Positions 1 through 41,175 of a stretch of DNA of 41,175 nucleotides are shown here, one piece after another. The position numbers were made by a program, and so were the translations under genes. A model generated the notes under the pieces. That model was not told the DNA's origin and made no database searches. It was given only the letters and a program-made list of their open reading frames with translations. How positions within the stretch are numbered: position 1 is the first letter of the stretch; the number at the start of each line of letters is the position of its first letter. The stretch comes from Bacillota bacterium (lineage in GTDB: Bacteria > Bacillota > Clostridia > Oscillospirales > Oscillospiraceae), in assembly GCA_022784505.1 (NCBI GenBank), contig JALFUQ010000021.1:1-41175 (forward strand). Direction: 5' to 3'.

Positions 1-456
1 CTGCGTTCCGCTTCGGATATTACCGATACACATCGTTGTTGCAATGCCGTTGCCTCGGATTTTCCTGAAGCTTTCTACCTGAATTCCGCAGGCGAAGGAT
101 ATAAGCGAATTTGCGAGGATGTTCTGCGTCAGCGGGATAAACGCAACAGCCGTAAGTATAACGGCCTCGTTTATTACGGATATCTGCCGCCAGTGTAGAA
201 TGCGCTGTCTGCGCATGTGCACAAGCTCTGCGGCGGCAATGCCGAGAACAAAGGCGAGAACGGGGAAAAAGTATTGCAGCGCCCCGGCAAAATCGCCCTC
301 GGACAGCTTTACTCCGAACAGTAAAATGTTGCCCGTCTGTGCGTTGGCAAAAACTTCGTCACGCTGGATATATGAATACGCATCCATAAAACCGCCGGAC
401 ATGGCGAGAATTGCACCGAGCCGGATGGAGTCTGACATTTGCTTTGTACTTTTCAT
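1..456 (-). CDS. DUF1275/YoaK-family membrane protein (3' end off window)
   Basis: Reverse strand from ATG at 456 is open to position 1: MKSTKQMSDSIRLGAILAMSGGFMDAYSYIQRDEVFANAQTGNILLFGVKLSEGDF..., with the GG-x-DAYSY...FANAQTGN pattern of DUF1275. Absent from the ORF track because no stop lies in the window. Confidence 0.8.
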   Translation of the reverse strand, partial: MKSTKQMSDSIRLGAILAMSGGFMDAYSYIQRDEVFANAQTGNILLFGVKLSEGDFAGALQYFFPVLAFVLGIAAAELVHMRRQRILHWRQISVINEAVILTAVAFIPLTQNILANSLISFACGIQVESFRKIRGNGIATTMCIGNIRSGTQ

Positions 457-486
457 GGGACTGCGCCTTCTTTAGCTGCATATTTC

Positions 487-1473
487 TTACTGCTTGCCAG
501 CGGGCCTGTTTTTCTTCGGCGAGCGGCCACTGCGGCCGCGGCGGCGGGAAAGCGCGGCCTTGGTTCTGTAAAAGTCGAGCGTATCGTCGTCGGCCTTGTA
601 AACGAGCCTGTTTGCTGCCCATGTGTCATCCTCCTGCTTGCGGAACTTGAGCCGCAGCAGATAGCTCCCGCAATCGGGGCAGGTGTAAATGTTCATGTAG
701 CGCTGGTCGCCCTGGTTTATCCACCGCTGGGAGGAAAGCTCGCTGCCGCAATCGGGGCAGGGGAGCTTCACGAGCTTTTCGTCAGCAAATGCTTCAGATT
801 TGCTGATATATCCGGGAAAAACAAGATGCTCGATAGGATCAGGACCGTTATTCTCGCCGGAGGACTGCTTGTGACTGCGCACAGAGAGCATCCTCGATGC
901 GTCCTCATACTCGGAAAGCCCCTTGGCGATGTCAAGCTTTGTGCAGACAAGCGCGGTGTTGTACGCATCGCCGAGAGCGTCGTGGGCAACTCTAGTCTGC
1001 TCAATGCCGAAATGCTCCATCGCAGTTGCGAGCGATTTTTGATTTTTGTCGCCGTCAGTCTGCATATTATATATAAGCTGCAAATTGATCCAGTTGGCAA
1101 TCCAGTCCCAGTCAAGGTCATGGATAATGATGTTCTGCTCCATGATGCCGCGGTCATCGCAGCCCCATGTTAGGAAAGTAACACCATCGCCGCACCATTC
1201 GCGGAACTGTTCAAAAGCGTCGCGGAAGCTGAGTCCTTTTGCCAGACGCTCCTTGTCAAAGCCGGTGAGCTTCTTGACCTTATAGTGCATGCGCTTAAAG
1301 TACACAGGTTTGACATCGATAGTAAACTCCTCGGCCGGCTGCAAATTCTCGTCAAGCTTGACTGCACCTATTTCGATAATTTCGCCTCTGAGCTTAATAG
1401 GGAGCTTGTTGAATACGGAGGATTTGGAGCTCATAGCCTGATTCCATTCCAAATCGACCACGATATAGTTCAT
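487..1473 (-). CDS. DEDDh 3'-5' exonuclease (DnaQ/KapD-like) with C-terminal zinc ribbon
   Basis: MNYIVVDLEWNQ (exo I motif), HDALGDAYNTA (exo III, DEDDh); C-terminal CPDCG...CPDCG. Confidence 0.8.
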   Translation of the reverse strand: MNYIVVDLEWNQAMSSKSSVFNKLPIKLRGEIIEIGAVKLDENLQPAEEFTIDVKPVYFKRMHYKVKKLTGFDKERLAKGLSFRDAFEQFREWCGDGVTFLTWGCDDRGIMEQNIIIHDLDWDWIANWINLQLIYNMQTDGDKNQKSLATAMEHFGIEQTRVAHDALGDAYNTALVCTKLDIAKGLSEYEDASRMLSVRSHKQSSGENNGPDPIEHLVFPGYISKSEAFADEKLVKLPCPDCGSELSSQRWINQGDQRYMNIYTCPDCGSYLLRLKFRKQEDDTWAANRLVYKADDDTLDFYRTKAALSRRRGRSGRSPKKNRPAGKQ

Positions 1474-1556
1474 AATTGATCATCCTTGTCTTATATTACA
1501 AAACGACATTATAACATAACACTTTGCCTTATGCACTACTTTTTTAAAATATATAT

Positions 1557-1585
1557 TTGCCCTCAGAGGCACACTGTGGTATACT
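1557..1585 (+). promoter_or_regulatory. Sigma-A-like promoter for ddl
   Basis: TTGCCC-N17-TATACT with extended -10 TGg, upstream of TAGGAGG SD and ATG 1612. Confidence 0.6.
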
Positions 1586-1611
1586 CGCCATATATGTTAG
1601 GAGGTGTCGTT

Positions 1612-2643
1612 ATGAATATAGCGGTAATATGTGGCGGATTGTCAAGCGAAAGAGATGTTTCCATCACAAGCGGAACAAATGCGGCAAGGGCGCTGCGAGA
1701 GCAGGGACATAAGGTCGTGCTGGTCGATCTGTTTTACGGTTATGACGGCGAGTATAACGACCCCACGGAGCTGTTCGAGCGTGAGCAGCAGGATATCCAG
1801 TACTCCGTCAAGGAGGAGACTCCGGATTTTGATAAGCTTCTCGAAGAAGGCAAGGGGTCGAGGATAGGCAGTAATGTCATCGAGATATGCCGCGCTGCGG
1901 ATATTTGTTTCCTCGCACTGCACGGTCAGGACGGCGAGGATGGCAAGATACAGGCAACTCTTGATATTCACGGTGTTAAATACACCGGCAGCGGCTACCT
2001 CGGCAGCGCAATTGCGATGAACAAGGAGCTGTCAAAGATAATGTTCCGTGCAAACGGCATACCCACACCGGCGGGGATAGTTCTTGAAAAGGGCGCAGAT
2101 AGGTACGACGATGTCGGCTTCCCCTGCGTAGTGAAGCCCTGCTCGGGCGGCTCAAGCGTTGGCACATCAATTGTCCGCAGCCGTGACGAGTATGATGCCG
2201 CACTTGAATTTGCGTTCAAGTACGAATCACATGTCTTGGTCGAAAAGTATGTAAAGGGCAGGGAGTTTACCGTCGGCGTTCTCGCCGGTAAGGCAATGCC
2301 TGTTATTGAGATAATCCCCAAAAACGGCTGGTATGATTATAAAAATAAGTATCAGGCCGGTATGACGGAGGAAATTTGCCCCGCCGAGATAAGCGCCGAG
2401 GACACCAACAGGCTTCAGCGTCTTGCCGAGCGTGTAGCTACGGCACTCATGATCGATGTCTACTTCCGTGCAGACTTCCTCATGGACGAGACTGACGGCG
2501 AGATCTATTGCCTTGAGGCTAACACCCTCCCGGGCATGACACCGACAAGCTTGGTGCCGCAGATGGCAAGAGAAATGGGCATGAGCTTTCCGCAACTTTG
2601 CGATAAGATCATTGAAGTTTCAATGGAGAAGTACGATAAATGA
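1612..2643 (+). CDS. ddl: D-alanine--D-alanine ligase
   Basis: MNIAVICGGLSSERDVSITSG... and YCLEANTLPGMTPTSLVPQMA, ATP-grasp Ddl motifs; start moved from ORF 1486 to the ATG with SD TAGGAGG. Confidence 0.93.
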   Translation: MNIAVICGGLSSERDVSITSGTNAARALREQGHKVVLVDLFYGYDGEYNDPTELFEREQQDIQYSVKEETPDFDKLLEEGKGSRIGSNVIEICRAADICFLALHGQDGEDGKIQATLDIHGVKYTGSGYLGSAIAMNKELSKIMFRANGIPTPAGIVLEKGADRYDDVGFPCVVKPCSGGSSVGTSIVRSRDEYDAALEFAFKYESHVLVEKYVKGREFTVGVLAGKAMPVIEIIPKNGWYDYKNKYQAGMTEEICPAEISAEDTNRLQRLAERVATALMIDVYFRADFLMDETDGEIYCLEANTLPGMTPTSLVPQMAREMGMSFPQLCDKIIEVSMEKYDK

Positions 2644-3992
2644 GAGGTTTGCGCGTTTCTGATGCTGCCGCAATAGTCGGCGGTGAGCTCCACGACAGCA
2701 GAAATTCAGACAGCGAGATACTCGGCGTTGCGATAGACAGCCGCAAGGTCGAAAATGGCTTCATGTTTGCAGCCTTAAAGGGCGAGCGTGTCGATGGCCA
2801 CGACTACATTAACAAAGCATTTGAGCTTGGCGCTGTCTGTTGCATAGCCGAATGTGTGCCTGATGATGTCATTGGCGCGGTCATCGTTGTACCCGATGTT
2901 GCGGCGGCACTCAAGACACTTGCCGAGAACTACCGCAAGCGCTTTGACATTCCCGTTATCGGCATTGCCGGAAGCGTCGGCAAAACAACTGCAAAGGAAA
3001 TGGTCGCATCTGTGCTTTCGCAGAAGTACAATGTGCTCAAGACAGAGAAAAACCTTAATAACGAGCTCGGCGTCCCGCTCACCATCTTTAGAATTGAGCC
3101 GGAGCACGAGGCTGCGGTCATTGAGATGGGCATATCCGATTTCGGCGAGATGAGCCGCCTTGCCAAGATGGTGCACCCCACGATGGCGGTGTATACGCTC
3201 ATCGGCCATGCTCATCTCGAGCACCTGCACGACAGAAACGGCGTTTTGAAGGCAAAGACAGAGATGCTCGACTATATGCCCGAAGACGGAACGCTTTTTC
3301 TAAACGGCGACGATGACCTGCTCTCGACGCTTGACTGCTGTCAGCGCAAGGTCTTGTACGGCACGAACGCAAACGCCGATGTTAAGGCCGAGAACATTTG
3401 CTCTAGCAGCTTTAATGAGCTTAGCTGCGACATTGTCTCCGGCGATAGACGCATACATGTCACCGTGCCGTCCTATGGCAGCCACATGGTCTATGCTGCA
3501 CTTGAGGGCACGGCGGTCGGTATTGCGATGGGGCTGAGCGATGATGAGATCGCCGCAGGTGTTGCCGCCTATGAGATCGTCGGACGCAGGGCGAATGTCA
3601 CGGATACGGGCTATATAACGCTCGTTGACGACTGCTACAACGCAAACCCCGATTCGGTCATGTGCGCGATAGATTCCATCAAAGCCATAAACGGCCGCAA
3701 GGTCTGCATTTTGGGCGACATGCTCGAAATGGGGGAGAACAAGGAAGAGCTTCATGCCCAAGTCGGTAAGTACGCCTCCGATAAAGGAGTTGACTTGCTG
3801 CTCACGGTCGGTGAGCTGTCAAGATACACCTGCACGGCGGCTGAGGAAATAAGCTCCCTGCACTTTGAGACGAATGCCGAGCTTATATCGAAGCTGCCTG
3901 AACTCATCCACAAAGGAGATGCGGTGCTTGTTAAAGCCTCGCACAGCATGAAGTTTGAAGAAATATCGGAAGCATTAAAGCTTCTTAGATAA
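2640..3992 (+). CDS. murF: UDP-N-acetylmuramoyl-tripeptide--D-alanyl-D-alanine ligase
   Basis: Mur ligase motifs GIAGSVGKTTAKEM, DDCYNANPDSV; ATGA overlap with ddl. Confidence 0.93.
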   Translation: MRGLRVSDAAAIVGGELHDSRNSDSEILGVAIDSRKVENGFMFAALKGERVDGHDYINKAFELGAVCCIAECVPDDVIGAVIVVPDVAAALKTLAENYRKRFDIPVIGIAGSVGKTTAKEMVASVLSQKYNVLKTEKNLNNELGVPLTIFRIEPEHEAAVIEMGISDFGEMSRLAKMVHPTMAVYTLIGHAHLEHLHDRNGVLKAKTEMLDYMPEDGTLFLNGDDDLLSTLDCCQRKVLYGTNANADVKAENICSSSFNELSCDIVSGDRRIHVTVPSYGSHMVYAALEGTAVGIAMGLSDDEIAAGVAAYEIVGRRANVTDTGYITLVDDCYNANPDSVMCAIDSIKAINGRKVCILGDMLEMGENKEELHAQVGKYASDKGVDLLLTVGELSRYTCTAAEEISSLHFETNAELISKLPELIHKGDAVLVKASHSMKFEEISEALKLLR

Positions 3993-4022
3993 AAAAGAGA
4001 GTGCATTGCACTCTCTTTTTTT
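3991..4022. terminator. Bidirectional intrinsic terminator between convergent murF and bofA
   Basis: AAAAAAGAGAGTGC-ATT-GCACTCTCTTTTTTT. Confidence 0.85.
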
Positions 4023-4030
4023 GCTATGTA

Positions 4031-4297
4031 TCAAAGGAAAAAGTTTTCGATAAGAAGCAGCAGAATAATACCCGGGATGCCAAGCACACCGGCAACTATC
4101 GCACTGAGCCAGCCGACGGTGATGCTAAGCCCGATAAAGCCACCGAGAAAGTTAAATACAAACAGCACTACGAAGCCCAAAACTGCGTTCAACAGCAACT
4201 TGAATGCCCACTTTATCGGCGTTGCAAAGATCTTGATGACCAGCCACAGCAGCAGACCTCCGATAACGACATAGATCGCAAGATTCAAATAATCCAT
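4031..4297 (-). CDS. bofA: Pro-sigmaK processing inhibitor BofA family protein
   Basis: Two-TM 88-aa protein with GWLSAIVAGVLGIPGIILLLLI, typical BofA C-terminus; next to a YaaL-like gene. Confidence 0.75.
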   Translation of the reverse strand: MDYLNLAIYVVIGGLLLWLVIKIFATPIKWAFKLLLNAVLGFVVLFVFNFLGGFIGLSITVGWLSAIVAGVLGIPGIILLLLIENFFL

Positions 4298-4306
4298 ATG
4301 TGTCTC

Positions 4307-4516
4307 CTATTGCATTAGATTTTTTACATTGGCGACGGCATAGTTATACCGTGATTTGAGCGCGTTTATCTCAAAAATGCATGCGTCCATCATGTCGGGG
4401 TCGGTGACGGTGTCGAACGCTGCGTATGCGCTGTGCAGCTGTGAGCGAATAGCCTTCATTTCCTTTACGCGCTTATTGTACTCTGCCTTGAGTGCCTTTG
4501 TTTCCTTTTTAGTCAT
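4307..4516 (-). CDS. DUF2508 (YaaL-like) family protein
   Basis: Short helical protein ending INALKSRYNYAVANVKNLMQ; upstream of bofA as in Firmicutes. Confidence 0.65.
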   Translation of the reverse strand: MTKKETKALKAEYNKRVKEMKAIRSQLHSAYAAFDTVTDPDMMDACIFEINALKSRYNYAVANVKNLMQ

Positions 4517-4629
4517 GAGAAAAGAACTCCTTATCTTTTCTCATTATTATATTCAGCCTGTCCGTCATTTAAACGGCCATGGCAATATATTACCACGGTT
4601 ATAATGAAAAATCCATGCAATAATATTAT

Positions 4630-4739
4630 CAGACGGCAAAAAGTGTCCGTGAGATAGAAAGAACCGGGCAGAATGAGAGCTCTTATCACCGTGATAATGA
4701 GAACATTCAGACTTTTTCGTCTGCCGATCTTGGGTCGGC
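4630..4739 (+). ncRNA. Candidate structured RNA (three-way junction plus hairpin), family unrecognised
   Basis: P1 CAGACG(GC)AAAAAGT 4630-4644 with ACTTTTTCGTCTG 4711-4723; P2 GTCCG 4645-4649 with CGGGC 4665-4669; P3 GAATG 4671-4675 with CATTC 4704-4708 plus inner CTC/GAG and TTATC/GATAA; following hairpin GCCGA...TCGGC 4723-4739. Confidence 0.5.
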
Positions 4740-4742
4740 TTT

Positions 4743-4772
4743 GGGGACAGAGTGCGCTCTGTCCCCGTTTTT
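4743..4772 (+). terminator. Intrinsic terminator upstream of parE
   Basis: GGGGACAGAG-TGCG-CTCTGTCCCC-GTTTTT. Confidence 0.85.
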
Positions 4773-4782
4773 GCTGTCATAC

Positions 4783-4811
4783 TTGATTTTTTAGCAAAAT
4801 TATAATATACT
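4783..4811 (+). promoter_or_regulatory. Sigma-A-like promoter for parE operon
   Basis: TTGATT-N17-TATACT, downstream of the terminator at 4743-4772. Confidence 0.6.
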
Positions 4812-4884
4812 AAATAATCTAAGTTATCAAGGAATTTATAAGGCACTAAACACAAGATGTTGTATTCAAGGGGAATTTCGGAAA

Positions 4885-6879
4885 ATGAGTAAAACCACCG
4901 CACAATACGGTAATGAAAGCATTTCTCAGCTCAAGGGAGCGGACAGAGTCAGAAAGCGCCCGGGCGTTATCTTCGGCTCGGACGGGCTTGATGGCTGCCA
5001 GCACGCCGTGTTTGAAATTTTGTCAAACTCCATTGACGAAGCTCGCGAGGGTCACGGTAATCTCATCACGCTGACTCGCTATGCCGATAAATCGATCGAG
5101 GTTGAGGACTTCGGCCGCGGCTGCCCGGTAGACTGGAACGCAAACGAGAAGCGCTATAACTGGGAACTCGTTTTCTGCGAGCTGTACGCAGGCGGTAAGT
5201 ATTCAAACAACGAGGGCGAAAACTACGAGTACTCCCTTGGCCTTAACGGCCTTGGCTCATGCGCAACGCAGTATGCCTCGGAATACATGGATGTCACCGT
5301 CTGGCGTGACGGCAATAAATATGAGCTGCACTTTAAAAAGGGTAAGGTCGTCGGCAAAAAAGGTCAGGAGCTTCAGATAAGCCCTGCTGACCGCAAAAAA
5401 ACCGGCACGACCATCAAGTGGAGACCCGACCTTGAGGTCTTTACGGATATCGACATTCCCGAGGAGTTTTTCAAAGATGTCCTGCACCGTCAGGCAGTTG
5501 TTAACGCGGGTATAACCTTCAGGTTCCGCAACCAAAACGGCAACAAGTTTGAAGTAACAGATTATGTGTACGAAAACGGCATCCTCGACTATGTCCACGA
5601 GATAGCGGCTGACAGCCCGCTCACTTCACCGTATTTCATCAGCGCCGAGCGCCGCGGCCGTGACCGTGAGGACAAGCCCGAGTACAAGGTCAAACTCTCG
5701 GCTGCCTTCTGCTTCTCAAACAAAGTGAGCCTCACCGAGTATTACCACAACTCATCGTGGCTCGAGTACGGCGGCGCACCCGAGAAGGCGACGAGAAACG
5801 CCTTCGTCTACGCCATCGATGCCTACATAAAGAAGATAGGCAAGTATCAGAAAAACGAAAGCAAGATAAGCTATCAGGACGTGGCCGACTGCCTGGTTCT
5901 TGTGACAAACTGCTTTTCCACGCAGACCTCGTATGAAAACCAGACCAAGAAGGCGATAACAAACCGCTTTATCCAGGAGGCAATGACCGATTTCTTCAAG
6001 GAGCGCTTGGAAATATACTTCATTGAGAATAAGCCCGAGGCGGATAAGATAGCTGAGCAGGTGCTTGTCAACAAGCGAAGCCGTGAGGCGGCGGAAAAGA
6101 CAAGACTTGGCATGAAAAAGAAGCTCTCCGGCAGCATAGACATCGCAAACCGCGTGCAGAAATTCGTTGACTGCCGCAGCAGGGATCCCGAAAAGCGCGA
6201 GATATACATCGTCGAGGGAGACTCGGCACTGGGCGCATGTAAGCTTTCCCGTGACGCTGATTTCCAGGGCATCATGCCCGTTAGAGGCAAGATACTAAAC
6301 TGCCTCAAGGCCGATTATGTGAGGATATTCAAAAGCGATATCATCACTGACCTTTTAAAAGTCCTCGGCTGCGGGGTCGAGGTGCAGGTCAAGGGGAAAA
6401 AAGATCTAAACGCCTTTGATATCAACAACCTGCGCTGGAACAAGGTCATCATCTGCACCGATGCCGATGTTGACGGATTCCAGATAAGAACGCTCATTCT
6501 GACGATGATATACCGTCTTGTGCCCACGCTCATCCATGAAGGCTTCGTGTATATCGCAGAGTCGCCGCTGTATGAGATAGAGAGCAAGGGTAAGACCTAT
6601 TTTGCCTACTCCGACAAGGAAAAGGCGGATATCGTCGCATCGCTTAACGGCGCAAAGGCCAGCATCAATCGCAGCAAGGGCCTTGGCGAAAACGATCCTG
6701 ACATGATGTGGATGACTACCATGAACCCCGAGACGCGCAGGCTCATTAAAGTAATGCCCGAGGATGCCGAGCGCATGTCGCAGATGTTTGACCTTCTGCT
6801 TGGCGACGACCTTGCAGGCAGAAAAAATCATATCGCCGAAAACGGATACCTGTATCTTGACATGGCGGATATATCCTGA
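4885..6879 (+). CDS. parE: Type IIA topoisomerase subunit B (GyrB/ParE family, topoisomerase IV-like)
   Basis: RKRPGVIFGS, GHKL ATPase motifs, EGDSALGACKLSRD and TDADVDGFQI TOPRIM motifs. Confidence 0.88.
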   Translation: MSKTTAQYGNESISQLKGADRVRKRPGVIFGSDGLDGCQHAVFEILSNSIDEAREGHGNLITLTRYADKSIEVEDFGRGCPVDWNANEKRYNWELVFCELYAGGKYSNNEGENYEYSLGLNGLGSCATQYASEYMDVTVWRDGNKYELHFKKGKVVGKKGQELQISPADRKKTGTTIKWRPDLEVFTDIDIPEEFFKDVLHRQAVVNAGITFRFRNQNGNKFEVTDYVYENGILDYVHEIAADSPLTSPYFISAERRGRDREDKPEYKVKLSAAFCFSNKVSLTEYYHNSSWLEYGGAPEKATRNAFVYAIDAYIKKIGKYQKNESKISYQDVADCLVLVTNCFSTQTSYENQTKKAITNRFIQEAMTDFFKERLEIYFIENKPEADKIAEQVLVNKRSREAAEKTRLGMKKKLSGSIDIANRVQKFVDCRSRDPEKREIYIVEGDSALGACKLSRDADFQGIMPVRGKILNCLKADYVRIFKSDIITDLLKVLGCGVEVQVKGKKDLNAFDINNLRWNKVIICTDADVDGFQIRTLILTMIYRLVPTLIHEGFVYIAESPLYEIESKGKTYFAYSDKEKADIVASLNGAKASINRSKGLGENDPDMMWMTTMNPETRRLIKVMPEDAERMSQMFDLLLGDDLAGRKNHIAENGYLYLDMADIS

Positions 6880-6890
6880 GAGGTGCGGAT

Positions 6891-7172
6891 ATGAAGTTTG
6901 ACAGAGCCAGAAATTTAGTTAAGTTCCTGCTCGCGCTGTGCGTCATGTTCGGCGTCGTGGGTGTTATCACGAACGGCAATGGCACGGTGCTGCCAATGTA
7001 TTCGGCGGTGCTGTCGCTTGCGTGCTTTGTGCTGTCGTTCGTCGTCATATTCCTTTTCTGCAAATGCCCCTACTGCGGAAAAGTGGTCTATTTGGGGCTG
7101 TTCAAGGCTACGCATTGTCCCAAATGCCGCCGAAGCTTTGAGACCGGCGCAAAGAAAAAGGGCAAGCGTTGA
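6891..7172 (+). CDS. Small membrane protein with C-terminal zinc ribbon
   Basis: GAGGTG SD before ATG; two hydrophobic segments then CKCPYCGKVVYLGLFKATHCPKC; fits tightly between parE and parC. Confidence 0.75.
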   Translation: MKFDRARNLVKFLLALCVMFGVVGVITNGNGTVLPMYSAVLSLACFVLSFVVIFLFCKCPYCGKVVYLGLFKATHCPKCRRSFETGAKKKGKR

Positions 7173-7187
7173 AAGGAAAAGTTCTAA

Positions 7188-9425
7188 ATGGCTAAAAAAC
7201 AAGCTCCCGAGCAGAAAAAATTCAATAATCCCAATGTCATCGGCCTTAGAGCCGAGGTTTTAGAACAGCCGATAACCGAGACGCTGGAGCAAAACTATAT
7301 GCCCTATGCGATGAGCGTTATCATCTCCCGCGCCATACCTGAGATAGACGGCTTCAAACCCTCGCACAGAAAGCTACTGTACACCATGTATAAGATGGGA
7401 CTTCTAAACGGCGGCCGCACAAAGAGCGCAAACATCGTCGGCCAGACGATGCGCCTTAACCCGCACGGTGACGCTGCAATATACGAGACCATGGTGCGCT
7501 TGTCAAAGGGCAACGATGCGCTGCTCGTCCCGTTTGTCGACTCCAAGGGCAACTTCGGCAAGGTGTATTCAAGGGACATGTCCTTTGCGGCTTCCCGTTA
7601 CACCGAGGCAAAGCTTTCTACCATCTGCGCCGAGCTTTTCGGCGATATCGATCAAGATACAGTCGAGTTTGTCGATAACTACGACGGCAGCATGAAAGAG
7701 CCTACGCTTCTGCCGACATCTTTTCCCAATGTGCTCGTGTCGAGCAACACCGGCATCGCCGTCGGCATGGCAAGCCAGATATGCGGCTTTAACCTTGAGG
7801 AGGTTTGCCGCTCGACTATAGAGTATCTGTCAGATCCCGAGTGCGACCTGCTCTCGACCATGCCTGCACCCGATTTCTCCACCGGCGGCGAGATCGTCTA
7901 CGACCGCGCGGAGATGGAGAATATCTATAACACCGGCCGCGGCAGCTTCAAGGTCAGAGCACGATGGCGCTATGTGCAGAAGGAAAATATCATCGAGATA
8001 TACGAGATACCCTACACGACCACGACGGAGGCTATCGTCGACAAGGTTGCAGAGCTTATTAAGGCCGGCAAGCTGCGCGAGATAAACGACATGCGAGACG
8101 AGACTGATCTAAGCGGTCTTAAGCTCGCCATTGACCTCAAGCGTGGTACCGATCCCGAAAAACTCATGCAAAAGCTTTTCAAGCTCACTCCTCTTATGGA
8201 CAGTTTCCCCTGCAACTTCAACATCCTTGTCGCCGGCAACCCCAAGGTCATGGGTGTGAGAGAAATACTCAGCGAGTGGTGTGCATGGCGTATGGAATGT
8301 GTACGCCGTCGTGTGTACTTTGACCTTTCAAAGAAAAAGGACAAGCTGCACCTGCTCAAGGGCCTTGAAAAAATTCTTCTAGACATAGATAAGGCGATAG
8401 AGATAATCAGAAACACCGAGCTTGAGTCTGAGGTCGTTCCCAACCTCATGATGGGCTTCGGTATCGACAAGGTGCAGGCCGAGTATGTTGCGGAGATAAA
8501 GCTGCGCAATATAAACAGGGAGTATATCCTCAAGCGTGTGTCCGAGACCGAGGAGCTTGAAAAGGCGATAGAGGAGCTTGAGGAGACGCTCAAGAGCCGC
8601 CGCAAGATAAAGAGCATCATTGTAAATGAGCTCAAGCAGGTTATAAAAAAATACCCCTGCCCCCGCAGGACGGGCATCGTGTACGCAAACGAGATAGAAG
8701 AGTTTGAGGAAACCGACCTTGTCGAGGATTACCCTGTAACGGTATTTATCTCGAACGAGGGGTACTTTAAGAAGATAACCCCGCTGTCGCTTCGCATGAG
8801 CGGTGAGCAGAAGTTTAAGGACGGGGACAGGCTCAAAATGTCCTTTGAGTTGTCAAATCGCACGGAGCTTTTGTTCTTCACCGATCAGCAGCGCGTGTAT
8901 AAAACAAAACTATCCGACTTTGAGAACTCCAAAGCCTCCGACCTCGGCATTTACCTGCCGACGAGGCTTGAGATGGAGGACGGCGAACGCATCGTGAGTG
9001 TCGTCTGCCCGGGCGACTACAAAAAGCAGCTGCTGTTGTTCTTTGAAAACGGCAAGATAGCAAGGCTCGAAATGTCGGCATACGAAACAAAAACCAACCG
9101 CAAGAAGCTCATTAACGCATATTCCGATAAGAGCCCGCTTGTTGAGGTCATGCCGATAACCGAGGATATAAATGTCGCCATGTTCTCAACGGACGGCAGG
9201 GCGCTCGTATTCAACACCTCGCTTTTGCAGCTCAAGACCAGCCGAACCACGCAAGGTGTTGCCGGAATGAGTTTAAAGAAAAATCATAAACTGAATTCGG
9301 CGGCACAGCTCGAATCGACCGTAATAAAGAATGTCTCCCGCTACCGTGTCCGCAGCCTTCCGGCAGCCGGTGCGTTGCTCAAGGATGAGGACAGGGGAGA
9401 GGAGCAGCTGTCACTTATAAACTGA
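7188..9425 (+). CDS. parC: Type IIA topoisomerase subunit A (GyrA/ParC family, topoisomerase IV-like)
   Basis: YAMSVIISRAIPEIDGFKPSHRKLLYTMYKMG, Tyr motif AASRYTEAKLS; adjacent to parE-like gene. Confidence 0.88.
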   Translation: MAKKQAPEQKKFNNPNVIGLRAEVLEQPITETLEQNYMPYAMSVIISRAIPEIDGFKPSHRKLLYTMYKMGLLNGGRTKSANIVGQTMRLNPHGDAAIYETMVRLSKGNDALLVPFVDSKGNFGKVYSRDMSFAASRYTEAKLSTICAELFGDIDQDTVEFVDNYDGSMKEPTLLPTSFPNVLVSSNTGIAVGMASQICGFNLEEVCRSTIEYLSDPECDLLSTMPAPDFSTGGEIVYDRAEMENIYNTGRGSFKVRARWRYVQKENIIEIYEIPYTTTTEAIVDKVAELIKAGKLREINDMRDETDLSGLKLAIDLKRGTDPEKLMQKLFKLTPLMDSFPCNFNILVAGNPKVMGVREILSEWCAWRMECVRRRVYFDLSKKKDKLHLLKGLEKILLDIDKAIEIIRNTELESEVVPNLMMGFGIDKVQAEYVAEIKLRNINREYILKRVSETEELEKAIEELEETLKSRRKIKSIIVNELKQVIKKYPCPRRTGIVYANEIEEFEETDLVEDYPVTVFISNEGYFKKITPLSLRMSGEQKFKDGDRLKMSFELSNRTELLFFTDQQRVYKTKLSDFENSKASDLGIYLPTRLEMEDGERIVSVVCPGDYKKQLLLFFENGKIARLEMSAYETKTNRKKLINAYSDKSPLVEVMPITEDINVAMFSTDGRALVFNTSLLQLKTSRTTQGVAGMSLKKNHKLNSAAQLESTVIKNVSRYRVRSLPAAGALLKDEDRGEEQLSLIN

Positions 9426-9435
9426 GGGCTCTATT

Positions 9436-10305
9436 ATGATTAAAAATAAGAAAATCAAAGCTATCACGATCAAGTATCTGATGATAATCGTCGGCTCAGC
9501 ACTGTTTGCGGCGGGCTTCCAGTTCTTCCTGTACCCGAACTCGATAATCGTCGGCGGTGTCAGCGGTATCGCAATGATCATCAATTTGTTGACCAAGCTC
9601 CCCGTCGGTCTGCTCACCATCGTGCTCAATATCCCGCTGTTTATCATAGCGTGGCGCTATTTCGGCACGGACTTTATCGTCGGCTCGCTCGTCGGCATGC
9701 TGCTCTCGTCTGTGTTCGTCGACCTTTTTGCACTGCTTTCGATATCGCCGACAAACGATATGCTGCTTGCCTGTATAATCGGTGGCGCTGTCAAGGGCCT
9801 CGGCCTCGGCATCGTTTACTATGCCGGTGCTACCACGGGCGGCACGGATATTATCGCAAAGTTTATAAGGCTCAAGTTCCCGTACCTCAACTTCGGTACT
9901 GTTGTCCTCATAACCGACTGCTTTATAATCGTCGCATTTGCGGCTATCTTCAACAAAGTTGAGTCTGCAATGTACGCCGTCATTACAATGTTTGTCGTGT
10001 CCAAGGTCGTTGACCTTGTGCTGTACGGCATCGACAACTCCAGTGTGTGCTACATCATCAGCGAAAAGAGCGATCAGCTCGTGACCGATATCACCGACCG
10101 CCTGCACCGCGGTGTCACCATCCTTGAGGGAGAGGGCGCATATTCGCATAAGAATAAGCAGGTGCTGCTGTGCGTTGTCAAGCGCACGCAGATAGCCGAT
10201 ATCAGGAAGATGATAAAGAGTATCGACGAAAACGCATTCTTCATCATCACCGATGCCAAGAATGTTTTCGGCAAGGGCTTTGGGGATATTGCAGATTTCA
10301 AATGA
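9436..10305 (+). CDS. YitT family membrane protein (DUF161/DUF2179)
   Basis: GGVSGIAMIINLLTKLPVGLLTIVLNIPLFI; YYAGATTGGTDIIAKFI; C-terminal DUF2179 GVTILEGEGAYSHKNKQVLLCVV. Confidence 0.9.
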   Translation: MIKNKKIKAITIKYLMIIVGSALFAAGFQFFLYPNSIIVGGVSGIAMIINLLTKLPVGLLTIVLNIPLFIIAWRYFGTDFIVGSLVGMLLSSVFVDLFALLSISPTNDMLLACIIGGAVKGLGLGIVYYAGATTGGTDIIAKFIRLKFPYLNFGTVVLITDCFIIVAFAAIFNKVESAMYAVITMFVVSKVVDLVLYGIDNSSVCYIISEKSDQLVTDITDRLHRGVTILEGEGAYSHKNKQVLLCVVKRTQIADIRKMIKSIDENAFFIITDAKNVFGKGFGDIADFK

Positions 10306-10331
10306 ATTTGGCCGGAATATGAAAGTTTTGC

Positions 10332-10359
10332 TTGACAAATTTGATTTGTGTGGTAAAAT
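10332..10359 (+). promoter_or_regulatory. Promoter of tRNA-Gly
   Basis: TTGACA-N16-TAAAAT 16 nt upstream of the tRNA. Confidence 0.6.
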
Positions 10360-10375
10360 AATTAGTGTTCCGTGT

Positions 10376-10451
10376 GCGGGCATAGCTCATCCGGTAGAGC
10401 GCCACCTTGCCAAGGTGGAGGTAGCGAGTTCGAGTCTCGTTGCCCGCTCCA
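10376..10451 (+). tRNA. tRNA-Gly (anticodon GCC), CCA encoded
   Basis: Acceptor GCGGGCA/TGCCCGC; anticodon stem CCACC-TTGCCAA-GGTGG; T-loop TTCGAGT; TCCA 3' end. Confidence 0.95.
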
Positions 10452-10486
10452 AAAAAAGCAGGCATCTTGTGATGCTTGCTTTTTTT
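10452..10486 (+). terminator. Intrinsic terminator of tRNA-Gly
   Basis: AAAAAAGCAGGCATC-TTGT-GATGCTTGCTTTTTT. Confidence 0.8.
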
Positions 10487-10530
10487 ACTTTTATCTATGC
10501 TACAATGTACGAAAAGGAGGAATGTAGACA

Positions 10531-11466
10531 ATGGAAAACGACAAATGGTATACAAAGCTTCTTGCGGCATTGTTGCTCATCCTGCTTTCTCCTTTGATTT
10601 TGCTGTTCCTTGCGGGCGCGTGCATTGATATTCTTTTTCGGCGTCCAAGGGAGAAAAAGGAATACGAAAACTCGCCGTACTATAAGCAGTTTAAACAAAA
10701 GTTTCATCTCGGCATTGTTGATCTCGCCGAATACCGCGTTTACAACTCGGTCACTCGCCGCAGCCTGCCGATAGAGTATAAGTGCGTATCTGACGATTTA
10801 GATTATTTCGTTTACAATGACACGCTTTTTCTGCTTTCCTATTATGACCAGCTAGAATGGGATGATGAAAATAAAAAGTGGCTTATCGCTTACGACGGAG
10901 ACTTGTTTGACTTTGAAGATGGGTTTTCTAAAGTGAAGGAGCAACTCCAATATACCGGTGACATGCCGGTAAAACTGTTCATTGAAAGACAAATGATCGA
11001 TGTAGATGACCTGACCGCCACACCGCTGCCGGACGACGTCTATGTTACATGGAGCTATGACGACGCTTTAGAATATGACGATAATCCGTTCATGAAAAAG
11101 CTGCCGACGACAACGGGCGAGCTGTTTGATAAAATGCTCAAAATTCCCGACCTGTGCGGCGAGCTTGAGCTTGACGGCGACATTATTAAGTGGCGGCTGT
11201 ACGACGGCTATTTGGTGGAGCTGTCGCTTGACGGGAGCGACGGCTATGTAAGCATAGATAAGAAGATAAACATTATACACTGGATCCCATTGCAATTTGA
11301 GCTGTGCGACGCTGTGCTAAAAATGGGTGCACGGGGCAATGTGCTCGTCATCCGCTCAGGGCTGTTTTCATCAAAGACCCTATACTGCGGCAAAAAGGCC
11401 GACTGTCCATATACACCCGAGCAAAAGCCGCTTCTCGGTAAGCTGTATTTCTTGGAGACGGTCTGA
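10531..11466 (+). CDS. Hypothetical protein with N-terminal membrane anchor
   Basis: AAAGGAGG SD at correct spacing; TM KLLAALLLILLSPLILLFLAGACIDILF followed by an acidic soluble domain; no family recognised. Confidence 0.7.
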   Translation: MENDKWYTKLLAALLLILLSPLILLFLAGACIDILFRRPREKKEYENSPYYKQFKQKFHLGIVDLAEYRVYNSVTRRSLPIEYKCVSDDLDYFVYNDTLFLLSYYDQLEWDDENKKWLIAYDGDLFDFEDGFSKVKEQLQYTGDMPVKLFIERQMIDVDDLTATPLPDDVYVTWSYDDALEYDDNPFMKKLPTTTGELFDKMLKIPDLCGELELDGDIIKWRLYDGYLVELSLDGSDGYVSIDKKINIIHWIPLQFELCDAVLKMGARGNVLVIRSGLFSSKTLYCGKKADCPYTPEQKPLLGKLYFLETV

Positions 11467-11490
11467 CCGTTGCTTTTCAAGATCATATAG

Positions 11491-11898
11491 ACATCTCTTT
11501 GCCGATATGACAGCTTAGCGGTTAACTGCATAGTCAAGAACAAGACCGGCGAGGTCAGCTCATGTGACGTGCCGTACAGCGATGATCTGCGGCAGTTCGA
11601 GCGTGATTATCTCCGCTTGACAACACAGGTTGCCGAAAGCTGCAAAAATCACGATATACATGACAAAATGGCCATCGGCACATCCGCTGTCGTTGACACA
11701 GAGCTTGAATCCGCCGTGGGAATGTACAGCGGAATTTTCAACAATCCCTTTATCATCTGGGGCAGATACCGCAGCAGACTTTTAAAAACAACGCTCACGG
11801 TCTCGTTCCAGTTCCACCACACGCAAATGGACGGTGCTCACGCAGACCATTTTCTTTCTCTTCTTCAAAAATGCATCAAAACAGCCGACCTATCATAG
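11491..11898 (+). pseudogene. Chloramphenicol acetyltransferase-like (CatA superfamily) remnant, 5' half missing
   Basis: Frame after TAG 11488: TSLCRYDSLAVNCIVKNKTGEVSSCDVPYSDDLRQFERDY...NPFIIWGRY...LTVSFQFHHTQMDGAHADHFLSLLQ, matching the C-terminal CAT motif (HHxxxDGxHxxxF); no N-terminal half upstream. Confidence 0.7.
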
Positions 11899-11910
11899 AC
11901 CGGCTGTTTT
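11878..11910. terminator. Hairpin terminator between CAT remnant and convergent SDR gene
   Basis: AAAACAGCCG ... CGGCTGTTTT. Confidence 0.7.
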
Positions 11911-11930
11911 GTAATATTAATATATATGAT

Positions 11931-12725
11931 TTATTTTGCGTATATCCTGCCGACGATCCAATTTGAAAGCCGGCGGGGCAGAAGCTTTGCGAGCATAGCT
12001 GCACCCTTGTAGGCAAATCCCAAGGCGACCAGCGGGCGGCTGCACTTTTTAAGCGCATACTTTGCAACGAACCTTCCGGCGTATTCCGAGGTCATGCCCG
12101 TACGCTCGTCATGCTCCATGACGGCGACCGAGCGCTCGATGCGTCCGGCGTAAACATCGTCGCCCTCCGATATTTTGTACCTTGCGGCGGTAAATCCCGA
12201 GGAAATGTCGCCGGGCATGATGGCGCATACGCTGATATTGAACGGCCGAACTTCGTTCTGAAGCGCAAGAACATATGAAATCACAGCCGATTTGCTCACG
12301 GAGTACCAAAGCTGAAAGGGGATGGGGACGATGCCCGCAATGGAGCTCATACACACAATCCTGCCGCCGCCCTGCGAGCGCATGACCGGCAGCACTGCAC
12401 GGGTGACATTGTCCATGCCGAATAGATTTAGCTCAAGCTGCGCATGGGAAGCGCCGCTTTCGGTGAGCTCGGCAGCACCGGATATACCGAAGCCGGCGTT
12501 GTTTACAAGAATGTCTATCCGACCTTCCTGCGCCGTCACGGTATTGATTGCAGCTTTGACCTGCTCTTCGTTTGTAATATCGGCGGTGATGTGCTTAATG
12601 CCGTCGGCCTTGACCTCGCGGCGTGAAAGCTCATAAACCGTGCAGCCTGCATCCCTTAGCGCCGCGGCGGTGCAGCGCCCTATGCCGCTGCTTCCTCCGG
12701 TCACAACAGCCACTCTGCTTGCCAT
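11931..12725 (-). CDS. Short-chain dehydrogenase/reductase (SDR) family oxidoreductase
   Basis: VAVVTGGSSGIGRCTA (Rossmann TGxxxGIG), NNAGFG, Y-x3-K motif WYSVSKSA. Confidence 0.9.
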   Translation of the reverse strand: MASRVAVVTGGSSGIGRCTAAALRDAGCTVYELSRREVKADGIKHITADITNEEQVKAAINTVTAQEGRIDILVNNAGFGISGAAELTESGASHAQLELNLFGMDNVTRAVLPVMRSQGGGRIVCMSSIAGIVPIPFQLWYSVSKSAVISYVLALQNEVRPFNISVCAIMPGDISSGFTAARYKISEGDDVYAGRIERSVAVMEHDERTGMTSEYAGRFVAKYALKKCSRPLVALGFAYKGAAMLAKLLPRRLSNWIVGRIYAK

Positions 12726-12767
12726 CACAAAGCCTCCCTTACTTAAAAAATTTTAAATAATGTAATC

Positions 12768-12796
12768 ATAATACTCGGCAGCCGAGCAATTGTCAA
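12768..12796 (-). promoter_or_regulatory. Consensus promoter of SDR gene with palindromic operator candidate
   Basis: Minus strand TTGACA-N17-TATTAT; spacer contains CTCGGCTGCCGAG, abutting the -10. Confidence 0.65.
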
Positions 12797-12856
12797 GTCA
12801 AGCCTTGTATTTATTTCTCTGACTGTCCGCTTTTTCAGCGTTACTCTCTATAAAAG

Positions 12857-12888
12857 AAAAATCCTGTCGAAAATACGACAGGATTTTT
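12857..12888 (-). terminator. Intrinsic terminator of tRNA-Pro
   Basis: AAAAATCCTGTCG ... CGACAGGATTTTT. Confidence 0.8.
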
Positions 12889-12892
12889 CTTC

Positions 12893-12968
12893 TGGTCGGA
12901 GTGGGGAGACTTGAACTCCCGGCCTCTTGGTCCCGAACCAAGCGCGCTACCAACTGCGCTACACCCCG
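12893..12968 (-). tRNA. tRNA-Pro (anticodon CGG), CCA encoded
   Basis: Minus strand CGGGGTGTAGCGCAGTTGGTAGCGCGCTTGGTTCGGGACCAAGAGGCCGGGAGTTCAAGTCTCCCCACTCCGACCA; loop TTCGGGA. Confidence 0.95.
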
Positions 12969-13069
12969 AAATCAGCTTTATTATTATAATAAGACAAACC
13001 GGAGTTGTCAAGAATTATTTACGAATTTGTCAGCCACGACCTAAATACAATTAGTTGAGGTGACAAGCC

Positions 13070-13873
13070 ATGAAGGATCTGAAGCTTTATATTTCGGCGG
13101 GCATATTCATAGCGCTGACGGCGATAAAAATGCTGTTTCCGTCTCTGTCTGATGAGATACGTGACGGCATCACAGATGTACTGCGTATGGAGGATGAGCA
13201 GACACAGGCGATAATCGCACTGGGCTCGGAGCTTACAAGGGAGGATATTATAAACGCCTTTGATTTCACAAAGGACTTCAAGCCCAAGCCTGCGAGTGCA
13301 GTTGTTGCCGCGACCCCCACACCGACCGCTGCACCTGCTCCGACCCCGAGCCCGACTCCAACTCCAACGCCTACCCCTACGCCCACGCCGAAGCCCACAA
13401 CGCCGCCAAAGGTTGCGGCGTTTTACGAATCGCAGAAGGCATTTTCAAGCTATGCCGTGCCGGCCAATGTGTCATATGACTATTGTGCACTTCCGTTTAA
13501 GTATACAAGCCCTGTTGAGGGCATGACTTCCTCCGGCTTCGGCTACCGCATGCATCCAATTCAAAACGAGGTCAAGTACCACTATGGCACGGACTTCGCG
13601 GCAAACACCGGCGAAACGGTGCACGCCTTTGCAGACGGCACGATATACGCTATCGGGGAGAACGACAGCTATGGCAAGTATGTCATCATAGACCATGCTG
13701 GCGGCTACCGCACGCTTTACGCCCATTGCAGCAAGCATTTGAAAGGCAGCGGCAAAGTCAAAAGGGGAGAGGCGATAGCCCTTGTGGGCGAGACGGGAGC
13801 TGCCACCGGACCGCACCTGCATTTTGAACTTATGAAAGGTCAAACCTACCTCAACCCCGAGTTTTACATATGA
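13070..13873 (+). CDS. M23 (LytM) peptidase-domain protein, SpoIVFA-like
   Basis: N-terminal hydrophobic segment; PT-rich linker; LytM motifs YHYGTDFAA and GPHLHFEL; 4-bp overlap with M50 protease. Confidence 0.8.
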   Translation: MKDLKLYISAGIFIALTAIKMLFPSLSDEIRDGITDVLRMEDEQTQAIIALGSELTREDIINAFDFTKDFKPKPASAVVAATPTPTAAPAPTPSPTPTPTPTPTPTPKPTTPPKVAAFYESQKAFSSYAVPANVSYDYCALPFKYTSPVEGMTSSGFGYRMHPIQNEVKYHYGTDFAANTGETVHAFADGTIYAIGENDSYGKYVIIDHAGGYRTLYAHCSKHLKGSGKVKRGEAIALVGETGAATGPHLHFELMKGQTYLNPEFYI

Positions 13874-14460
13874 AAAGGGTAGATATCAGCGCCGGAGCAA
13901 TACTTTTGCTCTCGGTCATTTACTTTTTCGGGGGCATGACGAGTCTCGTGGCGCTGACACTTGCAGTTTTAGTACATGAGCTTGGACATATCGCAGCGAT
14001 CGTACTATGCGGCGGCAGGGTGCACAGGCTTAAAGTGACGTTAAGTGGCCTTTGCATCAGCTGCTCCGGTGTGATGGGCACGGAGAAGTCTGTGATATGC
14101 CTCTGCGCCGGCCCGGCTTCAGGCTTCGCTCTTGCCTATGCCGCGTCATATCTCGGCAACCTGAGCCAAAACCTGCTGCTTATCAAAACTGCCGGGTTCA
14201 GCCTCGTTTTATCGGTGTACAACTCGCTACCCGCCTTGCCGCTTGACGGCGGGCGGGCGTTAGAGTGCCTCGCCGAAAGCCTTGGCGGCGTGGGCTTTGC
14301 AAATGCGCTTCTTGAGCTTACGGGCATGCTTATGGGTGCGGCGCTGCTGTTTTCTGGCGCGTATTTTATACGCCAATCCTTCGGTGCAGCTCTGCTTATT
14401 GCCGGAGTGTGGGTATTAACGGCGCAAACGGGTATTGTAAAAAACGGTTCAATGTTGTAA
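13870..14460 (+). CDS. M50 site-2 protease, SpoIVFB-like
   Basis: LVHELGHIAAIV (HExxH) and ALPLDGGRALE motifs; polytopic; coupled to SpoIVFA-like gene. Confidence 0.8.
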   Translation: MKRVDISAGAILLLSVIYFFGGMTSLVALTLAVLVHELGHIAAIVLCGGRVHRLKVTLSGLCISCSGVMGTEKSVICLCAGPASGFALAYAASYLGNLSQNLLLIKTAGFSLVLSVYNSLPALPLDGGRALECLAESLGGVGFANALLELTGMLMGAALLFSGAYFIRQSFGAALLIAGVWVLTAQTGIVKNGSML

Positions 14461-14492
14461 AATCATTAGGAAATTCATTTTGGAGATACAAC

Positions 14493-16328
14493 ATGGACAA
14501 AAAGCTTGAGCGCATACTGCCAAGAGTGCAGAAGCCTGCGCGCTACACCGGCGGCGAATATAATCAGATAATAAAGAACAAGGACGAGGTCGATGTCAGG
14601 GTCGCATTCTGCTTTCCCGATACCTACGAGATAGGCATGTCGAACCTCGGCATGGGCATACTCTATTCAACGATGAATGAGCTGCCATATGTCTGGTGCG
14701 AGCGCGTGTATGCGCCTTGGGGAGACATGTATGAGGAGATGAAAAAGGCCGATATCAAGCTCTATGCGCTTGAAAGCGGTGACCCCATTTCCGAGCATGA
14801 TGTGCTTGCCTTCTCCGTCGGCTACGAGATGGCATACACCACGGTGCTCGACATGATGGACATGGCGGGACTGCCTATCCACAGCGCCGACAGGAATGAG
14901 CTTCTGCCGCTTGTTCTAATTGGCGGCACGGCCGCATTAAACCCTGAGCCCATGGCTGATTTTGTGGACATTTTCCTTCTCGGCGAGGGGGAAGAGATGA
15001 ATAACGAGCTTTTGGCGCTCATCCACGAGGCGAAGCAAAATGGCTGGAGCAAGGCCAAGTTCCTTAAAAAAGCCTGCCAGATAGGCGGCGTTTATGTCCC
15101 GAGCCTTTATACGCCTGTTTATAACGACGATAACACGATAAATCACATTGAAGTCGCGGAGGGCGCACCTGAGCGCGTCACGAAGCGCATTATAGCTGAC
15201 CTTGACAAGGCGCATTTCCCGCTGCATCCCGTTGTTCCGTCGACCGAGGTCATCCACGACCGAGTTAATCTTGAGCTTTTCCGCGGCTGCGTGCGCGGTT
15301 GCCGTTTCTGTCAGGCGGGCCATGTTTACAGACCCATACGGGCAAAAAGCCCTGAGCTGCTTGTTGAGCAGGGCAAGGCACTTCTCAAAAATACCGGCTG
15401 TCAGGATATCACACTCCTGTCGCTCAGTTCAAGCGACTACAGGCATCTATCCTGCATCTGCGACGGCCTGCTTGAATACTGCGAGCCACGCAGCATAGGT
15501 CTGTCCTTGCCGTCACTGCGAGCGGACAACTTCTCTATCGAGATAATGCACAAGCTTCAGAAGACCCGCAAAAGCGGCCTGACATTTGCACCCGAGGCCG
15601 GAAGCCAGCGCCTGCGTGACGCGATAAATAAAAATGTCACAGAGGAGGATCTTTTAAACACCTGCCGCCTTGCATTTGAGGGCGGCTGGAACAATGTTAA
15701 GCTCTATTTCATGCTCGGTCTTCCCACCGAGACCGAGGAGGATATACTCGGCATAGCAGAGCTTGCAAACCAGGTCCTGCACACATGGCGGCTTTATGCC
15801 AAAAACAAAAACAGGGGAGTGCGCATAACCGTGTCGACCTCTTGCTTTGTCCCGAAGCCGCACAGCCCGTTCCAGTGGGAAAAGCAGAACACCATGGACG
15901 AGTATATCGCCAAGGTAAACCTCCTGCGTGAGAATATAAAGGCCAAAAATGTGGTCTATAACTGGCATGATCCGCAGACAAGCTATATCGAAGCGACCCT
16001 TTCACGTGGTGACCGCCGCATGGGCAAGGTAATCGAGAAAGTGTGGCGCAATGGCGGCAGACTCGAGGCGTGGACGGACTATTTCTCGTTTGACCGCTGG
16101 ATGCAGGCGTTTGACGATGCGAGCGTTGACCCGACGTTCTATGTGCACCGTGAGCGCGATAAGGACGAAATTATGCCCTGGGATGTTGTCGATGTCGGCG
16201 TGCGCAAAGAGCATTTATGGCACGAAAAGGAGCAGTGCTACCGCTCCGAGCTCTCGCCCGACTGCCGCAAGCAATGCTCTGCCTGCGGAGCTGCAAAGCT
16301 TTTGAAGGGAGGACGCTGTGATGGATAA
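14493..16328 (+). CDS. TIGR03960-family B12-binding-like radical SAM protein
   Basis: MDKKLERILPRVQKPARYTGGEYN..., RGCVRGCRFCQAGHVYRP (CxxxCxxC), FAPEAGSQRLRD; start set to ATG 14493. Confidence 0.9.
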   Translation: MDKKLERILPRVQKPARYTGGEYNQIIKNKDEVDVRVAFCFPDTYEIGMSNLGMGILYSTMNELPYVWCERVYAPWGDMYEEMKKADIKLYALESGDPISEHDVLAFSVGYEMAYTTVLDMMDMAGLPIHSADRNELLPLVLIGGTAALNPEPMADFVDIFLLGEGEEMNNELLALIHEAKQNGWSKAKFLKKACQIGGVYVPSLYTPVYNDDNTINHIEVAEGAPERVTKRIIADLDKAHFPLHPVVPSTEVIHDRVNLELFRGCVRGCRFCQAGHVYRPIRAKSPELLVEQGKALLKNTGCQDITLLSLSSSDYRHLSCICDGLLEYCEPRSIGLSLPSLRADNFSIEIMHKLQKTRKSGLTFAPEAGSQRLRDAINKNVTEEDLLNTCRLAFEGGWNNVKLYFMLGLPTETEEDILGIAELANQVLHTWRLYAKNKNRGVRITVSTSCFVPKPHSPFQWEKQNTMDEYIAKVNLLRENIKAKNVVYNWHDPQTSYIEATLSRGDRRMGKVIEKVWRNGGRLEAWTDYFSFDRWMQAFDDASVDPTFYVHRERDKDEIMPWDVVDVGVRKEHLWHEKEQCYRSELSPDCRKQCSACGAAKLLKGGRCDG

Positions 16329-16980
16329 GTACAGACTTCTGTTTTCCAAGACCGGCAGGGCGGTCTACATCTCGCATCTTGATCTCATGCGAACCCTCAC
16401 TAGAGCGTTCCTGCGCGGCGAGTGCCGATTAAAATACTCCGAGGGCTTTAACCCCCATCCGCAGATATCCATTGCGCTTCCGCTTTCCGTCGGCACTGAG
16501 AGCGTGTGCGAGATAATGGACTTTAAGCTTCTTGAGGACAGGCAGCCTCAGGATATACTTGACGCACTGTCAAAGCAGCTGCCCGAGGGGATAGAGGCTA
16601 TCGATGTGTACTCATCCGAACGCAAGGTCAAGCAGCTAAAGTGGCTCAAGATATCCGGCGTTTTTGAGTACGACGAGCGCAGCGCCGAGAAAATGTCGGC
16701 AAAGCTCGATAAGTTTTACGAACATGACAGCATTGTCATCACCAAAAAGACGAAGCGCGGCATGGGTCAGAGCGATATAAGACCCGCCATCAAGGAGATA
16801 TCTTTTAAAGCCGACGGCAGTGATGTACGCCTCAATGCAATCATCTCCGCGCAGGAGCCAACGCTCAACCCCGAGCTGCTCGCCGAGGCGACTAGGCAGC
16901 TTTGCCCAGATATAGCGCCAGACTTTGCGAAATTCCGCAGGCTTGAGGTATTTGACGAGAATATGAGCGTTTTCCGCTAA
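16321..16980 (+). CDS. TIGR03936-family radical SAM-associated protein (DUF2344)
   Basis: MDKYRLLFSKTGRAVYISHLDLMRTLTRAFLRGECRLKYSEGFNPHPQISIALPLSVG; GGGAGGA SD; overlaps upstream gene. Confidence 0.9.
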   Translation: MDKYRLLFSKTGRAVYISHLDLMRTLTRAFLRGECRLKYSEGFNPHPQISIALPLSVGTESVCEIMDFKLLEDRQPQDILDALSKQLPEGIEAIDVYSSERKVKQLKWLKISGVFEYDERSAEKMSAKLDKFYEHDSIVITKKTKRGMGQSDIRPAIKEISFKADGSDVRLNAIISAQEPTLNPELLAEATRQLCPDIAPDFAKFRRLEVFDENMSVFR

Positions 16981-16981
16981 A

Positions 16982-17004
16982 AAATGCTTGCAATACAAGC
17001 ATTT
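16982..17004 (+). terminator. Hairpin overlapping the rplS promoter; possible terminator of the upstream operon
   Basis: AAATGCTTG-CAATA-CAAGCATTT; short T-tract. Confidence 0.45.
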
Positions 17005-17016
17005 GTGTGATAATAT
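16988..17016 (+). promoter_or_regulatory. rplS promoter
   Basis: TTGCAA-N17-TAATAT. Confidence 0.6.
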
Positions 17017-17047
17017 ACTATGGCTTGTGCAGATTGTACGAGCTATC

Positions 17048-17100
17048 AAGCGGTCCTCTGCCGAGACCCAAAGGGAGTCCTCCGGCACGAACGCCTTAAG
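17048..17100 (+). promoter_or_regulatory. Candidate structured leader of rplS mRNA
   Basis: TGCCGAGACCC-AAA-GGGAGTCCTCCGGCA stem-loop enclosed by AAGCG/CGCCTT just upstream of the SD. Confidence 0.4.
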
Positions 17101-17118
17101 TAAAGGAAGGATTAGACT

Positions 17119-17460
17119 ATGGATCTGATCAAAGTTCTCAGCGAACAGTACATGAAGCCCGAACTGCCCGAACTGAATGTCGGCGACACCGTCCGCATCA
17201 CCGTTCGCGTAAAGGAAGGCAGCCGTGAGCGCAACCAGGCTTTCGAAGGCACTATCATTGCCAAGAAGCATGGCGGCATCAACGAGACCATCACCGTTCG
17301 TCGTATCTCCTACGGCGTAGGCTGTGAGAAGGTCTTCCCCGTACACTCTCCCTCCATCGTCTCCGTAGAGACAGTTCGCCGCGGTAAAGTCCGCAGAGCA
17401 AAGCTGTACTACCTGCGTGAGCGTGTTGGTAAGAGCGCAAAGGTCAAGGAGCGTCTGTAA
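17119..17460 (+). CDS. rplS: 50S ribosomal protein L19
   Basis: [37 protein letters not shown]...[28 protein letters not shown]. Confidence 0.97.
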
Positions 17461-17481
17461 GCTCAAGACCCACAAATGGTC

Positions 17482-17509
17482 AAAAAAAGAGGCTACTGCC
17501 TCTTTTTTT
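17482..17509 (+). terminator. Intrinsic terminator after rplS
   Basis: AAAAAAAGAGGC-TACT-GCCTCTTTTTTT. Confidence 0.85.
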
Positions 17510-17510
17510 G

Positions 17511-17540
17511 TTGCCTAAATGCGGGAAGTGAGTGTATAAT
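17511..17540 (+). promoter_or_regulatory. lepB operon promoter
   Basis: TTGCCT-N18-TATAAT. Confidence 0.5.
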
Positions 17541-17572
17541 GGAGAGAAACAAATTTATCAGAGGTAATGCAA

Positions 17573-18142
17573 ATGAAAAAAGCTGATAATAAAAATAAGA
17601 AAGCCGAGGAGGTCGTGTCCGGCAGGGCGGAGATATATGACTGGATCCAGTGCATCGTCTATGCGCTCATCGCCTGCGTTATCGTATTCGTGTTTTTTGT
17701 CCGCCTCGTCGATGTTGTCGGCTCTTCGATGCACCCCACGCTCGAGGAAGGTGACAAAATGGTCGTCACGAACTTGTTTTATAAGCCCAAGCAGGGCGAT
17801 ATCATCGTATTTCAGAAGGATGACTATGCCGATTATGCCCTTGTAAAGCGCGTTATAGCAACTGAGATGCAGACGGTGGAGATAGACTTTGATAAGCACA
17901 TCGTGTATGTTGACGGCAAGGCGCTGGACGAGCCTTATATCGCCGAGCCCACTGCAAATAAGATAGATTTTACCGGCGTTCAGATAGTGCCGCCCGGCTG
18001 TGTTTTCGTCATGGGAGATAATCGAAATGATTCGACCGACAGCCGTGACGAGCGCATCGGCATGGTCGACACACGCAATATCATCGGCAAGGTTATGTTC
18101 ATTTCCTTCCCATTTGATCATATAGGCTCGCCTTATACGTAA
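17573..18142 (+). CDS. lepB: Signal peptidase I
   Basis: GSSMHPTLEEGDKMVV, LVKRVIA, GDNRNDSTDSR motifs. Confidence 0.95.
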   Translation: MKKADNKNKKAEEVVSGRAEIYDWIQCIVYALIACVIVFVFFVRLVDVVGSSMHPTLEEGDKMVVTNLFYKPKQGDIIVFQKDDYADYALVKRVIATEMQTVEIDFDKHIVYVDGKALDEPYIAEPTANKIDFTGVQIVPPGCVFVMGDNRNDSTDSRDERIGMVDTRNIIGKVMFISFPFDHIGSPYT

Positions 18143-18147
18143 TTGCC

Positions 18148-19020
18148 ATGGCAGATATGAATTTTGAAAAAATGAATATTCAGTGGTTTCCCGGCCACAT
18201 GACCAAGGCTCAGCGCATGATCGAGGACAGTATTAAGCTTGTCGATGCCGTGTGTGAGATATTGGACGCAAGAATACCTAACTCGAGCCGCAATCCCGAT
18301 ATAGACAGACTCGCTGCCGGTAAGCCGAGGCTTATCATCCTAAACCGAGTTGATCTTGCCGACCCCGCTGTGACCGCACAGTGGAAAAAGTACTTTGAGG
18401 CGCAGGGGATAAAGATACTTGAGACCGATGCCAAGACCGGCAAGGGCGTTAACGGCTTCGTTCCGGCGCTCAGGGAATTGCTGGCGGATAAAATCGCCGA
18501 CTACGCAGCCAAAGGACAGGTGTCACGTCCGCTGCGCGTGATGATCCTCGGTATCCCCAATGTCGGAAAGTCTACATTTATTAATAAGGTAGCAAAGCGA
18601 AAGGCCGCCGTCGCAGGCGACAAGCCCGGCGTTACCCGCGGCAAGCAGTGGATAAGCATCGACCGTGGGCTTGACCTTCTTGACACTCCGGGCATACTTT
18701 GGCCGAAGTTCGACTCGCAGGAGGTTGGCGAAATGCTCGCCATAACCAATGCGATAAAGGCCGATGTCCTCGACAAAGAGACTCTTGGGGCTAATTTCAT
18801 GCTCAGACTGCGCGAAATGTACCCCGATGCGCTGACGCAGCGATATAAATTCGTCCCCGACCCGGACATGAACGGCTACGAGCTGCTTGAGGAAGCGGCA
18901 AAAAAGCGCGGTTTTTTGGTGTCAAAGGGCGAATATGATATTGAACGAATGGCAAATACCCTGCTCGGCGAGTACCACGACGGTAAGCTCGGCAGGATCA
19001 GCTTGGAGAAACCGGAATGA
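18148..19020 (+). CDS. ylqF: Ribosome biogenesis GTPase YlqF/RbgA
   Basis: [13 protein letters not shown]; circularly permuted GTPase with NRVD before GIPNVGKST and DTPG. Confidence 0.95.
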
Positions 19021-19616
19021 GTGAGCTTTGGGCGCTTGAAAACGAGATATACGCCGAGGGCTTTGACCTCATCTGCGGTGTTGACGAGGCCGGACGTGGC
19101 CCACTTGCGGGGCCGGTATGCGCCGCGGCGGTCATCTTGCCCAGAGGCATCGAGATAGCAGGTCTCAACGACTCAAAAAAGCTCACGGATAAAAAGCGTG
19201 AGGCGCTGTACGATGTTATCTGCGATAACGCTCTTACCTACGGCATAGCCTTTGCAAGCGTCGAGGAGATAGAGAGCATCAACATATTAAACGCTGCTAT
19301 GCTTGCTATGAACAGAGCAATAGAAAAGCTCTCTCCTCAGCCGCAGCTTGCACTCATTGACGGTAACCGCAACAGCGCGATAAACGTACCGAGCCGCTGC
19401 GTCATAAAGGGCGACGCAAAATGTGCCGATATCGCTGCGGCGTCGATACTCGCCAAGGTCACCCGTGACCGCTACATGCTCGAAATGGCCGAAAGGTACC
19501 CGGAATACCATTTCGAAAAACACAAGGGCTACGGCACAAAGCTGCACTACGAGGCTCTGCGTAAGTATGGCCCGAGCGAGATTCACCGCCCGAGCTTTCT
19601 GAGGAAGATGCACTGA
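19017..19616 (+). CDS. rnhB: Ribonuclease HII
   Basis: [46 protein letters not shown]. Confidence 0.96.
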
Positions 19617-19972
19617 TGGATAACAGGCAGCTTGGCGCATGGGGCGAAAAGAAGGCTGCAAATTATTTGCGCCTGCGCGGATATAAGATAATTGACATGA
19701 ACTGCCGCTACAGGCAGGGGGAGATAGATATCGTTGCCTCAAAGCGTGGTTACATCGTTTTTGTCGAGGTCAAGCTCCGCAAAAACGACAGCTACGCCGA
19801 GGCAAAGGAATTTGTCACCGCCGCAAAGCAGCAGCGGGTGATGATTGCGGCGCAGCTTTGGCTTCAACAAAATGAGACCGAGCTTCAGCCGCGGTTTGAT
19901 GTGATAGAGATATATGCGCCTAACGGCGAAAAGGGCAGGATCAGGATAAATCACATCGAGAATGCATTTTAA
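19616..19972 (+). CDS. YraN family protein (UPF0102)
   Basis: GAWGEKKAANYLRLRGYKIIDMNCRYRQGEIDIVASKRGYIVFVEVKLR. Confidence 0.95.
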   Translation: MDNRQLGAWGEKKAANYLRLRGYKIIDMNCRYRQGEIDIVASKRGYIVFVEVKLRKNDSYAEAKEFVTAAKQQRVMIAAQLWLQQNETELQPRFDVIEIYAPNGEKGRIRINHIENAF

Positions 19973-19984
19973 CAGGTGATTAAA

Positions 19985-21454
19985 ATGATGTATAACAGCA
20001 CAAGAGATAAAGCTTGCCGTGTCAGTGCGGCACATGCCATTGTTCACGGACTTGCACCCGACGGCGGCCTTTTTGTGCCCGAGGAGCTTCCGCAGCTCAG
20101 CCTTGCGCAGATAGAGGCTCTCAGCAAGACCGATTACCGCGGCAGGGCAGAGGAGATTCTTTCTTTGTTCCTTGATGAGTTTGATAGAGCGGAGATAAAG
20201 CGTATCGTCAGCGCAGCCTATGACGATAATTTTGACGATGCCGCCGTTGCTCCGCTTCATATAATTGACGGCAAGACCGCTGTTTTGGAGCTTTGGCACG
20301 GCCCGACATGCGCATTTAAAGACATGGCACTGCAAATTCTGCCGCACCTGCTCACCGCATCGCTCAAAAAATGCGGCGAGATGAGAAAGGTATGCATCCT
20401 CGTCGCCACGAGTGGCGATACCGGTAAGGCGGCGCTCGAGGGCTTTGCCGATGTTGAGGATACAAAGATACTGGTGTTTTACCCGCACAACGGCGTGTCC
20501 GATGTACAGAAGCTGCAAATGGTGACCCAACGTGGCAAAAATGTCTCCGTTGCGGCGGTCAACGGCAACTTTGACGATGCTCAGACCGGTGTTAAGACTC
20601 TGTTCAGCGATACGGAGCTTGCTCAGGAGCTTTCCGATAAGGGCTGGTTCCTGTCGTCTGCAAACTCTATAAACTGGGGCAGACTTCTGCCGCAAATAGT
20701 GTATTATTTCTCGGCGTACTGCGATCTTCTAAACTCAAATGGTTTAAAACTCGGCGACGCGGTCGACTTTGCCGTTCCCACCGGCAACTTCGGTGATATC
20801 CTCGCCTGCTGGTACGCAAAACGGATGGGGCTGCCTGTCGGTAAGCTCATCTGCGCATCTAATGAGAACAATGTCCTCGCCGATTTCTTCAATACCGGAA
20901 CATACGACCGCAACAGAGCTTTCCACACGACGATATCCCCGTCGATGGACATCCTCGTTTCGAGCAATCTCGAACGCCTGCTGTACTCCGTCTGCGGTGA
21001 TGACAAGCTCGTTTCCGAGTATATGCGCAGGCTTTCTGAAAAGGGAAGCTACACCGTAAGCGATGCGATATTCAAGGTCTTGTCGGATAACTTCGTCGGC
21101 GGTTTCTGCACCGATGTCGATACAAAGGCAACCATTGCCGATGTGTACAATGAGCACGGCTATCTTATCGATACTCATACCGCAGTTGCGTACAAGCTCA
21201 TGCAGAAATATAAAACGGACAGACAGACGGTCGTTGTCTCAACCGCAAGCCCGTTCAAGTTTTGCGACAGTGTGCTTGACGCTCTCGGCGAAAAGGCCGA
21301 CGATTCCGGCGTGAAGCTCATAGAAAAGCTTGCATCATTTACCGGAAATGCCGCACCCGCTCCTCTGTGCGGCCTTGATAAGCGCCTCGTGCGCTTTGAA
21401 ACCGTCATAGAAAAGCAAGCTATGAAGCAGACAGTCACAGAGTTTCTAAAGTGA
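19985..21454 (+). CDS. thrC: Threonine synthase
   Basis: MMYNSTRDKACRVSAAHAIVHGLAPDGGLFVP; PLP site GPTCAFKDMALQ; ATSGDTGKAALEGF. Confidence 0.95.
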   Translation: MMYNSTRDKACRVSAAHAIVHGLAPDGGLFVPEELPQLSLAQIEALSKTDYRGRAEEILSLFLDEFDRAEIKRIVSAAYDDNFDDAAVAPLHIIDGKTAVLELWHGPTCAFKDMALQILPHLLTASLKKCGEMRKVCILVATSGDTGKAALEGFADVEDTKILVFYPHNGVSDVQKLQMVTQRGKNVSVAAVNGNFDDAQTGVKTLFSDTELAQELSDKGWFLSSANSINWGRLLPQIVYYFSAYCDLLNSNGLKLGDAVDFAVPTGNFGDILACWYAKRMGLPVGKLICASNENNVLADFFNTGTYDRNRAFHTTISPSMDILVSSNLERLLYSVCGDDKLVSEYMRRLSEKGSYTVSDAIFKVLSDNFVGGFCTDVDTKATIADVYNEHGYLIDTHTAVAYKLMQKYKTDRQTVVVSTASPFKFCDSVLDALGEKADDSGVKLIEKLASFTGNAAPAPLCGLDKRLVRFETVIEKQAMKQTVTEFLK

Positions 21455-21459
21455 TATGT

Positions 21460-21476
21460 ACGGGACAATGTCCCGT
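21460..21476. terminator. Short hairpin between convergent thrC and DUF1540 gene
   Basis: ACGGGAC-AAT-GTCCCGT followed by TT. Confidence 0.4.
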
Positions 21477-21480
21477 TTGG

Positions 21481-21663
21481 TCAGTCGCAGCAGCCTCTGG
21501 GGCAGAAAGTGCCGCAGAAGGTCTCGGACTTTGTGGTCGCTCTCTCGTTCTGAACCTTGATCTGGGAAGCAGCGCACTTGTTGTCGATGGTGTTGTACTT
21601 GCATGTGCTTACATCGCAGCCAACGCCGGTTATCTCGCTATGGTTCATTTTCTTTTCACTCAT
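21481..21663 (-). CDS. DUF1540 cysteine-rich small protein
   Basis: GVGCDVSTCKYNTIDNKCAASQIKV...ETFCGTF pattern. Confidence 0.85.
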   Translation of the reverse strand: MSEKKMNHSEITGVGCDVSTCKYNTIDNKCAASQIKVQNERATTKSETFCGTFCPRGCCD

Positions 21664-21739
21664 TGATTCATACCTCCGATAGTATTGCCGTTGGGCAGTA
21701 TTATTGTCTGCTTATTAATCATTAATATACGGAGGCGTT

Positions 21740-22426
21740 ATGTCTTTATATGCGATAGGCGATCTGCATTTGTCGCTCGGCACCGATAAACCGATGGATG
21801 TTTTCGGCGGCAGATGGGAAAACTATGTAGAAAAAATCAAAAAAGGCTTTTCGACCTTAAATGACGATGACCTCACGGTCATATGTGGTGATATAAGCTG
21901 GGGAATGTCATTGGACGAGACGCTTGAGGACTTCAAGTTCATCGACCGTCTGCCGGGCAGAAAGATTATTTTAAAGGGCAATCACGATTATTGGTGGTCA
22001 ACGGCAACAAAGGCAAAAAATTTTTTTACCGAGCACGATATTACGACGATAGATATTCTTCACAACAACTGCTTTAAATATGGAAATGTCGCCCTGTGCG
22101 GGACCCGAGGCTGGTTTTACGAGGAAAGCAAGGGCGATGAGCATGACAAAAAGATCATGAACCGTGAGATCATGCGATTAGATGCCTCGCTCAAGGCAGC
22201 AGGTGAGGTAGAGAAGTATGTTTTCCTGCACTACCCGCCGAAATACTATAATTACGAGTGTCCAGAGATACTGGAGCTTCTGCGCAATTACGGTGTCAGG
22301 CGCTGCATTTACGGCCATATTCACGGCCCGGGCTGCGCATTTGCCTTTAACGGAATGTACGGGAACGCGAAATTTGACCTGGTTTCTGCCGATTATATAC
22401 AGTTTGAGCCCAAAAAGCTGCTGTAA
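21740..22426 (+). CDS. Metallophosphoesterase
   Basis: GDLHLS, CGDISWGM, KGNHDYWW, YGHIHG motifs. Confidence 0.9.
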   Translation: MSLYAIGDLHLSLGTDKPMDVFGGRWENYVEKIKKGFSTLNDDDLTVICGDISWGMSLDETLEDFKFIDRLPGRKIILKGNHDYWWSTATKAKNFFTEHDITTIDILHNNCFKYGNVALCGTRGWFYEESKGDEHDKKIMNREIMRLDASLKAAGEVEKYVFLHYPPKYYNYECPEILELLRNYGVRRCIYGHIHGPGCAFAFNGMYGNAKFDLVSADYIQFEPKKLL

Positions 22427-22451
22427 ATACACATTATTAATATAAAAAACA

Positions 22452-22480
22452 TTGCTTTTAGCGGGATAATCTGCTATTAT
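22452..22480 (+). promoter_or_regulatory. tig promoter
   Basis: TTGCTT-N17-TATTAT. Confidence 0.6.
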
Positions 22481-22521
22481 GCTTAAGTGTTTGAAAGAAC
22501 ATTATTAGGAGGAAGACATAA

Positions 22522-23823
22522 ATGCAAGTAAGAAACGTAGAAAAAAACGAAAATAATACTGCAACTTTTCAGGTTGAAGTTGATCCTGCCGAGTTTGACA
22601 AGGCTGTCGACAAAGCCTTTAACAATGTCAAGGGCAGTATAAATATCCCCGGCTTCAGAAAGGGCAAGGCTCCCCGTGCAGTCGTTGAGGGCATGTACGG
22701 CGCAGACGCTTTCTATCAGGACGCTATCGAAGTTGTAGCTCCCGACGCATTCGGCTACGGCATCGACAACAGCGGCCTTAAGATGATCGGCAGACCCAGC
22801 ATGACCGATTTTGAGATCACCGATGACAAGTCCCTCGTCCTCACCTTCAAGGTTGACCTGTTCCCCGTGATCACCCTCGGCCAGTACAAGGGCCTGAGCG
22901 CACAGAAGGGCGACGCAACTGTCACCGACGAGATGGTCGAGGCTGAGATCAATGCTGACCGCAAGCGTAACTCCCGCTTTGTTGATGTTGACCGTGAGGC
23001 TCAGGAAGGCGACACCGCAAGCATCGACTTTGACGGCTACCTTGACGGCGAGAAGTTTGAAGGCGGCTACGGCGAGGGATACCGCCTCGAAATCGGCTCC
23101 CACACCTTCGTCCCCGGCTTCGAGGATCAGATCATCGGCATGAAGGTCGGCGAGACCAAGGATATAAATATCACCTTCCCTGAGGATTACGCTGCCGAGC
23201 TGGCAGGTAAGGACGTTGTCTTCAAGGTAAAGCTCAATAGTCTCTGCGTTGCAGAGCTTCCCGAGCTTGACGACGACTTTGTACAGGATGTTTCCGAGTT
23301 CGAGACCGTCGACGAGTACAGAGCTGACCTGCGTAAGGAGATGGAGAAGAGAGCTGTCGAGAATGTTGAGGCTGCTTTCCGTTCCGACATTATCAAGCAG
23401 GCATGCGAGAACATGACCGTTGATATCCCCGAGGTCCTCATCAACGCCAAGGTCGAAGAGCTTGTACACACCTATGCTAACAACTTCGGCGTCACCGACC
23501 CCAAGCTCACCACTGAGGATATCATCAAGATGATGGGTCTTGACGACGAGTCGCTCAATAACACCATCCGTCCCGTCGCCGTCAACCAGGTAAAGCAGGA
23601 GCTTCTGCTTGAGGCTGTCATCGAGGAAGAGGGCATCGACATCTCCGGTGAGGCATTTGACGAGTATGTAAAGACCACTGCCGAGTCCGTCGACGCTACC
23701 CCCGAGTCCATCCTCAACTACTTCGGCGAGGAGTTTATAAAGAACGAGTATAAGAGAGAGCAGGCCACCAAGATCATTATGGATTCTGCGATCGTTGCCC
23801 CCAAAGAGGAAACAGCTGAATAA
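22522..23823 (+). CDS. tig: Trigger factor
   Basis: FNNVKGSINIPGFRKGKAPRAVVEGMYG; FKBP-like domain; C-terminal chaperone region. Confidence 0.95.
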   Translation: MQVRNVEKNENNTATFQVEVDPAEFDKAVDKAFNNVKGSINIPGFRKGKAPRAVVEGMYGADAFYQDAIEVVAPDAFGYGIDNSGLKMIGRPSMTDFEITDDKSLVLTFKVDLFPVITLGQYKGLSAQKGDATVTDEMVEAEINADRKRNSRFVDVDREAQEGDTASIDFDGYLDGEKFEGGYGEGYRLEIGSHTFVPGFEDQIIGMKVGETKDINITFPEDYAAELAGKDVVFKVKLNSLCVAELPELDDDFVQDVSEFETVDEYRADLRKEMEKRAVENVEAAFRSDIIKQACENMTVDIPEVLINAKVEELVHTYANNFGVTDPKLTTEDIIKMMGLDDESLNNTIRPVAVNQVKQELLLEAVIEEEGIDISGEAFDEYVKTTAESVDATPESILNYFGEEFIKNEYKREQATKIIMDSAIVAPKEETAE

Positions 23824-23880
23824 TTGTCGGATTATTCGGATATGATCTCCTGGATAGGCTAATTATGAAAGGAGACTATT

Positions 23881-24462
23881 ATGAGTTTAGTACCTTATGT
23901 CGTGGAGCAGACAAGCCGCGGCGAGCGTTCCTATGACATCTTTTCCAGACTCCTCAATGACCGCATCATCATGCTGTCCGAGGAAGTCAACGATGCAACT
24001 GCAAGCCTTGTTGTTGCACAGCTTCTTTACCTCGAAGCACAGGACCCCGATAAAGACATACAGTTTTATATCAACAGCCCCGGCGGAAGCGTCACGGCGG
24101 GTATGGCTATCTATGACACCATGCAGTATATAAAGCCCGATGTTTCTACTATCTGCATCGGCCTTGCCGCCTCCATGGGCGCATTCCTGCTTTCCTCCGG
24201 CGCAAAGGGAAAGCGTCTGGCACTTCCCAATTCTGAGATCATGATACATCAGCCCTCCGGCGGCAGCCAGGGTCAGTGCACCGATATTCAGATACAGGCT
24301 GAGCAGATCCTGAAGATAAAGCATAATTTGAACCGCATCCTTGCCGAGAACACCGGCAAGGCTATCGAGGTCATCGAGCGTGACTGCGAGCGTGATCACT
24401 TTATGTCTGCGCAGGAAGCTGCGGAGTACGGTATTATCGACAAGGTAATAACCAAGCGTTAA
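23881..24462 (+). CDS. clpP: ATP-dependent Clp protease proteolytic subunit
   Basis: [51 protein letters not shown]. Confidence 0.97.
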
Positions 24463-24469
24463 GAGCTGA

Positions 24470-24492
24470 TGGGGGAACGCATAGTTCCCCCA
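24470..24492 (+). promoter_or_regulatory. clpP-clpX intercistronic hairpin
   Basis: TGGGGGAAC-GCATA-GTTCCCCCA; weak U tract (TATTTATA). Confidence 0.5.
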
Positions 24493-24522
24493 TATTTATA
24501 CAGCACGGTTTGAGGTAAAACT

Positions 24523-25764
24523 ATGGCAAGAAATGACGATAAAAGAAGTATAAGATGCTCGTTCTGCGGCAAAACGCAGAATATTGCAAACAGGCTCATT
24601 GCCGGAAACGGCGCATACATCTGCGATGAGTGCATCCGCCTTTGCATGAGCATCATTGCCGACGATGTAGACGAGCCGGAAGCGGTAGAGGAAAGTCCTG
24701 AGCTCGATTTTGACAGTCTTCCCAAGCCAGCGGATATCAAGGCAAATCTCGATGAGTACATTGTCGGGCAGGACAGGGCAAAAACCGTCCTTTCCGTAGC
24801 TGTCTACAATCACTATAAGCGCATTCTGTTTGCAAGCTCAAACGATGTTGAGCTGCAAAAGAGCAACATATTGCTCATCGGCCCCACCGGCAGCGGCAAA
24901 ACGCTTTTTGCACAGTCTTTGGCAAAGATGCTCAACGTTCCGTTTGCCATCGCTGATGCGACGACGCTCACAGAGGCAGGCTATGTCGGCGAGGATGTCG
25001 AGAACATACTTTTAAGACTACTGCAAGCTGCCGATTTTGATGTTGAGCGTGCCGAAAAGGGCATTATATATATCGATGAGATCGATAAGATTGCCCGCAA
25101 GAGTGAAAATACATCCATCACGCGTGATGTTTCCGGTGAGGGCGTGCAGCAGGCACTTTTGAAGCTGCTTGAGGGCACGGTCGCAAATGTCCCGCCCCAG
25201 GGCGGACGCAAGCACCCGCATCAGGAGTTTATAAAGGTCGATACTACCAACATTCTCTTTATCTGCGGCGGCGCGTTCGACGGCCTTGATAAGATAATTG
25301 AAAAGCGCACCGACAAAAAGAGTATGGGCTTCGGCGCTGAGATAAAAAGCGCCACCGATCGTGATGTCGGCGATATCCTCGCTCAGGCACAGCAGCATGA
25401 CCTTCTCAAGTTCGGCATCATCCCCGAGCTCATTGGCAGGCTGCCGGTCATCGCTCCGCTGTCCTCTCTTAAGCGTGAGGATCTTGTTCGCATACTCACC
25501 GAGCCCAAGAACGCCATGACAAAGCAGTATAAGGCGCTTATGAGTTATGACGGTGTTGACCTTGAGTATAACGCCGATGCACTTGAGGCGATAGCCGACA
25601 AGGCCATTGAAATGAAGATTGGCGCCCGAGGCCTGCGCAGCGTCATGGAGGGCATTATGACTGATATCATGTACAGCGTCCCCTCCGAAAAGGATGTTGA
25701 AAAGGTTATCATTACAGCTGACTGCGTGAATAATAACACCAGCCCCGAAGTAATACGCAAGTAA
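24523..25764 (+). CDS. clpX: ATP-dependent Clp protease ATP-binding subunit ClpX
   Basis: Zinc finger CSFCGK...CDECI; Walker [22 protein letters not shown]. Confidence 0.97.
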
Positions 25765-25776
25765 AATATTTTTATA

Positions 25777-25810
25777 GCAAGGCGGGGCATGAGTCCCGTC
25801 TTGCGTTTTT
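25777..25810 (+). terminator. Intrinsic terminator-like hairpin between clpX and lon
   Basis: GCAAGGCGGGG-CATGAG-TCCCGTCTTGC-GTTTTT. Confidence 0.65.
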
Positions 25811-25827
25811 CCCAAGAGGTTTTTTCT

Positions 25828-28230
25828 ATGAGTAATGTATTTGAGATCGAAACCCGTGCACTGCCCGTTTTGGCACTGCGCGGTCTTAACATATTTCCCG
25901 GTATGCTCTTAAATTTTGATGTGGAGCGGCCGATATCCGTTTCGGCGCTCAATTCCGCGATGGATGCCGATCAGGAGATATTCCTTGTAACTCAAAAGGA
26001 TATCGCGACCGATATTCCCGATGAGAGTGACCTTTTCAAGGTCGGCGTTGTCTGCCGCATCCGTCAGATGATACGCCAGCCCGGATCAAAGCTGTGTAAG
26101 GTCATGGTCGAAGGTCTCCAGCGAGGCCGTATCGTCCAGCTGACTGCTTCAAATCCGCACTTTGTCGGCGAGATTCAGCTGCTGCCGGATAAGCGAGACC
26201 ATGGAGACAGCGCAAAGCGTGACGCGCTCATGCGCACCTGCATAGGCATGTTCGATGAGTATGTGCAGCTGGCGGGCAACATGCCGCCGGAGATGCTTCT
26301 GAGCATCGTCGTCAGCCGTGACCCGGGCTATGTCGCCGATTTTATAGTGCACAATCTGCGCATCGATTACCGTGATAAGCAGCAGATGCTTGAGCAACTG
26401 CATCCCATGAAGCGGCTTGAAATGCTTATCAAGATACTAAGTCACGAGATCGAGGTTATGACCATTGAACAGGAGCTCAACGATGCGACCAACGAGCAGA
26501 TGAACCGCAATCAGCGCGAATATTTCCTGCGTGAGCAGATGAAGGTCATCCAGCAGGAGCTCGGCGAGGACGACAGCTACGACGATATCGGCGAGTACCG
26601 CAATAAGATACGCGCTCTCAAGCTCAGCTCCGAGATAGAGGAAAAGCTTTTAAAAGAGGTCTCCCACCTTGCAAAGCAGCCATTTGGCTCAACTGAGGCG
26701 ACCGTTATCAGAGGCTATCTCGACACCTGCCTTGAGCTGCCGTGGAATACAAAAACCGAGGAGACCGACGATATCGAGCTTGCAAGAAAGATGCTTGACG
26801 AGGACCACTTCGGACTTGAAAAGGTCAAGGAGCGCGTAATAGAATACCTTGCAGTGCGCAAGCTTGCACCCAAGGCAAACGGAAGCCTCCTGTGTCTTGT
26901 CGGCCCTCCGGGCACGGGCAAGACCAGTATCGCAATGTCCATCGCAAGGGCGACAAACCGCAATCTTGTGCGCATTTCGCTCGGCGGTGTGCACGATGAG
27001 GCCGAGATACGCGGTCACCGCAAGACCTATGTAGGCTCTATGCCCGGCAGAATAATCGGCGGTATAAAGCAGGCCAAGAGCTCAAATCCCCTGATGGTGC
27101 TTGATGAGATCGACAAGCTCGGCTCGGATTACCGCGGCGACCCCTCGGCAGCGCTTTTGGAGGCGCTTGACCCCGAGCAGAACAAAACCTTCAGGGACAA
27201 CTACCTTGAGGTGCCATACGACCTGTCCGACGTGTTCTTTATCACAACGGCAAATACGACCTCGACCATTCCCAAAGCGCTGCTCGACAGGATGGAGATA
27301 ATTGAGCTTTCAAGCTATACCGATATGGAAAAGCTCAGCATCGCAAAGAACTATCTGCTGCCCAAGCAGCGTAAAAAGCATGGTCTTAAGGCTGCGCAGC
27401 TCAAGATAAGCGACGACGCTATCCGTGAGATAACCAGCCTCTACACCCGTGAATCCGGCGTGCGAGAACTTGAACGCCAGATTGGCACTATCTGTCGCAA
27501 GACCGCCGTCGCAATAACTAACGGCGAGCGCAAAAGCCTGAGCCTTAGAGCCGGTATGCTAAAGCCCTACCTCGGTGCGGAGAAATTTAAGCCCGAGAGT
27601 CGCCGTAACACAGATGAGGTCGGCCTTGTGCGAGGGCTTGCATGGACATCCGTTGGCGGCGAGGTGCTTGATGTCGAGGTCGCAGTGCTCGACGGCAGCG
27701 GCAAGATCGAGCTTACGGGCAATCTCGGCAATGTGATGAAGGAGTCCTGCCAGGCGGCGGTGACATTTATCCGCAGCCGGGCAAAGGCTTTGGGCATTGA
27801 CGAGCAGTTTTATAAAAATAAAGATATCCATATTCATTTTCCCGAGGGTGCAGTACCCAAGGACGGCCCCTCGGCAGGCATAACCGTCTGCACGGCGATA
27901 GCTTCCGCCCTGACCGGCAGGCCGGTGCGGCGTGATATTGCCATGACGGGCGAGATCAGCCTGCGCGGCCGCATCCTCCCGATAGGCGGCCTCAAGGAAA
28001 AGACTATGGCAGCCCTTCGAAACGGAGTTAACACCGTCATCATTCCGGCCGATAACGAGCCTGACCTTGACGAAATTGACCCGACTGTGAGGTCCGCTCT
28101 CAACTTTGTGCTCTCCGACAAGGTCGACAAGGTGCTCGACATTGCACTGCTTCCCAAGGCTGACGAGCCAAAGAACGAGGCGAAAACTCTCAGAGCGGCA
28201 AAGAAGACCCGCTCGGATATCAGACAGTAG
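25828..28230 (+). CDS. lon: Endopeptidase La (Lon protease)
   Basis: LPVLALRGLNIFPGM; GPPGTGKTSIA; catalytic PKDGPSAGIT. Confidence 0.97.
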   Translation: MSNVFEIETRALPVLALRGLNIFPGMLLNFDVERPISVSALNSAMDADQEIFLVTQKDIATDIPDESDLFKVGVVCRIRQMIRQPGSKLCKVMVEGLQRGRIVQLTASNPHFVGEIQLLPDKRDHGDSAKRDALMRTCIGMFDEYVQLAGNMPPEMLLSIVVSRDPGYVADFIVHNLRIDYRDKQQMLEQLHPMKRLEMLIKILSHEIEVMTIEQELNDATNEQMNRNQREYFLREQMKVIQQELGEDDSYDDIGEYRNKIRALKLSSEIEEKLLKEVSHLAKQPFGSTEATVIRGYLDTCLELPWNTKTEETDDIELARKMLDEDHFGLEKVKERVIEYLAVRKLAPKANGSLLCLVGPPGTGKTSIAMSIARATNRNLVRISLGGVHDEAEIRGHRKTYVGSMPGRIIGGIKQAKSSNPLMVLDEIDKLGSDYRGDPSAALLEALDPEQNKTFRDNYLEVPYDLSDVFFITTANTTSTIPKALLDRMEIIELSSYTDMEKLSIAKNYLLPKQRKKHGLKAAQLKISDDAIREITSLYTRESGVRELERQIGTICRKTAVAITNGERKSLSLRAGMLKPYLGAEKFKPESRRNTDEVGLVRGLAWTSVGGEVLDVEVAVLDGSGKIELTGNLGNVMKESCQAAVTFIRSRAKALGIDEQFYKNKDIHIHFPEGAVPKDGPSAGITVCTAIASALTGRPVRRDIAMTGEISLRGRILPIGGLKEKTMAALRNGVNTVIIPADNEPDLDEIDPTVRSALNFVLSDKVDKVLDIALLPKADEPKNEAKTLRAAKKTRSDIRQ

Positions 28231-28237
28231 GTGCAAA

Positions 28238-28828
28238 ATGAATACACTTAATGTAAATAAGGCGGAGTTTATAAAATCCGCCGCCGATCCCTCGGGCTTT
28301 ATAAGAAGAGAGCTTCCGAATATCGTTTTCTCGGGAAAGTCGAATGTCGGCAAGTCGTCTGTTATTAACAGACTTCTAAACCGCAAAAACTTTGCAAGGG
28401 TAGGGCAGTCCCCGGGAAAGACGATACATGTAAACTACTTTCTTATAGATAAGAAGGCTTATTTTGTTGACCTTCCCGGCTACGGCTACGCGAAGGTATC
28501 CCGCACAGAAAAAGAGCGCTGGGGCAAGCTTATGGAGCAGTTTTTTGCTGCCGAGGGACTTATAACGCTCGGCGTGATGATCGTCGACTCCCGCCATAAA
28601 CCCACCGCCGACGATGTCACCATGGCGCAGTGGTTCAAAAGCACCTGCTGCCCGATGGTGGTCGTCGCAAATAAGTGCGACAAGCTCAAGAAAAGCGAAA
28701 TTGAGCCGAACATGGCGCTTATTCGCGAAACTCTCGAGCTGCCGGAGGATACGGTGCTGATACCGTTTTCCGCTGAAAAGGGAAACGGTAAGGACGCGCT
28801 CATGTCGGAGATACTTAAATATGTCTAA
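28238..28828 (+). CDS. ysxC: Ribosome biogenesis GTP-binding protein YihA/YsxC (EngB)
   Basis: IVFSGKSNVGKSSVINRLLNRKNFARVGQSPGKTIHVNYF; VDLPGYGYAKVS. Confidence 0.95.
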   Translation: MNTLNVNKAEFIKSAADPSGFIRRELPNIVFSGKSNVGKSSVINRLLNRKNFARVGQSPGKTIHVNYFLIDKKAYFVDLPGYGYAKVSRTEKERWGKLMEQFFAAEGLITLGVMIVDSRHKPTADDVTMAQWFKSTCCPMVVVANKCDKLKKSEIEPNMALIRETLELPEDTVLIPFSAEKGNGKDALMSEILKYV

Positions 28829-29522
28829 CACCCCATCTTTTGTGAATGTACTGCAAGGACTTGACTGGAGCGTTCTTTTGAACCTGCTCCTGTCGGTCGT
28901 TCCTGCACTCATATGCATCACTCTGCACGAGCTCAGCCACGGCTATGTCGCCTATAAGCTTGGCGATAATACCGCAAAGCGCATGGGCAGGCTCACGCTC
29001 AACCCCATAAAGCATATCGATCTTGTCGGCCTTATTATGATGGTCGCCTTCAAGTTCGGATGGGCAAAGCCCGTGCCGGTCGATATGCGCAATTTCAAAA
29101 ATCCCAAACGTGACATGGCGATAACCGCTCTGGCAGGCCCCTTGGCAAATGTCGTCATCTGCTGCGTGTTTCTGTTCATTTACGGTCTTGTATACATACC
29201 GCTGACACTCGCCGCGATCGATGTCGCAAAAGCCGTGCTCGACATGGTGTACCTGACCGCATATCTAAGCATTGCGCTTGCAATTTTCAACATCATTCCC
29301 ATCTCGCCGCTCGACGGCTCAAAGATACTGTTCTCGTTTTTGAGTGATGAGGGTTACATGAAGCTCATGCGCTATGAGCGCTACGGCATGATCGTTCTGC
29401 TCGTGCTCGTTGTGACGAATGTTTTGAGCAACCCCTTGTATACAGCGACCCAATTCGTTTTTGATAAACTATTTGTTTTTGCCGACTGGGGCTTTGCCTT
29501 AGTCAAGGCGTTGTATGTGTGA
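28821..29522 (+). CDS. Site-2 protease family protein (M50)
   Basis: ITLHELSHGYVAYKLGD; NIIPISPLDGSKIL. Confidence 0.9.
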   Translation: MSNTPSFVNVLQGLDWSVLLNLLLSVVPALICITLHELSHGYVAYKLGDNTAKRMGRLTLNPIKHIDLVGLIMMVAFKFGWAKPVPVDMRNFKNPKRDMAITALAGPLANVVICCVFLFIYGLVYIPLTLAAIDVAKAVLDMVYLTAYLSIALAIFNIIPISPLDGSKILFSFLSDEGYMKLMRYERYGMIVLLVLVVTNVLSNPLYTATQFVFDKLFVFADWGFALVKALYV

Positions 29523-29523
29523 T

Positions 29524-30306
29524 ATGGAAAATCCGACCTTTCATCTTGAGGGCATAGTCAAGGATAAAAATGAGCTCCAGGACTTTTCCGGGCCTTTAAG
29601 CCTTATCCTAATGCTTCTTTCTAAAAACAAAATAGAGATACGAGATATAAAGATCTCGGAGATCCTTGACCAGTACCTTGAGTACCTTGCTGAGATGGAG
29701 CGCATGGATCTTGAGATAGCAAGCGAGTTTGTCCAGATGGCATCGCACCTGCTGTTTATCAAGACACGCACGCTGCTTGCAGGCGACGAGGAGGTCAGCG
29801 AGCTTGAAGAGCTAATGACCTCACTTGAGCAGTTAAAGTGCCGTGATATCTACACAGCGGTGCAGAAGGTCATACCCGAGCTAAAAAAAGCATCTGAAAC
29901 GGGGCTGTTATATTTTGCAAAGCAGCCCGAGCCGCTTCCGAAGGTAAATCGTGAGTATGAGTATCAACACGAACCGGCAGACCTGTTCAAGGCTTTGTAC
30001 ACCGTTGTGACCCGCGGCGGCAAGCCGATTGAGCCGGAGTATTCCCGCCGCCTCGCACCGGCAAGGATAGTTTACGAGGTGCGCACGAAAAGCCGCGAGC
30101 TTATAACGCTTTTGCAAACAGCACCTGCTAAGCTCAATGACCTGTACGCTCAGTGTGAAAGCCGCTCGGAGATAGTTGCGACATTTATATCTATACTTGA
30201 GCTTTGCAGCATGGGCAGCGTTGAGATAAGCGGCGAGGAAAGCGACTATACCGTCACATTTATTGGCGGAAATGTTGAGGATATCCTCGAAAGAATAGTT
30301 GAGTAG
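29524..30306 (+). CDS. scpA: Segregation and condensation protein A
   Basis: FHLEGIVKDKNELQDFSGPLSLILMLLSKNKIEIRDIKISEILDQYLEYL; ASHLLFIKTRTLL. Confidence 0.94.
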   Translation: MENPTFHLEGIVKDKNELQDFSGPLSLILMLLSKNKIEIRDIKISEILDQYLEYLAEMERMDLEIASEFVQMASHLLFIKTRTLLAGDEEVSELEELMTSLEQLKCRDIYTAVQKVIPELKKASETGLLYFAKQPEPLPKVNREYEYQHEPADLFKALYTVVTRGGKPIEPEYSRRLAPARIVYEVRTKSRELITLLQTAPAKLNDLYAQCESRSEIVATFISILELCSMGSVEISGEESDYTVTFIGGNVEDILERIVE

Positions 30307-30316
30307 GTATTTTTTT

Positions 30317-30919
30317 ATGGATGACATGAATATAAAATCAGCAATTGAGGCTATACTCTTTGCAGCGGGTGAACCTGTACCGGCCGCAAGGATATCGCTC
30401 ATCCTCGGAGTTAGCGAGGATGAGGTGTATGCTGCGGCAAAGGAGCTTTCCGATGAGTACAGCTTTAATCTGCGCGGAATAAGATTGCTTAAGCTTGATA
30501 AAAATCTTCAGCTTTGCTCGTCTCCTGAGTATGCATCGGTCATCACGAAAACTCTGGAGCACCGCAAGCCGCCGATGCTTTCGCAGCCTGCGCTGGAAAC
30601 TCTCGCTGTCGTTGCGTATTTCCAGCCTGTGACGAGGGCGTATATCGACCAGGTGCGCGGCGTTGACAGCTCGTATACCGTCGGCGTTTTGCTCGACAAG
30701 GGGCTTATAGAGCGCTGCGGCAAGCTTGATGTTCCCGGTAGACCATCGCTTTTGCGCACAACGGACGTGTTCCTGCGCACGATGGGTGTCAGCGAGCTGT
30801 CAGAGCTTCCCGAGCTTCCCGATATTACGGCCAGCGACGGGGCAAAGAAGCTTGAGGATGCAATAGAAAAGCTTAACACCGTCGGTGAGAACCAGCTCAG
30901 TATCGAGGAAATACAGTAA
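30317..30919 (+). CDS. scpB: Segregation and condensation protein B
   Basis: IKSAIEAILFAAGEPV; LSQPALETLAVVAYFQPVTRAYIDQVRGVDS. Confidence 0.94.
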   Translation: MDDMNIKSAIEAILFAAGEPVPAARISLILGVSEDEVYAAAKELSDEYSFNLRGIRLLKLDKNLQLCSSPEYASVITKTLEHRKPPMLSQPALETLAVVAYFQPVTRAYIDQVRGVDSSYTVGVLLDKGLIERCGKLDVPGRPSLLRTTDVFLRTMGVSELSELPELPDITASDGAKKLEDAIEKLNTVGENQLSIEEIQ

Positions 30920-30934
30920 AATCAGGTGGTGCAA

Positions 30935-31513
30935 TTGAAAGCATTGTTTCTTATTCTGCTTGCGATTGCACTGCTTTTTTATATAAAGATCAGTCTGCAC
31001 GCAAGCTATGACAGCTCCGGCGCGGCGGCCTTTATAAGCGTTCTCGGTATGACAAAACAATTATTACCGCGCAAAAGTATGTCTGAGACGAAGCAAAGGC
31101 AAAGCCTTAAGGATATATACTGCAAATCAAATGCGGCGCTCAAAGCATTTAATAAGATAAAGCACAGCATTGTTATAGAGCATATTGATATAAGCTGCAT
31201 TTGCACAGACGTGGACCCGTATACGGCGATCATGAAATTTAACGTCGTAAATGCGTTTAGCTTTTCGCTGCTGAGCTACTTGGAAAGCTGTTTTAAAATC
31301 AGGAGCCGAGAAGTAAACATAGATACGGACATGAATGTCGACAAGCCTACAACAGAGCTTTCGGCGCAATTATCCCTCAGACTGGGGCAGGTAGTTTATT
31401 TCATATTGATATTTTCATATGAAACGATAAAGCTCAAAAGGAGACTTTGTAATGGAAAGCAAACTCAGCGAAATGATGCAGTCGGCAATGAACAGCGTGA
31501 AGCGGCTGGTTGA
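30935..31513 (+). CDS. DUF2953 family protein
   Basis: N-terminal TM MKALFLILLAIALLFYIKISL; position between scpB and ytfJ; probable TTG start at 30935 with SD AGGTGG. Confidence 0.65.
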   Translation: MKALFLILLAIALLFYIKISLHASYDSSGAAAFISVLGMTKQLLPRKSMSETKQRQSLKDIYCKSNAALKAFNKIKHSIVIEHIDISCICTDVDPYTAIMKFNVVNAFSFSLLSYLESCFKIRSREVNIDTDMNVDKPTTELSAQLSLRLGQVVYFILIFSYETIKLKRRLCNGKQTQRNDAVGNEQREAAG

Positions 31514-31805
31514 GGTCAATAATATTATCGGCGAGCCCATTAACACCGCAGATGGCCTGACTCTTGTGCCGATATCCAAGGTTAGCTTCGGCTTCGGCGG
31601 AGCGGGCGGCAGACTGCCAGGAAATAATAAGGATGACTTCGGCGGCGGCAGTGCGACCGGTGTTAAGATCGAGCCCATCGGCTTTCTTGCGGTAAAAGAG
31701 GGCGGAGTGCGCATGATAAATGTCATGCCGCCTGCGCAAAACAGCGTTGACAGACTGTTCGAGCTTGTTCCGCAGGTACTTGATAAGGTCAACTTCAAGG
31801 ATTAA
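31452..31805 (+). CDS. ytfJ: GerW family sporulation protein (YtfJ)
   Basis: VNNIIGEPINTADGLTLVPISKVSFGFGGAGG...GGGSATGVKIEPIGFLAVKEGGVRMINV. Confidence 0.93.
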   Translation: MESKLSEMMQSAMNSVKRLVEVNNIIGEPINTADGLTLVPISKVSFGFGGAGGRLPGNNKDDFGGGSATGVKIEPIGFLAVKEGGVRMINVMPPAQNSVDRLFELVPQVLDKVNFKD

Positions 31806-31874
31806 AACGAATAATTTCCGTCAATAATAGCACTAACCCTTGTCAACCGAGGGTAACGAAAGGTGGTGCTTTTT

Positions 31875-32999
31875 TTGAAGAAAATTATAAGTTTAATAAT
31901 TAGCATGGCGGTCATAGCCTCCGTGCTTACGATAAATGCCTTTGCAGTGCCGAGCGACATTTCCGCCAAAAGCGCGATCCTCTACTGTGCAAATACCGGG
32001 GAGCCGCTTTATGTGAAAAACGCAGATGAGCACAGACTCATAGCAAGCGTCACAAAGATAATGACCGCCATCGTCGTTATTGAAAACTGCGATCTGGAAG
32101 AGGAAGTGAAGCTCAAACCCGAGTGGTGCGGCGTCGAGGGCTCAAGCATGTATCTTGATTATAAGAAAACCTACACCGTCAGGGAGCTTCTGACCGGCAT
32201 GATGCTTGTTTCCGGCAACGATGCCGCAACGGCGCTTGCCTGTCACATATCTGGCGACGAGCGCAGCTTCTCGGCAAAAATGAACGAAAAGGCAAAGCAG
32301 CTCGGCTTGGAAAACAGCTCGTTTCGTAACCCTCACGGCCTTGATGATGATGAGCACTACTCAACAGCAAGAGACCTAGCAAAGCTTGCCGCCTACTGCA
32401 TGGAAAATGAAGATTTTAAGCAGATAGTCTCAAGCTATTCGGCAACGATAAAAGACCAAACCTACTATAATCACAACAGACTGCTCGTCGAATACGACGG
32501 CTGCATAGGGCTCAAGACCGGCTATACCATCGCTTCCGGCAGAACACTTGTAAGCTGCGCCGAGAGAAACGGCATGCGCCTTATCTGCGTCACACTCAGC
32601 GCACCCGACGACTGGAACGACCACAAAAAGCTTCTTGACTATGGCTTTGATAACTATAGGCTCACGAGCTACAGCGAGGATAATTTCAGGCTTTACCTGC
32701 CGGTGTCGTCGGCCATTGAGGACAAGACCTCGGCGATTCCCGAAAACGATATATTGCTTCTCACGGGCAAGGATGACAGCGTTGATATGCGCCTTGAGGT
32801 GCCGAGAATACTGTTTGCAGGCGGCGTTAAAGGCGAAAGAGTCGGAAAACTCAAGGTATTTGTGAACGGAGAGCTTGCGGCGGAGGAGAACTTGGTTTAT
32901 ACTGAGAATGTGTCGGTCGACAGTTCGGAGCATTTAACTACATGGGAGCATTTGCAGCGGCTGCTCAATGAGGCCACCAAACCCTTGTATGTTTCGTAG
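31875..32999 (+). CDS. D-alanyl-D-alanine carboxypeptidase (DacF/DacB-like)
   Basis: Signal peptide; SxxK ASVTKIMTA; SGN; KTGYT; TTG start at 31875 best fits SD AAAGGTGG. Confidence 0.92.
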   Translation: MKKIISLIISMAVIASVLTINAFAVPSDISAKSAILYCANTGEPLYVKNADEHRLIASVTKIMTAIVVIENCDLEEEVKLKPEWCGVEGSSMYLDYKKTYTVRELLTGMMLVSGNDAATALACHISGDERSFSAKMNEKAKQLGLENSSFRNPHGLDDDEHYSTARDLAKLAAYCMENEDFKQIVSSYSATIKDQTYYNHNRLLVEYDGCIGLKTGYTIASGRTLVSCAERNGMRLICVTLSAPDDWNDHKKLLDYGFDNYRLTSYSEDNFRLYLPVSSAIEDKTSAIPENDILLLTGKDDSVDMRLEVPRILFAGGVKGERVGKLKVFVNGELAAEENLVYTENVSVDSSEHLTTWEHLQRLLNEATKPLYVS

Positions 33000-33006
33000 G
33001 AGCGCT

Positions 33007-33723
33007 ATGAAAGAGAGATTGCAAAAGATAATATCGGCGGCCGGTCTTACATCGCGCAGGGCTGCCGAGGAGCTTATAAAAAACGGTAAGGTCACCGTGA
33101 ACGGTCATACGGCCATGCTAGGTGATAGTGCTGATATAGATACGGATAAGGTCTGCGTTGACGGCCGTTTACTCGGCCGCCGCGCGGAGAATACATACAT
33201 AATGCTCAACAAGCCACGCGGCTATGTGACGACGTTAAGTGACGAAAAGGGAAGACACTGCATAGCAGAGCTTGTTAAGGACATCGGCAAAAGAGTGTAC
33301 CCCGTCGGCAGACTGGACATGTACTCCGAGGGGCTTCTTATCCTCACAGACGACGGCGAATTTGCAAACAGACTCATGCATCCCTCGCATGAGATCACAA
33401 AGACCTATCATGCGTGGATAGCCGGCAGGTGCAGCGACACAGCGTTAAATAGACTGTGCGAACCGTTTGATGTTGACGGTTACGAAACTAAGCCCGCCGA
33501 GGTGGAGGTTATATACGCCTGCGATGACTACACGCAGCTGTCTATAAGCATCCACGAGGGTAGAAACCGGCAGATAAGAAAAATGTGCGAGCAGGCTGGA
33601 TTAAAACTCACAAAGCTCAGGCGTGTAGCCGAGGGAAAACTCAAATTGGGCGACCTGCGCCCCGGCAAATGGAGAGCGCTCACAGAACGCGAATTGCAAG
33701 AGCTGTCCGAATTTAACAGTTAA
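33007..33723 (+). CDS. rluB: rRNA pseudouridine synthase (RluB/RsuA family)
   Basis: S4 domain RLQKIISAAGLTSRRAAEELI; catalytic PVGRLDMYSEGLLILTDDG. Confidence 0.93.
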   Translation: MKERLQKIISAAGLTSRRAAEELIKNGKVTVNGHTAMLGDSADIDTDKVCVDGRLLGRRAENTYIMLNKPRGYVTTLSDEKGRHCIAELVKDIGKRVYPVGRLDMYSEGLLILTDDGEFANRLMHPSHEITKTYHAWIAGRCSDTALNRLCEPFDVDGYETKPAEVEVIYACDDYTQLSISIHEGRNRQIRKMCEQAGLKLTKLRRVAEGKLKLGDLRPGKWRALTERELQELSEFNS

Positions 33724-33741
33724 ATTCAATACATAAACCGA

Positions 33742-33787
33742 TTTTTTGCCCCAAACAAGCTTAATTTTGCAAGTTTGGGGCAAAAAA
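33742..33787. repeat. 15-bp perfect inverted repeat upstream of rpiR-like gene
   Basis: TTTTTTGCCCCAAAC (33742-33756) / GTTTGGGGCAAAAAA (33773-33787), 16-nt loop. Confidence 0.8.
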
Positions 33788-33861
33788 ATTGCAAAAAGCT
33801 ATTGCAATTCAGTGAAAATAAAAGTAAACTAGGTCCATGTTTTAAAACGGAGATGAGTCTT

Positions 33862-34725
33862 ATGGAAAAAGATCTTCTTAGCATCCTATCAGAGGGAAGC
33901 CGCAAGTTTTCCAAGGGTCAAAGGATCATTGCAAAATATATATTGACTAATTACGATAAGGCTGCGTTCATGACCGCCGGACGTCTGGGCAATATAGTCG
34001 GCGTGAGCGAATCGACCGTCGTCAGATTTGCCTCCGAGCTTGGCTATGACGGATACCCGAGCATGCGCAAGGCTTTGCAGGAGATGATACGCAACAGGCT
34101 CACCTCTGTGCAGCGCATTGAGGTTGCTAAGGACATGATAGACGATACGGATATTGTACGCTCCGTCATGAACAGCGACATTCAGAACCTTCAGGCGACG
34201 CTTGAGATATTGGAAGAGAACAGCTTTAACGAATGCATCGACTCGATAATCGAGGCGAATAATATTTTCATTGTAGGCATGCGCACATCTACATCATTGG
34301 CCACGCTTTTGGGACTGTACCTGAACCTGCTGCGCAATAATGTCAATGTCATTCACGATGTAGGCGCAAGCGAAATTTATGAACAGATAATCAGAATAGG
34401 CAAGGGCGATCTGTTTGTCGGCATAAGCTTCCCGCGCTATTCCAGCCATACGGTAGACGCAATGCAGTTTGCCAAAAAAATGGGCGCAAAGGCCATTGCC
34501 ATCACCGACAGCGCCGCATCCCCCTTTGAGGGTATCGCAGACCTCAGTCTCCACGCAAAGAGCGACATGGTCTCGTTCCTTGACTCGCTCGTTGCGCCCA
34601 TGAGCCTTATAAATGCGATAATAGTTGCTGTCGGCATAAGAAACAAGGAAAATGTTTCTCAGACCTTTGAGAGACTCGAGAGAATTTGGCAGGAGCATGA
34701 TGTCTATGAGCCGGCTGAGCGCTGA
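33862..34725 (+). CDS. MurR/RpiR family transcriptional regulator (HTH + SIS)
   Basis: RLGNIVGVSESTVVRFASELGYDGYPSMRKAL; SIS domain with FVGISFPRYSSHTVDAMQFAKKMGAKAIAITDS. Confidence 0.92.
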   Translation: MEKDLLSILSEGSRKFSKGQRIIAKYILTNYDKAAFMTAGRLGNIVGVSESTVVRFASELGYDGYPSMRKALQEMIRNRLTSVQRIEVAKDMIDDTDIVRSVMNSDIQNLQATLEILEENSFNECIDSIIEANNIFIVGMRTSTSLATLLGLYLNLLRNNVNVIHDVGASEIYEQIIRIGKGDLFVGISFPRYSSHTVDAMQFAKKMGAKAIAITDSAASPFEGIADLSLHAKSDMVSFLDSLVAPMSLINAIIVAVGIRNKENVSQTFERLERIWQEHDVYEPAER

Positions 34726-35935
34726 CGTGGTCGTGATAGGCGGCGGCGCATCGGGAATGATGTGCAGCGCCGTGGCAGCCGAGCGGGGACTTGATGTTAT
34801 CCTGCTGGAACCGAACAAGGTACTTGGCCGCAAGCTGCGCATAACGGGCAAAGGCCGCTGCAATGTGACAAACAACTGTGATATCAAAGATTTTTTGACG
34901 AACATTCCTGGTGACGGCAGGTTTTTATATTCTGCCCTTAACAGGCTTTCGCCCCGCGACACGATGGAGCTGTTCGAAAGCCTCGGCCTCAAGCTCAAAA
35001 CCGAGCGGGGCAACAGAGTTTTTCCCGTGTCGGATAATGCAAACGATGTTGCCGGAACGCTCCAGCGCTACATGCACCGAAACGGCGTGAGGATTGAGCA
35101 CTGCTCGGCAAAGCACATTTTGACTGAAAATTCAGCCGTTATCGGAGTTCAGACCGATGCAGGCGTTATCGACTGCCGAGCCGCAGTCATATGCACCGGC
35201 GGCCTGTCATACCCGCTCACAGGCTCAAAAGGCGCAGGCTACAAAATGGCGCAAGAGCTTGGACACACGGTGACCGAGTGCCGCCCCTCGCTTGTCCCAC
35301 TTGAGAGCGACGACGATTATTGCGCGCAGATGCAGGGCTTTTCGCTCAGAAATGTGACGCTTTCGGCGTTTGAGGACGGCAAACTCATATACAAGGAGCT
35401 TGGCGAAATGCTGTTTACGCATTTTGGTGTGAGCGGACCGCTGGTTCTGTCTGCAAGCTCGCACATGCGCAATTTCGGCAGAGCAAATTACGCGCTTTCC
35501 ATTGATCTCAAGCCCGGCCTGGATGAAAAAAAGCTTGATGCGCGCCTTTTGCGTGACTTTGAAAATTACGCAAACCGTGACTTTGCAAACTCCCTCGGCG
35601 GCCTAGCGGGCAAGGCTATGATACCCGTGCTCATTGAGCTGTCGGGCATTCCGGCCGACACTAAGGTGAACTCCATTACCCGCGAGCAGCGGCATGCCCT
35701 GCTTACGCTATTTAAAAACTTCCCTGTGAGCATTTCGGGACCCAGACCCATTGACGAGGCTATAGTCACCTCCGGCGGAGTCGTGACAAAGGAGATAAAC
35801 CCGAGGACGATGGAGTCGAAGCTCATAAGCGGCCTGCATTTTGCGGGCGAGGTAATGGATCTAGACGCATACACAGGCGGCTTTAATCTTCAGATCGCAT
35901 GGTCAACGGCGTACACCGCCGCAAATTCACTCTGA
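34706..35935 (+). CDS. HI0933-family NAD(P)/FAD-dependent oxidoreductase
   Basis: VVVIGGGASGMMCSAVAAERG; NKVLGRKLRITGKGRCNVTNN; start ambiguous among ATGs at 34697/34700/34706. Confidence 0.92.
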   Translation: MSRLSADVVVIGGGASGMMCSAVAAERGLDVILLEPNKVLGRKLRITGKGRCNVTNNCDIKDFLTNIPGDGRFLYSALNRLSPRDTMELFESLGLKLKTERGNRVFPVSDNANDVAGTLQRYMHRNGVRIEHCSAKHILTENSAVIGVQTDAGVIDCRAAVICTGGLSYPLTGSKGAGYKMAQELGHTVTECRPSLVPLESDDDYCAQMQGFSLRNVTLSAFEDGKLIYKELGEMLFTHFGVSGPLVLSASSHMRNFGRANYALSIDLKPGLDEKKLDARLLRDFENYANRDFANSLGGLAGKAMIPVLIELSGIPADTKVNSITREQRHALLTLFKNFPVSISGPRPIDEAIVTSGGVVTKEINPRTMESKLISGLHFAGEVMDLDAYTGGFNLQIAWSTAYTAANSL

Positions 35936-35945
35936 GAGGTAAGAT

Positions 35946-36635
35946 ATGATTTCAATTGCACTCGACGGACCATCCGGCGCAGGCAAAAGCACCGTCGCGA
36001 AAAAATGTGCTGAGCGCTTCGGCTTCAGATATGTCGACACCGGCGCAATTTACAGGACTATTGGGTTAGCGGCCTTTAATAGGGGAATCGACACCAAGAA
36101 TAGCGCCGCAGTCGTCAGCATGCTGCCCGAGCTTGACATCGATCTTAGCTACAACGAAAGCGGCGAGCAGCGCATGATACTAAACGGCAGCGATGTTTCC
36201 GAGGAAATACGCAGTCCGGAGATATCCATGTGCGCATCAAATGTCTCGGCTATTGCCGCGGTCAGGGATTATCTTACCGATATGCAGCGCAATATGGCGA
36301 AAAAATACGATGTCATAATGGACGGCAGGGATATCGGCACGGTCATTTTGCCGAACGCCGATGTAAAGGTGTTTCTTACCGCGAGCGCCGATGCCCGAGC
36401 CGCCAGGCGATATAAGGAGCTAATTAAAAAGGGACGCGAGATAAGCTTCAACGAGGTTTTGAGCGATATGAAGCTTCGTGATGAGCAGGACACCAAGCGT
36501 GCAGCAGCACCCTTAAAGGCTGCCGAGGACGCAGTTTATCTTGATACGAGCGATATGAGCTTTGACGAAAGCGTCGATGCTGTGGCAAAGCTCATCATCG
36601 AGAAAACAGGCAGAGTGCCTGTTATGGAGCGATAA
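35946..36635 (+). CDS. cmk: Cytidylate kinase
   Basis: IALDGPSGAGKSTVAKKCAERFGFRYVDTGAIYRTIG; DGRDIGTVILPNADVKVFLTASADARAARR. Confidence 0.96.
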   Translation: MISIALDGPSGAGKSTVAKKCAERFGFRYVDTGAIYRTIGLAAFNRGIDTKNSAAVVSMLPELDIDLSYNESGEQRMILNGSDVSEEIRSPEISMCASNVSAIAAVRDYLTDMQRNMAKKYDVIMDGRDIGTVILPNADVKVFLTASADARAARRYKELIKKGREISFNEVLSDMKLRDEQDTKRAAAPLKAAEDAVYLDTSDMSFDESVDAVAKLIIEKTGRVPVMER

Positions 36636-36636
36636 T

Positions 36637-38673
36637 ATGGAGAAGGTTATAGTTGCAAAAAGCGCAGGCTTTTGCTTTGGTGTGAGCAGGTCTGTCGATA
36701 TGGCCGAGGAGCTTTTGCTTGACGGCAATGCCTATTGCCTTGGCCAGCTTATCCACAATGACGACGTTGTAAATGCCCTGGCGGCAAAGGGCCTCGGCGT
36801 TATAAACAGCCCCGATGAGTTGCCGGAAGGTGCAAGAGTCATGATCCGTTCGCACGGCGTTGCCAAGAGCGTATACAATGCGCTCGAGAGCAAAAACGCA
36901 GTCATAATCGATGCGACCTGCCCTAAGGTAAAAAAGATACATGAGATTGTGTCGAAGGCGAGCGGGGACGGCCGCTTTGTCGTCATCATCGGTATGCACC
37001 ATCACCCCGAGGTCGAGGCGGTGTGCGGCTGGTGCGGCAAGCATACCGTATGTGCAGACGCATCCGAGCTGGAATCATTTTTTGATGAGTGGACAGATTT
37101 ATCGGCAAAAGCAATAACCATGGTTATTCAAACGACGCAAACTCGTACTAATTTTATAGAATGTTCGAATTTCTTAAAAAAAAGATGTACAAACGTAGAA
37201 ATATTTGATACAATATGTGGCGCAACATCCATGCGTCAGAAGGAGGCCGCAAAACTGTCGGTCGAATGTGATGCAATGGTCGTGATAGGCGGCCGGCATA
37301 GTGCCAATAGTGTACATCTTGCCGAAATTTGCAGGCAGGAATGCGACAACGTCCAGTTTGTCAACAATGCGGAAGAAGTTGACTTGGACAGGCTCAAAAA
37401 TGCCCGCACCGTCGGTGTCACGGCAGGCGCATCCGCTCCTGCATGGATAATTAAGGAGGTAAGTAACAAGATGAGCGAAGAAATCAAAATTGATGCAGCC
37501 GCAGCAGAAGAGAAGGAGATGTCCTTCGACGAAATGCTGGAGGACTCCATCAAAACTATATATAATGGAGATAAGGTGACTGGCGTTGTCGTTGCTATTA
37601 CCGGCACTGAGATAAGTGTCGATATCGGCACAAAGTACTCGGGCTTCATTCCCACCACCGAGTTCACCGATGACGGCATCAAGGTCGAAGACGCTGTCAA
37701 GGTCGGCGATGAGATCGAGGCAGTCGTTGTCCGCGTCAACGACGTTGAAGGCACCGTTATGCTTTCCAAGAAGCGCCTTGACGCAGCCAAGAGCTGGGCA
37801 GCAGTTGAGAGCGCTGTTGAAGACGGCACTATCCTTGAGGGTGTTGTCACCGAAGATAACAAGGGCGGTATCGTCGTCAATGTCAAGGGTGTAAGAGTTT
37901 TCGTTCCTGCATCCCAGTCTGGTCTGCCCAAGGATGCCGAGATGAGCCAGCTGCTCAAGCAGAAGGTTCGCGTTAAGATCACTGAATTCAACCGTGCACG
38001 CAAGCGCGTTGTCGGCTCTATCCGCGCCGTCGCTCAGAAGGAGCGCCGTGAGCGCGCAGAGGCTATCTGGAACGAGATCGAGATCGGCAAGAAGTATCAC
38101 GGCGTTGTCAAGTCCATGACCAGCTATGGCGCATTTGTCGACATCGGCGGTATCGATGGCATGGTCCATGTCTCCGAGATGAGCTGGAGCCGCATCAAGA
38201 ACCCCGCAGAGGTGTTCTCTGTCGGCGACGAAGTTGATGTTTATGTCATCAACTTCGATAAGGAAAAGCGCAAGATATCCCTTGGCTACAAGGATCCTGC
38301 CGAGGATCCCTGGGCAAAGTTCACCGCTGCATATGAGGTCGGTTCCACTGCTGAGGTCAAGATTGTCAAGCTCATGACCTTCGGCGCATTTGCAGAAGTT
38401 CTCCCCGGTGTTGACGGTCTTATCCACATCTCTCAGATCGCAAACCGCCGCATCGGCAAGCCTGAGGAAGTTCTTTCTGTCGGCGATGTTGTCGAGGCAA
38501 AGATCACCGCTATCGACAATGAGAACCACAAGATCTCTCTGTCGATCCGCGCTCTTTCCGAGCCCGCTCCCGCAGCTGAGCCTGTTGAGGACGAGCCCGA
38601 GTCCGGCGAGGACGCACTCGTTTATGAGGTCTCCACGACCGGTGAAGCCACCGGCAAGATTGTCGAAGACTGA
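36637..38673 (+). CDS. ispH: Bifunctional HMBPP reductase (IspH) / 30S ribosomal protein S1-like fusion
   Basis: IspH motifs KSAGFCFGVSRSV, DATCPKV, IGMHHHPEVE, TICGATSMRQKEA, VIGGRHSANS; then four S1 repeats from about residue 310. Confidence 0.95.
   Translation: MEKVIVAKSAGFCFGVSRSVDMAEELLLDGNAYCLGQLIHNDDVVNALAAKGLGVINSPDELPEGARVMIRSHGVAKSVYNALESKNAVIIDATCPKVKKIHEIVSKASGDGRFVVIIGMHHHPEVEAVCGWCGKHTVCADASELESFFDEWTDLSAKAITMVIQTTQTRTNFIECSNFLKKRCTNVEIFDTICGATSMRQKEAAKLSVECDAMVVIGGRHSANSVHLAEICRQECDNVQFVNNAEEVDLDRLKNARTVGVTAGASAPAWIIKEVSNKMSEEIKIDAAAAEEKEMSFDEMLEDSIKTIYNGDKVTGVVVAITGTEISVDIGTKYSGFIPTTEFTDDGIKVEDAVKVGDEIEAVVVRVNDVEGTVMLSKKRLDAAKSWAAVESAVEDGTILEGVVTEDNKGGIVVNVKGVRVFVPASQSGLPKDAEMSQLLKQKVRVKITEFNRARKRVVGSIRAVAQKERRERAEAIWNEIEIGKKYHGVVKSMTSYGAFVDIGGIDGMVHVSEMSWSRIKNPAEVFSVGDEVDVYVINFDKEKRKISLGYKDPAEDPWAKFTAAYEVGSTAEVKIVKLMTFGAFAEVLPGVDGLIHISQIANRRIGKPEEVLSVGDVVEAKITAIDNENHKISLSIRALSEPAPAAEPVEDEPESGEDALVYEVSTTGEATGKIVED
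37186..37214 (+). promoter_or_regulatory. Candidate internal promoter within ispH portion
   Basis: TGTACA-N17-TACAAT with extended -10 TG in an AT-rich stretch. Confidence 0.35.
37453..37473 (+). promoter_or_regulatory. Internal Shine-Dalgarno plus in-frame ATG at the IspH/S1 junction
   Basis: AAGGAGGT 37453-37460, 10 nt, ATG 37471 in frame (codon 279), starting MSEEIKIDAAAAEEKEMSFDEMLEDSIKT. Confidence 0.7.
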
Positions 38674-38689
38674 TAATTCAACAAAATGT

Positions 38690-38722
38690 AATTGCCTGCT
38701 GGCTTGTCAGCAGGCAATTTTT
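38690..38722 (+). terminator. Intrinsic terminator after ispH-rpsA
   Basis: AATTGCCTGCTG-GCTTGT-CAGCAGGCAATTTTT. Confidence 0.9.
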
Positions 38723-38754
38723 ATTGATTTGACTGCTTTTTTGAATTTGAATGC

Positions 38755-38783
38755 TTGCAAAAATTCAACAATTTGTGTATAAT
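38755..38783 (+). promoter_or_regulatory. carD promoter
   Basis: TTGCAA-N17-TATAAT. Confidence 0.65.
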
Positions 38784-38816
38784 TGTATATAGAAAAAGCA
38801 GATTGGAGGGATAGTC

Positions 38817-39290
38817 TTGTTTGTTATCGGTGATCACATCGTTCACCCGATGCACGGCGCAGGCATCATTGAAAATATAGTCAGCAGGAGAATCAGCGGT
38901 GATGAGCGAGATTATTATGTCCTGAAGCTCCCCGCGGGGGATATGGTTGTCATGGTTCCTGTCGATGGCTGTGAGAATATTGGCGTAAGACCCGTCATAA
39001 GTCATGACGAGGCTGTCGGCATTCTTGATTCTTTCCCTAAAATTGAAGTAAACATGACGCAGAACTGGAACAAACGGTACAGAGAGAATATGGATAAGAT
39101 CAAAAGCGGCAATCTGCTCGAGGTCGGCGAGGTCGTAAAGGGACTTATGTGCCGAGACCTTGAGCGTGGCCTTTCGACAGGTGAGAGGAAAATGCTCCAT
39201 TCAGCAAAACAGATCCTCATCTCCGAGCTCGTTATCGCACTTGATACTGATTATGACCAGGTCGAGCAGAAACTCAGCGCGGCCATCTGA
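38817..39290 (+). CDS. carD: CarD family transcriptional regulator
   Basis: MFVIGDHIVHPMHGAGIIENI...YYVLKLPAGDMVVMVPVDGCENIGVRPVIS; TTG start with SD GGAGGG. Confidence 0.9.
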   Translation: MFVIGDHIVHPMHGAGIIENIVSRRISGDERDYYVLKLPAGDMVVMVPVDGCENIGVRPVISHDEAVGILDSFPKIEVNMTQNWNKRYRENMDKIKSGNLLEVGEVVKGLMCRDLERGLSTGERKMLHSAKQILISELVIALDTDYDQVEQKLSAAI

Positions 39291-39301
39291 CAGAGGTAAT
39301 T

Positions 39302-40036
39302 ATGTCTGTAATTGATAAGTTTTTTAAGTTTAAGTCCAATTCCGTCGATTTCTGCTCGGCTGTGATCGTTGCTGCGGGCAATTCGCAGCGCATGGGCAGG
39401 GACAAGATAATGATGCCCCTTGGGGACAGACCGGTCATCGCACATACGCTGGCAGCATTCGAAAATTGCGAGCATATTGACGAGATCATCGTTGTCACGC
39501 GACCTGAGCGGCTTCAGGAGATAGCGGATATCTGCCAGAAGTATCACATCGATAAGATCAGCAAGATAATCGTCGGTGGCAAAACCAGGGCGCAGTCGGC
39601 ATATCTGGGCGTTTTGGAAGCCAACGAGAAGGCGACACTTATAGCGATACATGACGGGGCACGCCCGTTCGTGAGTGAATCGCTCATTGACAGAGCGGTC
39701 AATTCCGCAAAGCAAAACCATGCAGTCGCTCCGGCTGTTTATGCTACCGATACCGTAAGGATAGTTAACGCAAAGGGCGTTGCAGTTTCTACACCGAACA
39801 GGGAAACGGTCGCACATATCCAAACTCCGCAGGTGTTTAATGCAGAGCTTATCAAAAATGCGCTCACAAAGGCGGTCAAGAACAACCTGCGCATCACCGA
39901 CGACTGCTCGGCGGTTGAGGCGATGGGCGTTAAGGTTACTGTCGTCGCCGGTGAGCAGACTAATATTAAGCTGACCTCTGCAATAGATGCATATCTTGCC
40001 GAAAAGATCCTTGCAGACAGAGGTACGGATAAATGA
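39302..40036 (+). CDS. ispD: 2-C-methyl-D-erythritol 4-phosphate cytidylyltransferase
   Basis: [48 protein letters not shown]. Confidence 0.95.
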
Positions 40037-40506
40037 GAATTGGTCACGGATATGATGTCCACAGGCTCGTCAATGGCAGAAAGCTCATACTCGGCGGCGT
40101 TGAGGTAGAGTACGAAAAAGGTCTGCTCGGTCACTCCGATGCCGATGTTTTGACCCATGCGCTGATGGATGCGCTTTTGGGCGCGGCAGCATTGGGTGAT
40201 ATAGGCAAGCTCTTTCCCGATAATGACGACGCATTTTTAGATGCTGACAGCGTTAAGCTCTTAAAAAAGGTGTGCGCGGTGGTGAAAGAGCATGGCTACA
40301 AGCTCTGCAACGCCGACTGCACGATCATTGCGCAGCGCCCGAAGCTGGCGCCGTTTATTGATAAAATGCGTGAAACTCTTGCGTCGGCAATGGATGTGCC
40401 GGTTTCGGCGCTGAGCATTAAGGCAACGACCGAGGAAAGGCTCGGCTTTACAGGCGAAGGACTCGGCATAGCAGCTCACGCCGTTTGTTTAATTGAAGAA
40501 ATTTGA
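40033..40506 (+). CDS. ispF: 2-C-methyl-D-erythritol 2,4-cyclodiphosphate synthase
   Basis: [66 protein letters not shown]. Confidence 0.97.
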
Positions 40507-40516
40507 GCAGTCACTT

Positions 40517-40796
40517 GGGCGGATTCAGATAAGGATAAATCGCCCTGTAAAAAGCCTTTTTCCCCGATGCTGCGTTAAAGCTATAGGCCATATATGTCCA
40601 TTATGCCCGTCAAGCTTTGCCTTGCCACGAGAAAAAATCCGATTTTACATGGTGTGCAGCAGTTTTGACAGAGTTATTTTTCGTCAAGACAAAACAACAA
40701 ATCTCCGGCAATACTTTGTGTATTACCGGAGATTTTTGTGAAGTATGGGCGGAAAAGAGCCGGTCAAAACCGATTTATCCTTATCTGAATTCGCCC
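40517..40796. mobile_element. MITE-like non-autonomous element with 26-bp terminal inverted repeats
   Basis: GGGCGGATTCAGATAAGGATAAATCG (40517-40542) and CGATTTATCCTTATCTGAATTCGCCC (40771-40796): 25/26 inverted identity, 280 bp total, no transposase. Confidence 0.6.
40698..40737 (+). terminator. Strong hairpin/terminator inside the MITE-like element
   Basis: AAATCTCCGGCAATAC-TTTGT-GTATTACCGGAGATTTTTG; one mismatch in a 16-bp stem. Confidence 0.75.
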
Positions 40797-40812
40797 TTTT
40801 AGGGAGCTTTTT

Positions 40813-40965
40813 TCACAGCCTGTGGTCTCTTGGCATGGCGTTGTAGTGCTTCATCATGGGCTTTTCGAGTGCCTTGACGAGCTTGGTGTCGAGATTGAAC
40901 CAATACGCCGCCACGGTGAACAGAAACAGTGAAAATGCCGTTATCGATGCAGTTTTTAATATCAC
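40813..40965 (-). CDS. Putative small membrane protein (50 aa)
   Basis: GTG 40965: MILKTASITAFSLFLFTVAAYWFNLDTKLVKALEKPMMKHYNAMPRDHRL; codon choice resembles the other genes; no clear SD. Confidence 0.45.
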   Translation of the reverse strand: MILKTASITAFSLFLFTVAAYWFNLDTKLVKALEKPMMKHYNAMPRDHRL

Positions 40966-41002
40966 GGCATAGTCTTGTACAAAAAGCAAAGGAGCACAGA
41001 CT

Positions 41003-41175
41003 ATGGCATACGAGGAAAAGGAAAAGCTGAAGCCGGCGGTAAAGCCGCATTCGGTGAGCATGGACGACAGATGCAGGCTCAATGTCACGGGGGTCGATGA
41101 TGTTGAGAGCTTTGACGAGGCGACCATCGTCATGAACACCTCGCAGGGCACTCTTATCGTTCGGGGCCGCGGCCT
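41003..41175 (+). CDS. yabP: Sporulation protein YabP (3' truncated by window)
   Basis: SD AAGGAG then MAYEEKEKLKPAVKPHSVSMDDRCRLNVTGVDDVESFDEATIVMNTSQGTLIVRGRGL, YabP-type HSLSM...L.ITGV..VESFDE pattern. Confidence 0.85.
   Translation, partial: MAYEEKEKLKPAVKPHSVSMDDRCRLNVTGVDDVESFDEATIVMNTSQGTLIVRGRG

Follow-up and report, generated by a model that had tools for sequence, protein, structure and literature searches.

Several described systems resemble, in part, the element analysed here. Bacterial MITEs are likewise shorter than 500 bp, ORF-less, intergenic and dispersed, with TIRs (terminal inverted repeats) of about 26 bp, short direct repeats and a structured transcript (PMC10969869). 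Unlike MITEs in that account (PMC10969869), the present family has yielded no parental IS, its target is a hairpin loop rather than a sequence motif, and compensatory changes have kept its arms conserved from genus to genus. SPRITE, BOX and RUP of Streptococcus pneumoniae are also interspersed non-coding repeats near gene 3' ends; SPRITE resembles a terminator, and the pneumococcal elements insert into each other, a further likeness (PMC3049150). However, SPRITE consists of one terminator-like hairpin that has AAAA/TTTT ends and lacks a comparable empty site (PMC3049150), whereas our two-arm element, with GGGCGG..CCGCCC ends, splits pre-existing host terminators for which empty sites are at hand. 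REP/REPIN elements with their RAYT share with it the inverted pairs of hairpin units dispersed in intergenic DNA, but here the GTAG motif at the hairpin foot is missing (the flanks are AA or TT), several carriers have no Y1 gene and the target is the terminator loop. REPINs are also several times smaller. In behaviour the element is like a MITE and partly like a SPRITE or REPIN.

Two other systems are comparable in how they treat structure. Group IIC introns, ribozymes that come with a reverse transcriptase, recognise their target through the shape of a stem-loop in the DNA and insert 3' of it (PMC10190682). The present element contains no reverse transcriptase and is inserted in the loop. To our knowledge, these introns are the nearest mobile elements that choose a DNA stem-loop by shape, although chemistry and position differ. 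The double-hairpin elements and GC clusters of mitochondria are gene-less mobile hairpins of constrained structure and unknown mobiliser (PMC4478555, PMC2800124). They may be the nearest analogues as gene-less hairpins but are organellar and much smaller (GC42 has 42 nt). We know of no link between them and terminators. Our literature search, with subscription journals mostly outside it, found no described family with a terminator-loop target, and this family, widespread in gut Clostridia, is apparently undescribed.

The element lies at 40517..40796 of the window, a stretch of 41,175 nt that constitutes contig C6 of a 1.62-Mb MAG (the host). It consists of a TIR stem around two hairpin arms. 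An earlier note on this DNA had described it as MITE-like and free of a transposase ORF, and indeed no internal ORF of known family was found. The left TIR (A-side end, 40517..40542, plus strand, GGGCGGATTCAGATAAGGATAAATCG) and the right TIR (B-side end, 40771..40796, minus strand, CGATTTATCCTTATCTGAATTCGCCC) are 26-bp inverted copies with a single mismatch, exactly as noted before in sequence and position. Together with the adjoining CCC, the left TIR forms a 29-nt palindrome that occurs as solos elsewhere in the host genome. Arm A extends over approximately 40543..40651 (plus strand, CCTGTAAAA...TTTTACA) and arm B over approximately 40657..40771 (plus strand, CAGTTTTGAC...GGTCAAAACC); arm B is the most widespread module of the element and occurs alone too. 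At the tip of arm B there is a terminator-like hairpin of 16 pairs with a loop of 5 and T-rich sequence on both sides (minus strand), the strong internal hairpin already recognised at 40698-40737 and now placed at 40699..40735. The distances reported earlier also hold: the left end is 10 nt past the stop of ispF (confirmed as YgbB), and 16 nt separate the right end from the stop of a convergent ORF without Pfam match. The flanking dinucleotides are TT at 40515..40516 and TT at 40797..40798 (both plus strand), as noted earlier, a possible 2-bp target duplication.

Folded as ssDNA, the window element is about 10 SD more stable than dinucleotide shuffles of itself, and full-length copies in the same genome are 97% and 87% identical to it; the element is not a product of chance. 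Each copy folds into a TIR stem around the two separate arms. For a 55-pair structure in 29 copies from several genera, 98.0% of cells were paired, and none of 500 shuffles matched any measure of pairing or covariation. Two-sided changes were found in 23 of the 55 pairs; such compensatory changes indicate that the structure is conserved. The arm tips are terminator-like hairpins with stem sequences that vary by species while pairing is kept, and the TIRs vary by species yet stay inverted repeats. In several relatives, arm A is similar to arm B read as its reverse complement (z 3 to 8), a likeness that is unconvincing in the window copy (z 1.0); tentatively, the arms are probably old inverted paralogues.

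Strong covariation, and a position that is always at gene 3' ends, would also suit a resident structured RNA or long terminator that is inherited vertically and does not move. We rate this as the most improbable of the readings weighed here, since near-identical copies occur at unrelated loci within unrelated stems, and orthologous loci have plain terminators without the element; a resident locus is ruled out by these empty sites. Searches against Rfam gave only chance matches to miRNAs, far below threshold.

The earlier note had named dispersed copies with the same TIRs among the signs of a MITE, and several were found in the host and in relatives. Three full-length copies are present in the host genome, including that of the window. 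The second (97% identical by BLAST) is located at the end of contig C12 and shares exactly 141 bp with the end of C13, which joins these two contigs; the third (87% identical by BLAST) is in C58. There are also five 29-nt solos (C11, C38, C63, C82 and C89) and arm fragments at about ten places, counts that come from searches of the genome. Matches were obtained in 10 of 40 related genomes, the host itself among the 10, and relatives of the element in about 20 MAGs of rumen or gut Oscillospiraceae and other Clostridia. RGIG3479 (G017), from another genus of the same family, carries six complete copies with the TIR GGGCGGCGCAARTTAGGGATTATGCAG and many more that are truncated at contig ends. A pattern scan of 84,980 species returned 61 loci, all titled as MAGs of Oscillospiraceae, Ruminococcaceae, Clostridiales, Eubacteriales, Clostridia or Bacillota, and many of them from goat rumen and other gut sites. 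In the same scan viral contigs gave zero loci, and searches of phage, plasmid and viral collections gave no match. Every genome examined is a MAG. A single-copy sequence conserved with ispF, the alternative named in the earlier note, is excluded by the multicopy state and the orthologous empty sites.

Some related repeats were seen beside the complete copies. A 342-bp copy in RUG608 (L161) carries a nested insertion of about 65 extra bp close to the arm A tip. A second repeat with an arm A-like core is found in host contigs C8, C60, C70, C50 and C81 (L012, L014, L015, L016 and L019), in G005 (L047) and in G001 (L054); its ends differ in several copies (about AAGYTGACGGGAGCYGAAC), and it is apparently another element family with a shared module. 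Arm B without the usual TIRs follows other genes at L005, L007 (a pnp-like gene), L009, L010 (a sigma-factor gene) and L011, and at L007 it lies within the loop of a long GGCCGGAGCGAACCGA...TCGGTTCGCTCCGGCC stem. These TIR-less occurrences are possibly a monomeric form or decayed copies.

Employing 43 distinct complete copies extracted automatically, we scored the ungapped pairing between left and right flanks. The mean score was 10.65, compared to 4.93 for mismatched flank pairs, and the maximum mean in 200 permutations of the flank pairs was 5.56. Arms pairing as an intrinsic terminator (score of at least 9) enclosed 34 of the 43 copies, against 4% of mismatched pairs. Among the copies below this threshold, some pair with an offset (L041, for example) and others are unpaired (examples are L127, L156, L166, L170 and L181). 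In RGIG3555, two copies (L156 and L180) stand directly after the T-run of an intact terminator, not in the loop. Typical filled sites read AAAAGCGGATTTCTTC-TTT[element]TT-GAAGAAATCCGCTTTTTT in RGIG3479, AAAAAGACCGTGTC-CAA[element]AAA-GACACGGTCTTTTT in S13M_St_15, GAGACC-CCGTT[element]TTCA-GGTCTC at the joined C12/C13 site and GCTCCG ... CGGAG in C58. On at least one side of each of the 43 copies, an open frame has its 3' end no more than 138 nt away (median 29 nt). When 400 kb of RGIG3479 were sampled, terminator-like hairpin loops accounted for about 0.9% of the non-ORF DNA and for about 1.1% of the AA/TT steps in it, both rough figures from an aggressive ORF mask. To judge from these sequences, the family inserts almost exclusively into the loops of intrinsic terminators, and what is targeted is a structure, with the stem different every time and the loop nearly every time. 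An enzyme may recognise that hairpin structure. The element itself was confirmed as first described; the description had omitted this target.

Placement in terminators could also be produced by an ordinary MITE that arose by deletion from a DDE IS, has a 2-bp AA/TT target and inserts widely into 3'-intergenic DNA; insertions outside terminators would be lost through harm to gene expression, and the terminator copies would be what selection leaves. The TIRs, size, dispersed copies and flanking direct dinucleotides agree with such an origin, and a full-length parent could be missing where assemblies often break at copies. Nevertheless we consider it unlikely. Selection alone hardly accounts for the placement: insertion should be tolerated no less well at most other 3'-intergenic positions, yet about four-fifths of the copies (34/43) are precisely within paired terminator arms when loops represent about 1% of non-ORF DNA. 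Also, no ends without arms or solo were found.

Empty sites in sister species, proposed in the earlier note as a test, were found between aspS and comM and at five further loci. At all six, the orthologous site is an ordinary terminator with a short loop (3-7 nt). Between aspS and comM, the host reads AAAGGGCTGTGCAA[29-nt solo]TTGCACAGCCCTTT and the sister G004 reads AAAGGGTTGTAGAATTACAACCCTTTTT with no element; the corresponding place in G002, G003 and G005 is occupied by other plain terminators. The other five (L161, L136, L128, L149 and L179, in the RUG608/RGIG3527/RGIG3212/RGIG3291 group) are single-piece orthologous matches with loops GACA, ATC, GCAC, TTTGAT and ATTTC, and their stems match those of the filled sites. 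Since the orthologous empty sites are plain terminators, the element inserts into terminator loops. At the level of sequence, the multicopy state, the orthologous empty sites and a loop target with a different stem each time are established. At the racemase locus, where the C58 copy lies, the downstream context is not conserved in sisters, which makes this locus uninformative about empty sites.

The locus L179 of RUG608 provides a closer comparison. Two duplicates of the terminator on the same contig are empty, CCCGCTCC TGAAA GGAGCGGG (CTCC TGAAA GGAG), and the filled terminator reads TGAA[A..T]AAA, which has gained AA beyond the element relative to the duplicates. Tandem TTTCTAG-type repeats with duplicated terminators lie beside the filled terminator (positions 462-900 of L179). 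With the optional A/T pair assigned to the element, 36 of 43 copies have AA/AA or TT/TT as their flanking dinucleotides. The aspS solo is flanked by AA/TT without a direct repeat, showing that a 2-bp duplication is not universal, and the empty loops of sister species differ in sequence. A 2-bp target duplication is likely, mainly on the one clean case of L179. The remark in the earlier note that no target-site duplication was obvious (at most TT) was right as to the TT/TT of the window; it is amended by the prevalence of these dinucleotides among copies and the gain of AA at L179.

In G004 and G001, a hairpin terminator is found directly 3' of ispF, followed by another downstream gene, and the ispF terminator is intact in the closest sister. 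The host keeps the left arm of this terminator (40507..40514, plus strand, GCAGTCAC) at the place of GCAGATGA..TCATCTGC in G004. The right flank (40799..40812, plus strand, TTAGGGAGCTTTTTT-type), reading TTTTAGGGAGCTTTTTT, no longer pairs with it (pairing score 3) and is a decayed terminator arm or rearranged sequence. The host genes next to the element also differ from those of the sisters, with the Pfam-less ORF followed by the beginning of a second yabP. The 223 bp that close the window (40953-41175; yabP start and leader) are 86% identical to the yabP locus of C12 (L002), which would reflect a duplicated locus, sequence from a second strain or a chimeric end of the contig. The window copy probably entered the ispF terminator, with the old 3' arm since decayed or replaced by rearrangement; either the terminator would have decayed once the element had taken over, or the sequence would have been rearranged, or joined in assembly, at the element.

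The solos follow one plan. Each comprises one TIR and the last 6-11 nt of the other TIR (about 7 nt of the other end in the host), and four solos of the same plan as those of the host are present in RGIG3479. They lie inside terminator stems in 5 of 5 cases in the host and 3 of 4 in RGIG3479. In the host, a deletion can be accounted for by the short repeat TCGCCC, which is found both at the right end and where the left TIR borders the interior. Solos are probably footprints of internal deletion or excision, but may instead be a minimal mobile unit.

We looked for a source of transposition functions. No full-length IS sharing the TIRs, which the earlier note had named as confirming a MITE, was present in any sequence examined. 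A scan of the loci for arm-less TIR ends, as of a possible autonomous element, gave only arms, solos and chance matches; likewise no TIR ends without arms or solo were found in the host, the RGIG3479 matches or the loci read, all in incomplete MAGs with assemblies broken by repeats. The MITE reading stands in its TIRs, dispersed copies and empty sites, but IS parentage, which defines a strict MITE, is unproven.

Y1 enzymes act on ssDNA hairpins, and the element has two hairpin units in opposite orientation, as a REPIN-like element would if moved by a RAYT/Y1 (HUH) single-strand transposase into folded loops of the lagging strand. RAYT genes are present in the carriers G004, G017, G040 and G044; however, those seen are neither flanked by nor linked to element ends. 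Y1_Tnp is absent from four other carriers of copies (G002, G027, G041 and G042), and the only match in the host is a fragment of an IS200-like TnpA (L039, C79:491-736). These observations make a REPIN-like origin quite improbable, and a RAYT/Y1 mobiliser was rejected. At L193 of RGIG3555, several GTAGGGGCGATTATCAATCGCCC palindromes flank a RAYT-type Y1 transposase gene, in what looks like a classical REP/RAYT pair; this REP is GTAG-type and differs from the element ends. The IS110 recombinase (Transposase_20, PF02371) was found in none of 11 carrier genomes, with controls working, and mobilisation by IS110/IS1111 was rejected accordingly.

A retro-element would require that the structured RNA be copied into DNA and integrated by a reverse transcriptase that acts on stem-loop DNA. 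The precedent is that of group IIC introns, which recognise a DNA stem-loop (PMC10190682), and the arms are conserved as structures. We hold this to be very improbable: no Rfam match to any group II intron was obtained, insertion is within the loop and not beside the stem, and perfect TIRs are unexpected of an intron. A group II intron proper was rejected on the missing Rfam match and a length of 280 nt without ORF. Overall, membership in REPIN/RAYT, IS110-mobilised elements, group II introns or Rfam families fails or is unsupported, and known hairpin-oriented transposases are not supported as the mobiliser.

We favour, with a probability of roughly three in four, a family of non-coding mobile palindromes that measure about 277 bp, carry 26-bp TIRs and two arms, and transpose into intrinsic terminator loops. 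As the best explanation of this targeting, we infer a trans-acting recombinase, not encoded by the element, that would recognise both the folded element and a folded target hairpin, the latter as an extruded cruciform or as lagging-strand ssDNA. Joining at an AA/TT step would leave the 2-nt direct repeat of most copies. The terminator-like hairpins of the element may then replace the split host terminator, so that insertion would be nearly neutral and the family could accumulate. Possibly, though with the odds somewhat against it, the family belongs to a class of bacterial mobile DNA that is categorically new, in which gene-less palindromes with two arms are moved by a machinery that selects folded hairpin loops by structure, in practice those of intrinsic terminators, and time and again makes nested hairpins out of simple terminators.

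For those annotating these genomes, repeats at contig ends and unusually long "terminators" can be mobile DNA. Common Clostridia of rumen and gut hold many recent copies whose empty sites are known, so hairpin targeting can be tested in this family. Targeting by hairpin shape would require an enzyme able to read cruciforms or single-stranded hairpins, and such an enzyme would be of interest as an insertion tool. Targeting of terminators offers a safe place of insertion next to almost every operon, with genes undisrupted, and the family suggests that its transposition depends on a machinery reading the shape of DNA and not its sequence.
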